Assembly: GCA_016649715.1 (NCBI GenBank)
Contig: JAENXC010000013.1
Span: forward strand, 38,283-102,282
Direction of reading: 5' to 3'
DNA from: Flavobacteriaceae bacterium
GTDB lineage: Bacteria; Bacteroidota; Bacteroidia; Flavobacteriales; Flavobacteriaceae
Length of the DNA: 64,000 nt
The notes under the pieces are model-generated. The model saw only the letters and a program-made list of their open reading frames with translations, did not search any database and had not been told where the DNA came from. Position numbers and translations under genes: made by a program. Of this stretch, positions 1 to 64,000 are shown piece by piece; the first letter of the stretch is position 1; every line of letters starts with the position of its first letter.

Positions 1-650
1 TTTATTCGCCCTAAAATATCTGCATAAATTTCAGGCTCGGTGAATTTTAAACCTAAATCCTCCAATTCCGATTTTATGTTGTAAAGCCCAATACGGTGGG
101 CGAGGGGCGCATAAATGTAGAGTGTTTCCGAAGCTATTTTCTGCTGTTTGTCCGGCGGCATGCTGTCCATTGTTTGCATGTTGTGCAGCCTGTCCGCAAT
201 TTTTATGATGATTACGCGAATATCTTCATTAAGCGTAAGCAACATTTTCCGGAAGTTTTCCGCTTGCATGGAAACATCTTCAGACATGGAGATGTGGGCA
301 ATCTTTGTAAGTCCGTCCACAATGCGCGCCACGGCGGTGCCGAACAGGCGCTCAATATCTTCCAAAGAATAGGTTGTGTCTTCAACCACATCGTGCAAAA
401 GTGCGGCGGCAATGGAAGTGGCGTCCAAACCAATCTCTGAGGCAACAATTTTTGCAACGGCTATTGGGTGAAAAATATAGGCCTCGCCACTTTTGCGGCG
501 TTGCTCTTTGTGGGCATCCACGGCAAGGTCGAACGCGCTGCGAATCAGTTTTTTATCTTCCTTGGTAAGGGTTCTGTAACTGATTTTGAGCAACTGTTTG
601 TACAGCTTTGCGAGCTCTTTTCTCTCCTCTTCTATGGCGGCTTCTGTCAT
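1..650 (-). CDS. rel: Bifunctional (p)ppGpp synthetase/hydrolase, RelA/SpoT family (N-terminal part)
   Basis: Reading from an ATG at 650 towards the window edge gives 216 codons with no stop, so the gene is cut by the window. The visible part is the N-terminal HD hydrolase domain of long RelA/SpoT proteins. It shows the HD-domain metal ligands H61, H86-D87 (HDVVEDT) and D152 (KIADRLHNMQT), followed by the APLAHRIGLY stretch leading into the synthetase domain. An intact HD motif means ppGpp hydrolysis should be functional, so this is a Rel/SpoT-type bifunctional enzyme of the stringent response. A promoter-like TTG plus TACTTTTA lies just upstream. The synthetase, TGS and ACT domains lie outside the window. 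Confidence 0.93.
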   Translation of the reverse strand, partial: MTEAAIEEERKELAKLYKQLLKISYRTLTKEDKKLIRSAFDLAVDAHKEQRRKSGEAYIFHPIAVAKIVASEIGLDATSIAAALLHDVVEDTTYSLEDIERLFGTAVARIVDGLTKIAHISMSEDVSMQAENFRKMLLTLNEDIRVIIIKIADRLHNMQTMDSMPPDKQQKIASETLYIYAPLAHRIGLYNIKSELEDLGLKFTEPEIYADILGRI

Positions 651-690
651 AAACCTAAAAGTACAGATAAGTAATTTAATTGGCAAGAAA

Positions 691-741
691 AAAACCCTTC
701 CTTCGCTTTGCTGAAAAACGCAAAGCTTCGGAGGGCGAAGG
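691..741 (-). terminator. Nested hairpin with T-run, probable terminator
   Basis: GCTTTGC and GCAAAGC form a perfect 7-bp stem around an 8-nt loop, nested inside CCTTCG/CGAAGG. Read on the minus strand the stem is followed by GGG and seven Ts. It lies between the 118-aa gene and rel, so it could end transcription of the trmL-side genes. It may also be a member of a dispersed palindrome family. Confidence 0.5.
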
Positions 742-824
742 TGGGGCAGATGTTATGCGGCTTAAGACAAAATTTAAAACGAAAGCGAAGCATGCGGCTA
801 GCTTAAATTAAGGTAGCGTGTTTT

Positions 825-1181
825 TTAGCTTAGCTCTTCGTTGTCAAAAGTATTCTGTTTCGCTAAAAGTTTATTCGAAACTTTATAGGTCGCGGAATAC
901 GAAAGTCCAGGTTGACGGGATTTAAACGTCAAAAATGCTTTTTTGTACCATTTTGAGTCAGTAGCTTTCTTTTTAAAATCTTCATGTGCGGCAACTTCGG
1001 AGACTTTACCATTTAGCCATGACGCAACACTATAAACCCCAATTCCGAAATGTTCAACTCGTTGAAGAAGGATTTCGAAATCTGATTCAGAAAAATATTG
1101 AACAGTCTCTTTATCGGATCCATCATTCAAGTTTTTCAAATCAGTAAATATATTTTTTTCTAAAAATTCAGTTTGTTCCAT
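825..1181 (-). CDS. Conserved hypothetical protein, 118 aa
   Basis: I do not recognise a named domain. The protein is charged, without signal peptide or membrane segment, so it is probably cytosolic. The central part (NGKVSEVAAHEDFKKKA) looks helical, and the last third is basic and carries a short Gly-Leu-Ser-Tyr motif. It is co-oriented with trmL (33 nt upstream) and may share its transcript. Codon use is like its neighbours. Function is unknown. Confidence 0.6.
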   Translation of the reverse strand: MEQTEFLEKNIFTDLKNLNDGSDKETVQYFSESDFEILLQRVEHFGIGVYSVASWLNGKVSEVAAHEDFKKKATDSKWYKKAFLTFKSRQPGLSYSATYKVSNKLLAKQNTFDNEELS

Positions 1182-1214
1182 ATTATGTATAAGATTAATT
1201 ACGATGAATGCATT

Positions 1215-1685
1215 TTAGATTTTGTTGTTATGCGTTTTTAAATTTCGTATCCCTTCATATACCACTACGCTAACAGCATTGGCTAAGTTTAAACTTCGGA
1301 TATGAGGACTGTAAATAGGTATAGTATATACTGAATCAGCATTTTCTGTCACTATATTTTTAGGCAAACCAACAGATTCTTTCCCAAAAACCAGAAACAT
1401 CTCGTCTTTGTAGTCAATGGCGCAGTAATCTTGGGTTCCATGACTTGAGAAGTACACAAAATTTCCTCCCTTATTTTTTGCGTAAAAGTCATCAATGCTT
1501 TCATAAATGAAGAGGGAAATATGCTGCCAGTAATCCAAGCCAGCTCTTTTTAATCGGGTATCATTTATTTCGAATCCAAAGGGTTTTACCAAGTGTAGTT
1601 TTGACCCAGACGCTAAGCTTAGTCGACCAATATTTCCTGTATTCATAGGTATTTCTGGCTCAATTAAAACGATATTAAATCCCAT
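1215..1685 (-). CDS. trmL: tRNA (cytidine/uridine-2'-O-)-methyltransferase TrmL
   Basis: A 156-aa SPOUT-class methyltransferase, the usual length for TrmL. TrmL 2'-O-methylates the wobble nucleotide 34 of tRNA-Leu isoacceptors using SAM. Family landmarks are the start LIEPEIPMNTGNIGRLSLA, the middle VFGKESVGLP, and the C-terminal knot segment IPIYSPHIRSLNLANAVSV that forms the SAM pocket. No TRAM or THUMP extension is present. The ATG at 1685 starts directly at the conserved N-terminus. It is followed by the 118-aa hypothetical gene. Confidence 0.92.
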   Translation of the reverse strand: MGFNIVLIEPEIPMNTGNIGRLSLASGSKLHLVKPFGFEINDTRLKRAGLDYWQHISLFIYESIDDFYAKNKGGNFVYFSSHGTQDYCAIDYKDEMFLVFGKESVGLPKNIVTENADSVYTIPIYSPHIRSLNLANAVSVVVYEGIRNLKTHNNKI

Positions 1686-1756
1686 TGTTTACAGTTGATT
1701 CTTTGCAAAGTTCTTGTATATGGGCTGTGGCGTGTCTCGGCACGAACCTCTCCAAA

Positions 1757-1776
1757 CCTACCTGCCGGCAGGTAGG
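1757..1776. repeat. Perfect 20-bp GC-rich palindrome (CCTGCCGGCAGG core)
   Basis: CCTACCTGCC is followed directly by its exact reverse complement GGCAGGTAGG. Related palindromes occur at 11714-11729, inside menC (35438-35458) and inside ribD (44067-44082), so this is one copy of a dispersed short-palindrome family. Confidence 0.8.
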
Positions 1777-1790
1777 CAAAAACTGGCTTT

Positions 1791-1842
1791 GGAAAATCCG
1801 TCTACGAAAGTCGAAGCTTTAGCGTAGGTTTTAGGATTTTCC
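1791..1842. repeat. Nested inverted repeat beside the toxin-antitoxin genes
   Basis: GGAAAATCC (1791-1799) pairs with GGATTTTCC (1834-1842). Inside it CTACG (1802-1806) pairs with CGTAG (1823-1827). It lies in the 222-nt gap between the antitoxin stop and trmL and could fold as a two-tier hairpin, acting as a terminator or a mobile-repeat remnant. Confidence 0.6.
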
Positions 1843-1907
1843 AAGTGAGGACAGACCAAGCCATAGCTTATTCACGGTGTTGCCAGTAGTACTTTTTCCT
1901 CTCGATA

Positions 1908-2210
1908 TTAAACGTCAAGCGAAAATTTTAAACTTCCGCCCAATCCTTCTCGGATTATTCTCATCAAGGTCGAAAGTCGAATATCACTTGCATTATTTTC
2001 AATTCTCGAAATATAGTTTTTCGTAGTTCCAACTTTTTCGGCAAGCTGTTCCTGTGTCAGATGCTGTTTTTTTCTTGCCTCTTGAATTAGAACTCCAATC
2101 TTAAATGTTTCGAATTCTTCTTGGAATTTCTCACGTGATTCAGTTCCGATTTTTCCGTACTGCTCGTCCAAATGGTCGTCAAACGATGTAATTCTCTTAT
2201 CTGTTTTCAT
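1908..2210 (-). CDS. XRE/HTH antitoxin of a HigBA-like type II toxin-antitoxin pair
   Basis: A 100-aa protein with a helix-turn-helix of the XRE/Cro family at about residues 35-90: GVLIQEARKKQHLTQEQLAEKV, then the recognition helix TTKNYISRIENNASDIRLST. In such pairs the antitoxin neutralises the toxin and represses the shared promoter. Its start overlaps the toxin stop by 14 nt, so the two are translationally coupled, with the toxin gene first, the order typical of HigBA. The N-terminal 35 residues are acidic and presumably contact the toxin. Confidence 0.85.
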   Translation of the reverse strand: MKTDKRITSFDDHLDEQYGKIGTESREKFQEEFETFKIGVLIQEARKKQHLTQEQLAEKVGTTKNYISRIENNASDIRLSTLMRIIREGLGGSLKFSLDV

Positions 2211-2535
2211 AATATTCTTTTTTTAGTCGTTCCGCTTTTTTAATTTCATTTTTGGGCGTTTTCTGGGTTTTCTTTTGAAATCCGCTCAAGAGAATAATTA
2301 AATTTCCTTCTTCGAAAAAGCAGAGAATCCGAAATATTCCATTTCCAGCAGAAATCCGCACTTCCCAAAGTCCGTCAGTATTCGTAAGATGTTTTAGAAA
2401 TTTTTCTGGAACAATCCGAGTGTTTCTCAATACCAAAAGTGTCCAATCTATTTTCTTACGAACAGCGAGCGACTGTTTGGAATAAAATTCTTTAAAGTGG
2501 TTTTCAATCCTATTTCTCTTTTGAATTCGCTCAAT
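2197..2535 (-). CDS. RelE/HigB-like (Gp49 family) toxin, start codon unclear
   Basis: The C-terminal part carries hallmarks of Bacteroidota HigB/RelE mRNA-interferase toxins: VPEKFLKHL, TDGLWEVRIS, GIFRILCFFEEGNLIILL, GFQKKTQKTP and a tail ending KKEYYENR. The first permitted start in this frame is a TTG at 2436 giving only 79 aa. The frame upstream still reads family-like sequence (FKEFYSKQSLAVRKKIDWTL), so about 30 residues would be lost. No ATG, GTG or TTG lies between that segment and the stop near 2548. The best placed codon is an ATT at 2535, about 15 nt after the predicted transcription start. Coordinates use that ATT. If it is not used, the toxin is truncated and possibly dead. Confidence 0.75.
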   Translation of the reverse strand: MERIQKRNRIENHFKEFYSKQSLAVRKKIDWTLLVLRNTRIVPEKFLKHLTNTDGLWEVRISAGNGIFRILCFFEEGNLIILLSGFQKKTQKTPKNEIKKAERLKKEYYENR

Positions 2536-2556
2536 TTGTTGTGGTTAAATTTTCTC

Positions 2557-2564
2557 CAAAGTTA
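2557..2564 (-). promoter_or_regulatory. Predicted -7 box (TAACTTTG) for the toxin-antitoxin operon
   Basis: TAACTTTG on the minus strand matches the flavobacterial TAnnTTTG -7 element exactly. No good -33 TTG sits at the usual distance. It would place the transcript start near 2551, just ahead of the proposed ATT start of the toxin. Confidence 0.5.
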
Positions 2565-2640
2565 CCTAAAAGGGCAACATTTTCCTAATTTAATTTTAGA
2601 ATTTTTGTCGAGCGGACGGATTTTCTGTATTACTGGCAAC

Positions 2641-2674
2641 ATGCGGATAAATGCAATATTGCATTTATCCGCAT
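2641..2674. repeat. 34-bp perfect palindrome
   Basis: The half-site ATGCGGATAAATGCAAT is followed immediately by its exact reverse complement, with no loop and no mismatch. A perfect 17-bp half-site is far beyond chance. Candidates are a recombination or dimer-binding site, or an end-to-end joint of two inverted element ends. Confidence 0.9.
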
Positions 2675-2707
2675 TATATTGTTTACTTCAAAATTACAAT
2701 ATTTCCA

Positions 2708-2836
2708 TCACTTTCGCACCACCGCCCTCAGCGTCTCCACCTTAGCATTCAACAATTTGTTTTCCTCCTCCAGCGCAGAAAGACGCTCCCGCAGGAACAG
2801 GGTAGGTGGGGTGTGGGAGGTAAAGTATAGCGGCAG
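2708..2836 (-). pseudogene. Decayed C-terminal coiled-coil fragment
   Basis: An open stretch of 42 codons without a start ends in a stop at 2708. Its last part reads as a heptad-rich coil (ERLSALEEENKLLNAKVETL) typical of the C-terminal tails of Bacteroidota tail-fibre or chaperone-domain proteins. An in-frame stop at 2837 and the lack of a start mark it as a remnant. It could be a chance frame. Confidence 0.35.
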
Positions 2837-2947
2837 CTAGGCGGCGAAGTCTATAAAAAAGCTGTGGTTTAAGATATTGCAGAGATCCCAGAAGATTTTC
2901 TCTTTTTTCAGGAGAATTTAAAATTTATGAAACGTTTACTTAGGTTC

Positions 2948-3601
2948 TTAAAAGCCCACAAGGAAACGCTGCTTAAAACTGCTGCTTTCACCTTGAAAGA
3001 CTGCTAAATAGAATCCATTCTCTAAAAAACTTACATCTATTGCGCTATTTTCACTGCTCAGGGAAGTGCTGTAAACCCTTTTCCCCAAAACATCAAAAAC
3101 CGTCATTTCTATAGGTTCAGCAAGTGGCGTGTTTAGGCGAATGTTCAGTATTCCGTAGGAAGGGTTTGGGTATAGTATCGCTTTTTGGGTTGTGTAATCC
3201 GTGATTCCTATCATTGCGCCACCCACCCAGACAGTCTCGGTATAGTCCGATTCCACGCCCCCTGGATTGTAAACAGCGGTTACGTGGGCATAAAATCCCT
3301 CTCCATTTCCATATAATAAAAAATCTACACCTCCGCAATTGCTTATTATTCCATAAATACTATCAATATTATAAATAGAATTTTCGCCACTAATAAATAT
3401 ATAAAAGTCATTTTCTCTATAAATATTAAATCCAATAATTTCGTCGTGAGGTTGTTCAGGCTCACCCCATTCAAGAATAAAGAAATTGTTGGGAAAGTCA
3501 TACCATTGCTCCCACGTAAGGTTTAAAACTGGGTTAATTTGTCCGAATGACTGAAAAGTGAAAAGAAGAAAAAGACCGATGGTAAGTGTAATTGTTTTCA
3601 T
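2948..3601 (-). CDS. Secreted protein with T9SS type A sorting domain
   Basis: A signal peptide (MKTITLTIGLFLLFTFQSFG) starts at the ATG at 3601; an ATG 18 nt upstream is less likely because it would put charged residues before the signal. Residues about 20-135 form a small beta-rich domain with a fibronectin-like feel (FNIYRENDF...HVTAVYNPGGVESDYTETV). I assign no specific function. The last 75 residues are a T9SS C-terminal sorting domain: ILYPNPSYGILNIRL, MTVFDVLGKRVYS, NGFYLAVFQG, ending KQRFLVGF. Its CTD DNA is almost identical to that of the next gene. Expected to be exported and attached to, or released from, the cell surface. Confidence 0.8.
   Translation of the reverse strand: MKTITLTIGLFLLFTFQSFGQINPVLNLTWEQWYDFPNNFFILEWGEPEQPHDEIIGFNIYRENDFYIFISGENSIYNIDSIYGIISNCGGVDFLLYGNGEGFYAHVTAVYNPGGVESDYTETVWVGGAMIGITDYTTQKAILYPNPSYGILNIRLNTPLAEPIEMTVFDVLGKRVYSTSLSSENSAIDVSFLENGFYLAVFQGESSSFKQRFLVGF
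3063..3174. repeat. Near-identical 112-bp sorting-domain repeat, copy 1
   Basis: This stretch of the T9SS sorting-domain code matches 3828-3939 of the neighbouring gene with about six differences and no gap, much closer than the rest of the two genes. Confidence 0.85.
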
Positions 3602-3715
3602 AAGTTGCCATTTTTGCATTTCACCTTCTATATTGAAATGCTATTCAAGATAGAATAAAGATATATATATCCGAGAAAATAGGCAAATAAAATCCTTTTG
3701 ATACGTAGCTTAACT

Positions 3716-4879
3716 TCATTCCAAAACAATCCTTCTGACAGCCAGAACTTCCCCGTTTTTAAAAACAGCAGCATAAACGCCACTTCCCAAAAACCCTAAA
3801 TCCAAAGTAGTGTTTTCAGTATTCAAAGAAGTGCTGTAAACCCTTTTTCCCAAAACATCAAAAACCGTCATTGCTAAAGGTTCAGAAAGTGGCGTGTTTA
3901 GGCGAATGTTCAGTATTCCGTGGGAAGGGTTTGGGTAAAGAACCAAGTTTGCATCAAAATTGTTTTCTGAAACGCCCAAGGGTTCGCGCGCCACGGCAAA
4001 ATGCAATGCCGCGCCCAAAGCGCCTTTTGAAACTTCAAAAACGTAATCGGGGTCCATGTTTTCAATAATGTCATTGGGGCCGTGCGGGTAGGGCGACTCG
4101 TTGGCTTCATAAAGACCCGTAATCACTTCGCCATTGTTTTCAAACGGCATATAGTCTGAAGCATAGGCATAGGAAATCTCCGTTTGAAGGTTGGAATACA
4201 GCCCGAAACAGTTCGCCATTTCCTGCGTAGCCTGTGCAGACGCCGCGTTGTTTGAGCTTGGCGAAGACTCGTCGCGCTCGCAAACAATGGTGTTGTTGTT
4301 CATACTGGCAACGCCGCCCACTTCGTCTATGTTCAGGACCAATTTAATGTCCAAATTTTCAGGAATTACGGTGTGGTTCACGTAATACTCGCTGCCCACC
4401 AAACCTTCTTCCTCGCCGCTAAAGTGGATAAACTTGATGGAATAATCAGTATCTACGTCTTTTAGCAACCTTGCCAGTTCCAGTATTAGCACGGTTCCGC
4501 TGCCGTTATCGTTGGCACCGGGGCCGTTTAAGGTGTCGTAATGGCCATCAATTATCAGAAAAGTATTTGGATAAACGCTCCCCGTTTTGGTGATGATGAT
4601 ATTGGAGGTTGTTTGCCCATAAACGTTAAATGGCTGTGTTTCAATAGTGGTGTAGCCCAAAGCTTGGTAGCGCGCAATGATCCAGTTTTTTGCGGCTTCA
4701 ATTTCGCTGCTTCCGGGCTCTTTTACGCCGAAAGCTACCAAAGTAGTGAGGTCGTTTAAAATGTTTGTTGAAGAAGTGTTTTCAACAATTCCGTTGTAAT
4801 AGGGGTTGAAAACCTGTGCGTTAGCGCTGAAAATTGTAAAAAGGCAAAGTAAAATTGTAAACTGGGGAAATGATTTCAT
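3716..4879 (-). CDS. Secreted M28-family zinc aminopeptidase/carboxypeptidase with T9SS sorting domain
   Basis: 387 aa. A signal peptide at residues 1-21 (ending SANAQ) precedes an M28 peptidase domain (about 30-300). Zinc ligands and catalytic residues of the family are visible: H113 in DGHYDTLNGPGANDNGSGT with D124, the E156-E157 pair in HFSGEEEGLVGSEYY, and D185 in LNIDEVGG. The last 75 residues are a T9SS type A sorting domain (LVLYPNPSHGILNIRL, MTVFDVLGKRVYS, ending AVRRIVLE). It should act outside the cell, removing terminal residues from peptides for nutrition. It lies in the same direction as the small T9SS gene that follows it. Confidence 0.9.
   Translation of the reverse strand: MKSFPQFTILLCLFTIFSANAQVFNPYYNGIVENTSSTNILNDLTTLVAFGVKEPGSSEIEAAKNWIIARYQALGYTTIETQPFNVYGQTTSNIIITKTGSVYPNTFLIIDGHYDTLNGPGANDNGSGTVLILELARLLKDVDTDYSIKFIHFSGEEEGLVGSEYYVNHTVIPENLDIKLVLNIDEVGGVASMNNNTIVCERDESSPSSNNAASAQATQEMANCFGLYSNLQTEISYAYASDYMPFENNGEVITGLYEANESPYPHGPNDIIENMDPDYVFEVSKGALGAALHFAVAREPLGVSENNFDANLVLYPNPSHGILNIRLNTPLSEPLAMTVFDVLGKRVYSTSLNTENTTLDLGFLGSGVYAAVFKNGEVLAVRRIVLE
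3828..3939. repeat. Near-identical 112-bp sorting-domain repeat, copy 2
   Basis: Second copy of the repeat at 3063-3174, in the M28 peptidase gene. The match covers the PNPS...GILNIRL...VFDVLGKRVYS part of the sorting domain. Confidence 0.85.
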
Positions 4880-4936
4880 TTGGGGAATTATTTTTTTTTG
4901 TGAAAGTATTGTTTTTGAGCGAGACTCATAACATTA

Positions 4937-5365
4937 TTAAATTCCTTGTTCTGAAATGCTTTTTAGGTATTCATCGGCATTCATCACTGGAAGAAGAGAT
5001 TCTTTAAAATCTTTTGCATTTCGAGAGATTATTATGCCGCAATTTGAATCCAAAGCACTGAAATATTGCAGGGAATCCTCAAAATCCTTAAAGGAAGAAT
5101 TGAGACCTTTTTCTAAAATTTGTTCGTCCAGCTTACAGATTTCACATATTATTTTAAATTTTCGAAGTTTCTCGAGCACAATTTTTGGGTGTTCAGCTCT
5201 TGAGAGCAAATAGCTTACCGTTGCAAACGATAAAGGCGAAACAACCAGCACAACCAATTCTTTATCGGCCAAGGTGACCAGTTTTGCAATCGGTTCGTAA
5301 AAGGGCTTTCTTTCCCCGAGCAAATCAAGCATAACATTAGTGTCCAGAAATAATCTTTTTTTCAT
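4937..5365 (-). CDS. PIN-domain protein, VapC-like toxin
   Basis: 142-aa PIN-domain nuclease. Acidic residues are D8 in LFLDTNVMLDLL and E96/D97 in the SSFKDFEDSLQYF helix. The closing motif is GIIISRNAKDF, followed by a PVMNADEYL tail typical of Bacteroidota PIN toxins. In most relatives the position before IIISRN is an aspartate (for example CDxIITRN), and here it is glycine, which may weaken metal binding. It overlaps the upstream antitoxin by 4 nt (ATGA), so the pair is coupled. VapC toxins cleave tRNA or rRNA; the target here is unknown. Confidence 0.85.
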   Translation of the reverse strand: MKKRLFLDTNVMLDLLGERKPFYEPIAKLVTLADKELVVLVVSPLSFATVSYLLSRAEHPKIVLEKLRKFKIICEICKLDEQILEKGLNSSFKDFEDSLQYFSALDSNCGIIISRNAKDFKESLLPVMNADEYLKSISEQGI

Positions 5366-5610
5366 TTGTATTTTTTCATTAAATACTCACCATATTCCTT
5401 TTTATAGTCCAAATCAGATGGGATTTTGACCCCCGTAGCTAGGCTTTTCACAAAAGGAGAGATTTCAAATTCATCGGTTTTCTTTTCGGAAGTGAGACTT
5501 TGAAGGTAAGTTTCTACAACTTTAGACAGACTTATTTTTTTTTCTGAAGCATATTCTTTAGCCCTTTCAATTATCTTTTTATTCAACTTTAAGGTCAATT
5601 TGGTTTCCAT
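5362..5610 (-). CDS. Ribbon-helix-helix antitoxin (DUF6364-like)
   Basis: 82 aa, starting at the ATG at 5610, just downstream of a well-formed promoter. A longer frame reaching back to 5697 would overlap recG and the promoter. The N-terminal METKLTLKLNKKIIERAKEYA followed by KISLSKVVETYL is a ribbon-helix-helix DNA-binding fold. The acidic C-terminal part (residues 50-82) should wrap the PIN toxin encoded directly after it. Together they form a VapBC-like module, and the antitoxin probably represses its own promoter. Confidence 0.8.
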   Translation of the reverse strand: METKLTLKLNKKIIERAKEYASEKKISLSKVVETYLQSLTSEKKTDEFEISPFVKSLATGVKIPSDLDYKKEYGEYLMKKYK

Positions 5611-5629
5611 AACGAGAAGTTTATACGTA

Positions 5630-5660
5630 CAAAAATAAGTAATTTGAACGTACAGTCCAA
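5630..5660 (-). promoter_or_regulatory. Promoter and candidate operator of the PIN toxin-antitoxin operon
   Basis: On the minus strand TTG (5658-5660), a 20-nt spacer and TATTTTTG (5630-5637) fit the flavobacterial -33/-7 consensus. The 7-mer TGTACGT occurs twice, at 5625-5631 and 5648-5654, bracketing the spacer; a repeated half-site is what an RHH antitoxin would bind. Confidence 0.6.
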
Positions 5661-5678
5661 TTTCTTTAGAATTTATTT

Positions 5679-7796
5679 CTAAGAAATATAATTCCAAATA
5701 TTTCGATACTTCACAAGCTGTGCATAGGTATTCTTGATAGGCATATTTTCTTCGGAAGCAAGGTTGGGGTCTGCCTTAAGGGTTTGCATGGCATAGCTAC
5801 GGGCTATTTTTAATATTTCAGAATCTTTTACAATATCTGCAATGCGAAGGTTTAGCACGCCGCTTTGCTGGGTGCCCATCATATCGCCGGGACCGCGGAG
5901 TTTTAGGTCAACTTCGGCAATTTCAAAGCCGTCGCTAGTGCGAACCATCGTTTGTAAGCGGGTTTTGGCGTCTGCGGAAAGTTTGTAGCTGGTCATTAAT
6001 ATACAATAACTCTGTTCCGCTCCACGCCCCACACGACCGCGCAATTGGTGCAACTGCGAAAGTCCGAAGCGCTCAGCACTTTCAATAACCATTACACTTG
6101 CGTTGGGAACATCCACGCCCACTTCAATAACCGTGGTGGCGACCATAATTTGCGTTTCGCCTTTTATAAAACGGTTCATTTCATATTCCTTATCGGCAGG
6201 TTTCATCTGTCCGTGTACGATGGAAACTTGATAATTTGGTCCCGAACCGTCGGGAGGAAATTCGCGCACAATACTTTCATATCCGTCCATCAAATCCTTG
6301 TAATCCATGGTCTCACTTTCCTGTATTAAAGGGTACACAATATACACCTGCCTGCCCTTCGAAATTTCGTCTTTCAGAAAGTGAAAAACCTTCAGTCTAT
6401 TTGCGTCAAAACGGTGCACGGTTTTGATGTCTTTTCTGCCCGGCGGAAGCTCGTCAATTACGCTAATATCCAGGTCGCCATAAACGCTCATGGCGAGGGT
6501 GCGGGGGATGGGGGTGGCGGTCATCACGAGCACGTGCGGAGGGTAGTCATTTTTGTGCCAAAGCTTGCTGCGTTGTTCCACCCCAAAACGGTGTTGCTCA
6601 TCCACAATGGCGAGGCCTAAATTTTTGAATTTTACCTTTTCTTCAAGCAGCGCATGGGTGCCAATCAAGATGTCCAATTCGCCATTTTCGAGTTTTTCGT
6701 GGATTTCCCGTCTCTTTGAAGTTTTGGTTGAACCTGTGAGTAATTCTATACTGGTGTTCAGCTTTTTACACATTTCAATCAATCCGTTATAGTGTTGGAC
6801 TGACAAAATTTCAGTTGGCGCCATTAAACAGGCTTGAAAACCGTTGTCAAGTGCTATTAACATTGCCATTAACGCTACTATGGTCTTTCCGGAACCTACA
6901 TCGCCCTGTAGGAGTCGGTTCATCTGTGCGTTGCTTCCCAAATCATTGCGGATTTCTTTGATTACCCGCTTCTGTGCCTCGGTCAATTCAAAGGGTAAAT
7001 GTTCCGCAAAAAAGGTGTTGAAATTGTGCCCGATTTTATCAAAAGTATAACCCTTTATTTTCGATTTATGGATGAGGTTTTTTCGGATTAATTGCAGTTG
7101 GATGTAGAACAATTCCTCAAACTTTAATCGGTATTCTGCACGTGCCAAATGCGCCTGACTTTTTGGAAAATGTATGTTGAAAAGCGCTTCCTTTTTTGAG
7201 GCTAATTTGAGCTGTTCCAAAAGCGGTTTTGAGAGGGTCTCGGCGAAGGCATTTTTGCTCTCCAAAAACAGCTGTTGCATCAGCCCATTTATCACTCGAT
7301 TTGTGATGCCGCTATTCCCCAATTTTTCGGTGGAAGGATAGACGGGTTGCATGGCAGATCGGATACTTTTTTCGTGCGCATCCAGCAATTCCATTTCGGG
7401 GTGTGGCATGGAAAAACTGTTGTTGAAATAATTCGTTTTTCCAAAGATTACATAGGGCTCGTTCAACTTCAAATTTTCCCGAATCCATTTTATCCCTCGA
7501 AACCAAACAAGTTCCATGCTGCCAGTTTCGTCCATAAAAGTAGCGACCAGACGTTTTCCGTGTTTTTGATCCACAGTTTTTATGTGGGTAATCTTTCCTA
7601 TAATTTGAACTTCGGCGTTTGTTTGTTGTAACTGAGCAATTTTGTAATACTGTGTTCGGTCCAAATACCGATTCGGAAAAAGATTCAACAAATCCTGAAA
7701 AGTGTGAATGCCGAGCTCCTTTTTAAGCAAATCCGCCCGATTTGGGCCGACGCCTTTTAGGTAATCTATTGGAGTTTGCATGAAATTGGCATTCAT
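5679..7796 (-). CDS. recG: ATP-dependent DNA helicase RecG
   Basis: 705 aa, the usual RecG length. The N-terminal wedge/OB domain starts at PIDYLKGVGPNRADLLKKELG. The helicase core shows motif I GDVGSGKTIVALMA, motif II DEQHRFGVEQR, motif III MTATPIPRTLAM, and motif VI RLSQ-type QLHQLRGRVGRG. RecG reverses stalled forks and branch-migrates Holliday junctions. A second ATG at 7781 is an equally possible start. It is followed by the antitoxin promoter and lies divergently from the PNGase F-like gene. Confidence 0.96.
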   Translation of the reverse strand: MNANFMQTPIDYLKGVGPNRADLLKKELGIHTFQDLLNLFPNRYLDRTQYYKIAQLQQTNAEVQIIGKITHIKTVDQKHGKRLVATFMDETGSMELVWFRGIKWIRENLKLNEPYVIFGKTNYFNNSFSMPHPEMELLDAHEKSIRSAMQPVYPSTEKLGNSGITNRVINGLMQQLFLESKNAFAETLSKPLLEQLKLASKKEALFNIHFPKSQAHLARAEYRLKFEELFYIQLQLIRKNLIHKSKIKGYTFDKIGHNFNTFFAEHLPFELTEAQKRVIKEIRNDLGSNAQMNRLLQGDVGSGKTIVALMAMLIALDNGFQACLMAPTEILSVQHYNGLIEMCKKLNTSIELLTGSTKTSKRREIHEKLENGELDILIGTHALLEEKVKFKNLGLAIVDEQHRFGVEQRSKLWHKNDYPPHVLVMTATPIPRTLAMSVYGDLDISVIDELPPGRKDIKTVHRFDANRLKVFHFLKDEISKGRQVYIVYPLIQESETMDYKDLMDGYESIVREFPPDGSGPNYQVSIVHGQMKPADKEYEMNRFIKGETQIMVATTVIEVGVDVPNASVMVIESAERFGLSQLHQLRGRVGRGAEQSYCILMTSYKLSADAKTRLQTMVRTSDGFEIAEVDLKLRGPGDMMGTQQSGVLNLRIADIVKDSEILKIARSYAMQTLKADPNLASEENMPIKNTYAQLVKYRNIWNYIS

Positions 7797-7907
7797 ATAA
7801 ATAGCTTCTCAATTTTTGGGGGAAATCGTATAAAATTATTTCTTCAGAAAATTAAAATGATATATTTGTTAAAATTATACTATTTGCTAATTTAATCATT
7901 CCTTCCC

Positions 7908-9485
7908 ATGAAAAAAATCTACCTTTTATTTGCCTTTGCATTATTGTTACAAGCTTCGGTTTTTGCTGAAAACCTTACGGTACCTGAATTAACTACACGT
8001 TTAACCGAGGCTTATCCCATTGAAATGCCCGTGTTAAAACCCTATCCTCTTTATATGAATGCCTCGGTTGAAGCACCCGATAGTATTTCGGAAGTTACCA
8101 TCACTATTGATGGCACGGACTATCCCACCGTGACGGAAACAGGATTTTATTATTATTTATGGACGCCTGCCAATTACGGAAACCACGAAATAATAATGAC
8201 CGCAAAAACAACTAATGGCGATGAAACTTCCCTCACCCGAAACATTGTGGTGACCAATACGGCTACTTCACAAGTGGTGAGAAGCTTGGAGGATGTTGTC
8301 ATTGAATTTAATGGCGTAAACAGCCGTTGGTATTACGGCACTTATACTTTTCCGCAGTTTGTGGGTGTGTATAACGATATAGATGCTTTTTTGGAGGTGG
8401 AATGTCCCAATATTCCTGGTGGCTGTGATGATTGGGACCGTTGGGCCTTTATTGATGTGAAAGCCCCGGACGGCAATTGGATTCAGTTAATTAGATATAT
8501 TACCCCTTATGGGGTGGGATGTAATCACGAGCTTGACGTAACAGATTATATGTCCTTGCTGCAGGGCGAAGTGGAAATCAGGGTTTTTATTGACACTTGG
8601 GGCACAGGCGGCTGGCAACTTACATTGGATACCAATTATACAGCCGGCGCACCGCAATATGCATATAGCAACGTGGTTGAGGTCTGGGACGGAGAGTATC
8701 CTTTTGGCGATATGGCCAATTTACAGCCAGTTGAAACTTTCAACGTAGAAATCCCGCAGGGCGTGGAAGCCTCGCACTTGCGTGTTTCCAATACGGGCCA
8801 CGGTTGGGGAAGCAATAACTCAGGCAACGCGGCTGAATTTTTTAATGCAACTCATTATCTTGACATTAACGGGACCGAAACATTTACCCAACATCTGTGG
8901 AACCAATGCAACCCAAACCCCGACGGTTGCACTGGCCAACAAGGAACATGGCAATATCCTAGGGCGGGCTGGTGCCCAGGTGCTATTTCGCCACCAAATA
9001 TTTATGATTTAACGCCTTATGCGGGAACCACATTTGACCTGGATTACCGTTTTCACCCGAGTTACAGAGATTTTTGCCACCCAAACAATCCAAACTGTGT
9101 TTCTGGACAAACCTGCCCAGATTGCAATGATGGCTACAACCCTGTTTATTATGTAGATACTCATATTATCAACCAAAGCAATAATCCGTTGGTGTATGGC
9201 AATATTTTGGGAACCAACGCCATAGATAACACCCAAGTGTATGATATTACGATATATCCAAATCCTTCCAAAGGGGTTTTTCAGATAAAAACACAATATC
9301 CGGATGCTATCTCCCGATTGACTATCAACACGGTGGAAGGAAAATCGGTAAAGGCTTATTATTTTAAATCTTCTGCCGAATTGAACAATTATTCGTTTGA
9401 TGTTTCCAACCTTTCAAAAGGTGTTTATTTCATCAACCTTGAAAATTCGTACGGAACGGGTGTGAAAAGAATTATTTTAGAGTAG
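7908..9485 (+). CDS. Secreted peptide-N-glycosidase F-like protein with T9SS sorting domain
   Basis: 525 aa with a signal peptide ending SVFA at about residue 20. An Ig-like segment (about 35-125) is followed by the two-part PNGase F domain (about 130-430): VECPNIPGGCDDWDRWAFI, GVGCNHELDVTDY, DTWGTGGWQLTL, RVSNTGHGWGSNNSGNAAEF, and the cysteine-rich PRAGWCPGAISPPNIYDLTPY and FHPSYRDFCHP. Family members cut N-glycans from glycoproteins, hydrolysing the amide of glycosylated Asn. The last 80 residues are a T9SS sorting domain (IYPNPSKGVFQI, YSFDVSNLSKGVYFINL, ending VKRIILE). A TATATTTG box sits at 7861-7868 and a strong terminator follows. Confidence 0.88.
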   Translation: MKKIYLLFAFALLLQASVFAENLTVPELTTRLTEAYPIEMPVLKPYPLYMNASVEAPDSISEVTITIDGTDYPTVTETGFYYYLWTPANYGNHEIIMTAKTTNGDETSLTRNIVVTNTATSQVVRSLEDVVIEFNGVNSRWYYGTYTFPQFVGVYNDIDAFLEVECPNIPGGCDDWDRWAFIDVKAPDGNWIQLIRYITPYGVGCNHELDVTDYMSLLQGEVEIRVFIDTWGTGGWQLTLDTNYTAGAPQYAYSNVVEVWDGEYPFGDMANLQPVETFNVEIPQGVEASHLRVSNTGHGWGSNNSGNAAEFFNATHYLDINGTETFTQHLWNQCNPNPDGCTGQQGTWQYPRAGWCPGAISPPNIYDLTPYAGTTFDLDYRFHPSYRDFCHPNNPNCVSGQTCPDCNDGYNPVYYVDTHIINQSNNPLVYGNILGTNAIDNTQVYDITIYPNPSKGVFQIKTQYPDAISRLTINTVEGKSVKAYYFKSSAELNNYSFDVSNLSKGVYFINLENSYGTGVKRIILE

Positions 9486-9507
9486 GAATTTTTACTACAT
9501 ACATTTT

Positions 9508-9546
9508 AAAAAGGTTATTTTTGAATATCAAGAATAACCTTTTTTT
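9508..9546 (+). terminator. Rho-independent terminator
   Basis: AAAAAGGTTATT and AATAACCTTTTT form a long A/T-flanked stem with a 14-nt loop and a T-run. It lies directly after the PNGase-like gene and touches the ATG of the M1 peptidase, so the two are not one transcript unless read-through occurs. Confidence 0.85.
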
Positions 9547-11658
9547 ATGCTTCGTTTTTTAACATCCATAAAGAACTTCGAACTGCGAAACCTTTCGTTG
9601 TTGCTTTTTGGCGTGCTGTTTTTAGGATTTGGTTTTGTTGGAAAACTCTTTGCGCAACAAACGGATGTTGTGGATTTTTTAAAAGCAGAAGTAACGGTAA
9701 CGCCTATTTCCGCCGAAAAGAAAATTAAAGGGATCGTGAAATATACTTTTAAAATTCTTCAAAAAACCGATTCTGTTTTTTTGGATGCGAAAAATATGAA
9801 AGTGGTGAATTTTGCGCTGGAAGGAGTTGTAGTGAAGGCAGAAGCAGACAAAATTTGGTTGTTGGATAATTTTGAAGAGGGCAGAACTTACACTGCTTTT
9901 TTTACTTACGAAGCGGTGCCACAACAAACCCTTTATTTCCCCGGAAACGAAATTTGGACACAGGGACAGGGAAAATACACGTCGCATTGGTTGCCGAGCA
10001 TTGATGATATAAACGATAAAATAGAGTTCGATTTAACGGTAGCTTCTTCCGAAGCTGAAAATGTGATTGCAAATGGAAAACTCTTGAAGACGGAAGAAAG
10101 GAATGGCCAAAAATACTGGCATTTTGATATGAAAGAACCCATGTCCAGCTATTTAGTGGCTTTCGCCATCGGTAATTTTGATAAAAAAGATCTGGTTTCA
10201 AATTCAGGAATTCCACTTGCATTGTTTTATAAGCCAAAAGATACCCTAAAAGTAGAGCCAACCTACCGTTACAGCAAACGGATTTTTGACTTTTTGGAAA
10301 CTGAAATCAGCGTGCCTTATCCGTGGCAGAATTACAAACAAGTTCCCGTTCGCGATTTTCTGTATGCCGGAATGGAAAACACAACCGCCACCTTTTTTTC
10401 GGAAGCGTTTATGGTGGATTCCACAGGGTTTAACGACAGAAACTACGTGAACGTTAACGCCCACGAACTGGCCCATCAGTGGTTTGGAGATATGGTTACC
10501 GAAAAAGCTAGCGAGGACCATTGGCTGCAGGAAGGTTTTGCCACTTATTACGCATTACTCGCTGAAAAGGAAATTTTTGGCGATGATTATTATTACTGGC
10601 AACTCTATCAAAATGCGGAACAATTAAAGGCAGCGAGCGACGAGGGAAAGGGCGAATCGCTTTTAAACCCAAAAGCGAGCTCACTTACGTTTTATCAAAA
10701 AGGAGCATGGGCACTTCATATTTTACGGGAACGAATTGGAGATGAAGCATTCAAAACCGCAATAAAGAATTATTTGGAAAAATATAAATTTAAAAATGTT
10801 TCTACGGAAGATTTTTTGAAGGAAGTGAAAGCAGTTTCAGAAGTGGATATTTCAGAATTTGAAAAAAATTGGTTGCAACAGAGCGCTTTTCAAAGTGAAG
10901 AAGCATACCAATCATTGCTGAAATCTTCGTTTATAATAAAATATTTTGAAGTTTCCGCGCTTCGAGCGGTTCCATTTTTGGATAAAAAGCTTCAGTTAAA
11001 AACAGCACTCACGTTTCCGAACGATTTTATTGGGCAGGAAGCCATTTACCAGTTAGTTGAAGAGCCTATTTCAGAAACACTTCCACTTTACAAAACTGCT
11101 TTTGAAAGCAACAACCTGTACGTCAGGCAAGCAGTGGCACTCTCGCTACAAACCATTCCGAAGGAACTTCAAACGGAATATGAGAGTTTGTTAAATGACG
11201 AATCTTATGTAACCATCGAATCTGCATTGTATCAAACATGGACACAATTTCCCGAGAAAAGGGTGGAATATCTCAATAAAACAAAAGGCATTGAAGGTTT
11301 TCAGAATAAAAACATCAGACAGTTGTGGTTGGCTTTGGCAATTATAACAGAGGGTTATGAAAATTCCGAAAAGGAGAATTATTTGAACGAACTGAAAAAT
11401 TACACTTCCCCGGACTACAGTTTTGAAATCCGCGAAAAAGCATTTGAATATGTAAACCAACTTCAACTGTGGGATTTGGAAACGCTGAAAAATCTTGTAG
11501 AAGCTTGCGTTCACCCCACATGGCGTTTTGCGAAATCTTCAAAAGAGCTTTTAAATTCTGTAATTCAGGATAAAAAACAGTACGAACAAGTGAAGGTTTT
11601 GGGCAGGCAGGTTTCGGAAAAAACGGCGAATTATTTAAATTCAATTATAAAGGAATGA
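9547..11658 (+). CDS. M1-family metallopeptidase (aminopeptidase)
   Basis: 703 aa. The gluzincin motif HELAHQWFGD places zinc ligands at H306 and H310, with E329 in HWLQEGFATYY at the family spacing. The exopeptidase GxMEN motif appears as YAGMENTTATFF. A membrane-anchor or signal segment is present at residues 15-35 (SLLLFGVLFLGFGFVGKLFA). The N-terminal saddle-like beta domain is at about 40-240, and a helical C-terminal repeat region follows after 480. Probably a periplasmic or envelope aminopeptidase that trims peptides. The ATG directly follows the preceding terminator, so its own promoter is not obvious. Confidence 0.92.
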   Translation: MLRFLTSIKNFELRNLSLLLFGVLFLGFGFVGKLFAQQTDVVDFLKAEVTVTPISAEKKIKGIVKYTFKILQKTDSVFLDAKNMKVVNFALEGVVVKAEADKIWLLDNFEEGRTYTAFFTYEAVPQQTLYFPGNEIWTQGQGKYTSHWLPSIDDINDKIEFDLTVASSEAENVIANGKLLKTEERNGQKYWHFDMKEPMSSYLVAFAIGNFDKKDLVSNSGIPLALFYKPKDTLKVEPTYRYSKRIFDFLETEISVPYPWQNYKQVPVRDFLYAGMENTTATFFSEAFMVDSTGFNDRNYVNVNAHELAHQWFGDMVTEKASEDHWLQEGFATYYALLAEKEIFGDDYYYWQLYQNAEQLKAASDEGKGESLLNPKASSLTFYQKGAWALHILRERIGDEAFKTAIKNYLEKYKFKNVSTEDFLKEVKAVSEVDISEFEKNWLQQSAFQSEEAYQSLLKSSFIIKYFEVSALRAVPFLDKKLQLKTALTFPNDFIGQEAIYQLVEEPISETLPLYKTAFESNNLYVRQAVALSLQTIPKELQTEYESLLNDESYVTIESALYQTWTQFPEKRVEYLNKTKGIEGFQNKNIRQLWLALAIITEGYENSEKENYLNELKNYTSPDYSFEIREKAFEYVNQLQLWDLETLKNLVEACVHPTWRFAKSSKELLNSVIQDKKQYEQVKVLGRQVSEKTANYLNSIIKE

Positions 11659-11713
11659 AACATCCACGATTATATTTAAACACACGGCAAAATGACTAAT
11701 TGGATGTCCCACT

Positions 11714-11729
11714 TGCCTGTTGACAGGCA
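11714..11729. repeat. Short GC-rich palindrome (TGCCTGT/ACAGGCA)
   Basis: A 7-bp perfect inverted repeat around a TG centre in the gap before the patatin gene. It belongs to the CCTGCC/GGCAGG palindrome family seen elsewhere in the window. Confidence 0.6.
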
Positions 11730-11763
11730 GATTTGATCTTTAAAAAACAAATATTATAAATAG

Positions 11764-12678
11764 ATGAAAGCATTGGTAATATCTGGCGGTGGGAGCAAAG
11801 GCGCGTTTGCGGGCGGCGTGGCACAGTATTTAATTGAGGAGATGCACCATAATTATGATCTTTTCGTAGGTACCTCCACGGGTAGTTTGCTCATTTCGCA
11901 TTTGGCGCTGGACGAGGTTGAAAAAATCAAGGAAATCTATACTTCTGTCAATCAAAAAAGCATTTTCAGCAGTTGCCCGTTTGTTATTAAGGAGGATAAA
12001 TTTGGCGGAAAACAGATTGCCATTGACCATTTTACAGTGCTAAAGAATTTTTTGAAAGGAAAGAAAACCTTCGGCGAAAGCTTGAGTTTGCGAAAACTCA
12101 TCGAAAATACCTTGACCGAAAAGGAATTTGATATTTTAAAAGCTTCGAAAAAGGAAGTGGTGGTAACGGTTTCCAATCTTTCACTGAACCAAGTGGAATA
12201 CAAATCTGTCAATGATTTTGAATACCAAGACTTCTTAGATTGGATTTGGATTTCTTCAAATTACACCCCTTTTATGAGTCTTGTGAAGAAGGACGGCTGT
12301 GAATATGCCGATGGTGGATTTGGGAGCATGGTTCCCATTGAAGAGGCCATAAACCGTGGCGCAACAACGGTAGATGTGGTTATTCTTGAAACTGAAGTTA
12401 CGTATTACAACAGGCTTCCTTCAAAAAACGTGTTTTCCCTACTTACCAATATGCACAGCTATATGGCAGACCGTATTGAAAAACAGAACATTCGCATCGG
12501 GAAATTTGTGGCAACCAACAAAGATGTGATTATCAATCTTTACTATACGCCAACAGTTTTGACCACCAATTCGTTGATATTTGACAAAGAAATGATGAGC
12601 AAATGGTGGGTGCGGGGCTATGAATACGCACACCAAAAAAATGAAGAATTGAACGAGATACGGGTCAAGGACGACTAA
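11764..12678 (+). CDS. Patatin-like phospholipase
   Basis: 304 aa, cytoplasmic by lack of signal peptide. The patatin signature is complete: oxyanion loop SGGGSKGAFAGG (residues 7-18), nucleophile Ser38 in GTSTGS, and Asp183 in YADGGFGSM, giving the Ser-Asp dyad. It should act as an acyl hydrolase or lysophospholipase on lipids. It stands alone, followed by a hairpin-rich gap and a bidirectional terminator. Confidence 0.9.
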   Translation: MKALVISGGGSKGAFAGGVAQYLIEEMHHNYDLFVGTSTGSLLISHLALDEVEKIKEIYTSVNQKSIFSSCPFVIKEDKFGGKQIAIDHFTVLKNFLKGKKTFGESLSLRKLIENTLTEKEFDILKASKKEVVVTVSNLSLNQVEYKSVNDFEYQDFLDWIWISSNYTPFMSLVKKDGCEYADGGFGSMVPIEEAINRGATTVDVVILETEVTYYNRLPSKNVFSLLTNMHSYMADRIEKQNIRIGKFVATNKDVIINLYYTPTVLTTNSLIFDKEMMSKWWVRGYEYAHQKNEELNEIRVKDD

Positions 12679-12711
12679 TTTTTTTTATTGCTGAAGAAGT
12701 AATTAAAAACT

Positions 12712-12831
12712 GACATAGGACAATAAGACATAGGACGTAAGACAAAAAAAATCCGTCTCTATAAACACTCGGATAAATATTTAAAAAGGAATGAAAAGAG
12801 TCCTATGTCTTACGTCTTTTAGTCTTATGTC
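12712..12831. repeat. Inverted pair of GACATAG heptamer arrays
   Basis: Left arm 12712-12743 reads GACATAG, GACAATAA, GACATAG, GACGTAA, GAC. The right arm 12800-12831, read on the minus strand, is GACATAA, GACTAAAA, GACGTAA, GACATAG, GAC. The arms match at about 25 of 32 positions and could pair around a 56-nt loop. Confidence 0.8.
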
Positions 12832-12858
12832 TTTTTCCCTCAACTTTTAAGTCTTCCG

Positions 12859-12885
12859 AAAAAAGGGGGAAATCCCCCTTTTTTT
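12859..12885 (+). terminator. Strong bidirectional terminator
   Basis: Six As, GGGGGA, a 2-nt loop, TCCCCC and seven Ts form a symmetric terminator able to work on both strands. It lies 180 nt after the patatin stop. Confidence 0.85.
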
Positions 12886-13036
12886 AAGTGTTTTCCCTGT
12901 ATTTTTATATGAAGAATTTTATAAGTTATTAATTATCAGGCAATATGACGTATATTCACGATTAGTTTTTAAGAGCACATTTTTATATATGTGTTTTTTA
13001 ATTATATTTATACTACAACTATAAAAATATTCTATT

Positions 13037-13708
13037 ATGACTTCAAAGATGACCAACCGATTCTTGTTATTGCTTTTTGCCAATTCGTTATTTTTTGGTT
13101 GTCAAGAGCCAACTACAAACGGAGAGCCACCCTATGAGGGACCACCGAAGGAAAACATTATTTCAGTGGAACGCGCCCAGGAAATGTATGATTCCTATTC
13201 GCAAAGACGCGTTTCCATTATCCAAAAATATGAGGACAGCATTGTTCAGGATTCTTCAAAATTTACGCCCACTCGCTACGCCGAGTATGATTTAAACACC
13301 ATAAAACAATACATAGCCTACATAGAGCACGAAGCCAAAGCAGCCAATGTGGAAATCAAAACCTTGCGTTTTTATCTTTCCAATTATCCGAACAGCAGTA
13401 CTTTCCCAAATGGCGATGCCGTTAAATATCCAAGAAGGAACAGTTTTTTCGTGTTGCCAACAATGGCTTATGAAGGGAATAACGTAGGGTTTTCAGTGGA
13501 GGAGATCGATGGTAAATACACCGCAGTACCAATTAACAAGCGTCCCGCAGCACAGGAAGGCAACCAAGATAACGGCCAAATGAATGAGGCTGGGTTTTTT
13601 GTTTCAAGCAATGCAACGGTGCAAGGAGGTGGAACTAACAGTTTGATTATGAATGACTCTCAATTAAGTCCTCCGCCTCCCGTTAATGATTTCGGAAACA
13701 ATAATTAG
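13037..13708 (+). CDS. Putative lipoprotein of unknown function
   Basis: 223 aa with a lipoprotein signal peptide: a hydrophobic core, then lipobox FFGC with the acylated cysteine at about residue 22 and a short Pro/Gly-rich linker (GEPPYEGPPKENI). The folded part has a helical segment (VERAQEMYDSYSQRRVSIIQ), a second helix (NTIKQYIAYIEHEAKAANVE), then LRFYLSNYPNSSTFPNGD and a low-complexity Asn/Gly/Pro tail ending NDFGNNN. I recognise the pattern from flavobacterial hypothetical lipoproteins but no function. It is 14 nt from the membrane-protein gene that follows and is the first gene of a signalling cassette. Confidence 0.75.
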   Translation: MTSKMTNRFLLLLFANSLFFGCQEPTTNGEPPYEGPPKENIISVERAQEMYDSYSQRRVSIIQKYEDSIVQDSSKFTPTRYAEYDLNTIKQYIAYIEHEAKAANVEIKTLRFYLSNYPNSSTFPNGDAVKYPRRNSFFVLPTMAYEGNNVGFSVEEIDGKYTAVPINKRPAAQEGNQDNGQMNEAGFFVSSNATVQGGGTNSLIMNDSQLSPPPPVNDFGNNN

Positions 13709-13722
13709 AGAATATTTAATTA

Positions 13723-14373
13723 TTGGGACCAGTTTTAGAGATACTTCAAAATACACATATGGCATTGTATGCCATCGTATTTGTCATATCATTAATTAAA
13801 TTTCCACTCTATAAAAACACTTATTTAAAGTTTTTGCCACTAATATTGTTGTTAACCTTGGTGACAGAATCTTTGGGGATGTACATTAACAAAGTTTATG
13901 GACCTCCGAATATTGTTATTTTTAATATATATTATTTCTTTTATTTTTCTTTGTTCTTTTATCTTTTTATGAAGATTATTGAAGAAGTAAAATTTAAAAA
14001 TTATATTAAAATTGGCCTCGGGATTTTTTGGTTGTTTTATTTGAATGATTTAATATTTACTGATATTTTTACTGAATCTTTCACAACATCCTACATTGCA
14101 GGTGCAGGAATACTAATTTTCAGTATTACCCTATACTATATAAGCATATTGCAATCCTCCTTGGTCCTGGTGATAAAAAACGACTTATTGTTTTGGGTGA
14201 GCGTTGGCTTATTTTTGTTTTATATTGGGTATCTTCCCATAAAGATTATTAGAAGTTGGTTTTTAAAACTGAACGATTTTTTTAATATTTTGTTGATAAT
14301 CCAGTTTTCGCTCATTATTGTTATGTATTTGTGCTTTTTGATAGGGTTTTTATGGATGAAAAAGAAGTCATAA
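13723..14373 (+). CDS. Multi-pass membrane protein of unknown function, first gene of sensor pair
   Basis: 216 aa, highly hydrophobic, with about seven transmembrane helices and little soluble sequence, ending in MKKKS. The start is TTG (MGPVLEIL); an in-frame stop lies two codons upstream, and the next ATG at 13759 would drop the first 12 residues. Its 3' end overlaps the histidine kinase gene by 22 nt, so both are co-translated. The kinase has only one membrane helix and no input domain, so this protein could be the sensing or membrane partner. That role is inference. Confidence 0.75.
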   Translation: MGPVLEILQNTHMALYAIVFVISLIKFPLYKNTYLKFLPLILLLTLVTESLGMYINKVYGPPNIVIFNIYYFFYFSLFFYLFMKIIEEVKFKNYIKIGLGIFWLFYLNDLIFTDIFTESFTTSYIAGAGILIFSITLYYISILQSSLVLVIKNDLLFWVSVGLFLFYIGYLPIKIIRSWFLKLNDFFNILLIIQFSLIIVMYLCFLIGFLWMKKKS

Positions 14374-15107
14374 TAATAACGGCAATAGCTATTCCATTAT
14401 CATTGGTTATTATTGTTATCGTGCTGTTCAGTGTTTTTGCCAGAAGAAAAAACAGATTGCTTCAGGAACAGAAAGATACGAAAGAAGCATATGAACGTGA
14501 ACTTGCAGAATCACAAATAGAGATACGGGAAGAAACCCTGCGCAACATCAGTTGGGAGCTGCACGACAACATTGGCCAATTGATGACCCTTGCAAAAATA
14601 CAGGCCCAAATGGCGTTGGAAAAACCTGAAATGATTGTTGAGGTTTCACAAACCATTGGCACGGGCATTGACGAACTTCGCGCACTCTCCAAATTGATAA
14701 ACCCCGAAGCCCTTAAAAGCTTAAGTTTGAAGGAAGCAATAACTTTGGAAATAGAACGTTTCAATAGGTTGAAATTTATAAAAGCACAATTAACTATAAA
14801 TGGAAACGTACTGCCCATTGAAACAAACACCCAAATTATCCTCTTTAGGATATTGCAGGAATTTTTTTCAAACACCATAAAACATTCCAAAGCATCTTCG
14901 CTAAATGTGGTTCTTAATTATTCCGAAAATGAATTGGAGATTGCAGCAGAAGACGACGGTGTGGGGTTTGATAAAAACGATAATTTTATGGGCATTGGGC
15001 TTAAAAACATGACAACACGGGCCAAGCTTATCCATTCAATCTTGAAAATAGACTCTGTTAAAAATGAAGGCACGGCACTTCATTTGAAATATAAATTTCC
15101 GCAGTAA
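14352..15107 (+). CDS. Sensor histidine kinase, NarL-partner (HisKA_3) type
   Basis: 251 aa from the ATG at 14352. One N-terminal membrane helix (about residues 5-28) leads through a coiled coil into the HisKA_3 dimerisation domain, with the phosphorylatable H71 in ISWELHDNIGQLM. The ATPase domain shows an N-box (FSNTIKHS), G1 box EDDGVGFD and G2 GIGLKNM. No sensor domain is present, so sensing probably depends on the co-translated membrane protein. The partner is the LuxR-type regulator 37 nt downstream. Confidence 0.9.
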   Translation: MDEKEVIIITAIAIPLSLVIIVIVLFSVFARRKNRLLQEQKDTKEAYERELAESQIEIREETLRNISWELHDNIGQLMTLAKIQAQMALEKPEMIVEVSQTIGTGIDELRALSKLINPEALKSLSLKEAITLEIERFNRLKFIKAQLTINGNVLPIETNTQIILFRILQEFFSNTIKHSKASSLNVVLNYSENELEIAAEDDGVGFDKNDNFMGIGLKNMTTRAKLIHSILKIDSVKNEGTALHLKYKFPQ

Positions 15108-15144
15108 ATTTTGGGAAATAAATAATTTTTAAAAGAATTACACA

Positions 15145-15777
15145 ATGAATTATTCGGTAGTAGTTGTTGACGATCATTTTTTGCTTTCTCAGGCAATCGG
15201 TGGGTTGGTCCAGGAATTCAAAAACTTTGAAGTGCTCTATCTGTGCAAAAATGGCCGAGAGCTATTGGATAAATTTAAAGACCCCAAAAATATTCCAGAT
15301 TTGGTATTGATGGATATAAAAATGCCCATTCTTAACGGAATAGAAACCACCGAGCTTCTAAAACAGAATTATCCAAAAGTAAAAGTGCTAGCCCTTTCCA
15401 TAGAAGAAGACGAATACACTATTCTGAAAATGCTCCGCGCGGGGGCCAAGGGCTATTTGATGAAAGACACAAAAAAAGATATACTGGAAGAAGCGTTACT
15501 GCAAGTAATGGAAAAAGGTCAGTACTATACAAACACGGTATCACAAATACTGATGGAGTCTTTGGAAAAGGACATTGTAACCGAAATAAAAGACAAGGAG
15601 CTGGATTTTATCAAATTGGCCTGTACAGATATGAGCTATAAAGAAATTTCAGACGTAATGTTCTGCAGTTATAAAACCGTGGAAGGTTATAGGGATTCCT
15701 TGTATAAAAAATTAAAAATAAAAAACAGGATAGGGCTTGTGCTTTTTGCCATTCACCACAATTTGTTTACACCTTAA
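15145..15777 (+). CDS. LuxR/NarL-family response regulator
   Basis: 210 aa. The receiver domain (1-120) has acidic pocket D9-D10, phosphoacceptor D57 in LVLMDIKMP, and K in LMKDTKKD. The C-terminal HTH (about 145-205) shows DMSYKEISDVMFCSYKTVEGYRDSLYKKLKI, a degenerate form of the usual LuxR helix-turn-helix. It follows its kinase directly and should act as the DNA-binding output of this four-gene cassette. Target genes cannot be read from the sequence. Confidence 0.92.
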   Translation: MNYSVVVVDDHFLLSQAIGGLVQEFKNFEVLYLCKNGRELLDKFKDPKNIPDLVLMDIKMPILNGIETTELLKQNYPKVKVLALSIEEDEYTILKMLRAGAKGYLMKDTKKDILEEALLQVMEKGQYYTNTVSQILMESLEKDIVTEIKDKELDFIKLACTDMSYKEISDVMFCSYKTVEGYRDSLYKKLKIKNRIGLVLFAIHHNLFTP

Positions 15778-15797
15778 AAAGCGATATTCAAATTAAC

Positions 15798-16322
15798 TTA
15801 GAAAAGTTCGCTCACTTCTTTTTTCACATAAGTCATTGCTTTTTGCGAAGGCGAAACTTCTTCCATAAAATGCTGTAACAGCCATTCCCGCATCTTGTCA
15901 ACATTTCCGTCTTTTTTGTGCATTGCTCCTTGACGGATAACGTGGATCGTGGCATTCTTTGCGGCATTTACAAGATTCCAACATTCCGGAGAGACATAAA
16001 TCTGTTGTGTGAGATTGTGTTCGTATTCCTGTTCAATGTTTTTAACCAGCAAATTTTCATAATCCTCTTTTGAATCTGAAAAAGGTTTTACACGGACTAG
16101 CAATTTGTTTGGGTCTATGCGCTCCAAGAACAGCGAGATGCGTTCATAAGCCTGCAACCGTAGCGGCAAAACATGTTTCTGCGCCTCCTTCTGCACTAAA
16201 TACCTTCTGCGGCCTTCTTCGTTGGTGGTATGGCCTTTAAAGAAAAAATAGGCGACAATACCCACAACAATGGCGGGCAAAAGATAGGCTACATAACTGA
16301 TAACTTGAGAAACTTCATCCAT
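15798..16322 (-). CDS. Membrane-anchored hypothetical protein (DUF7935-like)
   Basis: 174 aa. One N-terminal transmembrane helix (about residues 8-28, VAYLLPAIVVGIVAYFFF) is followed by a basic, helical cytosolic domain with RRRYLVQKEAQKHVLPLRLQAYER. It resembles a flavobacterial family I believe is catalogued as DUF7935; no function is known to me. It converges with the response regulator gene and stands alone. Confidence 0.7.
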   Translation of the reverse strand: MDEVSQVISYVAYLLPAIVVGIVAYFFFKGHTTNEEGRRRYLVQKEAQKHVLPLRLQAYERISLFLERIDPNKLLVRVKPFSDSKEDYENLLVKNIEQEYEHNLTQQIYVSPECWNLVNAAKNATIHVIRQGAMHKKDGNVDKMREWLLQHFMEEVSPSQKAMTYVKKEVSELF

Positions 16323-16506
16323 AGGATTTTTCGAAATTTTAATTGAATCCCAAAATTAGCTTGTTTTTAGCAGTTCCACAAATAAACAACAATCAACCAA
16401 ATGAGTATTTCCTCGAATGAACCCCACAATTCCGAAAATGGACAATAGTAGGTTTAATATTGAGAGGTACATTTAAGGGATAATCTTCATTTTAAATCTT
16501 TAAATT

Positions 16507-18267
16507 ATGAAAACAAAATTACAAATGCTCATGTTCTTTAGTTTAATAACTATAAGCGCATTCTCACAGTTTCAATATAGCACTTCTGTGGCAAATGAAC
16601 ACTTTCACGACCTTAATATCACACCACTTACGCAATCCACGGATTATATTGTATCTGGGAACTTTTTTGATGTAACCATGCAGACTGAGGAACCTTTCCT
16701 AAAAAGGGTGGACCAAAACGGAACCGTTATTTGGATACGGAAATACAACAATCCGTCCTTTGCCCATGCCCGTGCGTTTGATATTATAGCTTTTGGAGAT
16801 TTTATTGTAATGACCGGATCCATTGATGTTGCCGGAACCAAACGGGTTTTTATTGCCAAGTTTTTGGCAGCGAATGGAGCTTTTTTCGGGGCTGAATTCT
16901 ACAGTATTGTTTCCCCCAACTTTAACTCGCGCGGGTTAAAAATAAAATTTACCGAAAGTGATGCCAATGGTGATGGAATTCCAGACTCGGGTTTTGTGGT
17001 TGCCGGATTTTTCAGCGATTGTTACAACGTAAACATCAATTGTCCTAATAATAATATTGGATTCGTATTACGGACCGATTTCAATCTGACAATGATGTGG
17101 AACACTGAAATTGACACCAATAATATATTCAATACTTTGGAAGTTGATTTTGCGAATGATGTTACCGAGACCAATGATGGTTTTTTCATCACTGGTAGTG
17201 TTACCGGCAATATACCGGGAACATCAATCCCACAGCAGGGAACACTTGCCCATAAATTGGATTTTATGGGAAATTTGGTGTGGGACAATAGCTATATTTT
17301 CAGCAATACTTCGGAGGTGAGTGTTGATGCCTATTTTGACCAGTCCACTAATGAAATTTTTATGCTGGCTAATTATTCAAACGTGCATTACTTCGGGGTT
17401 ACTGTATTGGATAATACCACTGGAACGATAAACCTCGCAAAATCTTGGTATGCCTCTGATGCTAGTCCTGCAGGAAGCTTGGATAAGTATGGTTTTAGGA
17501 TTATGGAGTCCTTTGGAAACCCCGCCAACTTGATCATTACGGGCTATGATAGGGATGAAAATTATGTGGCCGCAGACGGTAGTTCACAGTTCGGGCAGTC
17601 CAATGTTTTTGTTTACGAATTTTTAAAGGCCACTGGGTCTCAAGTGGGGATAAGCTATCAATATTTAACCCCCCATGTGGAACCTACAACTGACGAATTC
17701 AACTTTTGGAACACCCAAATGCCGTTGGTTTATTATCCTGACATTAGTTTTGACTATCCGAATCCGGCTGGAAGTTCCTATTACTATCACGTAGGGTATC
17801 GCACCGCGCTGTCTGCTACCTATACAGAGGCAGAACTCTATAAAACCACTACCGTTAACTTGCGGAACCAATGCGAAAACCTAATTCTTCAATTGATGCC
17901 AAATCCATTGACAGTTACGCCTATCCCAGTCTTTTCCGGACCCACACCTACAATCCAAAACTCCTTTCCTTTGAATCAGATAAATGTTCCTTTTACCATA
18001 ACTTCTTGTGACCCCTCACTGTCCACCGACGAGGAAATAGAAGGCAAAATGGGGATGTATCCGAATCCCGCAGACGATATTGTTTATTTTACGGCCACGA
18101 ACCTAAAAAATTACACAGTAACTGATGCGTTGGGCAGAACCATTTCGCAAGGAGTATTTACAAATGAGGCCTCTATAAATGTTAATAGTTTGAATCAAGG
18201 TGTCTATTTGGTAAATGTGATTGATGGTTCAGGGAAAATGCAAACTTTTAAACTATTGAAAAAGTAA
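16507..18267 (+). CDS. Secreted protein with T9SS type A sorting domain, propeller-like repeats
   Basis: 586 aa. A signal peptide ends at about residue 20 (SLITISAFSQ). The body has repeated beta-blade-like units with tryptophan or phenylalanine ends (GTVIWIRKYNNPS, MMWNTEIDTN, NLVWDNSYIF), suggesting a beta-propeller. No catalytic motif is visible. The last 75 residues are the T9SS sorting domain (GMYPNPADDIVYFTATNL, TVTDALGRTISQ, LNQGVYLVNVID, ending MQTFKLLKK). It is followed 55 nt later by a two-component system in the same direction, whose propeller kinase may be functionally linked. Confidence 0.8.
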   Translation: MKTKLQMLMFFSLITISAFSQFQYSTSVANEHFHDLNITPLTQSTDYIVSGNFFDVTMQTEEPFLKRVDQNGTVIWIRKYNNPSFAHARAFDIIAFGDFIVMTGSIDVAGTKRVFIAKFLAANGAFFGAEFYSIVSPNFNSRGLKIKFTESDANGDGIPDSGFVVAGFFSDCYNVNINCPNNNIGFVLRTDFNLTMMWNTEIDTNNIFNTLEVDFANDVTETNDGFFITGSVTGNIPGTSIPQQGTLAHKLDFMGNLVWDNSYIFSNTSEVSVDAYFDQSTNEIFMLANYSNVHYFGVTVLDNTTGTINLAKSWYASDASPAGSLDKYGFRIMESFGNPANLIITGYDRDENYVAADGSSQFGQSNVFVYEFLKATGSQVGISYQYLTPHVEPTTDEFNFWNTQMPLVYYPDISFDYPNPAGSSYYYHVGYRTALSATYTEAELYKTTTVNLRNQCENLILQLMPNPLTVTPIPVFSGPTPTIQNSFPLNQINVPFTITSCDPSLSTDEEIEGKMGMYPNPADDIVYFTATNLKNYTVTDALGRTISQGVFTNEASINVNSLNQGVYLVNVIDGSGKMQTFKLLKK

Positions 18268-18322
18268 AGTTAGGTCTAACTGTTTTTTGATTAAATTTAA
18301 AGTCAGTCAGTTAGCTTTAATT

Positions 18323-21142
18323 ATGAAGTTAAAAAAATTCCATATCACTACATTTATTATTTTGATATGGAATTTTTCATTTTCTCAACAATTTATAAAC
18401 TATACCAGTAATGATGGCCTGCCAAGCAATCATGTATATAGGATTACTCAAGATCATAAAGGCTTTATTTGGGTGATAACCGATACGGGAATTGCAAAAT
18501 TTGATGGGACAAAGTTCAAAACTTTTACAACCCGTGATGGAATGCCCACCAATGATATATGGGACATTGCCATAACACCAGACGATAGGGTTTGGTTTTT
18601 TTCTAAATCTCCAATGCTGGGTTATATTGAGAATGACAAGGTTTATGCTTTTCCAACAGAGAATGACAATGATATTTTATACCCAACGTCCATTTCTCAA
18701 TATGGCAATTCTGTTGTTTTTGGGTACAATGAAAACTGGTATTATTTAGAAGATTCGTGTTGGCAACTTTTTAAGGAAACCGCGGGATCTTCCACCAAAT
18801 TAGAACCGGTAGGGAAACAAATGACTCGACTGACATCCAACCAATTAAAAAATGTTTTTCACAAAAATAAAGAGACGATGGCTTTATATTCGGGTAGAAA
18901 TGAAGAAATTCTAATCATCAGAAATCTGGACAGTCTAAGCTTTTGGCTTTATAAAGGAGGCTATGGAATCCTGAATTTGAACACTAAAAATATGTTTCGT
19001 AGTGAATTTCATAAAAAATATGGGCTTGAATTTAGCGGCATTGAACGGTTCCATTTCGTAAACAATCAAATTCAAATTACGGGCAATAATTATGTGGCAA
19101 GGCTTGGAAAAGATTTTCAAATAGAATCTCCCGTCCTGTTTCCAAAGGAATTACAGTCTCATTTCTCGATGATTGATAAATCTGGAAATATTTGGTTGGC
19201 TACCTTCAATAATGGAATATATATGCTCCCGCAAGTTAGAAGAACCATTGCCTACAGTTTGCCAAACGAAAAGGTAACCGACTTGGTTCAGATTGATGAT
19301 AAATTAATGGTCAGTGTTTTTGATAAAGGGTTTTATCAATTCGACAAAAATAGCACTGCCTTTATGCCCGTTATGGAACAAAAAGGATATGCGAATAGAG
19401 CTGTGAAAATAGATTCTTTGCATAAAAGCTATTTTATTTCTGAATCCAGAATTGTTCAGTTCCAGAAAAATTCAACTCCCATTACCCTTGTCAATAGCAA
19501 AGAAAATAGAAACGATGTGGCTCGCGATTTAGTTTATTATAAAGGGTATTTATACGGCAATGTAGCCACCGTACTTAATAAGTTGCACCCAGAAACCTTA
19601 CGAATAATAAACCAGTACCATTTGGTAGGGATTACCAAAATAATCTCTTTTAATGATTGTATTATTATTGCAACCACTCGAGGACTAAAGATGTTTAAAA
19701 ACGACAGCATTCAACCCATACCGTCGCTGGATCTAAGATTGCAAAAACCCGTTTCCAACCTTAAAAAAGTCAATGATTCCACTCTTTTGGTAATGACCAA
19801 TGGATATGGCACTTTTATTACAAATCTGAAGGAAAGCAGCTTGTTACCTGGATCAGAATATTCCAGCGCACAAGATGCCTATATAGAAAATGATACCATT
19901 TGGATAGCCTCCGAAAATGGGGTGATGCGTTACCAGAAAAATGGCAATAACTATTTAATAATGAAAAGGTATGGCCCAAGTGATGGCTTACCATCAAAAA
20001 TGAGCAATACTGTGGCTATTTTTAATAATCAAATTATTGTGGGAACAGATAATGGCATTGCGGTTTTTTCAAAAACCCTTCAAAAAAAACCTCAACTTTT
20101 GGATATTTTTATTGAGAAGGCGAATTACAACCATCAACCTATGACAGCGAATACCAATTCGTTTGAATATACAGCCGAAAACAATATTAATTTTGAAGTT
20201 TTCAGCCTTGATTTTTCGGTAGGGAGTACCGAGTTTACGTATGATTATAAACTAACTCCCTTACAACACGATTGGAATAGCACAAGTTCGGCCAGCCTGA
20301 ATTTTACCAATCTGTCTCCCGACGATTATACATTATTTGTGAAAACTGGGAAATTTCAAAAGGAAATTGCGTTTTCCATCATGCCTTTATGGTGGCAAAG
20401 AACTTGGACTCAGTTGGTTTTCGTGGCAGGTGGCCTCATTATGTTATGGCTAGTTTTGTTTCAATTTAAAAAAAAGGAATTGACTCGGAAAACCGCCAAA
20501 CTCTCAGCCCAAAAAAAGCTAGCAGAATATGAGCTATATGCCCTTCGGTCGCAAATGAACCCACATTTTGTTTTTAATTCCTTGGCCGCTATCCAATTTT
20601 ATATCAACGAAAACGATTTTGAAACTTCGGAAAAATATCTCATTAAATTCTCGAAGTTGATCCGACAATTTTTTGAACTTTCGAAGCAAGAGGAAATTAC
20701 TGTGAATGATGAAATTGCTTTGTTGAAAAACTATTTGGATATTGAAAAATTACGGTTTAAAGAAAAATTGACCTATTCGATACTTTTGGATAATCAAATA
20801 AATGCCGAAACCACCACCATTCCATGTATGCTGTTGCAACCCATTGTGGAAAATGCAGTGAATCACGGTATTTTCAACAAAAAAACCGATGGGAAAATAG
20901 CGATAGATTTTAAAATTATGGATGAGGGGATTATTATAGAAATCACGGATGATGGAGTGGGTTTTGCGAATTCAAAAAAGAATAGCACGAGGGCCATTAA
21001 TTCCTCGAATGTGTTAGCAGAACGGATAAAAATCATCAATGAATCTGACCGATGGAATATTATTTACACCACCGCCGAGGCATTTCCAAAAAGAGCCAAT
21101 AAAGGAAATATTTCAAAATTTATTATAAAGAGAAAAAAATGA
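18323..21142 (+). CDS. Propeller-containing LytS-like sensor histidine kinase
   Basis: 939 aa from the ATG at 18323, where a signal-like segment begins (IILIWNFSFSQQ). Residues about 25-690 are two-component propeller repeats (SNDGLPSNHVYRITQDHKGFIWV, DGMPTNDIWDIAI, PSDGLPSKMSNTV) and a Y_Y_Y-type Ig domain, all periplasmic. One transmembrane helix follows (WTQLVFVAGGLIMLWLVLF), then a coil and the His_kinase domain with H748 in RSQMNPHFVFNSLAAIQ. N-box LLQPIVENAVNHG and ITDDGVGF complete the ATPase. This is the architecture of one-membrane-span kinases paired with LytTR regulators. The regulator ATG overlaps this stop by 4 nt. Confidence 0.92.
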   Translation: MKLKKFHITTFIILIWNFSFSQQFINYTSNDGLPSNHVYRITQDHKGFIWVITDTGIAKFDGTKFKTFTTRDGMPTNDIWDIAITPDDRVWFFSKSPMLGYIENDKVYAFPTENDNDILYPTSISQYGNSVVFGYNENWYYLEDSCWQLFKETAGSSTKLEPVGKQMTRLTSNQLKNVFHKNKETMALYSGRNEEILIIRNLDSLSFWLYKGGYGILNLNTKNMFRSEFHKKYGLEFSGIERFHFVNNQIQITGNNYVARLGKDFQIESPVLFPKELQSHFSMIDKSGNIWLATFNNGIYMLPQVRRTIAYSLPNEKVTDLVQIDDKLMVSVFDKGFYQFDKNSTAFMPVMEQKGYANRAVKIDSLHKSYFISESRIVQFQKNSTPITLVNSKENRNDVARDLVYYKGYLYGNVATVLNKLHPETLRIINQYHLVGITKIISFNDCIIIATTRGLKMFKNDSIQPIPSLDLRLQKPVSNLKKVNDSTLLVMTNGYGTFITNLKESSLLPGSEYSSAQDAYIENDTIWIASENGVMRYQKNGNNYLIMKRYGPSDGLPSKMSNTVAIFNNQIIVGTDNGIAVFSKTLQKKPQLLDIFIEKANYNHQPMTANTNSFEYTAENNINFEVFSLDFSVGSTEFTYDYKLTPLQHDWNSTSSASLNFTNLSPDDYTLFVKTGKFQKEIAFSIMPLWWQRTWTQLVFVAGGLIMLWLVLFQFKKKELTRKTAKLSAQKKLAEYELYALRSQMNPHFVFNSLAAIQFYINENDFETSEKYLIKFSKLIRQFFELSKQEEITVNDEIALLKNYLDIEKLRFKEKLTYSILLDNQINAETTTIPCMLLQPIVENAVNHGIFNKKTDGKIAIDFKIMDEGIIIEITDDGVGFANSKKNSTRAINSSNVLAERIKIINESDRWNIIYTTAEAFPKRANKGNISKFIIKRKK

Positions 21143-21879
21143 AAAAAATAACGGCTTTATTAGTGGATGATGAAATTTCTTCCCTTAAACTTCTTCAACA
21201 GAAGGTAAGGAAATTATTCCCAGAGCTTGATATTTTGGGAATCTTTCAAATTCCTGAAGACGCAATAAAATTTATAAAAAAAACTCCACCCGATATTTTG
21301 TTTTTGGATGTTCAAATGCCTCGGATGAACGGATTCGAATTGCTTTCCAGCTTAAAAGTAATTGAATTTCAGGTAATTTTTGTTACTGCTTATAGTGAAT
21401 ATGCCTTAAAAGCTTTTAAACAATCTGCTGTGGATTACATCCTAAAACCCATTGAGGATCGTGAGTTGCAAATTGCCATAAACAAGGCATTCAAAATTAT
21501 TGAACTAAAAGAACAGCATGAAAATCATTCCAAACTTATTGATATTCTAACGGATACCATAACAGGGAATAATAAACTTATCATCCCAACCGTCAAAGGC
21601 CTTTCCTTTATTTCGCAAGATGAGGTAATACATCTTGAAGGTTATGATGGATACACTAAAATCCATTTGGTGTTAGGGGTTGAGATTGTGAGTTCCTATA
21701 ATTTGGGAAAATTTGAGAAAACACTTAAAAAGGTATTTTTCAAATGCCACAAATCGCACATCGTTAACCTCGAAAAAGTGCGCAGTTTTGAAAACGAAGG
21801 CTATCTGGTTTTGGAAAACGGCAACCGCGTCCCTATTTCAAAGGCAAACAAAAATGCCTTTTTGCAAATGTTCCGCTGA
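21139..21879 (+). CDS. LytTR-family response regulator
   Basis: 246 aa. The receiver domain has phosphoacceptor D57 in PDILFLDVQMPRMNG and the AVDYILKPI loop. The C-terminal LytTR DNA-binding domain (about 145-246) shows IIPTVKGLSFISQDEVIHLEG, FFKCHKSHIVNLEKV and VPISKANKNAF. Overlap with the kinase gene (ATGA) makes translational coupling likely. LytTR regulators bind paired half-sites upstream of targets; none can be assigned here. Confidence 0.94.
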   Translation: MKKITALLVDDEISSLKLLQQKVRKLFPELDILGIFQIPEDAIKFIKKTPPDILFLDVQMPRMNGFELLSSLKVIEFQVIFVTAYSEYALKAFKQSAVDYILKPIEDRELQIAINKAFKIIELKEQHENHSKLIDILTDTITGNNKLIIPTVKGLSFISQDEVIHLEGYDGYTKIHLVLGVEIVSSYNLGKFEKTLKKVFFKCHKSHIVNLEKVRSFENEGYLVLENGNRVPISKANKNAFLQMFR

Positions 21880-21880
21880 G

Positions 21881-21921
21881 GTTCAGTGGTCAGTATTCAG
21901 TTGCTTGCATCAGTATTCAGT
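21881..21921. repeat. Heptamer array, ATTCAGT type
   Basis: Consecutive 7-mers GTTCAGT, GGTCAGT, ATTCAGT, TGCTTGC, then ATCAGT and ATTCAGT, starting 1 nt after the LytTR gene stop codon. It belongs to the 7-nt-period class found in many gaps of this window. Confidence 0.7.
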
Positions 21922-22005
21922 AAATGCACTATTCAGCACATCATCCGGTGCCCAACACCTGTCTCCCAGCACCCGTCAACAGGTTACCTCTTTGGAGTAA
22001 GGGGA

Positions 22006-23622
22006 CTAATACCGCACTTTATTTTCCTTTCTCATCGCTTTCACTTCTTTCTTAGCCTCTTTTTCGTGGTAGTTTCCTCCGAGATATTCACAGTTCGATA
22101 AAGCTTTCATACTTTCGAAAGGTACTTCACATTTGTGGTACATAAAAGATTGTGCCAAGGTTTTGATGAGGTTTTTGTCACCAACGGTAAGATCTACATC
22201 ATCCATCGTAAATTGGCACGGGTGCTCGTAACCACAGGCGTGCGTCATTTCAAGCAGTTCCTTCCGAAAGTTTTTAAAGTAGAAATGCGCCCGTACGGAT
22301 TTGTCTTCAATATTTATTCCGCGCTGAAGCCATTTGTTTTGCGTTGTTACCCCAGTGGGGCATTTGTTGGTATGGCAAAGCTGCGCTTGAATACAGCCGA
22401 TGCTCATCATGGCCTCACGGGCCACGTTGATAAGATCGGCGCCCATGGAAAATGCCATGGCCGCAGGTGCAGGGAATCCTAATTTTCCACTACCTATAAA
22501 AACAATCCGATCGCAGAGATCGTATTTTTTAAAAATTTTATAAACTTCCGCAAACCCGAAAAGCCACGGCAGCGAAACGTGGTCCGCAAAACTTGGGGGC
22601 GCGGCACCGGTGCCGCCTTCGCCGCCGTCAATGGTTATAAAATCTGGACCTTTGCCTGTTTCCTTCATGATTTTGGCCAGTTCTTCCCATCCATTTAAAC
22701 GGCCCACGGCAGATTTAATTCCAACGGGAAGACCTGTTGCTTCGGCGATCTTTTCCACAAATTCAATCAAACCTCTAATGCCGTTAAAAGCAGTATGGTT
22801 TGGGGGAGAAAGCACATCTTTTCCAAGTGGTACGTGGCGTATTGCAGCAATTTCAGGAGTTATTTTGGCCCCCGGCAGCACACCGCCCTTTCCAGGTTTG
22901 GCACCTTGGGAAAGTTTGACTTCAATGGCCCGTACTTGTGGGTTATCGTTTACCAGTTTTACAATTTTTTCCATGGAGAAATTACCATCTTCATCACGGA
23001 CCCCAAAATATCCTGTTCCGAAGTGAAAAATAACATCTGCACCAGTTTTATGATAAGGGGAAAGCCCACCTTCACCAGTATTGTGGTAACAATAGGCAAG
23101 GGTGCAGCCTTTGTTCAAAGATTCCACAGCCCTTGCGGAAAGCGACCCAAAACTCATTGCCGACACGTTGATTACCGAAGTGGGGCGATAGAGCCTTCTT
23201 CGCTTATTGTAACTGCCCATAACCTTTGCACAAGGCACAAAATATGGATTTTTGTAGTTCGGGTTATCTTTTTCAACCTTGTATGGCAGCAGTGAATTGT
23301 TTATAAAAATGTAATTTGGTTTATAGATATCGCGGTCGGTTCCGAAACCTTCGTAATTGTTTTCGTTCTTTGCCGAAGCATAGATCCAACTACGCTCTAT
23401 GCGATTAAAAGGAAGCTCTTCACGGTTGTTGGCCACAATATATTGCCGAAGCTCCGGCCCAATACTTTCCAACATATACCGAATATGGCCCAAGATGGGG
23501 AAGTTGTGGCTTACGGCATGGCGCTTGTTGAAAAAGATGTCGCGTATGGCAACAATAAAAAGGAATATCAATATCCAGGCCCACCAAGGCATTGCAGCAA
23601 TAAAGTTTAAAATTTCATCCAT
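22006..23622 (-). CDS. Membrane-anchored FMN-binding glutamate synthase-family protein
   Basis: 538 aa. An N-terminal transmembrane helix (PWWAWILIFLFIVAI, about residues 11-25) precedes the FMN/Fe-S domain of glutamate synthase (GltB central region). Visible family stretches are SVINVSAMSFGSLSARAVESL, KLSQGAKPGKGGVLPG, DGGEGGTGAAPPSF, and the cysteines of CIQAQLCHTNKCPTGV. The glutaminase domain of true GltB is missing, so it cannot use glutamine that way. Such stand-alone proteins are common; the substrate is uncertain. It is followed by no partner subunit gene. Confidence 0.85.
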   Translation of the reverse strand: MDEILNFIAAMPWWAWILIFLFIVAIRDIFFNKRHAVSHNFPILGHIRYMLESIGPELRQYIVANNREELPFNRIERSWIYASAKNENNYEGFGTDRDIYKPNYIFINNSLLPYKVEKDNPNYKNPYFVPCAKVMGSYNKRRRLYRPTSVINVSAMSFGSLSARAVESLNKGCTLAYCYHNTGEGGLSPYHKTGADVIFHFGTGYFGVRDEDGNFSMEKIVKLVNDNPQVRAIEVKLSQGAKPGKGGVLPGAKITPEIAAIRHVPLGKDVLSPPNHTAFNGIRGLIEFVEKIAEATGLPVGIKSAVGRLNGWEELAKIMKETGKGPDFITIDGGEGGTGAAPPSFADHVSLPWLFGFAEVYKIFKKYDLCDRIVFIGSGKLGFPAPAAMAFSMGADLINVAREAMMSIGCIQAQLCHTNKCPTGVTTQNKWLQRGINIEDKSVRAHFYFKNFRKELLEMTHACGYEHPCQFTMDDVDLTVGDKNLIKTLAQSFMYHKCEVPFESMKALSNCEYLGGNYHEKEAKKEVKAMRKENKVRY

Positions 23623-23708
23623 AATTTAATTTTCAGTAGAGGCGCGATTTGTTGCACGCAAAATATTTGATGTTCAATAATAGGCATTTAGGTTCAGTGT
23701 AACGACAT

Positions 23709-23757
23709 CGGTCATCGGTCATCCGTCATCCGTCATCCGTCATCCGTCATCCGTCAA
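23709..23757. repeat. Heptamer tandem array, CCGTCAT x7
   Basis: Seven contiguous 7-mers: two CGGTCAT, four CCGTCAT and one CCGTCAA, in the gap between the glutamate synthase-like and helicase genes. This is the least degenerate array in the window. Confidence 0.9.
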
Positions 23758-23887
23758 CCAAAAATCGCCTTTAAAGATATTTATTTTCAACCGATCAAAA
23801 ATAAAAAAGATGTTTATAATTTCACACAGATCTATTTACTTATTCCTTTCATAATGGCTATTTTCACAACTTGAAGAAAATGAAGTT

Positions 23888-26209
23888 TTGGAAGCGTATT
23901 TAGAACAACTCAACGATGCCCAGCGTGCGCCGGTGCTGCAAAAAGACGGTGCTATGATTGTGATTGCGGGCGCGGGCTCGGGGAAAACCCGCGTGCTCAC
24001 ATTTCGCATTGCGTATTTAATGTCGCAGGGTGTGGACCCGTTCAATATTTTGGCGCTGACCTTTACCAACAAGGCCGCACGCGAGATGAAAAACCGTATT
24101 TCAAAGATTGTGGGCGCAAGTGAAGGGAAAAATCTTTGGATGGGAACCTTCCACAGTATTTTCGCAAAAATCCTTCGGTTTGAGGCCGATAGATTGGGCT
24201 ACCCTTCAAACTTTACCATTTATGACACGCAGGACTCGCAAAGCGTAATTCGCGCCGTTATCAAGGAAATGCACCTCGATAAAGACATTTATAAATACAA
24301 GCAGGTTTATTCACGGATTTCTTCCTATAAAAACAGCTTGATTACAGTAAAGGCATATTTCAACAATCCAGAATTGATGGAAGCAGATGCAATGGCGAAA
24401 ATGCCGCGTTTGGGCGATATTTATAAAGCATATGTTGATAAATGTTTCAAAGCGGGTGCCATGGATTTTGACGATTTATTGTTGAAAACGAATGAACTTT
24501 TAACCCGTTTTCCGGATGTTTTGGCAAAATACCAAAATCGCTTCCGCTACATTTTGGTGGACGAGTACCAAGATACCAACCACAGTCAGTATTTGATAGT
24601 CCGTGCGCTTTCCGATAGATTTCAAAATATATGCGTAGTGGGCGATGATGCGCAGAGTATTTACGCTTTCCGAGGAGCTAACATCAATAACATTTTGAAT
24701 TTTCAGAAGGATTATGATGAAGTGAAAGTGTTTCGTTTGGAACAGAATTACCGTTCCACCAAAAACATTGTGAATGCCGCGAACAATATTATTGAAAAGA
24801 ATAAGACTAGACTTGAAAAAGTGGTTTGGACAGCAAACGATGAAGGCACCAAAATTCTCGTAAACCGGACAATGACTGATGGTGACGAAGGTCGTTTTGT
24901 GGCAAGTTCTATTTTTGAAAACAAAATGAACCATCAGTTGAAAGATGGCGATTTTGCAATTTTATATCGAACAAATGCCCAAAGCCGCGCAATGGAAGAT
25001 GCCCTTCGGAAGAAGGACATTCCGTACCGAATTTACGGCGGATTAAGTTTTTATCAACGAAAGGAAATAAAAGATGTATTGTCCTATTTGCGATTGGTTT
25101 TAAACCCAAAAGACGAGGAAGCGCTAAAACGCGTAATCAATTATCCCGCTCGGGGAATTGGGGAAACAACTATTGAAAGGTTGATTGTTGCTGCAAACCA
25201 TTACGGACGCTCAATTTTTGAGGTGATGAAAAACATCGAAAAAATTGATTTGAAGATAAATTCCGGCACTAAAAATAAGTTACAGGATTTTGTAACGATG
25301 ATTGAAAGTTTTCAGGTTTTGAATCAAAATTATGATGCTTTTACCATTACCGAACACGTTTCGAAAAAGACAGGTTTGCTTCAAGAATTAAAGAAAGACG
25401 GCACGCCTGAAGGAATTGCCCGTATTGAAAATATTGAGGAATTGCTGAACGGGATGCGCGATTTTGTGGAAGAGCAAAAGGAAATTGCCGATGCCACAGG
25501 TTCGCTTTCAGAATTTATGGAAGATGTGGCCCTCGCCACAGATTTGGACAACGACAAAGGCGATAGTGACCGCGTGGCTTTAATGACCGTCCATTTGGCA
25601 AAAGGTCTGGAATTTCCTTATGTTTATATCGTTGGGATGGAAGAAGACCTCTTTCCCAGCGGGATGAGTATGAACACTCGCAGTGAACTAGAGGAGGAGC
25701 GAAGACTTTTCTACGTTGCATTGACCCGTGCTGAAAAGCAGGCTTATCTAACCTATACGCAATCCCGCTATCGTTGGGGGAAATTGATAGACGCCGAACC
25801 CAGCCGATTTATTGGGGAAATTGACGAGAGTTTTTTGGAATACTTAACCCCAATCACCGAAAACCGTTACAAACCACTTTTGGATGCAGATATTTTTGAC
25901 GAAGTGGATCACAGCAAACTTCGTCTTCGGAAACCAGTTTCGAGCAAAGCACCAACGGGCCCAACGGAAGCACAGCTTCGGAAACTGCGAAGATTGAAAC
26001 CTGTAACCAGCGATACAGATAAAAATTTCAATGCAGAAGATGCCAACTTAAACGTGGGAACAATGGTGGAACACGTTCGCTTCGGAAAAGGGAAAATCCT
26101 TAAAATTGAAGGTGTGGGTGCTGATACAAAAGCTGAAATAGATTTTGAAAACGGAGGGCCTAAAAATTTGTTGCTCCGTTTTGCGAAGCTGAAGGTGGTG
26201 AATTCGTGA
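23888..26209 (+). CDS. UvrD/PcrA-type superfamily 1 DNA helicase
   Basis: 773 aa. The start is TTG at 23888 (MEAYLEQLNDAQ), which matches the usual N-terminus; no ATG exists in frame back to a stop. Helicase motifs: Q motif LNDAQRAPV, Walker A AGAGSGKT, motif Ia TFTNKAAREM, motif II LVDEYQDTN, motif III GDDAQSIYAFRGA, motif IV EQNYRST, motif VI VALTRAEK. The C-terminal part holds the PcrA-type Tudor-like tail with VEHVRFGKGKI. It unwinds 3'-5' in repair and removes RecA or stalled polymerase. Confidence 0.94.
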   Translation: MEAYLEQLNDAQRAPVLQKDGAMIVIAGAGSGKTRVLTFRIAYLMSQGVDPFNILALTFTNKAAREMKNRISKIVGASEGKNLWMGTFHSIFAKILRFEADRLGYPSNFTIYDTQDSQSVIRAVIKEMHLDKDIYKYKQVYSRISSYKNSLITVKAYFNNPELMEADAMAKMPRLGDIYKAYVDKCFKAGAMDFDDLLLKTNELLTRFPDVLAKYQNRFRYILVDEYQDTNHSQYLIVRALSDRFQNICVVGDDAQSIYAFRGANINNILNFQKDYDEVKVFRLEQNYRSTKNIVNAANNIIEKNKTRLEKVVWTANDEGTKILVNRTMTDGDEGRFVASSIFENKMNHQLKDGDFAILYRTNAQSRAMEDALRKKDIPYRIYGGLSFYQRKEIKDVLSYLRLVLNPKDEEALKRVINYPARGIGETTIERLIVAANHYGRSIFEVMKNIEKIDLKINSGTKNKLQDFVTMIESFQVLNQNYDAFTITEHVSKKTGLLQELKKDGTPEGIARIENIEELLNGMRDFVEEQKEIADATGSLSEFMEDVALATDLDNDKGDSDRVALMTVHLAKGLEFPYVYIVGMEEDLFPSGMSMNTRSELEEERRLFYVALTRAEKQAYLTYTQSRYRWGKLIDAEPSRFIGEIDESFLEYLTPITENRYKPLLDADIFDEVDHSKLRLRKPVSSKAPTGPTEAQLRKLRRLKPVTSDTDKNFNAEDANLNVGTMVEHVRFGKGKILKIEGVGADTKAEIDFENGGPKNLLLRFAKLKVVNS

Positions 26210-26232
26210 TTTGATAATTCGTTAAGGAATCG

Positions 26233-27102
26233 CTATTCCGAAACTTCCAAATAAGTATCGACATACATACTTATCTGCGCCTTCAAATCTTCAATATCAA
26301 TTGGGGCCCAATCGCCATGACCGCCGTCATAAACCGTGAAATTGTGATCTATTCCCGCATTGTTGAGTGCTGTGTTTAAAGTGGTTGCATTGGAAAGCGG
26401 CACCAACGGATCTGTGTTTCCGTAGAAAAGCAGGGTAGGGCTGCTGGCATTGGCAACCAGAAGCGCGGGACTTAAAACCGCAGCATAATCTGTTCCTACC
26501 GGGTATGCATTTTCATCCACCAACGCTTCCAAATAAGCTGGAAAGTTGGGATTTTCACTAAAAAATGGATCTGTAAAATCTGTTGGACCCACAATGTCGC
26601 CCACCATTTTTACTTGGTCGTCTGGGTCATAAGCATAATCGTACATCAATGAAATATGTGCACCTGCGCTAGCGCCAACTAGACCAAATTGCGGCAGGAT
26701 GTGCAGTTCATCCTTTTCGGCTGTCAGCTTGTTGATCACTGCGTCTAAATCCAGAAATTGGTTGGGAAATGCGGGTGTGTTTGCATCTGCTAAAACGTAA
26801 TTAATATTGACTATTGCGTGGTTTGGGTGTCTCAGTTTTATATAGGGAACCAAAAAATCCATATCCGCTTTGTCGCCTTCAATCCAACCGCCGCCGTGAA
26901 CCAATACAATAACTTTCGTTTTATCGGAAGAACGGTTTGCTGGTAAATAAAGATCGAATTTTTCTTGGGGATTGCCTCCGTAGGAAACATTCATAAATGT
27001 TTCGGCCACCAAAGGTTGCTCTGTATTATCATTGTCTTTGGAACAAGAAACAAAAGAAAAATGGATTCCGAAGAATAGTACAATTACGAGGATTTTTTTC
27101 AT
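26233..27102 (-). CDS. Lipoprotein alpha/beta hydrolase (esterase/carboxylesterase-like)
   Basis: 289 aa. A lipoprotein signal peptide ends at FVSC (Cys20). The alpha/beta hydrolase fold shows the oxyanion motif VHGGGWIEG, nucleophile elbow GASAG (Ser at about residue 143), an acid near NTDPLVPL and the histidine of DGGHGDW. HGGG with GASAG is the hormone-sensitive lipase / bacterial carboxylesterase pattern. It should act in the envelope on ester substrates; the specific substrate is unknown. It converges with the helicase gene. Confidence 0.87.
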   Translation of the reverse strand: MKKILVIVLFFGIHFSFVSCSKDNDNTEQPLVAETFMNVSYGGNPQEKFDLYLPANRSSDKTKVIVLVHGGGWIEGDKADMDFLVPYIKLRHPNHAIVNINYVLADANTPAFPNQFLDLDAVINKLTAEKDELHILPQFGLVGASAGAHISLMYDYAYDPDDQVKMVGDIVGPTDFTDPFFSENPNFPAYLEALVDENAYPVGTDYAAVLSPALLVANASSPTLLFYGNTDPLVPLSNATTLNTALNNAGIDHNFTVYDGGHGDWAPIDIEDLKAQISMYVDTYLEVSE

Positions 27103-27217
27103 AAATAAGATTTGTTACTTTCAATAACGAAGAAATACTTTTTTTATGTTATGACAATATGTTTGAAGTTGTAAATTTCTATAAAATGGTTTATATTTAA
27201 AACAAAAAAATACCGCT

Positions 27218-27835
27218 ATGGCTGAATTTATAAAGATTTACGAAGAAAATCCAAACCCAAAGGAAATTAAACGAGTGGTAAAAATTCTTCGCGATGGCGG
27301 TGTCATTATTTATCCAAGCGATACTGTTTACGCACTCGGTTGCGACATAAAAAATACTCGTGCGATGGAACGCGTGGCACAACTTCGGGGCGTAAAACTT
27401 GAAAAGGCTAATTTTTCTTTTGTTTGCGAGGATTTGAGCAATCTGAGCGATTATGTGAAACAAATTGACACACCTACTTTTAAATTATTGAAGCGAAATC
27501 TGCCCGGTCCCTATACTTTTATTCTTCCCGGAAACAACAATCTGCCCTCAGTTTTTAAAAAGAAAAAAGAAGTGGGTATCCGTGTTCCGGACAATTCCAT
27601 AACGCACGCCATTGTTCAGGAATTGGGCAATCCCATTATTTCGACTTCCATAAAAGATGAAGACGAAGTGATTGAATACACCACTGATCCCGAACTTATT
27701 TTAGAGAAATGGGATAATTTGGTAGATCTTGTGATTGATGGGGGTTATGGGGGAAATATTCCTTCAACCGTTATAGACTTAACTGGCGATGAACCTGTGG
27801 TGATACGTGAGGGAAAAGGAAGTTTGGAACTTTAA
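27218..27835 (+). CDS. L-threonylcarbamoyladenylate synthase (Sua5/YciO/YrdC)
   Basis: 205 aa single YrdC domain without the Sua5 C-terminal domain. Typical segments are GGVIIYPSDTVYALGCD, RNLPGPYTFILPG, VGIRVPDN, GNPIISTSIK and PSTVIDLTGDEPVVIREGKGS. It makes threonylcarbamoyl-AMP from threonine, bicarbonate and ATP for the t6A37 tRNA modification. A TATGTTTG box lies at 27158-27165. Its stop overlaps the convergent SnoaL-like gene by 4 nt. Confidence 0.9.
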   Translation: MAEFIKIYEENPNPKEIKRVVKILRDGGVIIYPSDTVYALGCDIKNTRAMERVAQLRGVKLEKANFSFVCEDLSNLSDYVKQIDTPTFKLLKRNLPGPYTFILPGNNNLPSVFKKKKEVGIRVPDNSITHAIVQELGNPIISTSIKDEDEVIEYTTDPELILEKWDNLVDLVIDGGYGGNIPSTVIDLTGDEPVVIREGKGSLEL

Positions 27836-28329
27836 TTTTTTAGAGCTCGTTTTTTCTCAAATTCAGAAAGTAAAATCTTTGTTTGTGCGTTTAGTTTTCT
27901 TTTGAAACCCCCCGTCCATCCAAACATCAAGCCTTTAATACCCATAGCTTGTCGGGACCATCTATAAAGACTAAACCTGTCAACGTGATTAATGATTTTA
28001 CAATCTTTAAATTTAAAGGTGGCATTTATTACGTTATGGACTTTTCGTCCTGTTTTACTGAAAGTGTAGTAGGCTTCCCAACGCGCTTTTCCAGCTTCGT
28101 GGGTATATTCTATGTTTGAAGTAATTACTTTAAAATCTTTTCCCTGTTGGGTCTGGCAGAGCATACGCCACATACTTTTTGCTTTTTCGCCTCTTAAAAT
28201 ACCAAAGGCTGGATCTTCAAAGGTTACATCGTCGTGGTACCATTTAAGCATTTGCTCTGCGTCTAGATTTGCAAAGGCAGCGTAAAAATTTTCAATGATA
28301 TTTTCTTCGGAAGAAGCTATGGCTATAAT
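27832..28329 (-). CDS. SnoaL/NTF2-like family protein, start codon unclear
   Basis: The family fold is clear: KWYHDDVTFEDPAFGILRG, SMWRMLCQTQQGKDF, ARWEAYYTFSKTGRKVHNVI, FKDCKIINHVDRFSLYRW. The only ATG (28251) would start in the middle of the first conserved helix. The frame upstream continues family-like (ENIIENFYAAFANLDAEQM) but holds no ATG, GTG or TTG before an in-frame stop. An ATT at 28329, next to the upstream stop, is the best-placed initiation codon, giving 165 aa. Coordinates use it. Function of such proteins ranges from isomerase-like to unknown. It overlaps the convergent Sua5 gene by 4 nt. Confidence 0.75.
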   Translation of the reverse strand: MIAIASSEENIIENFYAAFANLDAEQMLKWYHDDVTFEDPAFGILRGEKAKSMWRMLCQTQQGKDFKVITSNIEYTHEAGKARWEAYYTFSKTGRKVHNVINATFKFKDCKIINHVDRFSLYRWSRQAMGIKGLMFGWTGGFKRKLNAQTKILLSEFEKKRALKN

Positions 28330-28330
28330 T

Positions 28331-28669
28331 TTAGTCTTTTAAGAGATGGTGTAGGCCTCTGTAGATGTTTTCTTCAAGGGTATCTATGGAGCCATCTGAA
28401 AGAAAAAGGTTTTTAATGTTTTCAAAAAGACGGTCTATTTCGTGTTTTGAATAATTGTAGCGAGCCACGGTGTGCTGTATTTTCTGTATTTGTTGATAAT
28501 CGTTGTCGCGGTCAAATTCTTTGTGAACCTTTTGGTATTTTTCTTCGCCCACTTTAGATTTGATATACTCTTTCTCTGCTTTGGTTTCAATAAAGTTGGC
28601 ATTGGCACAATACAATAAAATATAAGCTTTGAGTTCTTCCCGGGACCAATTGGTTTTGAATTCTTCCAT
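28331..28669 (-). CDS. Conserved hypothetical protein, TerB-like helical
   Basis: 112 aa, all-helical and charged, no signal. The first helix pattern (ELKAYILLYCANANFIETKAEKEYI) recalls the TerB/tellurite-resistance fold, where acidic residues bind metal, but key motifs are not certain. It lies immediately upstream of the SnoaL-like gene (1 nt apart), so both are likely one transcript. Function unknown. Confidence 0.65.
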   Translation of the reverse strand: MEEFKTNWSREELKAYILLYCANANFIETKAEKEYIKSKVGEEKYQKVHKEFDRDNDYQQIQKIQHTVARYNYSKHEIDRLFENIKNLFLSDGSIDTLEENIYRGLHHLLKD

Positions 28670-28748
28670 TTTTTAGATATTTATGAAGGGTTGTGTTTTG
28701 CTAACTAAGATACGAAAACATAGTTAAAAGTACTTTGGATTATGGGAA

Positions 28749-28777
28749 TAAAAAAACCCGACCTTTTTGGGCCGGGT
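28749..28777 (-). terminator. Rho-independent terminator of the OmpA gene
   Basis: On the minus strand ACCCGGCC and GGTCGGGT pair (one G-T wobble) around a CAAAAA loop, followed by a run of seven Ts. It begins 24 nt after the OmpA-family stop codon. Confidence 0.88.
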
Positions 28778-28800
28778 CCTAATTTTAAGGCTTCGGAAAA

Positions 28801-29661
28801 TTACTTCCCGCCAGTTTCAAGGTTTTTCATTTCCTTTTCAATCATATCATAGAACTGATCGATTTTTGGAAGGACCAAAATACGGGTACGTCTGTTGGTA
28901 GCTCTGTTTTCGGCAGTTGTGTTTGGCACCAATGGCACGTAATCTGCACGGCCTGCTGCCACCAATCGAGATGGTGATACACCAAGTTTTTGTAATTCAC
29001 GTACAATAGCGGTGGCTCTTTTTACACTTAAATCCCAGTTGTCAAGCAACAAACCGTTGCTGTATGGAACGTTATCTGTGTGACCTTCCACCATAGCTTC
29101 AAAGTCTGGTTTTCCGTTAATCACTTTGGCAACTTTACCTAAAATTTCGGTAGCTCTGTTTGATATTTGGTAGCTTCCGCTTTTGAAGATCACTTTATCA
29201 GAAAGTGAAATATAGACCACACCTTTTTCAACATTTATTTCAATGTCTGGGTCGTTGATGCCTACCTCTTTTTTCAAACTGGTCACCAATGCTAGTGTTA
29301 CGCTGTCTTTCTTATTTAAAGCATCTTGAAGACGTGTGATTTTCATGTCTTTTTCTTTTAAGCTTTCCAACGATTTTTCAAGGTTGGTAGCTCCTTTAGA
29401 GGTTAACATGGTAAGATCTTTTGAACTTTGAATCAGGTCTGAATTTGTTTTTTTCATATCTGCCAAACGCTCTTCAAGTTCTTTGGCCCTTGCAGAAGCT
29501 GCAGCTCTTTCGGTAAGGCAGTCGTTTAGTTTAACGGTTGCCGTGTTTAGCAAATCTTGTGTGTTTTTCTGTTTTGTTTCAAGCTCGGTATACTTTTTCT
29601 TGGACACGCAAGAAGTAAATACCAAACCAGAACACATTGCTATAATCAATAGTTTCTTCAT
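28801..29661 (-). CDS. OmpA-family lipoprotein
   Basis: 286 aa. Lipoprotein signal with acylated Cys18 (GLVFTSCVS). Residues about 22-125 form a long coiled coil (YTELETKQKNTQDLL, RAKELEERLADMKK). The C-terminal OmpA/MotB peptidoglycan-binding domain (about 150-270) has VIFKSGSYQIS, EGHTDNVPYSNG, NWDLSVKRA and NRATNRRTRI. It should tether the outer membrane to peptidoglycan. It has its own promoter at 29707-29735 and a strong terminator, so it is a monocistronic gene. Confidence 0.93.
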   Translation of the reverse strand: MKKLLIIAMCSGLVFTSCVSKKKYTELETKQKNTQDLLNTATVKLNDCLTERAAASARAKELEERLADMKKTNSDLIQSSKDLTMLTSKGATNLEKSLESLKEKDMKITRLQDALNKKDSVTLALVTSLKKEVGINDPDIEINVEKGVVYISLSDKVIFKSGSYQISNRATEILGKVAKVINGKPDFEAMVEGHTDNVPYSNGLLLDNWDLSVKRATAIVRELQKLGVSPSRLVAAGRADYVPLVPNTTAENRATNRRTRILVLPKIDQFYDMIEKEMKNLETGGK

Positions 29662-29706
29662 AATTTGTAAGTGTTATATTAGATTGTTTGTTTCAATAAT
29701 TCTGAC

Positions 29707-29735
29707 CAAAATTATTAAAATACATCTTAGTCCAA
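29707..29735 (-). promoter_or_regulatory. Promoter of the OmpA lipoprotein gene
   Basis: On the minus strand TTG (29733-29735), an 18-nt spacer and TAATTTTG (29707-29714) match the flavobacterial -33/-7 consensus exactly. The predicted start near 29700 gives a leader of about 40 nt. Confidence 0.75.
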
Positions 29736-29766
29736 AAGCGATTAACAATACTTTAAGTAAAATAGA

Positions 29767-30759
29767 TTAAAGTTCGTTAAATATTTTTTTCTTATTTATA
29801 AAATACTGAAATACAATAGATTTGGTCGAAAAATATTTTAATCTGGAAGCGGATATTTTTCTTTTTCGAAGAAATTTTGGAAGCAATCCATAAAAACTGA
29901 AATGTGCTTTTAATATGGCGAAGAAATGTTTAGGTTTTCCTTGAACTAAAAAATGAAGTGCTGCAATTCCGTCCAATAACATTCGCGCAAAAATAGAAAT
30001 GAAAGAGCTGACTCCTTTTGCGTTTTTCAAAAGATTTAAAAGTGAATTTCGGAAGTTGTAGAAAGTTTTTTTCGGATTTAGGGCAGCCAAAGTAGCGCCA
30101 CCAACATGATACACTTTTGAAGCGCCAACATAAAGTATTTTCCCGCCTTTAGACTGCAGTCGCCAGCAAAGATCTATTTCCTCTTGGTGTGCAAAATAAT
30201 CTTCATCAAGTCCGCCGTCTTCCCAAAAAGCTTGTGCCTTTACAAATAGACAAGCTCCCGAAGCCCAAAAGATTTCGGAAACATCATCGTACTGTCCTTC
30301 ATCTTTTTCCAAAGTATTAAAAATGCGGCCACGGCAAAACGGGTAGCCGTATTTATCAATAAATCCGCCTGCTGCGCCTGCGTATTCAAAGTATTCCTTG
30401 TTTTTGTAATCAAGTATTTTCGGTTGTGCGGCAACGACGGAGCTGTCCTTTTCAAATTCTGAAATTACTGGCTGCAACCAATTTTCGGTTACTTCCACAT
30501 CGCTGTTCAGCAGGATGAAAATTTCTTCGGGAAGATTTTTTAAAGCGTCATTGTAACCTTTGGCATAGCCACCGTTCACTTTGTTTTGAATGATTTTTAC
30601 GGCTGAGAAGTTTTCTGAAACGAATAAAACAGAATCATCAGTGGAAGCATTATCTGCTACATAAACAGTGGCTTCATTAGAAAATTTCACTACTGAGGGA
30701 AGGAATTTCTCCAACAAATCCTTTCCGTTCCAATTGAGGATGACTATGGCTACTTTCAC
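29767..30759 (-). CDS. Family 2 glycosyltransferase
   Basis: 330 aa GT-A fold enzyme. The N-terminus VAIVILNWNGKDLLEKFL, nucleotide-binding ADNASTDDS, acidic LLNSDVEV and catalytic-loop region FAHQEEIDLCWRLQ are typical of GT2 rhamnosyltransferase-like enzymes. A C-terminal hydrophobic stretch (about 240-280) may contact the membrane. It should transfer a sugar to a cell-surface polysaccharide or lipid carrier. No other sugar genes flank it, so the acceptor is unknown. Confidence 0.9.
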   Translation of the reverse strand: MKVAIVILNWNGKDLLEKFLPSVVKFSNEATVYVADNASTDDSVLFVSENFSAVKIIQNKVNGGYAKGYNDALKNLPEEIFILLNSDVEVTENWLQPVISEFEKDSSVVAAQPKILDYKNKEYFEYAGAAGGFIDKYGYPFCRGRIFNTLEKDEGQYDDVSEIFWASGACLFVKAQAFWEDGGLDEDYFAHQEEIDLCWRLQSKGGKILYVGASKVYHVGGATLAALNPKKTFYNFRNSLLNLLKNAKGVSSFISIFARMLLDGIAALHFLVQGKPKHFFAILKAHFSFYGLLPKFLRKRKISASRLKYFSTKSIVFQYFINKKKIFNEL

Positions 30760-30794
30760 GCTGTAAAGATAGATTTTTGAAGTGTTTTTTCAGA

Positions 30795-31238
30795 TTATTT
30801 ATAATTTGGAATTTCTTTCAGAAAAACATAACGTTCCGCTTCAAAATCCATTTGGCAGAAATAATGCTCCAAACCGTTGGTAACCATTAAGTATTCGGCC
30901 TTTAAAGCAAGGTTGTAACGTGCAATTTGGTCGAAGGTATCTTGTGTTATTGCGACGGACGGCGCCTTGCATTCCACAATCAAAAATATACTGCCGTCAT
31001 TGTTAAAGATCACGACGTCATATCTTTTAGTGGTGTTGTTCAGTTTCAGTTGTTTTTCAACGTTAATGAGGCTTTTCGGGTATTTTTTTTCTTTCAGAAG
31101 AAATTGGACCACGTGCAACCGAACCCATTCTTCGGGTGTGAGTACCACGAATTTTTTTCTGATTTCATCAAAAACCAATGATTTGTTTTCGCTACTTTTG
31201 AAGCGGAAGGGATATTCGGGAAAGTTCAACTTTAACAT
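30795..31238 (-). CDS. HsdR_N-domain (PD-(D/E)XK nuclease-fold) protein
   Basis: 147 aa. It matches the N-terminal domain of type I restriction enzyme R subunits: RYDVVIFNNDGS and FLIVECKAPSV give the D...ECK nuclease signature, and QIARYNLALKAEYLMVTNG is the usual downstream helix. No helicase part and no hsdM/hsdS genes are nearby, so it is a stand-alone family member common in Bacteroidota rather than an active restriction system. Its function is unknown. Confidence 0.82.
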   Translation of the reverse strand: MLKLNFPEYPFRFKSSENKSLVFDEIRKKFVVLTPEEWVRLHVVQFLLKEKKYPKSLINVEKQLKLNNTTKRYDVVIFNNDGSIFLIVECKAPSVAITQDTFDQIARYNLALKAEYLMVTNGLEHYFCQMDFEAERYVFLKEIPNYK

Positions 31239-31286
31239 AAAGCAAATATCAATGAAATTCTAAAAAGCAAATACCTGTTTTAAATA

Positions 31287-31342
31287 AATTCCAAATTTCA
31301 AGCACCAAATTCCAAATAAATCACAAAAAAATAAATTCCAAA
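31287..31342. repeat. Heptamer array, AATTCCA type (copy 1)
   Basis: Contiguous 7-mers AATTCCA, AATTTCA, AGCACCA, AATTCCA, AATAAAT and then looser copies, in the 242-nt gap before holA. A 20-nt core starting CACCAAATTCCA recurs at 45617-45636. Confidence 0.8.
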
Positions 31343-31480
31343 AATCAAAGTTGCTGGTTGGTGGTTAATCCCAAAATTGAAAACATAAAATATAATTGAA
31401 TTGAAATTCTAAATCCAATAATTAATAACAATAGAAAATAGTCAATCTAAAATCTTCAATAGTTAACCGTAAATCGAAAA

Positions 31481-32485
31481 ATGCCTCTCGACAAAATAAA
31501 ATCAATCATTACCGAAATTAAAAACGGCAACACAAAACCCATCTATTTTTTGATGGGTGAGGAGCCGTATTACATTGATGGCATTTCGAAATATATTGAG
31601 GAAAATGTGCTTTCGGAAGAAGAAAAAAGCTTCAATCAAATGGTGCTTTACGGCCGCGATGTTTCGGTGGAAGACATCATCAGTAATGCCAAACGCTACC
31701 CGATGATGGCTGAAAAGCAAGTGGTAATTGTAAAGGAAGCCCAAGATCTAGCACGAACCATTGAGAACTTGGCTCCTTATGCCGATAACCCTCAGCCCAC
31801 AACAATTTTAGTGCTTTGTTACAAATACAAAACGCTTGACAAACGCAAAAAGCTGGCTAAGGCAATTGCCAAAACGGGCGTTCTTTTTGAAAGCAAAAAA
31901 CTGTATGACGATAAAGTTCCGGATTGGATAAAACGGGTGCTCGCCGGAAAAGGATACACTATTACCCCAAAAGCCGCTCAAATGTTGGTTGAATTTCTTG
32001 GGAATGATCTAAGCAAAGTGAACAATGAGCTCGAAAAATTGCAATTGATTATAAAGCCAGGCGAACAAATTACACCACAGTTAATTGAAGAGAACATCGG
32101 TATCAGCAAGGATTTCAACAATTTTGAACTTCAGAATGCCATTGGCGAAAAGGATATAAAGAAAGCGTTTGCCATCATCCAATATTTCTCGCAGAATCCT
32201 AAAAACAACCCTTTGGTGATGACGGTGGCGTTGCTTTACGGTTTCTTTTCAAAATTGCTGAAGTATCACGCATTAACAAACAAGGGAGATACAGCAAAAG
32301 TATTGGGAGTTCATCCTTTCTTTATAAAAGATTATCAAACCGCGGCGCGCAATTACCCGATGAAAAAAGTGAGCGCCATCATAACTGCAATTCGCGAGGT
32401 GGATATGAAAAGTAAAGGTGTGGGTGCTGCCAATCTTCCGCAAGGGGATTTGTTAAAGGAATTGTTGGTGAAGATTTTTAATTAA
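31481..32485 (+). CDS. holA: DNA polymerase III subunit delta
   Basis: 334 aa, normal for HolA. The N-terminal AAA-like domain begins KPIYFLMGEEPYYIDGI; typical family stretches are MMAEKQVVIVKEAQDL, LVLCYKYKTLDKRKKLAK, MLVEFLGNDLSKVNNELEKL and NFELQNAIGEKD. Delta opens the beta clamp within the clamp-loader complex. Delta lacks a working Walker A, as here. The gap upstream holds an AATTCCA heptamer array. Confidence 0.92.
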   Translation: MPLDKIKSIITEIKNGNTKPIYFLMGEEPYYIDGISKYIEENVLSEEEKSFNQMVLYGRDVSVEDIISNAKRYPMMAEKQVVIVKEAQDLARTIENLAPYADNPQPTTILVLCYKYKTLDKRKKLAKAIAKTGVLFESKKLYDDKVPDWIKRVLAGKGYTITPKAAQMLVEFLGNDLSKVNNELEKLQLIIKPGEQITPQLIEENIGISKDFNNFELQNAIGEKDIKKAFAIIQYFSQNPKNNPLVMTVALLYGFFSKLLKYHALTNKGDTAKVLGVHPFFIKDYQTAARNYPMKKVSAIITAIREVDMKSKGVGAANLPQGDLLKELLVKIFN

Positions 32486-32520
32486 ATGAGTTCAACCCTC
32501 AACCAATCAGATCAATAAAC

Positions 32521-32898
32521 TTATTTTTTATCTACCGAATACTTCCCAGCTCCCAAAAGCCCAATTACAGAAAAAGCAATTAGATAGAGAATTGACATTT
32601 CCTTTGTTCCCAGCGGATCGGCTCCGTGAACAATGAAAGCAGCAACCGCCATTGTGATTATTACTGGAATTGCAGCCAACCTAGTTTTGAACCCAATGAT
32701 TATTAGAATAGGAAAAAATACTTCGCATAGAACTGCTATTATTAAAGTAGCGTGTTCGCCAATGCCAATGGGGTCTCCGAACGAAAAATCGCCCGATATT
32801 ATTTTTAAAAGTTTGGGTATACCATGGGTAAGAATCATTCCGCCGAATCCAATTCGCAGTATTAGTAATCCTATATTATAATTAGTTGAATTGTTCAT
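32521..32898 (-). CDS. DoxX family membrane protein
   Basis: 125 aa with four transmembrane helices. The first carries LLILRIGFGGMILTHGIPKL, the second AVLCEVFFPILIIIGFKTRLAAI, the typical DoxX/SURF4 pattern. Family members are linked to quinone or sulfur redox in the membrane, but the role of this one is unknown. It converges with holA. Confidence 0.88.
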   Translation of the reverse strand: MNNSTNYNIGLLILRIGFGGMILTHGIPKLLKIISGDFSFGDPIGIGEHATLIIAVLCEVFFPILIIIGFKTRLAAIPVIITMAVAAFIVHGADPLGTKEMSILYLIAFSVIGLLGAGKYSVDKK

Positions 32899-32967
32899 TT
32901 GCTTATTTTTTTAAAATTTAAAAACGAATATAGGAAAACAAATTAAATCACAGCTTTTTCCAAAAAA

Positions 32968-32998
32968 TTGCCATAGCCTTTTTTAAAATGTATTTTTG
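32968..32998 (+). promoter_or_regulatory. Promoter of the menA operon
   Basis: TTG (32968-32970), 20-nt spacer, TATTTTTG (32991-32998) fits the flavobacterial consensus. The predicted start near 33003 leaves a 15-nt leader before menA. Confidence 0.65.
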
Positions 32999-33017
32999 TT
33001 TTTCAAACACTCAGTAA

Positions 33018-33920
33018 ATGTCAAAATTAAAAGCGTGGGTTTCCGCCGCCCGTTTGCGGACCTTGCCGTTATCAATTTCTGGGATCGTCACGGCTGGAGC
33101 GGCAGCCAAGGAATCGAATTTGTTTTCAGCTTCTATTTTTGGACTTGCACTGGTAACCACGTTGGGGTTTCAAATACTTTCAAACTTCGCGAACGACTAT
33201 GGTGACGGCGTAAAAGGCACCGACAACCACGAACGCGTTGGCCCGATGCGGGCAATGCAAAGCGGTTTGCTTACAGCAAAAGACCTTAAACGGGGGATGG
33301 TCATTACGTCCATCATCACATTAATCATTGCTTGCTTGTTGATTTTTATTGCTTTTGAAGGAAAAAACATTCTACATTCCACCGTCTTCTTTGTTTTGGG
33401 GATTGCCGCCATCGTTGCTGCAATAACTTATACCGTAGGGAAAACAGCATATGGTTACCGCGCTTTGGGCGATGTTTTTGTGTTTCTATTTTTTGGGCTG
33501 CTGGGTGTTTTGGGCTGCTACTTTTTGTTTGCCAAAAATCTCGATTCTTTTATTTTACTTCCAGCAATCGTGATCGGTCTTTTGAGTACCGCCGTTTTGA
33601 ACCTGAACAATATGCGCGATAGGTTGGCCGATGCCAATGCGAACAAAACCACCCTCGCAGTATTGCTGGGAGGAACAAAAGTGAAAAACTATCACTATGC
33701 TCTTATAATGAGCGCCTTTGTTTGTGCCTTGGTTTACTTTTTATTGAAAGGCGCTACTTGGGTGGAATACCTGCCAATGTTGGCGTTCCTTCCTTTGTTT
33801 GTTCATCTTAAAAAAGTTAAGGAAAATACTTCGCCGCCGCTTTTAGACCCCGAATTGAAGAAAGTTGCGCTCAGTACCTTTTTGTTTTCGGTATTATTTT
33901 TTGTTTCGGCTTGGATTTAA
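33018..33920 (+). CDS. menA: 1,4-dihydroxy-2-naphthoate polyprenyltransferase
   Basis: 300 aa UbiA-family prenyltransferase with about nine transmembrane helices. The two aspartate motifs that bind Mg-diphosphate are FANDYGDGVKGTDNHERVG and LNNMRDRLADANANKTTLA. It attaches a polyprenyl tail to DHNA, the committed membrane step of menaquinone synthesis. It is the first gene of a unit with UPF0173 hydrolase and menC, 27 and 92 nt apart. Confidence 0.94.
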   Translation: MSKLKAWVSAARLRTLPLSISGIVTAGAAAKESNLFSASIFGLALVTTLGFQILSNFANDYGDGVKGTDNHERVGPMRAMQSGLLTAKDLKRGMVITSIITLIIACLLIFIAFEGKNILHSTVFFVLGIAAIVAAITYTVGKTAYGYRALGDVFVFLFFGLLGVLGCYFLFAKNLDSFILLPAIVIGLLSTAVLNLNNMRDRLADANANKTTLAVLLGGTKVKNYHYALIMSAFVCALVYFLLKGATWVEYLPMLAFLPLFVHLKKVKENTSPPLLDPELKKVALSTFLFSVLFFVSAWI

Positions 33921-33947
33921 TTTTATATTTAAAGAAAAAAGGGAATT

Positions 33948-34628
33948 ATGAAAATCACATTTTACGGTCAAAATTGTCTCGGCATTGAAATAAAAGGAAA
34001 ACACATTATAGTAGATCCATTTATTTCTGAAAACGAATTGGCGAAAGACAAAATTGACGTCAACGCCCTAAAAGCAGATTACATATTACTGACCCACGCA
34101 CACGGCGACCATACCTTGGATGCCGCAACAATTGCAAGAAACACAGGTGCTATTATTGTGAGCAATTTTGAAATTACAAACCATTACGAAGCAAAAGGAA
34201 TTGAAGTACACCCGATGAACCACGGCGGAAGCTGGAAATTTGAATTTGGAAAAGTAAAATTTGTAAACGCCATTCACAGCAGTTCTTTTCCCGATGGAAG
34301 CTACGGTGGCCAGCCCGGCGGTTTTGTCATTGAAGGCGAGCACAAAAATATATACATAGCTGGAGATACCGCGCTCACAATGGACATGAAATTGATCCCG
34401 TTGCGAACAAAACTGGATCTTGCCATCCTTCCTATAGGCAACAATTTCACAATGGGAATTGACGATGCCATCCTAGCCAGCGATTTTGTGCAGTGCGATA
34501 AAGTATTGGGCGTGCATTACGACACTTTCGGCTATATTGAAATAGACCACGAAGAAGCAAAACGCAAGTTTTATAACGCCAACAAAGATTTGATGCTTCT
34601 TGAAATTGGAGAGAGTATAGAGCTTTAA
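33948..34628 (+). CDS. UPF0173 metal-dependent hydrolase (metallo-beta-lactamase fold)
   Basis: 226 aa. The signature LLTHAHGDHTLDA gives the HxHxDH metal site, with further ligands in MNHGGSWKF, AGDTAL and GVHYDTF. The family is conserved and often lies beside menaquinone genes in Flavobacteriaceae, as here between menA and menC. Its substrate is unknown; a role in menaquinone synthesis is inferred from position only. Confidence 0.88.
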   Translation: MKITFYGQNCLGIEIKGKHIIVDPFISENELAKDKIDVNALKADYILLTHAHGDHTLDAATIARNTGAIIVSNFEITNHYEAKGIEVHPMNHGGSWKFEFGKVKFVNAIHSSSFPDGSYGGQPGGFVIEGEHKNIYIAGDTALTMDMKLIPLRTKLDLAILPIGNNFTMGIDDAILASDFVQCDKVLGVHYDTFGYIEIDHEEAKRKFYNANKDLMLLEIGESIEL

Positions 34629-34716
34629 AATTCCAAAATTTAAAACCCAAATTCCAAAGAAAGCGTCTTTTTGGAGTTTGGATTTTTTAATTTGGTACTT
34701 CAACTTAAAAAAATTA
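34629..34716. repeat. AATTCCA heptamer array with inverted arm (copy 2)
   Basis: Starts at the hydrolase stop codon: AATTCCA, AAATTTA, AAACCCA, AATTCCA, AAGAAAG. It is followed by an opposing arm rich in TTTGGA/TTTGGT, so the transcript can fold into a loose hairpin before menC. Confidence 0.7.
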
Positions 34717-34720
34717 TATT

Positions 34721-35782
34721 TTGAAAGCCAATTTTAAAAAACACATCCTTAACTTCAAACGTCCCAGCGGCACCTCTCGTGGCGTGTTGAAAACCAAGGA
34801 AACTTATTTTTTAATTCTGAAAAATGACGAAGGTTTCGGAGTAGGCGAGTGCGGCTTGTTGCGCGGTTTGAGTGTTGATGACCGCCCAGATTACGAAACT
34901 AAACTGGAATGGGTTTGCGAAAACATTGCCTTGGGTTTAAGTGAAGAAAGTTTATATGAAGCTTTAACGGAATTCCCTTCCATTCAGTTTGGAGTTGAAA
35001 CCGCTTTTAAATCCATAAATTCAAAAAATCCGTTTGAAATCTTTTCTTCGGAATTTACGCGTGGCGAAGCGGTGATCCCAATAAACGGCTTGGTTTGGAT
35101 GGGCGATAAAGCATTTATGAAAGAACAGATAAGTGAAAAACTGAAACAAGATTTCACCTGTATAAAAATGAAAATTGGAGCCATAGATTTCAAAACGGAA
35201 CTGGAGCTTTTAAAATCTATCCGAAAAGAGTTTTCCGCTTCCGAAGTGGAACTGCGAGTAGATGCCAATGGGGCTTTTGCCCCCAAAGAAGCTTTGGAAA
35301 AACTGAAAGTGCTTTCAGATTTGCAATTACATTCCATAGAGCAACCCATAAAACAAGGCCAATGGCAGGAAATGGCGAGACTTTGTGAGGAAACTCCGTT
35401 GCCCATCGCGTTGGACGAAGAACTCATCGGCGTTTTTCCTGCCCGTCCGGCAGGCGGGTCCGAAGAAGAAAAAAGCAGACTGCTCGATACGATAAAACCA
35501 CAATACATTATCTTAAAACCTTCATTAATTGGTGGTTTCCGCGGCAGCGATACATGGATAAACCTTGCCGAAAAACACAATGCCGGATGGTGGTTAACTT
35601 CGGCCTTGGAAAGCAATGTAGGTTTGAACGCCATTGCGCAATACACGTTCACAAAAAATAGTAACTTGCCGCAGGGTTTGGGCACGGGAAGCCTTTACAC
35701 CAACAATATTGACAGTCCGTTGGAAATTTCAAGGGGAGCGTTGCATTACGATCCCTCCGTTGCTTGGGATTTTCAGGTTTAA
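34721..35782 (+). CDS. menC: o-succinylbenzoate synthase with in-frame palindromic insert
   Basis: 353 aa enolase-superfamily enzyme, TTG start (MKANFKKHILNFKRPSGTSRG), with a stop six codons upstream. Catalytic residues follow the family: KxK in CIKMKIGAIDF, D in LRVDANGAF, E in HSIEQPI, D in ALDEELIG and K in IILKPSLIGG. It makes o-succinylbenzoate by dehydrating SHCHC, for menaquinone. Between DEELIGVF and EEEKSRLL sits PARPAGGS, coded by a GC-rich palindrome (35438-35458). This is not part of the family core and lies in a surface loop, so activity is probably kept. menB, menD, menE are not in the window. Confidence 0.92.
   Translation: MKANFKKHILNFKRPSGTSRGVLKTKETYFLILKNDEGFGVGECGLLRGLSVDDRPDYETKLEWVCENIALGLSEESLYEALTEFPSIQFGVETAFKSINSKNPFEIFSSEFTRGEAVIPINGLVWMGDKAFMKEQISEKLKQDFTCIKMKIGAIDFKTELELLKSIRKEFSASEVELRVDANGAFAPKEALEKLKVLSDLQLHSIEQPIKQGQWQEMARLCEETPLPIALDEELIGVFPARPAGGSEEEKSRLLDTIKPQYIILKPSLIGGFRGSDTWINLAEKHNAGWWLTSALESNVGLNAIAQYTFTKNSNLPQGLGTGSLYTNNIDSPLEISRGALHYDPSVAWDFQV
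35438..35458. repeat. GC-rich palindrome inserted in frame in menC
   Basis: CCTGCC, a short centre, and GGCAGG, with CCCG/CGGG arms, 21 nt (seven codons). It reads P-A-R-P-A-G-G in the menC frame and is far richer in G+C than the surrounding gene. Confidence 0.75.
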
Positions 35783-35845
35783 TGAAAAATATTCATAACC
35801 CTTGTTTCAAAATAAGACTTAAGATCATTCATAGCTCATAAAAAT

Positions 35846-36889
35846 ATGTATATAAAAAAAATACTGCTTATCATCGTTTTGCTTGGCGCCATAGGGATGG
35901 GCGTTTTTGCCTGGTACGTTTACAGCACCGCTTTTTCGGGAAATACTGCTTTCAACAATAAGGAAGCCCACGTTTATATTCCCACTAATGCTACCATAAA
36001 TGACGTTGTTGCAGAGTTGGAGCCGCTTTTGAGAGATACTGAATCTTTTTATGCAGTGGCAAATCAAAAAAAATATACTTCAAATGTAAAACCGGGTCAT
36101 TTCATTATAACCAGAGGAATGACCAATAACGACATTGTGAATGTGTTGCGCAGCAAGAATATTCCCATAAATATAAAATTCAACAATCAGGAACGGTTGG
36201 AAGATCTTGCAGGGCATATTTCAAAACAGATTGAAGCCGATAGCCTTTCACTTTTAACGGCAATGCGCGATCCACAGTTTTTAAAGGATGTGGGTTTGAA
36301 TAAAGAAACTGCGCTATCAATGTACATTCCGAATACATACGAGTTTTATTGGAACTCTTCCGCGGAAACCTTCCGGAACCGAATGAAAACCGAGTACGAA
36401 CGGTTTTGGAATGAGTCGAGGATACAAAAAGCGAAAAACTTAAACCTTTCCAAAGAACAAGTAATGGCTTTAGCAGCCATTGTTCAAAAGGAAACCGCAA
36501 AAGTTGATGAACGGCCGCGTGTGGCGGGTGTTTACGTAAATAGGTTGAAAGTGGGAATGTTGCTTCAGGCAGATCCCACGGTCATTTATGCCCTGAAACG
36601 TGAAAGCGGCGATTACAACCAAATTATAAAAAGGGTGCTCTATGCAGATTTGGAATTGGATTCGCCCTACAACACTTATAAATATGCTGGTGTTCCGCCG
36701 GGGCCGATAACGATGCCCGATATTTCTTCCATAGATGCCGTGCTAAATCCCGAAAAGCACGATTATTACTATTTTGTGGCAGATGTTACCAACTTTGGGT
36801 ATCATAAATTTGCGAAAAGTTTGGCCCAGCACAATGTAAACAAAGCTGAATATGTGCGGTGGGTGAATAGTCAAGGGTTGAATCGTTGA
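35846..36889 (+). CDS. mltG: Endolytic transglycosylase MltG
   Basis: 347 aa. N-terminal membrane anchor (about residues 5-27, ILLIIVLLGAIGMGVFAW), a LysM-like subdomain (YIPTNATINDVVAELEPLL), then the YceG catalytic domain with the catalytic Glu in AAIVQKETAKVDERPRVAGVY and the later LQADPTVIYAL and PGPITMPDISSIDAVLNP motifs. MltG cuts nascent peptidoglycan strands at the inner membrane and ends their growth. It is followed 161 nt later by a lysozyme-like gene with its own promoter. Confidence 0.94.
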   Translation: MYIKKILLIIVLLGAIGMGVFAWYVYSTAFSGNTAFNNKEAHVYIPTNATINDVVAELEPLLRDTESFYAVANQKKYTSNVKPGHFIITRGMTNNDIVNVLRSKNIPINIKFNNQERLEDLAGHISKQIEADSLSLLTAMRDPQFLKDVGLNKETALSMYIPNTYEFYWNSSAETFRNRMKTEYERFWNESRIQKAKNLNLSKEQVMALAAIVQKETAKVDERPRVAGVYVNRLKVGMLLQADPTVIYALKRESGDYNQIIKRVLYADLELDSPYNTYKYAGVPPGPITMPDISSIDAVLNPEKHDYYYFVADVTNFGYHKFAKSLAQHNVNKAEYVRWVNSQGLNR

Positions 36890-36995
36890 TTTTTTTCAAA
36901 TCTTTGAAATGTTTCCCTCATCCCTTTAAAATTAGGGGTCTTTTTCTTTTCACATTTATTTAACAGCCTATAAATCAGATTTTTAAAAAAAGCCT

Positions 36996-37003
36996 TATCT
37001 TTG
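36996..37003 (+). promoter_or_regulatory. Predicted -7 box (TATCTTTG)
   Basis: TATCTTTG matches TAnnTTTG exactly, 47 nt before the lysozyme-like gene. There is no clear -33 TTG. It suggests separate transcription from mltG. Confidence 0.5.
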
Positions 37004-37050
37004 CGCCTTGAAACGAGGAAGTAATTATACATCCAAATTTTAAAAAATTG

Positions 37051-37698
37051 ATGAAAAAAAACATATATCTAATTGCAGTATTACTTGTTGTTACCATACT
37101 GGTAGGGACGGGTTTCATTTCAAAAGATGGCTACGATTTTTCGGCTTTTAGTACCGAAGGATTGGAGTTGGATTATAACGTGCCCACAGAAGCTGAATTT
37201 GTACCGTTCATTGCTCCAGTGACCCCGAGATTTTATTTGTTTTTGGGGAAATCTTATATAGGATTTAAAGAGGCCCTCGGATATAAAGAATCAAGGGGGA
37301 ATTACCATATTGTGAATGATTATGGTTATATGGGGAAATATCAGTTTTCGAGAGCAACCCTTAGAATGATGGGGCTTAAAAATACCGATAATTTTTTGTA
37401 CAACACTCGCCAACAGGAAGCAGCTTTCTTGGCTTATACTTCCTTGAATAAATGGGTGCTTCGCAAGGATATTAAGCGTTCTGTAGGCAAAACCATCGGT
37501 GGGGTAAAAATTACCGAATCTGGAATTTTGGCTGCTGCGCATCTTGCCGGAGCTGGCAATGTTCAAAAGTTTTTGAGAAGTGACGGTGAGAACGGATTTG
37601 AAGATGCAAATGGTGCTTCTATCCGTTATTATTTAAGAAAGTTTTCGGGCTATGACACTTCGCATATCGTGCCGAACAAGCAACCGCGGATAATGTAA
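37051..37698 (+). CDS. Lysozyme/lytic-transglycosylase-like secreted protein
   Basis: 215 aa. A signal peptide or anchor at 1-22 (NIYLIAVLLVVTILVG). The C-terminal 120 residues look like a lysozyme-fold transglycosylase: ALGYKESRGNYHIVNDYGYMGKYQFS with the likely catalytic Glu in YKES, then LRMMG and ILAAAHLAGAGNVQKFLRSDG. The order E...GYMGKYQF...AAHLAG matches soluble lytic enzymes. It sits next to mltG, so both act on peptidoglycan. Start is the ATG at 37051; a TTG 3 nt earlier is less likely. Confidence 0.8.
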   Translation: MKKNIYLIAVLLVVTILVGTGFISKDGYDFSAFSTEGLELDYNVPTEAEFVPFIAPVTPRFYLFLGKSYIGFKEALGYKESRGNYHIVNDYGYMGKYQFSRATLRMMGLKNTDNFLYNTRQQEAAFLAYTSLNKWVLRKDIKRSVGKTIGGVKITESGILAAAHLAGAGNVQKFLRSDGENGFEDANGASIRYYLRKFSGYDTSHIVPNKQPRIM

Positions 37699-37702
37699 TC
37701 TA

Positions 37703-38416
37703 TTATCCCTGAATGATAAACAAGGTGGGTCTTTTATGAAGGTCCACCTTTATTTTTTTCCAAAGTTCTGCGGAAGCGGTTTTAATATATTCCGAAGGCA
37801 AAGTAATATCGCAGGCCACGCAGATTCTTGTTTGTGGGTGAAGGTTTTCAGTTAGGCTTTGCAACATTTGGTTGTTGCGGTAGGGTGTTTCAATGAAAAG
37901 TTGGGATTGGTCGAAATCTTTTGAAAGTTTTTCCAAACGTTTCAGTTCGGTTTTCCGTTCGCTTTTCTCAATCGGTAAATAGCCATTGAACGTAAAATTT
38001 TGTCCGTTGAATCCACTGGCCATCATTGCTAACAAAATGGAGGACGGCCCCACAAGTGGAACTACTCTTATTCCTTTTTCGTGTGCATACTGTACAGCCC
38101 TTGCGCCGGGGTCGGCAATTCCGGGACAACCGGCATCGCTTATTATACCCACGTCAAAACCTTCCAAACACGAGTCCAGCATAGGGGGGATTTCCGTTTC
38201 ATTAGTAAATTTATTTATTTCCTGAATTTTTAAAGCGGATTGTTGCTTTTCGGGAACTACACTTTTTATGAAACGTCGTGCATTTTTTTCGTGCTCTACA
38301 ATATAGTGGTCTATTTTTTCAACCGCATTTTTTACTGAAATGGGAAGCACGGCCATAGGCGCCACATCGCCCAAGGGACAGGGAATTAAGTATAAATTTC
38401 CTTTTTGGACAGACAT
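37703..38416 (-). CDS. Tetrapyrrole methylase-family rRNA 2'-O-methyltransferase (RsmI-like)
   Basis: 237 aa. SAM-binding landmarks are LYLIPCPLGD at the N-terminus, GIISDAGCPGIADPG in the centre and VVPLVGPSSILLAMMASG. RsmI methylates the ribose of C1402 in 16S rRNA. This shorter Bacteroidota form lacks the usual C-terminal extension, so the exact target is not certain. A hairpin (AAGGTGG...CCACCTT, 37722-37750) in its 3' end may stop transcription from the convergent lysozyme-like gene. Confidence 0.85.
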   Translation of the reverse strand: MSVQKGNLYLIPCPLGDVAPMAVLPISVKNAVEKIDHYIVEHEKNARRFIKSVVPEKQQSALKIQEINKFTNETEIPPMLDSCLEGFDVGIISDAGCPGIADPGARAVQYAHEKGIRVVPLVGPSSILLAMMASGFNGQNFTFNGYLPIEKSERKTELKRLEKLSKDFDQSQLFIETPYRNNQMLQSLTENLHPQTRICVACDITLPSEYIKTASAELWKKIKVDLHKRPTLFIIQG

Positions 38417-38423
38417 TAAAAAA

Positions 38424-39803
38424 TTAGTTGACTATTAATTTTTTAACCACAGTTTGCCCTTTCCCCGAAGTGATTTTCGCAAAATAAATTCCAGAATTCA
38501 AATTTGAAACTGAAACTGTTCTTTCATTGCTGGAACCGTTTTCTTCGGAATAAACCAAACTGCCCCTTATATCAAAAAGCTGGATTGTTTGCAGGGTGTC
38601 ATTCTTCAAACTGAAAACCACATTTCTAGAAGCAGGATTTGGAAGCATAATTAGGGAATTTTCCATCGAAAAATCTTCTGTACCGATTATTACCCCTCCT
38701 TTTATTTTATATATTGAGCCCCCAATATCAATTATATAAAGCTCTTTGTTTATGTCTTCACCAAATGAAACCCAGTTGCCTGAGAAGTCGCCGTGATCTA
38801 TCAAATTTCCAGAACTGTCCACCGTACCAATCAACCCACTGCAGTAGTCTGCAAAAAAGTAAAACCCCGCAATATCGGCATATACCGAACCCCTGTAAAC
38901 ATAGCCGCCAGTAATGGAACAATTGCCACTGGCATGTGTGTATTCTGCAATAGGAAAAGTGAGTTCGGACGGTTGCGGACAATTTTGGGTGTTAAACGGT
39001 TGTGAGTCTTCATAACAGCGCCAGCCATAGTTTAGACCCGCAGTGGAAATGGGCATGCGGTCAATTTCTTCTATTTCACTTTGGCCCACATCGCCAATCC
39101 AAAGATTGTTTTCTGTTAAATCAAAGGAAAAGCGCCAAGGGTTTCGCAGGCCATAAGCCCAAATTTCCTCGCGGGCATTAGGGTTTCCGACAAATGGATT
39201 GTCCGCTGGTATACCGTAATTGTTTCCTCCCGAAGGATTGTCCACATCTATACGCAACAATTTGCCAAGTAATAAATTTATATTTTGGGCCCGATTTCCC
39301 GGATCGCCACCGCTTCCGCCATCACCGGAAGAGACATAAAGATAGCCATCAGGTCCAAACACCAGATTTCCACCATTGTGGTTTGAAAAAGGCTGCGCAT
39401 AACCTATAATGGGAAATTCCGAATTTGGATCAGCCAAATCTGGATTTCCTGGGTCAACGGAAAATCTTGAAACTTGTGTGTCGCCGTTGGTCTTTGTGTA
39501 ATTCACATAAAAATATCCATTGTTGGCATAATTTGGATGAAAAGCAAGCCCCAGAAGTCCTTGTTCACTTCCATTGGAAATTTGACTAGAAATATTCAAA
39601 AAAGGTGTTGAGTTCACCGTCCCATCAGACTGGATTATTTTTATTTTGCCGCCCTTTTCAACAACAAAAAGGCGTTCATCATTGGCGTGCTGTAAATTTA
39701 AAGGGTCGGAAAATCCACTTTTGAAAAGTTCGATAGAAACATCTTGTGCAAAAACTAAGGTAGATGCAAAAAGCAATAACAGTGTGGGGAGTAATTTTTT
39801 CAT
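38424..39803 (-). CDS. Secreted PQQ-dependent sugar dehydrogenase-like protein with T9SS sorting domain
   Basis: 459 aa. Signal peptide at the ATG at 39803 (KLLPTLLLLFASTLVFAQ); an upstream ATG adds 8 residues ahead of it. The six-bladed glucose/sorbosone dehydrogenase domain (about 25-355) shows LGLAFHPNYANNGYFYVNY, SNHNGGNLVFGPDGYLYVSSGDGG, EEIWAYGLRNPWRFSFD and GDVGQSEIEEI, with the catalytic-type SNHNGG histidine. The last 75 residues are a T9SS sorting domain (LMLPNPASRNVVFSL, QLFDIRGSLVYSE, ending VVKKLIVN). It should oxidise sugars outside the cell if PQQ is available. Confidence 0.9.
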   Translation of the reverse strand: MKKLLPTLLLLFASTLVFAQDVSIELFKSGFSDPLNLQHANDERLFVVEKGGKIKIIQSDGTVNSTPFLNISSQISNGSEQGLLGLAFHPNYANNGYFYVNYTKTNGDTQVSRFSVDPGNPDLADPNSEFPIIGYAQPFSNHNGGNLVFGPDGYLYVSSGDGGSGGDPGNRAQNINLLLGKLLRIDVDNPSGGNNYGIPADNPFVGNPNAREEIWAYGLRNPWRFSFDLTENNLWIGDVGQSEIEEIDRMPISTAGLNYGWRCYEDSQPFNTQNCPQPSELTFPIAEYTHASGNCSITGGYVYRGSVYADIAGFYFFADYCSGLIGTVDSSGNLIDHGDFSGNWVSFGEDINKELYIIDIGGSIYKIKGGVIIGTEDFSMENSLIMLPNPASRNVVFSLKNDTLQTIQLFDIRGSLVYSEENGSSNERTVSVSNLNSGIYFAKITSGKGQTVVKKLIVN

Positions 39804-39857
39804 AGCGAGCGTTTTTAGCGAAAGCACTAAAATAAGTAAATCAACCGGATTTATCTC

Positions 39858-40313
39858 TTAAAGCCGCTTCGCAATTTCCTCGCAGGCTTCGTCTAACATT
39901 TTGAAAACGGTTTCAAAACCAACACTTCCTCCAAAATAGGGATCAGGCACATCCACGTTTTCACCCGGAAAAATTTCATCGAGAATCAATTTCACCTTTT
40001 TTTTATGCGAATCGTTCTGCGCCAATGCCAATACATTTTCTTTGTTTGAATTGTCCATCACGTAAATTATATCAAACTCATCAAAATCGGCTGCACTGAA
40101 CTGTCTTCCGCGTTGGTTGGTAATGTCTATACTATATTTTTTACCAATAGCAATGCTTCGTTTATCGGGTTCATCACCCACGTGCCAATGCCCTGTCCCT
40201 GCAGAATCGACAAATATTTTTGAAGTGTCAACCTTTGATTTCAAAATACCTTCCGCCAGTGGGGAACGGCAAATATTGCCAAGACAGACCATAAGGATTT
40301 TTAGTTTTTGCAA
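39858..40313 (-). CDS. Low molecular weight protein-tyrosine phosphatase
   Basis: 151 aa. The P-loop VCLGNICRSPLAEG gives the CX5R nucleophile C10 and R16. The acid D is in VDVPDPYFGG near the C-terminus. The SAGTGHWHVG motif follows the P-loop as usual. It dephosphorylates tyrosine on proteins, often linked to polysaccharide export, though no such genes flank it here. It precedes the T9SS sugar dehydrogenase gene on the same strand. Confidence 0.93.
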   Translation of the reverse strand: MQKLKILMVCLGNICRSPLAEGILKSKVDTSKIFVDSAGTGHWHVGDEPDKRSIAIGKKYSIDITNQRGRQFSAADFDEFDIIYVMDNSNKENVLALAQNDSHKKKVKLILDEIFPGENVDVPDPYFGGSVGFETVFKMLDEACEEIAKRL

Positions 40314-40328
40314 AACGACTGGGATTGA

Positions 40329-40368
40329 GTTTAGAAGTTTACGAGTTTAAAAGTTTAGAAGTGTAATT
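40329..40368. repeat. Octamer array, GTTTAGAA x5
   Basis: GTTTAGAA, GTTTACGA, GTTTAAAA, GTTTAGAA, GTGTAATT: an 8-nt rather than 7-nt period, in the gap between the phosphatase and dnaA. Confidence 0.75.
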
Positions 40369-40452
40369 TTTTAAGTTGGGAATGATTTTGAACTTATTTT
40401 TTTTGAAAACCCTGAAACTCCCAATTTTACTATTACTTATAGCCTACTTAAT

Positions 40453-41880
40453 TTAAAGCGTTAGCTTTTTGTGTAGGTCTTCCACATATTTGCGGAATTG
40501 TTTGTCGGTAGTTGAAAGATTGTCAACTGTTTTACAGGCGTGGAGAACAGTTGCGTGATCGCGCTGCCCAATTTGCGAACCGATGGAAGCAAGGGATGCT
40601 TTGGTAAATTTCTTCGCAAAAAACATAGCCAATTGTCTAGCTTGAACGATATGTCTTTTACGGGTTTTGGATTGCAACGTATCCACATCCATTTGGAAAT
40701 AATCGCTCACCACTTTTTGAATGTAGTCTATGGAAACTTCACGTTTGGTGTGTTTCACATAGTTGTCCACAATTTTTCGGGCCAAGTCAATTGTAATTTC
40801 TTTTTTGTTGAAAGAAGAATGTGCAATCAAGGAAATAATGGCGCCTTCCAGCTCGCGGATGTTCGTTTTGATATTGTTCGCCAAAAATTCCACAATATCG
40901 TCGGGCATTTCCACACCGTCTCGATAGAGTTTGTTTTTGATGATTGCCACACGGGTGTCGTAATCTGGGTGGTTCAATTCTGCAGAAAGTCCCCATTTGA
41001 AACGGGACAGCAAACGCTGTTCAATGTCAATCATGTCTACCGGGGCTTTGTCGCTGGTTAAAATAACCTGCTTCCCGTTTTGGTGCAAATGATTAAAAAT
41101 ATGGAAGAAAACGTCCTGCGTGCCAGCCTTGCCGGATAGCAGTTGAATGTCATCTACTATCAAAACATCTATAATTTGATAGAAATGGATAAAGTCGTTT
41201 CTGTTGTTCTTTTTTACCGATTCAATGTATTGCTGCGTAAACTTTTCCGCAGAAATATACAGCACGGTCTTTTCGGGATATTTATCTTTTATATCAACGC
41301 CAATGGCGTGACCCAAGTGGGTTTTTCCCAAACCAACGCCACCAAAAATAAGCAATGGGTTGAAAGAAGTTCCGCCAGGTTTGTTGGCAACCGCTAAACC
41401 GGCCGAACGGGCCAATCGGTTTGAATCACCTTCCAAGAAACTTTCAAAATTATAATTTGGGTTTAGTTGCGATTCTATCTTTACGTTGCGAATACCTGGA
41501 ATAACAAAAGGGTTTTTAAGTTCTGGGCTTTTGTTTTTCAGGGGAACGTCTACTTCCTGTGATTGCAGGTTGCTTCGATTGGAACTTGGTATTTTTTCAG
41601 TAAAGGGTTGTTTGTTGCCGTAGGTGTTTTCCATCTTTATGATGTAAACCAATTTGGCATTTGGACCTAATTCTTTGGTCAGTGCAACTTTAAGAATCTT
41701 AACATAGTGTTCCTCAAGCCATTCGTAAAAAAATTTGCTGGGAACTTGGATACTAAGAGCATTGTCAGTTAATTTTGCGGCTTTAATGGGCTCGAACCAA
41801 GTTTTGTATGCTTGCGAAGTTATGTTATCTTCGATAAAAGCCAAACAATTGTTCCAAACCGATTCCGCAGTTTTGCTCAT
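40453..41880 (-). CDS. dnaA: Chromosomal replication initiator DnaA
   Basis: 475 aa. Domain I (WNNCLAFIEDNI), a linker, AAA+ domain with Walker A FGGVGLGKTHLGHAIG and Walker B VLIVDDIQLLSG, sensor R finger region LLSRFKWGL, and domain IV with the DnaA-box binding motif GQRDHATVLHACKTV. It opens oriC. The gap upstream to the thioesterase gene is very AT-rich but holds at most one weak DnaA-box-like site, so I do not place oriC here. Confidence 0.97.
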   Translation of the reverse strand: MSKTAESVWNNCLAFIEDNITSQAYKTWFEPIKAAKLTDNALSIQVPSKFFYEWLEEHYVKILKVALTKELGPNAKLVYIIKMENTYGNKQPFTEKIPSSNRSNLQSQEVDVPLKNKSPELKNPFVIPGIRNVKIESQLNPNYNFESFLEGDSNRLARSAGLAVANKPGGTSFNPLLIFGGVGLGKTHLGHAIGVDIKDKYPEKTVLYISAEKFTQQYIESVKKNNRNDFIHFYQIIDVLIVDDIQLLSGKAGTQDVFFHIFNHLHQNGKQVILTSDKAPVDMIDIEQRLLSRFKWGLSAELNHPDYDTRVAIIKNKLYRDGVEMPDDIVEFLANNIKTNIRELEGAIISLIAHSSFNKKEITIDLARKIVDNYVKHTKREVSIDYIQKVVSDYFQMDVDTLQSKTRKRHIVQARQLAMFFAKKFTKASLASIGSQIGQRDHATVLHACKTVDNLSTTDKQFRKYVEDLHKKLTL

Positions 41881-42086
41881 AATTAAAAAATTCTGTTTTT
41901 TTGTTATTTAAAATTGCGGCCAAAAAATAGAGGAGGGAGAGTTTCCGGACTATTTTCTAACATTGCAAATATGTGAACAAAAAAGTTATAAAAAAAACTA
42001 CATTAGGGTTGAATTATTATTTTTTTTTCCGCATACTTCCCTTTCGATAAAACTACAAAAAAACTTTCTTTAATTAATAAAAAATT

Positions 42087-42488
42087 TTGAAGAATACACT
42101 TACACAGATTAGAGTGCGCTACGGCGAGACAGACCAAATGGGCGTGGTCTATTACGGCAACTACGCGCAATACTTGGAACAGGGCCGTACCGAATGGCTC
42201 CGCGAGCTCGGTTTTTCATATAAATGGATGGAAGCTAACGATGTACACCTTCCCGTGGTGCATTTCAGTATTGATTATAAACTACCTGCTTTTTATGACG
42301 ATTTGCTGACGGTAAAGACAAGTTTGAAGCAAATGCCAAATGTGAAAATTGAGTTTCAATATGAAATTTATAATGAGTCCAAACAACTTTTGGTCACAGC
42401 GACCACTATTTTGGTTTTTGTAAATAGTACTACCAAAAAGTTGATGAAGGCACCAAATTATTTAATTGAAAAATTAAAAGAGGAGTAA
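42087..42488 (+). CDS. YbgC/FadM-type acyl-CoA thioesterase
   Basis: 133 aa hotdog-fold protein. The 4-hydroxybenzoyl-CoA thioesterase motif is VRYGETDQMGVVYYGNYAQYLEQGR, with the catalytic Asp in GETDQMG. TTG start (MKNTLTQI). It hydrolyses acyl-CoA; YbgC-type partners interact with the Tol-Pal envelope system in other bacteria. It runs divergently from dnaA and abuts the convergent YigZ gene with no gap. Confidence 0.9.
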   Translation: MKNTLTQIRVRYGETDQMGVVYYGNYAQYLEQGRTEWLRELGFSYKWMEANDVHLPVVHFSIDYKLPAFYDDLLTVKTSLKQMPNVKIEFQYEIYNESKQLLVTATTILVFVNSTTKKLMKAPNYLIEKLKEE

Positions 42489-43106
42489 TCAGTCCTCCAT
42501 TTGTTTAATGGTCACTTTATAAGTGTTGTCAAACAACTCATAAATACGTTCAGTATCTTTTTTGCGAACGGCGATTTCAAGCTCGCAATTCAGTTCCATT
42601 TTTTGGTTGATTACAGAAATGTCTTCGTCTTTGATGATGCGCATAACCGTGTTCATTTCGGGGTATTCAAATTTTAAAAGGAAGATTTCATCAATGGTTT
42701 TTTCTACGATCCTGCAAGTTTCCAAAGCCATTTGTGCAGTGGTTTTGTAGGCTTGTACCAAACCGCCAACGCCCAGTTTTGTTCCCCCGAAATAGCGCAC
42801 CACAACCACCAAAACATTGGTGACATCAAAAGATTGCAGTTGTCCATAAATTGGCATTCCAGCACTGTTTGAGGGTTCGCCATCGTCATTGGCGCGATAA
42901 TGCTCGTAGCTTTTTCCCAATTGCCAAGCATAGCACCAATGCCGTGCGCTGTGGTGTTGTTTTTTTAAGGTTTCGATATATTCTTTTACTTCTTCTTCAG
43001 AAGAAACTGGAAAAGCATAGCCGAAGAATTTGCTTCCCTTTTTCTTAAAAAGCACTTCTTCCGAAGGTTTCAAAATGGTTTTATATGTGTCTTTTTCTAT
43101 TTCCAA
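42489..43106 (-). CDS. YigZ/IMPACT family protein
   Basis: 205 aa. The N-terminal UPF0029 domain has GSKFFGYAFPVSSEEE, SARHWCYAWQLG, DDGEPSNSAGMPIYGQL and VVVRYFGGTKLGVGGLVQAYK. The C-terminal DUF1949-like ferredoxin fold (about 130-205) follows. IMPACT relatives regulate translation in eukaryotes; the bacterial role is unknown. It lies just after the EamA gene on the same strand. Confidence 0.92.
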   Translation of the reverse strand: MEIEKDTYKTILKPSEEVLFKKKGSKFFGYAFPVSSEEEVKEYIETLKKQHHSARHWCYAWQLGKSYEHYRANDDGEPSNSAGMPIYGQLQSFDVTNVLVVVVRYFGGTKLGVGGLVQAYKTTAQMALETCRIVEKTIDEIFLLKFEYPEMNTVMRIIKDEDISVINQKMELNCELEIAVRKKDTERIYELFDNTYKVTIKQMED

Positions 43107-43137
43107 AATTTATCCAATAATTCAAGTAACTGATTCT

Positions 43138-43149
43138 CCGCCGTGGCGG
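43138..43149. repeat. Short palindrome CCGCC/GGCGG
   Basis: A 5-bp GC stem with a 2-nt centre, directly beside the stop codon of the EamA gene. A related CGCCG/CGGCG site with similar flanks is at 55036-55045, so it belongs to a second palindrome family. Confidence 0.5.
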
Positions 43150-43150
43150 G

Positions 43151-44020
43151 CTAGGGAGACAAAGCTATCAATAAAATCCCCAATACTGCAAGCCCAATCC
43201 CAATCCAGTTTTTCGGCAATAATTTCTCCTTAAAAAGCAAAATACCCAGCAGGGTTGAAATCATAACGATGGCTACATTATTCACTGTAAATACTCCCGA
43301 ACTCTCAAGAATATCGCTGCGCAGCGCCTGTACCAAAAAATAAACGGAGAAGTAATTGGGGATTCCCAGTGCTATTCCGCCAATAATGTTTTTTAATTGA
43401 AACTTAAAATTCCCTTTACTCGCCTGAAAAATTAAAATGAAGAACCCAATCAAGGCCGCCATTGCATATATGGTTGCCGAAAAAATCGGGACGTCGTTTT
43501 TGGCAATATATTCACCTTCCAAATATTTTATAGTGGTATCAATAATTCCGCTGCCCAAAAAGACCAAAACTGGGAAGATAAAATTAGCGGGTTTTATTTT
43601 TAAACCGTCCTGTTTTTTTATGGAGGCGAGATAAACGGCGGCCAATGCCAAAATAATTCCCAGAATTTTAAAAACGCCCAGGCTTTCTTTATAATATAGC
43701 AATCCGAAAAGAATAGGGATAACCACACTCATCTTTGTGGCCACCGAAACCACTGAAAGTCCACCGCGCTGTGTGGTTAGTGCCATTAAATTGAAAACGG
43801 TAATAAAAAGTGCGCCCAAACCAAGAGCGAATGGAAACCATGAATAATGTGGAATTTCGGTAATGTTTACCCCGTTTTCCTGTAAAATAATCCCGCAAAA
43901 ACACGCAGTTACATAATTGAAGACTATGGCTTGTAGCGTGTTGATATTAAGCCTTGAAAAAAGCTTGAAAACCACAAAAATCATTGTGGACGACAGAATG
44001 CTGAGCGCTAACGCAATCAA
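43151..44020 (-). CDS. EamA/DMT-family transporter
   Basis: 289 aa with ten transmembrane helices in two EamA repeats (about 1-140 and 150-289). Typical segments are ALSILSSTMIFVVFKLF, NLMALTTQRGGLSVVSVATK and the C-terminal LLGILLFKEKLLPKNWIGIGLAVLGI. The substrate is unknown, probably a metabolite or amino acid exported across the inner membrane. Its ATG overlaps the ribD stop by 4 nt, so both are co-translated. Confidence 0.9.
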   Translation of the reverse strand: MIALALSILSSTMIFVVFKLFSRLNINTLQAIVFNYVTACFCGIILQENGVNITEIPHYSWFPFALGLGALFITVFNLMALTTQRGGLSVVSVATKMSVVIPILFGLLYYKESLGVFKILGIILALAAVYLASIKKQDGLKIKPANFIFPVLVFLGSGIIDTTIKYLEGEYIAKNDVPIFSATIYAMAALIGFFILIFQASKGNFKFQLKNIIGGIALGIPNYFSVYFLVQALRSDILESSGVFTVNNVAIVMISTLLGILLFKEKLLPKNWIGIGLAVLGILLIALSP

Positions 44021-45087
44021 GAGTTTGGGTTTTTGAAGTTTCGCAAGGTGTCATCTTTTATTTTTTCCTGCCTGAGGGCAGGTATGGCCTCGAAAATAAT
44101 TTCGCCTTTGAAAATTGGGGCTTTTATTCCTTCTCCAAAATAGTTATTTCCGTTAAAGACAAATGCCTCATCCCAAAAATTTGCATCAATAAAGGTTTGG
44201 AGGGTTTTTGCCCCGCCTTCAATAATGAGGGATTGAATATTTCTTCGAAAAAGCGCGTCGCAGATTTGCTGCGGAATAGCTTCGGAAAAATCAATCTTTT
44301 CAAAATCAATCTTTTCAGAAGTTATTGTTTCCTTCTCGTTGAAAACTATCGTTTTTGCACTTCCGTCGTAAACCGAATAATCTTTCGGAAGTTTTAAACT
44401 GCGGTCAATAACTATTCGGATTGGATTATCTCCCGCCCATTGCCGAACGGTTAGCGATGGATTATCCTGAAAAACAGTAGTGGTTCCCACTAAAATAGCT
44501 TGTTCCTCCGCCCGCATTTTATGGACTAGTTGCCGCGAATATTCGTTGGTTATCCATAAGGGTTCGGTTTCCTTTCTAGTTTCGTTTTTTGGAGCGATAA
44601 ATCCATCAGTAGTCTGTGCCCATTTCAGAAAGATATATGGTCTTTTTTTCGTGTGAAATGTAAAAAAGCGTTTGTTTAGTTCGTCACATTCGTTATTCAA
44701 AACGCCAACAATCACTTCACATCCGGCTTCCATCAATTTTTTAATACCGCGACCCGCTACTTTTGGGTTTGGGTCCAAACTGCCAACGATTACTTTTTTT
44801 ATTTCGCTTGCAACAATTAAATCTGCACACGGAGGTGTCTTTCCAAAATGGCTGCACGGTTCCAGACTCATATAAATTGTGGCTTCTTTAAGTAGCGCTT
44901 TATTTTCAACACTTCCAATAGCGTTTACTTCAGCGTGCGGAAGCCCTGCTTTGTAGTGCCAACCTTCGCCAATAATTTTATTATTGTGAACAATCACGCT
45001 GCCCACCAATGGATTTGGATAGGTGGTCCCCAGCCCGTTTTTGGCCAGTTGGATGCAGCGCAACATATATTTTTCATGTAACTTCAC
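44017..45087 (-). CDS. ribD: Bifunctional riboflavin deaminase-reductase RibD with palindromic insert
   Basis: 356 aa from the GTG at 45087 (MKLHEKYMLRCIQLA); the longer frame upstream would run through the divergent GNAT gene. Deaminase domain: zinc site PHAEVNA and SLEPCSHFGKTPPCADLI. Reductase domain from about 150: PYIFLKWAQTTDGF, ILVGTTTVFQDNPSLTVR, SLIIEGGAKTLQTFID. It makes the second and third steps of riboflavin synthesis. An exact tandem EKIDF-EKIDF lies near residue 260. IPALRQ near the C-terminus is coded by a GC-rich palindrome (44067-44082) not expected in the family. Confidence 0.94.
   Translation of the reverse strand: MKLHEKYMLRCIQLAKNGLGTTYPNPLVGSVIVHNNKIIGEGWHYKAGLPHAEVNAIGSVENKALLKEATIYMSLEPCSHFGKTPPCADLIVASEIKKVIVGSLDPNPKVAGRGIKKLMEAGCEVIVGVLNNECDELNKRFFTFHTKKRPYIFLKWAQTTDGFIAPKNETRKETEPLWITNEYSRQLVHKMRAEEQAILVGTTTVFQDNPSLTVRQWAGDNPIRIVIDRSLKLPKDYSVYDGSAKTIVFNEKETITSEKIDFEKIDFSEAIPQQICDALFRRNIQSLIIEGGAKTLQTFIDANFWDEAFVFNGNNYFGEGIKAPIFKGEIIFEAIPALRQEKIKDDTLRNFKNPNS
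44067..44082. repeat. GC-rich palindrome inserted in frame in ribD
   Basis: CCTGCC, TGAG loop, GGCAGG: a perfect 6-bp stem inside the last 25 codons of ribD. It is of the same family as the site in menC and the site at 1757-1776. Confidence 0.7.
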
Positions 45088-45115
45088 CGCGTAAAAATAC
45101 AAGGATTTAATTAGA

Positions 45116-45601
45116 ATGGACACATCGATAATCCGACTTATTGAAAAGAAGGACAACCCGCAAATTGCCAAAGTGATTCGTAGCGTTTTGGAAGATTTCA
45201 AAGTGCCAAAAGTAGGTACCGCTTTTGCCGATACCGCTTTGGATTGTATGTTTGAAACCTATCAAAAACCAAAAGCAGTTTATTTTGTAGTTGAGGAAAA
45301 CAATAAAATAATCGGTGGTGCGGGCATGGCGAAATTGGACAATTTTGAGGGTAATGTTTGCGAGCTCCAAAAAATGTATTTTCTTCCCGAGGCCCGCGGA
45401 AGGGGAATTGGTACCCAAATGATGGAATTTTGTTTGGCAAAAGCCCGCGAATTCGGTTTTGAAAAATGTTATTTGGAAACGATGGAATATATGACACACG
45501 CCCAAAAGCTTTACAAACAATCGGGTTTTGAATATATAAAATGCGCAATGGGCGATACGGGGCATTATTCCTGTCCAGTGCATATGTTGAAAAAGTTATA
45601 A
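45116..45601 (+). CDS. GNAT-family N-acetyltransferase
   Basis: 161 aa single acetyltransferase domain. The acetyl-CoA binding motif A is LQKMYFLPEARGRGIGTQMMEFCL, with the RGxGxG pyrophosphate loop. The C-terminal beta-strand region HAQKLYKQSGFEYI completes the fold. The substrate is unknown. It is divergent from ribD (28 nt) and its stop touches the first AATTCCA heptamer of an intergenic array. Confidence 0.88.
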   Translation: MDTSIIRLIEKKDNPQIAKVIRSVLEDFKVPKVGTAFADTALDCMFETYQKPKAVYFVVEENNKIIGGAGMAKLDNFEGNVCELQKMYFLPEARGRGIGTQMMEFCLAKAREFGFEKCYLETMEYMTHAQKLYKQSGFEYIKCAMGDTGHYSCPVHMLKKL

Positions 45602-45664
45602 ATTCCAAATTATAGGCACCAAATTCCAAATAAATCTCAAATACCAATCCCGATTGTTATCGGG
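45601..45664. repeat. AATTCCA heptamer array (copy 3) and CCCGAT/ATCGGG hairpin
   Basis: Unbroken 7-mers from the GNAT stop codon: AATTCCA, AATTATA, GGCACCA, AATTCCA, AATAAAT, CTCAAAT, ACCAATC. A perfect CCCGAT-TGTT-ATCGGG hairpin follows at 45649-45664. Confidence 0.85.
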
Positions 45665-45729
45665 GCCAATATCCAAACCTTGAAGTATAGATTTCGATTT
45701 CGATTTCAATTTAATACCAACACAATCAC

Positions 45730-46587
45730 TTGAATATATCCGAACTAAAAAAAAAATTTAAAAAGCAACTTTCAGGATTATACCCTTCGGAAGAAATACA
45801 ATCATTTTTCAGCATTCTTTCTGAAAAATATTTGAAACTTTCCCGAATAGAAATTGCTTTAAATCCCGAAAAAATTATTTCCGAAGAAGCTTTCGAAAAA
45901 TTTCAGCGAGCCGTTCTTCGCCTTAAAAACCACGAACCCATTCAATATATAATAGGAGAAACCGAATTTTTCGGACTTCCATTTAAAGTGAACAAACACA
46001 CCCTAATTCCGCGTCCCGAAACGGAAGAACTGGTAGAATACATTATTTCTGAACAAAAACCCATAACTCATAACTCACAACTCATAACTATTTTAGACAT
46101 CGGCACCGGCAGCGGCTGCATCGCCATTGCACTTGCCAAAAACCTTCCAAATTCAAAAATTTCAGCGATAGATATTTCGGGAGAAGCTTTAAATATCGCC
46201 AGACAGAATGCCGCACTAAATGGAGTGGAGGTAGCTTTCTTTCATACTGATATTTTAAAAGCGCAATCGCTTCCAAAGCTATATGATTTAATAGTTTCCA
46301 ATCCCCCTTATGTGCGCGAATTGGAAAAAAAGCAAATGCAACAGAACGTTTTGAACCACGAGCCAGAGTCAGCTTTATATGTTTCAGACGAAGACCCTCT
46401 GCTTTTTTATCGTGCTATTTCGCAACTCGCAAAAAAGCATTTGAAACCCAATGGAAAACTCTTTTTCGAGATTAATGAGTACCTTGCTGTTGAATTGACC
46501 AAGCATTTAAAAGTCGAAGGTTTCCAAAATATTGAAGTGAAAAAAGACATCTTCGGAAAAGACCGAATGATTAAATGTAACTTATAA
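45730..46587 (+). CDS. prmC: Release factor glutamine N5-methyltransferase PrmC with internal heptamer array
   Basis: 285 aa, TTG start (MNISELKKKF). N-terminal helical domain to about residue 100 (PIQYIIGETEFFGLPF, TLIPRPETEELVE), SAM motif I ILDIGTGSGC (121-130), and the catalytic NPPY at 191-194. It methylates the GGQ glutamine of RF1 and RF2. The linker coding P-I-T-H-N-S-Q-L-I-T (about 111-120) is made of four tandem heptamers (CATAACT, CATAACT, CACAACT, CATAACT; 46062-46089). This is a variable spot in the family, so the protein is probably intact. A weak TAnnTTTG box is absent, and its promoter is unclear. Confidence 0.93.
   Translation: MNISELKKKFKKQLSGLYPSEEIQSFFSILSEKYLKLSRIEIALNPEKIISEEAFEKFQRAVLRLKNHEPIQYIIGETEFFGLPFKVNKHTLIPRPETEELVEYIISEQKPITHNSQLITILDIGTGSGCIAIALAKNLPNSKISAIDISGEALNIARQNAALNGVEVAFFHTDILKAQSLPKLYDLIVSNPPYVRELEKKQMQQNVLNHEPESALYVSDEDPLLFYRAISQLAKKHLKPNGKLFFEINEYLAVELTKHLKVEGFQNIEVKKDIFGKDRMIKCNL
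46062..46089 (+). repeat. Heptamer array inside prmC (CATAACT x4)
   Basis: CATAACT, CATAACT, CACAACT, CATAACT run without a gap, 28 nt in total, in the interdomain linker of the prmC coding region. Confidence 0.9.
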
Positions 46588-46590
46588 ACC

Positions 46591-46679
46591 TCCGCGAAAC
46601 TCTGTGTTTACTTTGCGAAGCTCTGTGTAATAGCTATATCGCAGAGTAGCACAGAGAACCGCAGAGTAGCACAGAGAAA
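46591..46679. repeat. Inverted/tandem 20-nt repeat before the LOG gene
   Basis: Two tandem copies of a 20-mer starting CGCAGAGTAGCACAGAGAA (46640-46659 and 46660-46678) and, upstream, two looser copies in the opposite sense (CTCTGTGT...GCG motif). The array ends 2 nt before the ATG of the next gene. Confidence 0.8.
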
Positions 46680-46680
46680 T

Positions 46681-47271
46681 ATGAACAAGTTAGAAAAAAT
46701 ATGCGTTTTCTGCGGCAGCAGTGACGGCAACGATCTAATCATAACTGATGCTGCAAAAAAACTGGGCGAAATCTTCGCAGAACGCGAAATAACCTTGGTT
46801 TACGGTGCCGCGAAAATAGGAGTGATGGGCACAATAGCAAAAAGTGTTTTGGACAACAGCGGAAAAGTAGTCGGCATTATCCCAAACTTCCTTAAAAAGA
46901 AAGAAGTGGTCCACCTCGGCCTAACGGAGCTTATCACCACCCAAAACATGCACGAACGCAAACTAAAAATGCAGGAAGAAAGTGACGCCTTCATCGCCTT
47001 GCCCGGTGGGATGGGAACTTTGGAGGAACTTTTTGAAATTATAACCTGGCTTCAATTGGGCTTGCACCAAAAACCGATAGGATTGCTGAACATAAATGGT
47101 TTTTATGACGACCTCATCAACTTGCTTGAAAACATGGTGCGCAAAGGTTTTCTTTCTATGGACAACTACAATTTGCTTTTAGTGGATTCCAATCCGGTAA
47201 TGCTTCTCAAAAAAATGGAGGATTTCAAGCGGCCTGAGGTTTCAAAGTGGCTGAATGAAGAACGGGCCTAA
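46681..47271 (+). CDS. LOG-family protein (TIGR00730-like, cytokinin riboside phosphoribohydrolase-like)
   Basis: 196 aa Rossmann-fold protein. The LOG signature ALPGGMGTLEELFEIITW carries the catalytic PGGxGT and E. The N-terminus ICVFCGSSDGND and VYGAAKIGVMGTIAK are also typical. LOG proteins cleave a nucleoside 5'-monophosphate to free base and ribose phosphate; the true substrate here is unknown. Directly preceded by the CGCAGAG repeat array. Confidence 0.9.
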   Translation: MNKLEKICVFCGSSDGNDLIITDAAKKLGEIFAEREITLVYGAAKIGVMGTIAKSVLDNSGKVVGIIPNFLKKKEVVHLGLTELITTQNMHERKLKMQEESDAFIALPGGMGTLEELFEIITWLQLGLHQKPIGLLNINGFYDDLINLLENMVRKGFLSMDNYNLLLVDSNPVMLLKKMEDFKRPEVSKWLNEERA

Positions 47272-47379
47272 AAACTTCTTAAAACCGATGCATAGCATCA
47301 ACTCTGGCACTTCGTCTGTCCGTGATCCTAATTCTTCGGGTTAGGTATTCTTAAGTTATCAAAGGAAAATAAGTAAAAG

Positions 47380-47403
47380 AAAAACCCCTCATAGAAGGGT
47401 TTA
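47380..47403 (-). terminator. Probable terminator of the FG-GAP T9SS gene
   Basis: On the minus strand AAACCC and GGGTTT pair around a 9-nt loop and are followed by a T-rich stretch. It is 29 nt after the stop of the T9SS gene. Confidence 0.65.
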
Positions 47404-47431
47404 AAAGATTCCATTATACGAAGGTTTCAAA

Positions 47432-48844
47432 TTATTGCTTAACGATTCGTTTGGTAACCGAAGCATTATCAGACCTCATGGTTGCCAAATACACACCAGC
47501 AGAAAAATCACTGATATCAAATTGACCATTTACCAAAAGGATAGGAATATTTCGTCCTGTCATATCCGTTACGATTATTTGAACATCAGTCACGTTGTTT
47601 GGAAGGTCAATGTTCACCAAACCAGTGGTTGGGTTTGGATACATTTTTAATGCGTCTGCATTAAATTCATCAACACCCAAGGAGGTTGTGTTCAAATACA
47701 ACCAGGTTTTCCCTTCTTCAAAAGGATAGCCTCCCCCTCGGTTACCTGAGCAAAAAATGTCCAGCTTTTGGTCATTATTTGTGTCAACAGCAACCGCAGC
47801 TCCATTAGAAAATGCATCTTGGAAAACCTTTGCAAGAACAAAATCATTACTTTCGTTGATTTTATACAACCTCGTAATATTGGTGTTATCATTCATTCTT
47901 CCCGCTACAAATAGCTCTTCTTTGCCTTGGTTATTCGCATTAAATGTAAGCATCGAAGATCCACTTAATCCCCCAAAAGGGACTGAGATTTTGTTCCCTG
48001 GGAAATTTCCATTTCCATCATTTAATTTAAAATCATTACCATAGCCTGTCGCATAGTTTCCAATTGAACCATAGTCAAGGAAAGTATCTCCATTAATATC
48101 AATAAATACCATCGATCCATCATTAAATGCATCAAGGTTAATAGATTCTTCGGTCAATACTCCATTGTTATTGCGTAATATAAAAATAACCGGAGCACCT
48201 CCAGAAATTCCTGCGTGAATTACAGACATAAATCCAGTTGGATTATTGTCAAGGTTTCCGGCAATCATATCCCCACCAAACATTCCTGTAAATGAGTGTT
48301 TAATAAAATTAAAATTACCTATGTTTTCATAGTAATGGGTGAATGCTTGTGCATTATCTCCTCCATGAACAATAAAGTCCACATCGCCATCTTTATCAAA
48401 ATCACCAGATACTCCCTTTGAGTTTGGTAATGGCTGAATAACTGATGGTGTTACATCGGTAAATGTTCCATCTCCGTTGTTTCTCATCAATACTGCAAAA
48501 ACTGTGCCATTTTGGCGTTCGCCAAACTTTAGATAATCATCACCTTCACTGTTGTTAAAATCATCTACAAGAATGAATCCAATTGCAGATGCTTCAAAAG
48601 GAGAAGTAATGTTGAGAGTTCCATCACCTCCATTACCGAAGACATAAGAATGATAGGGTGAAGATCCACTTGAATCAGTACCACCATCAAGGCAGATATC
48701 CTGTCTGCCATTTCCATAGATATCTCCTACTGAAATTTCAGACCATATAGTTCCTGGAAGGCTTTGTCCAGAAGGCTCAAAGGTAATTTGCTGTGCGTAT
48801 GCGGTCATCGACAGCACCATCGCAATAAATATAAGTTTTTTCAT
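47432..48844 (-). CDS. Secreted FG-GAP/VCBS repeat protein with T9SS sorting domain
   Basis: 470 aa. Signal peptide from the ATG at 48844 (KLIFIAMVLSMTAYAQ). The body is a beta-propeller of FG-GAP/VCBS repeats, with Ca-binding-type loops FDKDGDVDFIVHG, DINGDTFLDYGSI, DTNNDQKLDIF and DFNNSEGDDYLKF. Such proteins often bind carbohydrate or act as adhesins. The last 75 residues are a T9SS sorting domain (KMYPNPTTGLVNIDL, QIIVTDMTGRNIPI, SDFSAGVYLATM, ending TKRIVKQ). Confidence 0.87.
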   Translation of the reverse strand: MKKLIFIAMVLSMTAYAQQITFEPSGQSLPGTIWSEISVGDIYGNGRQDICLDGGTDSSGSSPYHSYVFGNGGDGTLNITSPFEASAIGFILVDDFNNSEGDDYLKFGERQNGTVFAVLMRNNGDGTFTDVTPSVIQPLPNSKGVSGDFDKDGDVDFIVHGGDNAQAFTHYYENIGNFNFIKHSFTGMFGGDMIAGNLDNNPTGFMSVIHAGISGGAPVIFILRNNNGVLTEESINLDAFNDGSMVFIDINGDTFLDYGSIGNYATGYGNDFKLNDGNGNFPGNKISVPFGGLSGSSMLTFNANNQGKEELFVAGRMNDNTNITRLYKINESNDFVLAKVFQDAFSNGAAVAVDTNNDQKLDIFCSGNRGGGYPFEEGKTWLYLNTTSLGVDEFNADALKMYPNPTTGLVNIDLPNNVTDVQIIVTDMTGRNIPILLVNGQFDISDFSAGVYLATMRSDNASVTKRIVKQ

Positions 48845-49152
48845 ATATTCCATTACTAAGGTTAGATGTTCAGCTTGGTTAAAGCATCCTATTCATACTT
48901 TTGTCAAGTATCTTCTACTTTATAGAAAAAAAAAGCAAGTTTCTATGCCAGCTCCTGCCATTAACATTACTGAGAACAAGGTAAAACTATTTAATAAATA
49001 CTGCAACAGTAAATGAAAAAGCTCGCTTTTTTAGTGAAAATGGTGGTAACCACAATATGCCCCGCAGGTTTTCAGAACCTGAGAGGTTTTATATTTTATA
49101 TTTGTACTGAGGGTTAAGAAGACTTTTTTAAGCTATTTATAATCTACAGTAA
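48845..49152. other. Gene-free region upstream of the Y1 transposase
   Basis: 308 nt without coding capacity. The right part has a CAGGTT/AACCTG hairpin (49065-49081), which may be the left end of the Y1 element, and a TATATTTG box before the transposase. The left part shows no recognised structure. Confidence 0.6.
49097..49104 (+). promoter_or_regulatory. Predicted -7 box (TATATTTG) of the transposase
   Basis: TATATTTG matches the TAnnTTTG element and lies 49 nt before the transposase ATG. A clear -33 TTG is not seen. Confidence 0.45.
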
Positions 49153-49614
49153 ATGTCAAACACCTATCATCAAATATACATACAGACCGTTTTTGCTGTA
49201 AAATATCGCAAAGCTCTGATTGATAAAGATTGGAAGGAGGCATTATGTGGTGTAATAGGAAATATAATTAACGAAACCGGATGCAAAACGTTGATCGTTA
49301 ATGGAGTGGAAGATCATATTCATTGTTTTTTTTCACTCAAACCTTCGTTGAGCGTTTCAGAGGTTATGCAAAGTGCCAAAGCCAAATCCTCCAAATGGAT
49401 AAACGAATCTGGGCATCTTTCCAATAGATTTGAATGGCAGCGGGGTTTCGGATCTTTTTCATATAGCAAATCGCATATTCACAATGTAATTCAATATATT
49501 CAAAATCAAGAAGCACATCATAAAAAGCAAAGTTTTTTGGATGAGTATCGTGAATTCCTAAAACGTTTTGATGTGGATTATGAAGAAGCTTATATTTTTC
49601 ATGAGCCCATTTAA
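49153..49614 (+). CDS. Y1 (HUH) transposase, IS200/RAYT family
   Basis: 153 aa Y1_Tnp domain. HUH motif in GVEDHIHCFFSL and the catalytic tyrosine region in RGFGSFSYSKSHIHNVIQYIQNQ. The tail FLDEYREFLKRFDVDYEEAYIFHEPI is the typical RAYT-type ending. These enzymes cut and rejoin single-stranded DNA at hairpins. All motifs look intact. Context (adjacent repeated hairpins, no tnpB) favours a RAYT-like role over simple IS200 transposition. A duplicated, frameshifted copy of its last 17 codons lies at 49797-49848. Confidence 0.92.
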   Translation: MSNTYHQIYIQTVFAVKYRKALIDKDWKEALCGVIGNIINETGCKTLIVNGVEDHIHCFFSLKPSLSVSEVMQSAKAKSSKWINESGHLSNRFEWQRGFGSFSYSKSHIHNVIQYIQNQEAHHKKQSFLDEYREFLKRFDVDYEEAYIFHEPI

Positions 49615-49652
49615 CTATAAGCGCTTTAGTGTGGAATCTCTTTATATCGGCC

Positions 49653-49671
49653 ATGCCTACGGCATTTTTTT
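49653..49671 (+). terminator. Hairpin-T-run after the transposase
   Basis: ATGCC-TAC-GGCAT followed by seven Ts, 39 nt after the transposase stop. It could be its terminator. A second copy with the same flanks lies near 49887-49904. Confidence 0.6.
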
Positions 49672-49717
49672 CCGGGATGATGCATAGTCCTCAGGATGAA
49701 TCCCGAGGTTAAAAGAA

Positions 49718-49786
49718 GGGTCGTGCCGCTGGCACTTGTAGGCAAATAGATTTGTCAAGCAATAAAAAGTGCCAGCGGCACGACCC
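49718..49786. repeat. Perfect 20-bp inverted repeat of REP-like hairpins
   Basis: GGGTCGTGCCGCTGGCACTT (49718-49737) and its exact reverse complement (49767-49786) with a 29-nt centre. Each arm itself is a hairpin, GTGCC-GCT-GGCAC. Diverged copies of the same pair lie at 49952-49971 and 50001-50020. Confidence 0.9.
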
Positions 49787-49796
49787 ATACTGTTGC

Positions 49797-49848
49797 CGTT
49801 TTGAAGTGGAGTATGATGATGCATATATTTTTTCATGAGCCCATTTAA
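49797..49848 (+). pseudogene. Duplicated 3' end of the transposase gene (frameshifted)
   Basis: This stretch matches the last 51 nt of the transposase gene (49564-49614) with several substitutions and one extra T, which shifts the frame. It marks the start of a second, about 235-bp-spaced copy of the whole 3' region. Confidence 0.8.
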
Positions 49849-49922
49849 GATGAAGGGCTATATTTATGGATATTTTTATATCGGCCATGCCTACGGCATT
49901 TTTTCCCGAGATGATGTATAGT

Positions 49923-49942
49923 CCTCGGGATGAATCCCGAGG
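49923..49942. repeat. Perfect palindrome CCTCGGGAT/ATCCCGAGG
   Basis: A 9-bp perfect stem with a 2-nt GA loop. The first copy at 49689-49708 has one mismatch. It is part of the duplicated RAYT 3' unit. Confidence 0.85.
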
Positions 49943-50000
49943 TTAAAAAAAGAGTCGTGCCGCGGGCACTTATGGGCAAATAGACTTGTCAAGGAATAAA

Positions 50001-50162
50001 AAGTGTCAGCGGCACGACCCATTTTATGGCCTTGGAATTTATTCCAAGGAATATAAAGAAAGGCTAGCAATGAAAAAGTGCCAGCGGCACGACCCATTTT
50101 ATGGCCTTGGAATTTATTCCAAGGAAAAAAGAGTGCGATAGAATAGTGCCAGAGGCACGACC
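50001..50162. repeat. Tandem units of REP hairpin plus CCTTGGAAT palindrome
   Basis: The core AAGTGCCAGCGGCACGACCC occurs at 50076-50095, with near copies at 50001-50020 and 50145-50162, spaced 75 and about 68 nt. The first two are each followed by the perfect palindrome CCTTGGAAT-TT-ATTCCAAGG (50030-50049, 50105-50124). Confidence 0.9.
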
Positions 50163-50238
50163 GATATCTTTTTCTCAGGATTATCAATTCAGCATAACAT
50201 AGAACAACATATAAATTTCCACTTTGTCCATTTTATAA

Positions 50239-52260
<2,022 letters not shown>

Positions 52261-52318
52261 TAGAAAGCAATAAAGACGTGAAAAATCCTATTTTTGAACT
52301 GCAAAAACTTGGATTTCC

Positions 52319-52834
52319 ATGTTGAAAAAAGTAAAACGCCATTCTTTAAAAAAACACACCGAAAAAAAACTGACGGAGCGCGATGTTTCACAACGAAACT
52401 CACCGTTAAAATATTTGGGTTTTTTGGTGGATGAAACTTTTTTTGACGATTTTGAGATGTTTTATGATTTTGGAAAAGAACTCGGTTTGCAGCGAAAAGA
52501 TGTGAAATTTTTCACTTTTGTGGAAACTCGGCGGAAGATTCCATCGCTTCAGCAGAACCAGATAACCAATAAAGAATTTACTTGGCGCGGAGAAATCCAT
52601 AGCCCAAACGCCCAGGAATTTCTCGATTTCCCGTTTGATGTGCTTATTGGTTTTTACAAAGGAAATCACGAATTTTTGAGCGCAATGGTTGCACAGAGCA
52701 TTGCGAAATTTAAAATAGGTTTTAAAGGCACTGACGAACGGCTTTTCGATTTACTTTTAACGGTTGACCTTCAAAAACCGGATGCCTTTAAAAGCGAAGT
52801 AAAAAAATATTTAAAAATCTTGAAGAAGATTTGA
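52319..52834 (+). CDS. Conserved hypothetical protein (DUF6913-like)
   Basis: 171 aa, basic, no signal peptide. The pattern LKKHTEKKLTERDVSQRN at the N-terminus and DVLIGFYKGNHEFLSAMVAQSIAKFKIGFKG in the centre matches a flavobacterial protein I believe is DUF6913. It lies between ligA and dapA, 58 and 22 nt away, probably in one transcript. Function unknown. Confidence 0.7.
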   Translation: MLKKVKRHSLKKHTEKKLTERDVSQRNSPLKYLGFLVDETFFDDFEMFYDFGKELGLQRKDVKFFTFVETRRKIPSLQQNQITNKEFTWRGEIHSPNAQEFLDFPFDVLIGFYKGNHEFLSAMVAQSIAKFKIGFKGTDERLFDLLLTVDLQKPDAFKSEVKKYLKILKKI

Positions 52835-52856
52835 GAACTTAAAAAAATAGATTGTT

Positions 52857-53732
52857 ATGAAAAAATTATTTGGAACCGGCGTAGCACTCATCACGCCTTT
52901 TAAAAGCGACTTTTCCGTAGATGTGGAAGGACTTAAAAACGTGGTGAACTACAACATTGAAAACGGGATTAATTATTTGGTGGTTTTGGGAACTACCGCT
53001 GAAAGTGCAACGCTTTCAAAGGAAGAAAAACAAGTTGTGATTGATACAATTGTTACGGCAAACAAGGGAAGATTACCATTGGTTCTGGGCATTGGCGGCA
53101 ACAATACCCAAGAAGTAATAACTGAAATGAAAACCCGCGACCTATCAGCTTTTACAGCTATTCTTTCAGTTTCACCCTATTACAACAAACCTACTCAGGA
53201 AGGGATCTACCAGCATTTTGCAGCGATTGCGAAGGCTGCCCCGTTACCCATAATTTTATACAACGTTCCGGGAAGAACGGCTTCAAACGTACTTCCAGAA
53301 ACGGTTATTCGTTTGGCAAATGATTTCAAAAAAATCGTGGCCATAAAAGAAGCCGCGGGCGACATTGTGCAAGCAATGCGACTCATTTCTGGTTGTCCAA
53401 AAGATTTCGTGGTAATTTCTGGCGATGATATGATAACGTTGCCTATGGTTCTCGCTGGAGGGGCGGGAGTAATTTCGGTTATTGGCGAAGGTTTTCCGAA
53501 GGAATTTTCAAAAATGGTAAAACTCGGGTTGGACAAAAAAGCAGACGAAGCCTATAAAATCCATTACAAAATAGCTCCAGCAATAGACTATATTTTTGCA
53601 GAAGGAAATCCTGCGGGAATTAAAGCTGTTTTTAAATCTTTAGGGATTTGCGGCGACACGGTTAGGCTTCCATTAGTGGGTGTTAGCGATGGTTTGAGAG
53701 CTAAAATAGATTCATTCACCAAAAATTTCTGA
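52857..53732 (+). CDS. dapA: 4-hydroxy-tetrahydrodipicolinate synthase
   Basis: 291 aa class I aldolase. Schiff-base K164 in [12 protein letters not shown]135 in [12 protein letters not shown], the threonines of GTTAESATL (46-47) and Y108/Y109 in [10 protein letters not shown] form the active site. It condenses pyruvate with aspartate semialdehyde, the entry to lysine and diaminopimelate. It is followed by a gap with the bamD promoter. Confidence 0.95.
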
Positions 53733-53819
53733 AACAGTTATTCTCCAGTTGTGCGTTAAATATTTCAAAAGGCTTGCAAATAATAGTCTTTACGGTAATA
53801 TTTTAGCCGAAGAATAAGT

Positions 53820-53850
53820 TTGTTCAATCACGTTTAATTCCCTATTTTTG
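53820..53850 (+). promoter_or_regulatory. Promoter of the bamD operon
   Basis: TTG (53820-53822), a 20-nt spacer and TATTTTTG (53843-53850) match the flavobacterial consensus. The start would be near 53855, which argues for the bamD ATG at 53870 rather than the one at 53855. Confidence 0.7.
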
Positions 53851-53869
53851 CACGATGTTTTTTAAGCCC

Positions 53870-54679
53870 ATGCGATTACCACTTTTTATTATACTCTGTC
53901 TTACTATTGTTCTTTCATCCTGTAGCGAATACCAACGGGTGCTTCGGAAGGACGATATGGGCAAAAAATATGCCCTTGCAGATTCGCTTTACAAAAGAGG
54001 CAAATTCAGAAAAAGCCTGAAATTGATGGAGCAAATTGTCCCTTCATACAGAGGGAAACCACAAGGCGAAAAGCTGATGTTTATCTACTCCAATACTTAT
54101 TATAATTTGGAAGATTACTATTTGGCTGGCTATCAGTTTGAGCGTTTCACACAGGCATATCCACAGAGCGACAGTGCCGAAGTGGCATCGTTTAAAGCCG
54201 CAAAAAGCTTTTATCAACTTTCGCCCAGATATTCTTTGGACCAAAAGGATACGGACAAAGCATTGGAAAAACTGCAAGAATTCATCAATCGTTACCCCGA
54301 TTCCGAAAAAAGGATGGAAGCCAATACACTTGTAGCCGAATTGCGTGAAAAGCTGGAGACCAAGGAGTTTGAAGTTGCCAAACAATATTTGCATGTGGAA
54401 GACTTCAAGGCTGCCATTGGTGCTTATGACAATTTTATAACTGATAATCCAGGTTCCCACTACAGAAAAGATGCTTTTTACGGAAGATTTGTCTCAGCCT
54501 ATCAACTGGCCATTCGCAGTATTCCATCGCTCGTTCAGGAACGCCTGCTAACTGCAAAGGGATACTACAACAGTTTTATGAAATATTACAAGGATACCGA
54601 CCTGGCTCCCAAAGCGACTGAAATTTATCAGGAACTTGAGAACAGGATTGTACCCACCGAAAAAGAACCCACTATTTAA
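53870..54679 (+). CDS. bamD: Outer membrane protein assembly factor BamD
   Basis: 269 aa. Lipoprotein signal MRLPLFIILCLTIVLSSC with the acylated Cys in LSSCSEY. An ATG 15 nt upstream (53855) is also possible but coincides with the predicted transcript start. Tetratricopeptide-like repeats cover the rest (YALADSLYKRGKFRKSLKLM, YYNLEDYYLAGYQFERFTQ, KALEKLQEFINRYPDSEKR). BamD is the essential lipoprotein of the BAM complex that folds outer membrane proteins. It opens the conserved block bamD-rpoZ-coaBC-DUF4835-recN-fabI. Confidence 0.93.
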   Translation: MRLPLFIILCLTIVLSSCSEYQRVLRKDDMGKKYALADSLYKRGKFRKSLKLMEQIVPSYRGKPQGEKLMFIYSNTYYNLEDYYLAGYQFERFTQAYPQSDSAEVASFKAAKSFYQLSPRYSLDQKDTDKALEKLQEFINRYPDSEKRMEANTLVAELREKLETKEFEVAKQYLHVEDFKAAIGAYDNFITDNPGSHYRKDAFYGRFVSAYQLAIRSIPSLVQERLLTAKGYYNSFMKYYKDTDLAPKATEIYQELENRIVPTEKEPTI

Positions 54680-54691
54680 TCAATTTTTATT

Positions 54692-55024
54692 ATGGATATT
54701 AAAAATTTAGATGCACCAATCAGTACCGTTACGCTTGACAAGAATTTGATCGATGCCCCAACCAATAATATTTATGAGGCTATTTCAATTATTTCAAAAA
54801 GAGCTTCACAAATAAACGGTGACATAAAAAAAGAACTTCTTGAAAAACTGGATGAGTTCGCCACTTACAACGACAGTTTGGAAGAAATTTTTGAAAACAA
54901 GGAGCAAATTGAGGTTTCAAAATTCTACGAAAGACTTCCAAAACCGCACGCAATGGCAGTACAGGAATGGTTGGAAAATAAGATCTATTGGAGAAACACT
55001 GCTGACGGAGTAGTAGAGGAATAA
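54692..55024 (+). CDS. rpoZ: DNA-directed RNA polymerase omega subunit (Bacteroidota type)
   Basis: 110 aa. TNNIYEAISIISKRASQINGDIKKELLEKL is the omega-like segment used to hold beta prime; the C-terminal EFATYNDSLEEIFENKEQIEVSKFYERLPKP is particular to Bacteroidota. The gene position between bamD and coaBC matches relatives and supports the call. It lies 12 nt after bamD. Confidence 0.9.
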   Translation: MDIKNLDAPISTVTLDKNLIDAPTNNIYEAISIISKRASQINGDIKKELLEKLDEFATYNDSLEEIFENKEQIEVSKFYERLPKPHAMAVQEWLENKIYWRNTADGVVEE

Positions 55025-55071
55025 GCCCCCTGGCCCGCCGCGGCGAGGAAATAGAGGCGTAAGCCATACTC

Positions 55072-55121
55072 ACTGAATACTGCGTACTGGCTACTGAACA
55101 CTGAACACTGAATACTGAATT
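55072..55121. repeat. Heptamer array, ACTGAAT x7, ending at the coaBC start
   Basis: ACTGAAT, ACTGCGT, ACTGGCT, ACTGAAC, ACTGAAC, ACTGAAT, ACTGAAT, then one T and the ATG of coaBC. Seven exact 7-nt steps with no gap. Confidence 0.92.
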
Positions 55122-56345
55122 ATGGCTGTTTTGAGCGGTAAAAATATCTTGCTTGGCGTTACTGGCGGGATTGCTGCTTATAAAGCGGCTTTTTTAGTTC
55201 GTATACTTATCAAAAAAGGTGCTAACGTAAAAGTTGTGATGACAAATTCTGCTAAAGAATTTGTTACTCCGCTCACGCTTTCAACACTTTCAAAAAACGA
55301 AGTATTTTCTTCTTTTACCGAAGAAAAAGACCCAAAGAGTTTCAAAGAGCCCAAATGGAACAACCACGTTGAGTTGGCCCTTTGGGCAGATTTGTTTCTG
55401 ATAGCTCCCGCCACGGCAAACACACTTTCCAAAATGGCGAATGGCACTTGCGACAATCTGTTGTTAGCCTGCTACCTTTCCGCAAAATGCCCCGTGTATT
55501 ACGCGCCCGCGATGGATTTGGATATGTACAAACACCCAACAACCGCGGAAACTTTTGAAAAGCTGAACAGCTTTGGAAACATTCAGATTCCAGCGGCTTT
55601 TGGCGAATTGGCGAGTGGTTTAGTAGGGCAGGGCAGAATGGCCGAACCCGAAGAAATTGTTTCCTTTTTGGAAAATGATATTTTGAAAAAACTTCCACTT
55701 TACGGCAAGAAATTTTTGATAACTGCTGGGCCAACTTATGAGGCTATTGACCCCGTTCGTTTTATCGGGAACCATTCCAGTGGAAAAATGGGTTATGCCA
55801 TTGCAGAGACCGCAGCACAACTTGGTGCTGAGGTTGTTTTAATTTCTGGCCCTTCGGCTTTAAAACTTGAAAACGATTTCGTTAAAATAATTCGAGTCAC
55901 TTCCGCCGCAGAAATGTATAATACCGCGCACGAATATTTCGGCAAAAGTGATGTCGCCATTTTAAGCGCGGCCGTTGCCGATTATCGCCCTTCTGAAATT
56001 GCTTCGGAAAAAATTAAAAAGAAAGAGGATAATTTCACACTTCAACTTACGAAAACCAAGGATATACTTGCATCGCTGGGCGAAATAAAGAAAAACCAAT
56101 TCCTCGTAGGTTTTGCTCTGGAAACCGAAAACGAGGAAGAAAACGCAAAATTGAAACTGAAAAAAAAGAATTTAGATTTAATTGTGTTAAATTCGCTTCG
56201 GGACGAAGGCGCAGGTTTTCAAACCGACACCAATAAAGTTACTTTGATAACCAAAGACAATAAAACGCTTCCTTTTCCTGTTAAACCTAAAAAAGAAGTA
56301 GCAAAAGATATTTTAGAATTTATTATAGAACAGACCAATGCGTAA
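55122..56345 (+). CDS. coaBC: Bifunctional phosphopantothenoylcysteine decarboxylase/synthetase
   Basis: 407 aa. CoaC domain (1-190): GVTGGIAAYKAAFLVRIL, catalytic His in NNHVELALWADL, and YYAPAMDLDMY for the substrate clamp. CoaB domain (195-407): LITAGPTYEAIDPVRFIGNHSSGKMGYAIAE, SAAVADYRPSEIASEKIKK and KTKDILASLG. It makes 4'-phosphopantetheine in coenzyme A synthesis. The preceding 49 nt are a heptamer array. Its 3' end overlaps the DUF4835 gene by 8 nt. Confidence 0.95.
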   Translation: MAVLSGKNILLGVTGGIAAYKAAFLVRILIKKGANVKVVMTNSAKEFVTPLTLSTLSKNEVFSSFTEEKDPKSFKEPKWNNHVELALWADLFLIAPATANTLSKMANGTCDNLLLACYLSAKCPVYYAPAMDLDMYKHPTTAETFEKLNSFGNIQIPAAFGELASGLVGQGRMAEPEEIVSFLENDILKKLPLYGKKFLITAGPTYEAIDPVRFIGNHSSGKMGYAIAETAAQLGAEVVLISGPSALKLENDFVKIIRVTSAAEMYNTAHEYFGKSDVAILSAAVADYRPSEIASEKIKKKEDNFTLQLTKTKDILASLGEIKKNQFLVGFALETENEEENAKLKLKKKNLDLIVLNSLRDEGAGFQTDTNKVTLITKDNKTLPFPVKPKKEVAKDILEFIIEQTNA

Positions 56346-57228
56346 AATTTTACTTTTCTTATTAGTTGCAACCGCAGTGTTTTCTTCACAGGCACAAGAG
56401 CTCAATTGTACCGTTTCCATTGATGCAGCACAGACTGGACAGCCCAATTTACAGATTTTTAAAACCTTGGAAACCCAGTTGCGCGAATTTGTGAACAACA
56501 CAAAATGGACCGACAAAGAGTACAAAAACCAAGAGCGGATAGACTGCAACATGAGCTTGATTATAAGCCAATACGATGGAGATACTTTTACGGGAACCTT
56601 GCAAATACAGTCGTCGCGGCCTATTTTTGCCTCAACTTATGACAGCCCAGTCTATAACTATATTGACAAGCAGCTTAGCTTTAGTTACAAGGAATTCGAA
56701 CCGCTCATTTTTAATATAAACAGCTTTGGCAACAACCTTGTTTCGGTTGTGGCGTTTCACATTTACACTGTTATAGGGCTGGATGCTGATACTTATACAC
56801 TAAACGGCGGAACTCCCTATTTTGAGATAGCAAAACAGATTACAAACACTGCCGCCTCCAGCAATTATACCGGATGGAAAGCCACCGATGGAAACCAATC
56901 GAGATATCGTTATAACGATGCGTTGATTTCCTCTGTATATAAAGATTTTCACGATGTGATGTATGAATACCACCGCGAGGGAATGGACATTATGGCCGCC
57001 AACCAAAAAGATGCCAAAGAAAAAATTGCGGACGCCATCAATAAGTTGAAAGGTATAAACGACCGTCGTCCAAACTCGTATTTAGTACGTACTTTTTTTG
57101 ATGCGAAAAGCGACGAAATACAAGCCATTTTCAGCGGCGGTCCACAGGTTGATATCACCAAACTAGTTGAAAACCTAAACAAATTGGCCCCCACAAAACG
57201 CAGCAACTGGTCCGAGATTAAGTTTTAG
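56338..57228 (+). CDS. DUF4835 family secreted protein
   Basis: 296 aa. Signal peptide at residues 1-19 (MRKILLFLLVATAVFSSQAQ). The family shows QELNCTVSIDAAQTGQPNLQ, FKTLETQLREFVNNTKWTD, SPVYNYIDKQLSFSYKEFEPL and IYTVIGLDADTYTLNGGTPYFE. It is a periplasmic or envelope protein conserved in this exact place in Bacteroidota; function unknown, perhaps linked to the outer membrane. Its start overlaps coaBC by 8 nt. Confidence 0.93.
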   Translation: MRKILLFLLVATAVFSSQAQELNCTVSIDAAQTGQPNLQIFKTLETQLREFVNNTKWTDKEYKNQERIDCNMSLIISQYDGDTFTGTLQIQSSRPIFASTYDSPVYNYIDKQLSFSYKEFEPLIFNINSFGNNLVSVVAFHIYTVIGLDADTYTLNGGTPYFEIAKQITNTAASSNYTGWKATDGNQSRYRYNDALISSVYKDFHDVMYEYHREGMDIMAANQKDAKEKIADAINKLKGINDRRPNSYLVRTFFDAKSDEIQAIFSGGPQVDITKLVENLNKLAPTKRSNWSEIKF

Positions 57229-57234
57229 TTTTCT

Positions 57235-57338
57235 AAGATTCAAGATTCAAGATTCAAGATTCAAAATTGAGAATTGAAAATTCCTACCGTCTAACTTTTA
57301 ACTTCTAACGTCTAACCTCTAATCACTACCCACTAACC
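57235..57338. repeat. Two consecutive heptamer arrays ending at the recN start
   Basis: First AAGATTC x4, AAAATTG, AGAATTG, AAAATTC (57235-57283). Then CTACCGT, CTAACTT, TTAACTT, CTAACGT, CTAACCT, CTAATCA, CTACCCA, CTAACC (57284-57338), reaching the GTG of recN. In total 15 heptamer steps with no gap. Confidence 0.92.
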
Positions 57339-58991
57339 GTGATAACCACCCTCGCCATAAAAAACTATGCGCTCATCGAGGATATACGTGTGGATTTTAA
57401 TGAAGGATTGACAATCATTACTGGCGAAACGGGTGCTGGAAAATCCATTCTTTTGGGAGCTTTGGCTTTGCTACTTGGCAAAAGGGCAGATTTGAGCAGT
57501 GTGAAGGACGCTTCAAAAAAATGTGTGATTGAAGGCCATTTTCAATTGAAAAATTACGGACTGCAACAAGTTTTTGAGGAGTATGATTTGGATTATGAAC
57601 CCCAAACCATTATTCGCCGCGAGATTTTGCCCGGCGGAAAATCCCGCGCTTTTGTAAACGACACCCCCGTAGCACTGACGCAGCTTCAAGCGTTGGCGCC
57701 ACATTTAATAGACGTTCACAGCCAGCACGAAACTTTGGAAATTGTTTCGGAAAATTTTCAGATGGAAGTGATTGATGCCTTGGCGGAGAATGATTCACTT
57801 TTAAAATTATACCAACAACAGTTTGAGGATTTCAAAACAATTTCAGAAAAACTTTCCGCATTAAAACTTCAAAAGGAAAACGCTTCCAAAGAGCTGGATT
57901 ACAATACATTTCTATATAACGAACTGCAGCAGACAAATTTAAAAAAACTGAACCAACAAGAGCTCGAGGAAACCTACGAAACGCTGAACAATGCCGAAGC
58001 AATTCAGGAAGCGTTGGGCAATGTGAACAAACTTTTGGAAGAAGAACAGATTGGCTCCTTGCAAACAGCAAAGGAAGCGCGTATTGTTTTGGGAAGAATT
58101 AAGGAATATTCGAAAACTTTTGATGATTTCTGGCAGCGTTTGAACAGCGTTATCATTGAGTTGGAAGACATTTCAAACGAAATTGGCAATACCGCCGAAA
58201 AGATTGAGGCAGACCCCGAAATGCTTTTTCAAGTGAATGAAAAGCTGCAAACACTCTATAAACTTCAGCAGAAACATTCGGTTTCCACCGTTTCGGAATT
58301 GATTGAAATTGAAGCAGGGCTGGAAGAAAAAGTGAACACCACTTTGGGGCTCGATGGCCAAATAGAAGCTTTTGAAAAGGAAAAGAACAGCTTGCGTGAA
58401 ACTACTTTAAAAACTGCAGCGCAACTTCACAATAAAAGAGAAGAAGCTATTCCCATTCTTAAAAAGAAACTTGAGGCAACACTTTTGCCATTGGGTTTGC
58501 CGAATGCACGGTTTCAATTTGAGTTTACCGCTTCCGAAGTTTTTAGAAGTAACGGGACCGACACCTTGCAACTTTTGTTTACCGCTAATAAAGGCTTGGC
58601 TTTTGGGTTGTTGAAAAAAGTGGCTTCTGGCGGCGAAATGAGCCGGATAATGCTTGCTGTAAAAGCTGTTTTGGCGGAATATAAAAAACTGCCAACCATT
58701 GTTTTTGATGAAATAGACACAGGTGTTTCCGGCGAGATAGCAAACAAAATGGCAGGGATAATGCACCAAATGAGCAAAACAATGCAACTTTTGAGTATTA
58801 CCCATTTACCACAAATCGCCGCAAAAGGTGACCATCATATAAAAGTTTATAAAGAAGACAAAAATGAAGTAACCGCAACACATTTACAGATTTTGAATAA
58901 AGAAGAGCGCATCGTGGAAATAGCCCAAATGCTGGGCGGCAAAAATGTTTCGGAAGCGGCAATTGCAAATGCCAAAGAATTATTGAATTAA
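57339..58991 (+). CDS. recN: DNA repair protein RecN
   Basis: 550 aa, GTG start directly after a heptamer array (MITTLAIKNYALIEDIRVDF). Walker A GETGAGKS at residues 29-36, a long coiled-coil middle (about 150-380), and a C-terminal ATPase half with LKKVASGGEMSRIMLAVKAVL (signature) and PTIVFDEIDTGVSGEIANKM (Walker B). It is an SMC-like protein recruited to double-strand breaks. It lies between DUF4835 and fabI as in relatives. Confidence 0.95.
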   Translation: MITTLAIKNYALIEDIRVDFNEGLTIITGETGAGKSILLGALALLLGKRADLSSVKDASKKCVIEGHFQLKNYGLQQVFEEYDLDYEPQTIIRREILPGGKSRAFVNDTPVALTQLQALAPHLIDVHSQHETLEIVSENFQMEVIDALAENDSLLKLYQQQFEDFKTISEKLSALKLQKENASKELDYNTFLYNELQQTNLKKLNQQELEETYETLNNAEAIQEALGNVNKLLEEEQIGSLQTAKEARIVLGRIKEYSKTFDDFWQRLNSVIIELEDISNEIGNTAEKIEADPEMLFQVNEKLQTLYKLQQKHSVSTVSELIEIEAGLEEKVNTTLGLDGQIEAFEKEKNSLRETTLKTAAQLHNKREEAIPILKKKLEATLLPLGLPNARFQFEFTASEVFRSNGTDTLQLLFTANKGLAFGLLKKVASGGEMSRIMLAVKAVLAEYKKLPTIVFDEIDTGVSGEIANKMAGIMHQMSKTMQLLSITHLPQIAAKGDHHIKVYKEDKNEVTATHLQILNKEERIVEIAQMLGGKNVSEAAIANAKELLN

Positions 58992-59048
58992 AATGTATCT
59001 TTACTTTTTAAAAATTCAAGATTAAAAGTTCAATATATTAAGGAGTAA

Positions 59049-59083
59049 ACCAATTAACATTAAACCATTAACCACAAACATTT
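59049..59083. repeat. Heptamer array, AACCATT type, before fabI
   Basis: ACCAATT, AACATTA, AACCATT, AACCACA, AACATTT in exact 7-nt steps, ending 5 nt before the fabI ATG. Confidence 0.75.
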
Positions 59084-59088
59084 AAAGG

Positions 59089-59907
59089 ATGTCTTATAAT
59101 TTACTAAAAGGAAAACGAGGAATTATTTTTGGGGCGTTAGACGAACATTCCATTGCTTGGAAAACCGCAGAGCGCGTTTACGAAGAAGGCGGAAAGTTTG
59201 TACTTACAAATGCACCAATAGCTTTGCGAATGGGCCAAATTAATGAACTTGCAAAGAAAACCGATTCAGAAGTGATTCCTGCAGATGCAACCAGTATGGA
59301 AGACCTTGAAAATTTGGTAAAAAAGGCAACGGAAATTTTGGGAGGAAAGCTCGATTTTGTTCTGCACTCCATCGGTATGTCCATAAATGTTCGGAAAGGC
59401 AACCACTACACTAACCAGAATTACGATTTTACACACAAAGGCTGGGATATTTCGGCAGGTTCATTTCATAAAACGATGCAGGTTCTTTACCAAAAAGATG
59501 CCATGAACGAGTGGGGTAGCATTATTGCACTTACTTATATGGCATCACAACGCGTTTTTCCAGATTATAACGACATGGCCGATAACAAGGCTTATTTGGA
59601 AAGCATTGCGCGCAGTTTTGGCTATTTCTTCGGAAGAGATAAAAAGGTAAGGGTGAACACCATTTCACAGTCGCCAACTCCAACAACGGCGGGGCAGGGC
59701 GTAAAAGGTTTCGACGGCTTTATAAGCTATGCCGATAAAATGTCGCCATTAGGCAACGCAACAGCTTTGGACTGTGCCAACTACACAGTGGCAATGTTCA
59801 GCGACCTTACCAAACGCGTAACCCTACAGAATCTTTATAACGATGGAGGCTTTTCAAATATGGGCGTGAGTGATGCCGTGATGGAAACATTTATGGGCGG
59901 AAAGTAG
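59089..59907 (+). CDS. fabI: Enoyl-[acyl-carrier-protein] reductase (NADH)
   Basis: 272 aa SDR-fold FabI. NAD-binding region GKRGIIFGALDEHSIAWKTAE, the DFVLHSIGM strand, and the catalytic Y-x6-K in YNDMADNKAYLES, with LTYMASQRVFPDY before it. C-terminal TLYNDGGFSNMGVSD-type loop as QNLYNDGGFSNMG. It does the last reduction in fatty acid elongation. A strong terminator follows, closing the bamD-to-fabI block. Confidence 0.94.
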   Translation: MSYNLLKGKRGIIFGALDEHSIAWKTAERVYEEGGKFVLTNAPIALRMGQINELAKKTDSEVIPADATSMEDLENLVKKATEILGGKLDFVLHSIGMSINVRKGNHYTNQNYDFTHKGWDISAGSFHKTMQVLYQKDAMNEWGSIIALTYMASQRVFPDYNDMADNKAYLESIARSFGYFFGRDKKVRVNTISQSPTPTTAGQGVKGFDGFISYADKMSPLGNATALDCANYTVAMFSDLTKRVTLQNLYNDGGFSNMGVSDAVMETFMGGK

Positions 59908-59933
59908 CGCAAAAATATTTTAAGAATTTTTAA

Positions 59934-59968
59934 ATCCTGTCCATATTATTATGGATGGGATTTTTTTT
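59934..59968 (+). terminator. Rho-independent terminator of fabI
   Basis: ATCCTGTCCAT and ATGGATGGGAT form an 11-bp stem (two wobble pairs) with an ATTATT loop and a T-run. It lies 26 nt after the fabI stop. Confidence 0.88.
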
Positions 59969-59999
59969 GGATGTCAAAAAAAGATGTTGCCGTAAATGT

Positions 60000-60029
60000 T
60001 TGCGGTTAACATTATTTTAAATACTTTTA
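60000..60029 (+). promoter_or_regulatory. Predicted promoter of the large adhesin gene
   Basis: TTG (60000-60002), a 19-nt spacer and TACTTTTA (60022-60029), one step from TAnnTTTG. It lies 29 nt before the ATG. Confidence 0.45.
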
Positions 60030-60058
60030 GTGAATTATTAATTAAAATTTATCAAATT

Positions 60059-63000
60059 ATGAGAAGAAGTACTATTATTGGGTGTCTTATCGGTTTGCTC
60101 GCGCTCACGATGAATGCTCAAGAAACTAAAAGCTCTACAACGAAGTCCAATACGACGACGGTGGAGATGCAGAAAAAGCCCACCGCCTCCATGCAGGAGT
60201 TGTTGGCGAGGTATTCCAATATGGGAAGCCAAATCGGTTCTATTTCAGATTATTTCACAAAAGAGGAACAGCAGATGTTGCATTCCTATTTTAACAACCA
60301 AAAGCCTGCAAATTCCAATCAGGTTGTGAAAGGTGTTAGTAATAAAAATAGTGCAAAACCTATATCAGCCGCTGATTTCAATGGTGGTGCAAATAGGACA
60401 TACACTCCTTTGTTTGTTGCCCCTTCCAATAAAAATAGTTCTGAAGACTTGGGCGGAAATCTTGCGCCAAAGGCTATGCAATATATTTATTCGAACCCGT
60501 TTATCTACGGTTCGAGAGATTCTGGGTTGGAAAACAAACAACAAACAGCATCTTTGGAAGAATTGTTGGTAAGACTTCAAGCTGGCGGAAATCAAACTAT
60601 GCTAGATTTACAGCAATTTACTCTTGCTGAAAGAGAGGTTTTGAGCGCGTATTTTAGAACTCAAAACAATAACAACAGATCTCCACAGGCAACCCTTCTT
60701 ACTGAAGGATTCGATGATATTACCACTTTACCGGGAGCTGGCTATAGCTTTGTAAACGTGAGTGATATTGTTGGTCTTACAAACTGGTTTCAAGGAAATA
60801 ATACTGTTTTTCCAGCACAATCTGGAGGGGCTACGTCTTATATAGGTGCCAATTATAATAGTACAGCAGGTAGCGTAATCAATAATTTTATGATTACACC
60901 CGTGCTAAACTTAGAAAATGGGGATGAAATTAAATTTTGGACCCGTAGTCCTACCGGTAGTACTTTTCCCGATAGACTGGAAGTTCGTTTAGATCCTACT
61001 GGAGCTAACACAAACCCAACAGGTCCAACAAGTGTAGGTTCTTATACCGAATTATTACTGGAAATAAACCCTACATTAACCATAGGTGGTTACCCTGGTG
61101 TTTGGACCGAGTTCACGGCCACCGTTTCTGGGCTTACAGGTGCCGTTAACACAAGGGTTGCTTTTAGATATTGGGTTACCAATGGAGGACCTTCTGGAAG
61201 TAATTCAGATTATATTGGTATAGACACTTTGACCATAGAGGAAGGAACCGGCGGTGGCGGCGGTGGCGGATGTACCGCGGGTGTTTATACAACTCGTGCT
61301 GCTTTTGACACTGAGACAGGACCTATCAACCTAGAAGATTTTGCTGGGGGCCCTTCAACTATTCAACAATGTGGACTAGTAATTAGTAATACAGGTGAAT
61401 CTTGTTTTCCAGCTGGAGAAATTTTACCTGGTATTGAGATAACAGCAAACAATTCTGCTGGGGGTCAAACAGTTTACGTTGATCCTGCCGATGGATTTGG
61501 AAATTCAGTACCAATTGTTGGGTCTAATACTTTTGTTGACTACACGATAATCAATTTTCCAAACAATGATGTAAATTCATTTGGTTTTGACCTAATTACT
61601 TTATTAGGTACTGGTCCTGTTCAAGTTAGAATTTTCGGAACTGGGGGATTAATTGATACCCAAACAGTTACTTCTACAAATCCAGAATCTTTTTGGGGTT
61701 ATATTGCTACTGAAACCATTGTTAGAGTTGAATTAGAAGATTTAACTGGAGTTAATATTGAGGGAATTGGAATGCTTGCTTTTGGACAATGTTCAGGCGG
61801 TGGCGGCGGTGGCTCGGCTTGTAGCCAGGCCAACCCAGGCAATGCTTTCGAGAACGCATTTTTTAGTTCTACGGGGCCTACAGCGCCCGCGCAGGTAATT
61901 TCTGCAGACATAACAGTGCCAGCGGGTACAGATTTCAGCTTCGAAAACATCGCAGCGAATATTTGGACTACAGGTGGCCAGACTGTTGTTTCAGCAGATA
62001 TAATTGTTTATAATGACAATGCTGGATTACCAGATACTGGTTCAATTGTAAGCACCCAACTTGGTGTTGTGCCAACTTCACAGACTTCACTTGGTTCGGC
62101 CTTTGGTTTTGATATTTATAATGAATCATTTGATTTAGCTCCCGTTGCATTGGCTGGTCAAGCCGGGGTAGCAACAACTTATTGGGTAAGTATTTACCTA
62201 ACAGTTACCACAGGTGCCGAAGGATTGTGGGAAGCCACTTCAGTAAGTATTGCAGGTAATCAGGGTGCATTCTCTTTAGACAATGGGGCCACTTGGAATA
62301 CTATAGGTGGTTATGATCTAGTTTATACCTTTAGTGGGCAATGTACGCCTATCGGCGGCGGCGGCGGTGTTCTTGACACAGCTTACGGAATCAACAATAG
62401 TAACTTGGAGCTTATAGGTTTCCCAGTTTCAGATCCATCAACCGTTGAGGTATTTGGTAGCTCACCAGTTACCGTAAACTTTGAAAATGCTGGAGCCATA
62501 GATCCCGCAAATCCAACAACTGGCTATGTGCTTGACAATTTGGGAGCGTTCTATAGTTTTGATGTTGCCTCAGGTTTCTATACTTCATTGGGTACAATCA
62601 GTGGAGAATGGCTCGGAATGGAGTATGACCAAACTTCGGGCATTTTATATGCTATTTCGCTTACAAACCTCTATACTATTGATCCAATTGGGGTTTCTGC
62701 CACATTAGTGGGTCCATTGGGCCTTACTGGCGGAGCGCTTCCAATTGCTCTTGCTATTGATGGTGCAGGTGTAGGTTATACTTACGATTTGGTTGACGAT
62801 AATCTATATAGTATTAATATGGCTACTGGAGCTACTACGCTTGTAGGCAATATTGGTTTTGATGCCAATTTTGGACAAGGAATGTGTTATGACGCCCTTA
62901 CCGATACCGTGTACATGGCTGCTTTCAACAATGGTTCTTTTGCTGGCGAATGGAGATCAGTAAATACAACAACTGGTGCGAGTACCTTAATAGGACCTAT

Positions 63001-64000
63001 TGTTACAACTGCTGGTATTACCCAGGTAGCTTGGGTTTCTATAGGAGAAACACTTCCTCCTCCAGCATGTCCTGAGCCAACGAACCTAACGGTTTCGAAT
63101 ATTACATCTACTACTGCAGATCTTTCGTGGACTGCAGAGCCAAACGCAAGCAGTGGATATATCTGGTATGTTTTCAATCAAGGTGCAAACCCAATTACCG
63201 ATCCTCCAGTGGCAACAGGAACAACTCCTGCTGGCACAACCACTGCAACAGCTACAGGTTTATCCGGTGGATTTAATTATGACTTCTATGTAGTAGCAGA
63301 TTGTACTGCGGATGGGTTGAGCCAATTGGCGGGTCCCATTAATTTCGCAACTCCACCAGCATGTGGCGGTAAATTCTATGATACCGGTGGTCCAGGCGGA
63401 GATTATCAAAACAATGAAAATGTTACCACTACCATTCCCCCAGCAAATTCGGGCGATAAAGTAACAGTAACTTTCACTGCCTTTAATGTAGAGGCAACTT
63501 GGGATGCACTTTACGTGTACGACGGTCCAAATGCTTCCTCACCAATAATCTCTAGTGGAAATCCACCGACCAATAGTGGCTTCCCTGCAGGTGGTTATTA
63601 TGGAACAACTAATCCTGGTCCATTTACATCTACCCACGCAAGTGGTGCACTTACATTTGTATTTATGAGTGACGCTTCCGTTCCGAAATCTGGATGGGAG
63701 GCAGACGTTACTTGTGCTCCAACGCCTCCACCTAACGATATGATCGTGAATTCAATAGACGTGGATGAAATAGGGTTCCCTTATACTGATCCTGCGGTTA
63801 ACATGCCTGCTGCAACTACAGAAAACGGTAACCCAGCGGGTTGCGATCTTACTGGTGCAAACGGTGTTTGGTACAACTTTGTTCCTTTTGGTGATGGTAC
63901 GGCCAATGCAATGATAGTAACCCCTGGCGGTGCCAGTTCTGTTACCTTCTATACCGCACCGAGCGAGAACGCTACGGAAACAGACCTTACCCTTGTGCCA
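60059..64000 (+). CDS. Very large secreted multidomain protein, adhesin-like (5' part, runs off the window)
   Basis: An open frame of 1314 codons with no stop, cut by the window end. A signal peptide at 1-21 ends NAQ. Two related helical motifs follow: ASMQELLARYSN...FTKEEQQMLHSYF (44-78) and ASLEELLVRLQA...FTLAEREVLSAYF (about 165-198). Domains: choice-of-anchor J-like (about 214-396, GFDDITTLPGAGYSFVN, NFMITPVLNLENGDEIKFW), then two more beta domains separated by Gly-rich linkers near residues 398, 580 and 766, a propeller-like region (about 790-1000), a fibronectin type III domain (about 1003-1099, PTNLTVSNITSTTADLSW) and a CUB domain (about 1102-1219, CGGKFYDTGGPGGDYQN). A T9SS sorting domain would be expected at the missing C-terminus. 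Probably surface-exposed. Confidence 0.9.
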   Translation, partial: MRRSTIIGCLIGLLALTMNAQETKSSTTKSNTTTVEMQKKPTASMQELLARYSNMGSQIGSISDYFTKEEQQMLHSYFNNQKPANSNQVVKGVSNKNSAKPISAADFNGGANRTYTPLFVAPSNKNSSEDLGGNLAPKAMQYIYSNPFIYGSRDSGLENKQQTASLEELLVRLQAGGNQTMLDLQQFTLAEREVLSAYFRTQNNNNRSPQATLLTEGFDDITTLPGAGYSFVNVSDIVGLTNWFQGNNTVFPAQSGGATSYIGANYNSTAGSVINNFMITPVLNLENGDEIKFWTRSPTGSTFPDRLEVRLDPTGANTNPTGPTSVGSYTELLLEINPTLTIGGYPGVWTEFTATVSGLTGAVNTRVAFRYWVTNGGPSGSNSDYIGIDTLTIEEGTGGGGGGGCTAGVYTTRAAFDTETGPINLEDFAGGPSTIQQCGLVISNTGESCFPAGEILPGIEITANNSAGGQTVYVDPADGFGNSVPIVGSNTFVDYTIINFPNNDVNSFGFDLITLLGTGPVQVRIFGTGGLIDTQTVTSTNPESFWGYIATETIVRVELEDLTGVNIEGIGMLAFGQCSGGGGGGSACSQANPGNAFENAFFSSTGPTAPAQVISADITVPAGTDFSFENIAANIWTTGGQTVVSADIIVYNDNAGLPDTGSIVSTQLGVVPTSQTSLGSAFGFDIYNESFDLAPVALAGQAGVATTYWVSIYLTVTTGAEGLWEATSVSIAGNQGAFSLDNGATWNTIGGYDLVYTFSGQCTPIGGGGGVLDTAYGINNSNLELIGFPVSDPSTVEVFGSSPVTVNFENAGAIDPANPTTGYVLDNLGAFYSFDVASGFYTSLGTISGEWLGMEYDQTSGILYAISLTNLYTIDPIGVSATLVGPLGLTGGALPIALAIDGAGVGYTYDLVDDNLYSINMATGATTLVGNIGFDANFGQGMCYDALTDTVYMAAFNNGSFAGEWRSVNTTTGASTLIGPIVTTAGITQVAWVSIGETLPPPACPEPTNLTVSNITSTTADLSWTAEPNASSGYIWYVFNQGANPITDPPVATGTTPAGTTTATATGLSGGFNYDFYVVADCTADGLSQLAGPINFATPPACGGKFYDTGGPGGDYQNNENVTTTIPPANSGDKVTVTFTAFNVEATWDALYVYDGPNASSPIISSGNPPTNSGFPAGGYYGTTNPGPFTSTHASGALTFVFMSDASVPKSGWEADVTCAPTPPPNDMIVNSIDVDEIGFPYTDPAVNMPAATTENGNPAGCDLTGANGVWYNFVPFGDGTANAMIVTPGGASSVTFYTAPSENATETDLTLVP

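Follow-up and report, generated by a model that had tools for sequence, protein, structure and literature searches.

By what process does a gap between two bacterial genes come to be filled with back-to-back units of seven nucleotides, and why seven? The question is raised by the gap upstream of recN in a 3.40 Mb genome of the Flavobacteriaceae (71 contigs), from which a stretch of 64,000 nt, hereafter the window, was analysed and compared with related genomes. At the preceding gene, porD, the nearest named relatives are Aequorivita, at 88% to A. antarctica, A. todarodis and one MAG, the genome itself possibly having been left out of that comparison. Heptamer tandem arrays like those described here are known from cyanobacteria as STRR.

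Heptamers have been credited as the favoured bacterial tandem unit since 2007. In the available parts of two later papers (PMC4679880, PMC4692102), Mrazek 2007 is credited both with the finding that heptanucleotides exceed all other bacterial tandem units in abundance and with the proposal that slippage is favoured by a 7-nt polymerase contact. Huang and Mrazek 2014 give, in the tables accessible (PMC4060949), a median 7n3 score of 0.75 for the Bacteroidetes and 0 for most phyla (Table 2), and a score of 1.27 for psychrophiles (Table 3). The original prediction on this locus held that no such arrays were described in Flavobacteriaceae; this was mistaken, as Aequorivita sublithincola and Gramella forsetii are both named in the available text of MacGregor 2015 (PMC4679880). 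There A. sublithincola is listed among the carriers of TAACTGA repeats, with other heptamers mentioned in the same gaps. No further description of heptamers in this group was found in the literature searched.

The recN gap and other arrays in the window

The porD-recN gap (57229-57338) is 110 nt long and consists almost wholly of two 7-nt arrays comprising 14 full heptamers. It is preceded by porD (56338..57228, forward strand), encoding the type IX secretion protein PorD (DUF4835; NF052317, 402 bits, over cut-off; PF16119), and followed by recN (57339..58991, forward; TIGR00634, 436 bits, over cut-off). Array 1 (57235..57283, forward) begins 6 nt past the porD stop codon with AAGATTC four times, continuing as AAAATTG, AGAATTG and AAAATTC; array 2 (57288..57338, forward) comprises seven CTAAC-like units plus CC and stops at the GTG with which recN is predicted to begin. 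Fifteen back-to-back heptamers had been counted originally: two arrays are indeed present, but with 14 full units and a 4-nt joint, CTAC, between them. The description of two different words, AAGATTC-like then CTAAC-like, with the second array running exactly up to the predicted recN GTG, was accurate. This predicted start is supported by a GTG, ATG or TTG at the equivalent position in the majority of the 15 named relatives. A known structured RNA was considered and rejected, the window giving no Rfam match that reached the gathering score.

Each site was assessed by comparing its best lag-7 segment score with first-order Markov shuffles; as substitutions are tolerated by this test but indels are not, it under-scores arrays interrupted by single-base indels. 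The top segment of the recN gap, 57235-57338, scored 42, a value reached by 0 of 1,000 shuffles, p 0.001 being the floor for that number. A period of seven had also been proposed for nine other places in the window, among which three proved firm, one weak and five without significance on their own. The first firm site (23706..23759, no strand assigned; p 0.001) lies in a divergent gap upstream of a PcrA/UvrD-like helicase gene and holds about seven GTCATCC/GTCATCG units; neither GTCATCC nor any other lag-7 array was found in the approximately 400 nt upstream of that gene in 27 other genomes of the genus. The second, an ACTGAAY array (55072..55120, forward; p 0.001), lies between an RNA polymerase omega-like gene and coaBC and ends 1 nt before the ATG; words and length of this gap vary among 15 relatives. 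Array 2 and this one stand directly before a start codon on the forward strand; arrays also abut stop codons. The weak site (21883..21901, reverse strand, within the proposed 21881-21921; p 0.026) is also of ACTGAAY type, reading ACTGAAT ACTGACC ACTGAAC. The five remaining places are 12712-12831 (p 0.14), 31287-31342 (p 0.30, the best lag-7 segment lying outside this stretch), 34629-34663 (p 0.10), 45601-45649 (p 0.09) and 59049-59083 (p 0.30). At 12712-12831 the spacing mixes 7 and 8, for which reason lag 7 by itself is not significant, and lag 15 fits better; its GACATAG-type units are followed about 60 nt further on by their reverse complement, CCTATGTCTTACGTC, an inverted array pair that could form a hairpin.

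The third firm site lies within a protein-coding gene. An ATAACTC array (46058..46089, forward; p 0.003 against 300 shuffles of the whole CDS) is carried in frame by prmC (45730..46587, forward; TIGR03534, 268 bits, over cut-off) and codes for ITHNSQLIT; since 7 is prime to 3, three units are read in three frames. The corresponding loop, located before the LDIGTG motif, was compared in 27 genomes, the pattern having missed G008. ATAACTC units occur here (G000) and in G011 and G013, and in degenerate form in G006; AATTCAG-type units occupy the loop in G003, G018, G019, G041 and G042, and CAATCAA-type units in G005, G010, G016, G017 and G040. G020 has a single ACTCATA unit, its loop being 21 nt shorter than that of the window, and the remaining 12 of the 27 are degenerate or of other sequence. 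Three perfect ATAACTC units would bring in an in-frame TAA; the codon in question is CAA here and in G013, and AAA in G011. As the PrmC loop shows, heptamers can be tolerated as protein too, in three frames, provided that no in-frame stop arises.

Repeats of other kinds were observed in the window as well. An 8-nt array of AGTTTAGA-like units occupies 40327-40362, and a 20-nt unit, CGCAGAGTAGCACAGAGAAC, is present in two perfect copies at 46640-46678, just short of the gene that begins at 46681; a partly inverted relative lies just upstream. Short palindrome-like repeats (CCCTTCGACTGCGCTCAGGG, CCCGAGAATTCGGGG, CCCGATTGTTATCGGG) lie in or beside heptamer-like stretches at 45649-45664 and in the recN gaps of loci L033 and L028. 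An ORF at 49153-50022, which by eye we take to resemble an IS200-like transposase, contains an imperfect 234-nt tandem duplication (49564-50022).

Density and period across genomes

The density of arrays was estimated from 20 interior stretches of 20 kb (L158-L177; 400 kb) picked without looking, which contain 230 gaps totalling 39 kb. Thirteen lag-7 clusters were detected in 12 of these gaps (about 5%), against 0.4 in shuffles, confirming the genome-wide excess that the original prediction had proposed to look for. Lag 8 gave eight clusters, lag 6 one, and lags 3, 4, 5 and 9 none; period 7 is thus favoured and period 8, to which the AGTTTAGA-like array belongs, comes second. The first 351 kb sampled from this genome, window included, are partly biased: L010-L012 were taken around CATCCGT matches, and L015-L027 come from the beginnings of contigs, which may be points at which a repeat broke the assembly. 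Stretches of G004, G006, G009, G012 and G022 likewise came in part from contig starts. Density is accordingly judged from the interior stretches. Over the whole, partly biased sample of 751 kb, 53 lag-7 and 16 lag-8 clusters fell in 76 kb of gap, whereas the coding ORFs, 673 kb in total, held 13 lag-7 clusters, placing heptamer arrays mostly outside coding DNA. Contigs with more than 20% N (L018, L021, L023 and L024) were excluded from the counts, and gaps were delineated by a simple longest-ORF caller, so that some coding and gap labels are wrong, as with a 42-nt step after a stop codon labelled coding.

Such clusters occur in other members of the genus as well. In 50 kb of gap from interior stretches of four complete genomes, 16 clusters were counted at lag 7 and eight at lag 8; the four close-pair genomes gave 22 and two in 36 kb, G016 belonging to both sets. 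For nine other Aequorivita genomes, with 5 to 14 kb of gap apiece, the number of clusters ranged from 1 to 9, and array density may vary within Aequorivita, the counts being small. Within the same gene neighbourhood, 10 lag-7 clusters were found in 19.0 kb of gap from 15 Aequorivita loci, against four in 70.8 kb from 65 other flavobacterial loci, which is near the shuffle level of 2.6. Two distant genera (G144 and G267), chosen for their ACTGAAY arrays, were array-poor elsewhere, with four lag-7 clusters in 47 kb of gap. That the 7-nt pattern is a chance product of AT-rich gap base composition accords with the five places in the window that are not significant alone, but the blind-stretch counts, with their empty periods of 3, 4, 5 and 9, and the difference between Aequorivita and the other loci reduce this explanation to a negligible probability. 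The origin of the arrays from ordinary base composition, named at the outset as one outcome that would overturn the idea, was already refuted genome-wide by the blind counts.

Whole-unit differences between relatives

The recN gap itself differs among Aequorivita. AAGATTC is present there in four exact copies in the window, six in A. todarodis, one in the MAG PDA75, where the lone copy stands beside a CCCTTCGACTGCGCTCAGGGTGACA hairpin repeat, and none in 13 other named Aequorivita loci. In comparison with the 15 named relatives, a lag-7 cluster in this gap is confined to the present genome and A. todarodis, and the CTAAC stretch is 21 nt, or three units, longer here than in the latter. At least one copy of TCTAAC occurs in nine of the 15. 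The gap of most other Aequorivita is an unrelated stretch, for which promoter replacement was considered but not adopted. Downstream of recN, GGTAGTC is repeated 13 times in A. vladivostokensis and five times in A. todarodis; it is missing from the window as well as from the remaining 13 named loci of Aequorivita.

Two close pairs of genomes were aligned, G017/G022 (89% identical over 86 kb) and a second pair (92% over 96 kb). Between near-identical flanks, an ATTCGGG array is longer in G022 than in G017 by 14 nt (two units), and an AAGCTGT array after a stop codon is longer in G016 than in G010 by 42 nt (six units); these flanks differ by one to a few substitutions. The copy-number change that the original prediction had suggested seeking in orthologous gaps was hence observed as whole-unit differences of 14, 42 and 21 nt. 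Many indels in or near arrays of the close pairs are not multiples of seven, partly owing to the alignment. Neighbouring units also resemble each other more than distant ones: adjacent-unit matches numbered 1962, against 1834.6 ± 10.5 for shuffled unit order (53 arrays, 375 units; 0 of 1,000 shuffles), and, in arrays detected at lag 14, unit identity dropped from 0.752 at lag 7 to 0.687 at lag 21 and 0.669 at lag 28.

Since unit-step differences and neighbour-biased similarity are what slippage predicts, both support it, and heptamer arrays probably change by whole units via slipped-strand synthesis or repair, in places where this is tolerated. During DNA synthesis or repair, the growing strand would pair again at a position shifted by one unit, and a unit of seven would be favoured by the stretch that DNA polymerase holds, in keeping with the available account of the published proposal. 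Arrays would survive where the harm is slight, namely in gaps and in a single variable loop of a protein; selection would cut them back at start and stop codons and would prefer sense-strand words that are rich in A and fold weakly. Unequal recombination would yield the same unit steps; we infer that slippage, not recombination, makes them. A single mechanism acting on different seeds had been put forward at the outset: one process at many places, with slippage among the options named, finds support, and the supposition of unshared words does not. Nothing in the array comparisons made here pointed to retro-like copying or to a 7-nt-binding protein, both also named in the original prediction.

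General loss of mismatch repair was considered as a cause and rejected: a search of 28 genomes of the genus found mutS in every one, in 27 of them over the family cut-off, and such loss is not needed. The sole genome below the cut-off carries mutS as two adjacent frames (G010:C15:663792-666354), possibly through faulty assembly. Outside arrays, the two close pairs showed no surplus of indels or tandem duplications 7 nt in length, one of the scorings having missed the 42-nt insert; this counts against the slippage account as regards the first step of array birth.

The present observations extend earlier work on heptanucleotide simple sequence repeats. Over-representation of the 7-nt unit is common to both, and the arrays here change by whole units; the papers on such repeats are, in their accessible parts, genome tallies, whereas orthologous sites, unit steps, neighbour similarity and words are compared here. 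The available text of PMC4679880 favours regulation or genome rearrangement for the TAACTGA repeats, while the present data favour slippage. In Xanthomonas and Nostoc, G-quadruplex heptamers of the GGGNATC type (Rehm 2015, PMC4692102, available in part) likewise form gap arrays that vary between related species in length and sequence; that word is G-rich, whereas words near starts here are G-poor. Upstream 7-bp arrays are also shared with the hmw1A and hmw2A promoters of Haemophilus influenzae, where, in the portion of PMC2424069 at hand, copy number varies between isolates and influences adhesin expression; a comparable effect on recN would be hypothetical.

Words, strand polarity and placement

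The supposition that each array has its own word was not sustained. Counted regardless of rotation and strand, the 43 independent arrays of this genome form 15 identical-word pairs; 2.1 would be expected, and none of 100 letter-shuffles gave more than six. Fourteen pairs remain, against about two expected, upon removal of the pair whose word was used in choosing stretches. Three successive ACTGAAY units (at most one mismatch) occur at 18 places in this genome (49 overlapping matches), the reversed word serving as control at 0. Beyond this genome, ACTGAAY arrays were found in 22 of 296 Bacteroidota genomes and 14 of 140 genera, with the reversed control in one, and in 13 of 30 genomes of its own family, this one included. 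AAACCTG in three successive units has a narrower range, being found in three of 120 family genomes, namely two Aequorivita (about eight and 6-7 places) and one other genus; its reversed control was found in none of the 120 and is absent from the present genome. In all, 60 word classes were counted among 87 arrays of the genus, in contrast to the TAACTGA repeats, in which one word dominates according to the available text of PMC4679880; the TAACTGA class is the consensus of one of the 87, and the recN arrays carry other words.

Shared words may suggest that the arrays are copies, spread between places or species by recombination or some unknown mobile process. The phylum-wide scatter of ACTGAAY speaks for such spreading, as does the gap after recN: a longer form with two arrays occurs in both A. 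todarodis and A. vladivostokensis, measuring 233 nt in G022, and is lacking in G017, where the gap is 69 nt, even though G017 and G022 are 89% identical. Some gains, which tell against slippage, look, from the alleles compared, like whole arrays without a clear single-copy seed in relatives, namely the 23706 site and the gap after recN, whose empty G017 allele is one of several with no clear seed. The start of contig C1 points in the same direction: at L015:1-1830 and 4380-4490, arrays are interspersed in turn with copies of a dispersed repeat, GTCATGCTGAGC...GTCGAAGC, that has 10 matches in the genome at up to two mismatches. Against spreading, the 120-nt flanks of nine ACTGA-type arrays among the 18 ACTGAAY places proved dissimilar at E 1e-3, and these arrays therefore do not move as a flanked element; nor were terminal repeats or a target-site duplication seen by eye at 23706. 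On balance spreading is unlikely. It was also observed that the words of the L015 arrays drift from CCAAATT through AATAACC to AAATCAC, and that these arrays surround a small ORF that by eye resembles an HTH gene, together with its neighbour.

The words are also polarised with respect to transcription, as judged from the partly biased sample, on which the strand, position and folding counts are all based. In 47 co-directional array gaps, 46 of them informative, A exceeds T on the sense strand in 36 and T exceeds A in 10 (p 1.6e-4), against 260 and 323, respectively, for array-free windows; C exceeds G in 27 and the reverse holds in 19, which is not significant. Near starts C (0.236) exceeds G (0.116), and near stops G (0.211) exceeds C (0.131). 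A start codon is found no more than 10 nt away from 15 of 58 arrays, and a stop codon from 20 of 58, 7.8 being expected for each, and the lag-7 excess reaches z 14.8 after stop codons and z 8.8 before starts. Four successive copies of the distinct sense words fold less than their letter-shuffles (45 words; mean -0.91 against -1.62 ± 0.30 kcal/mol), such weak folding being reached by 4 of 300 shuffles; when near-identical words were merged, leaving 28, it was reached by 12 of 300. Polarity, placement and weak folding together would be consistent with selection on transcript tolerance, replication and transcription strand being confounded here. Translation initiation was rejected as a cause on account of the stronger lag-7 signal after stops than before starts, and selection for stop codons in all frames was unconvincing, the sense word containing a stop in 33 of 61 co-directional arrays, against 27.5 ± 3.1 expected (p 0.055).

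The same features bear on the proposal that the heptamers are binding sites for an RNA- or DNA-binding protein, kept as a regulatory network; S1, a cold-shock or a CsrA-like protein was put forward as the TAACTGA binder in Beggiatoaceae in the available text of PMC4679880, where the repeats, intergenic heptamer arrays as here, lie mostly just before the start codon. Shared words, the surplus close to start codons, the A-rich sense strand and the weak folding would all suit such a binder. The stronger excess after stops, the frequent abutment on stop codons, a copy number ranging from 0 to 13 at one orthologous gap, the array in the coding loop of prmC and the multiplicity of word classes do not, rendering a binding network quite improbable.

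Slippage thus remains the preferred account, even though slippage alone does not explain the shared word set, given that identical words exceed the letter-shuffle level and the reversed controls are absent here; the above-chance period 8 also counts against it. Conceivably, though this is rather unlikely, Aequorivita has a private vocabulary of heptamers that fold weakly and are strand-polarised, made by a copying machine working in a 7-nt register and preferring certain words; were it so, it would account for words recurring at unrelated places when their reversed forms do not, and for the three words that fill the PrmC loop across species. The arrays are a real, active-looking set of a known kind, of which the shared, weakly folding and strand-polarised words are the unexplained part. 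With lag-7 clusters in about 5% of its gaps in the blind sample, cultivated species and clean unit-step alleles, Aequorivita makes the question of why seven testable, through the rate of slippage by unit length, its dependence on polymerase and RecA, and the role of the words.
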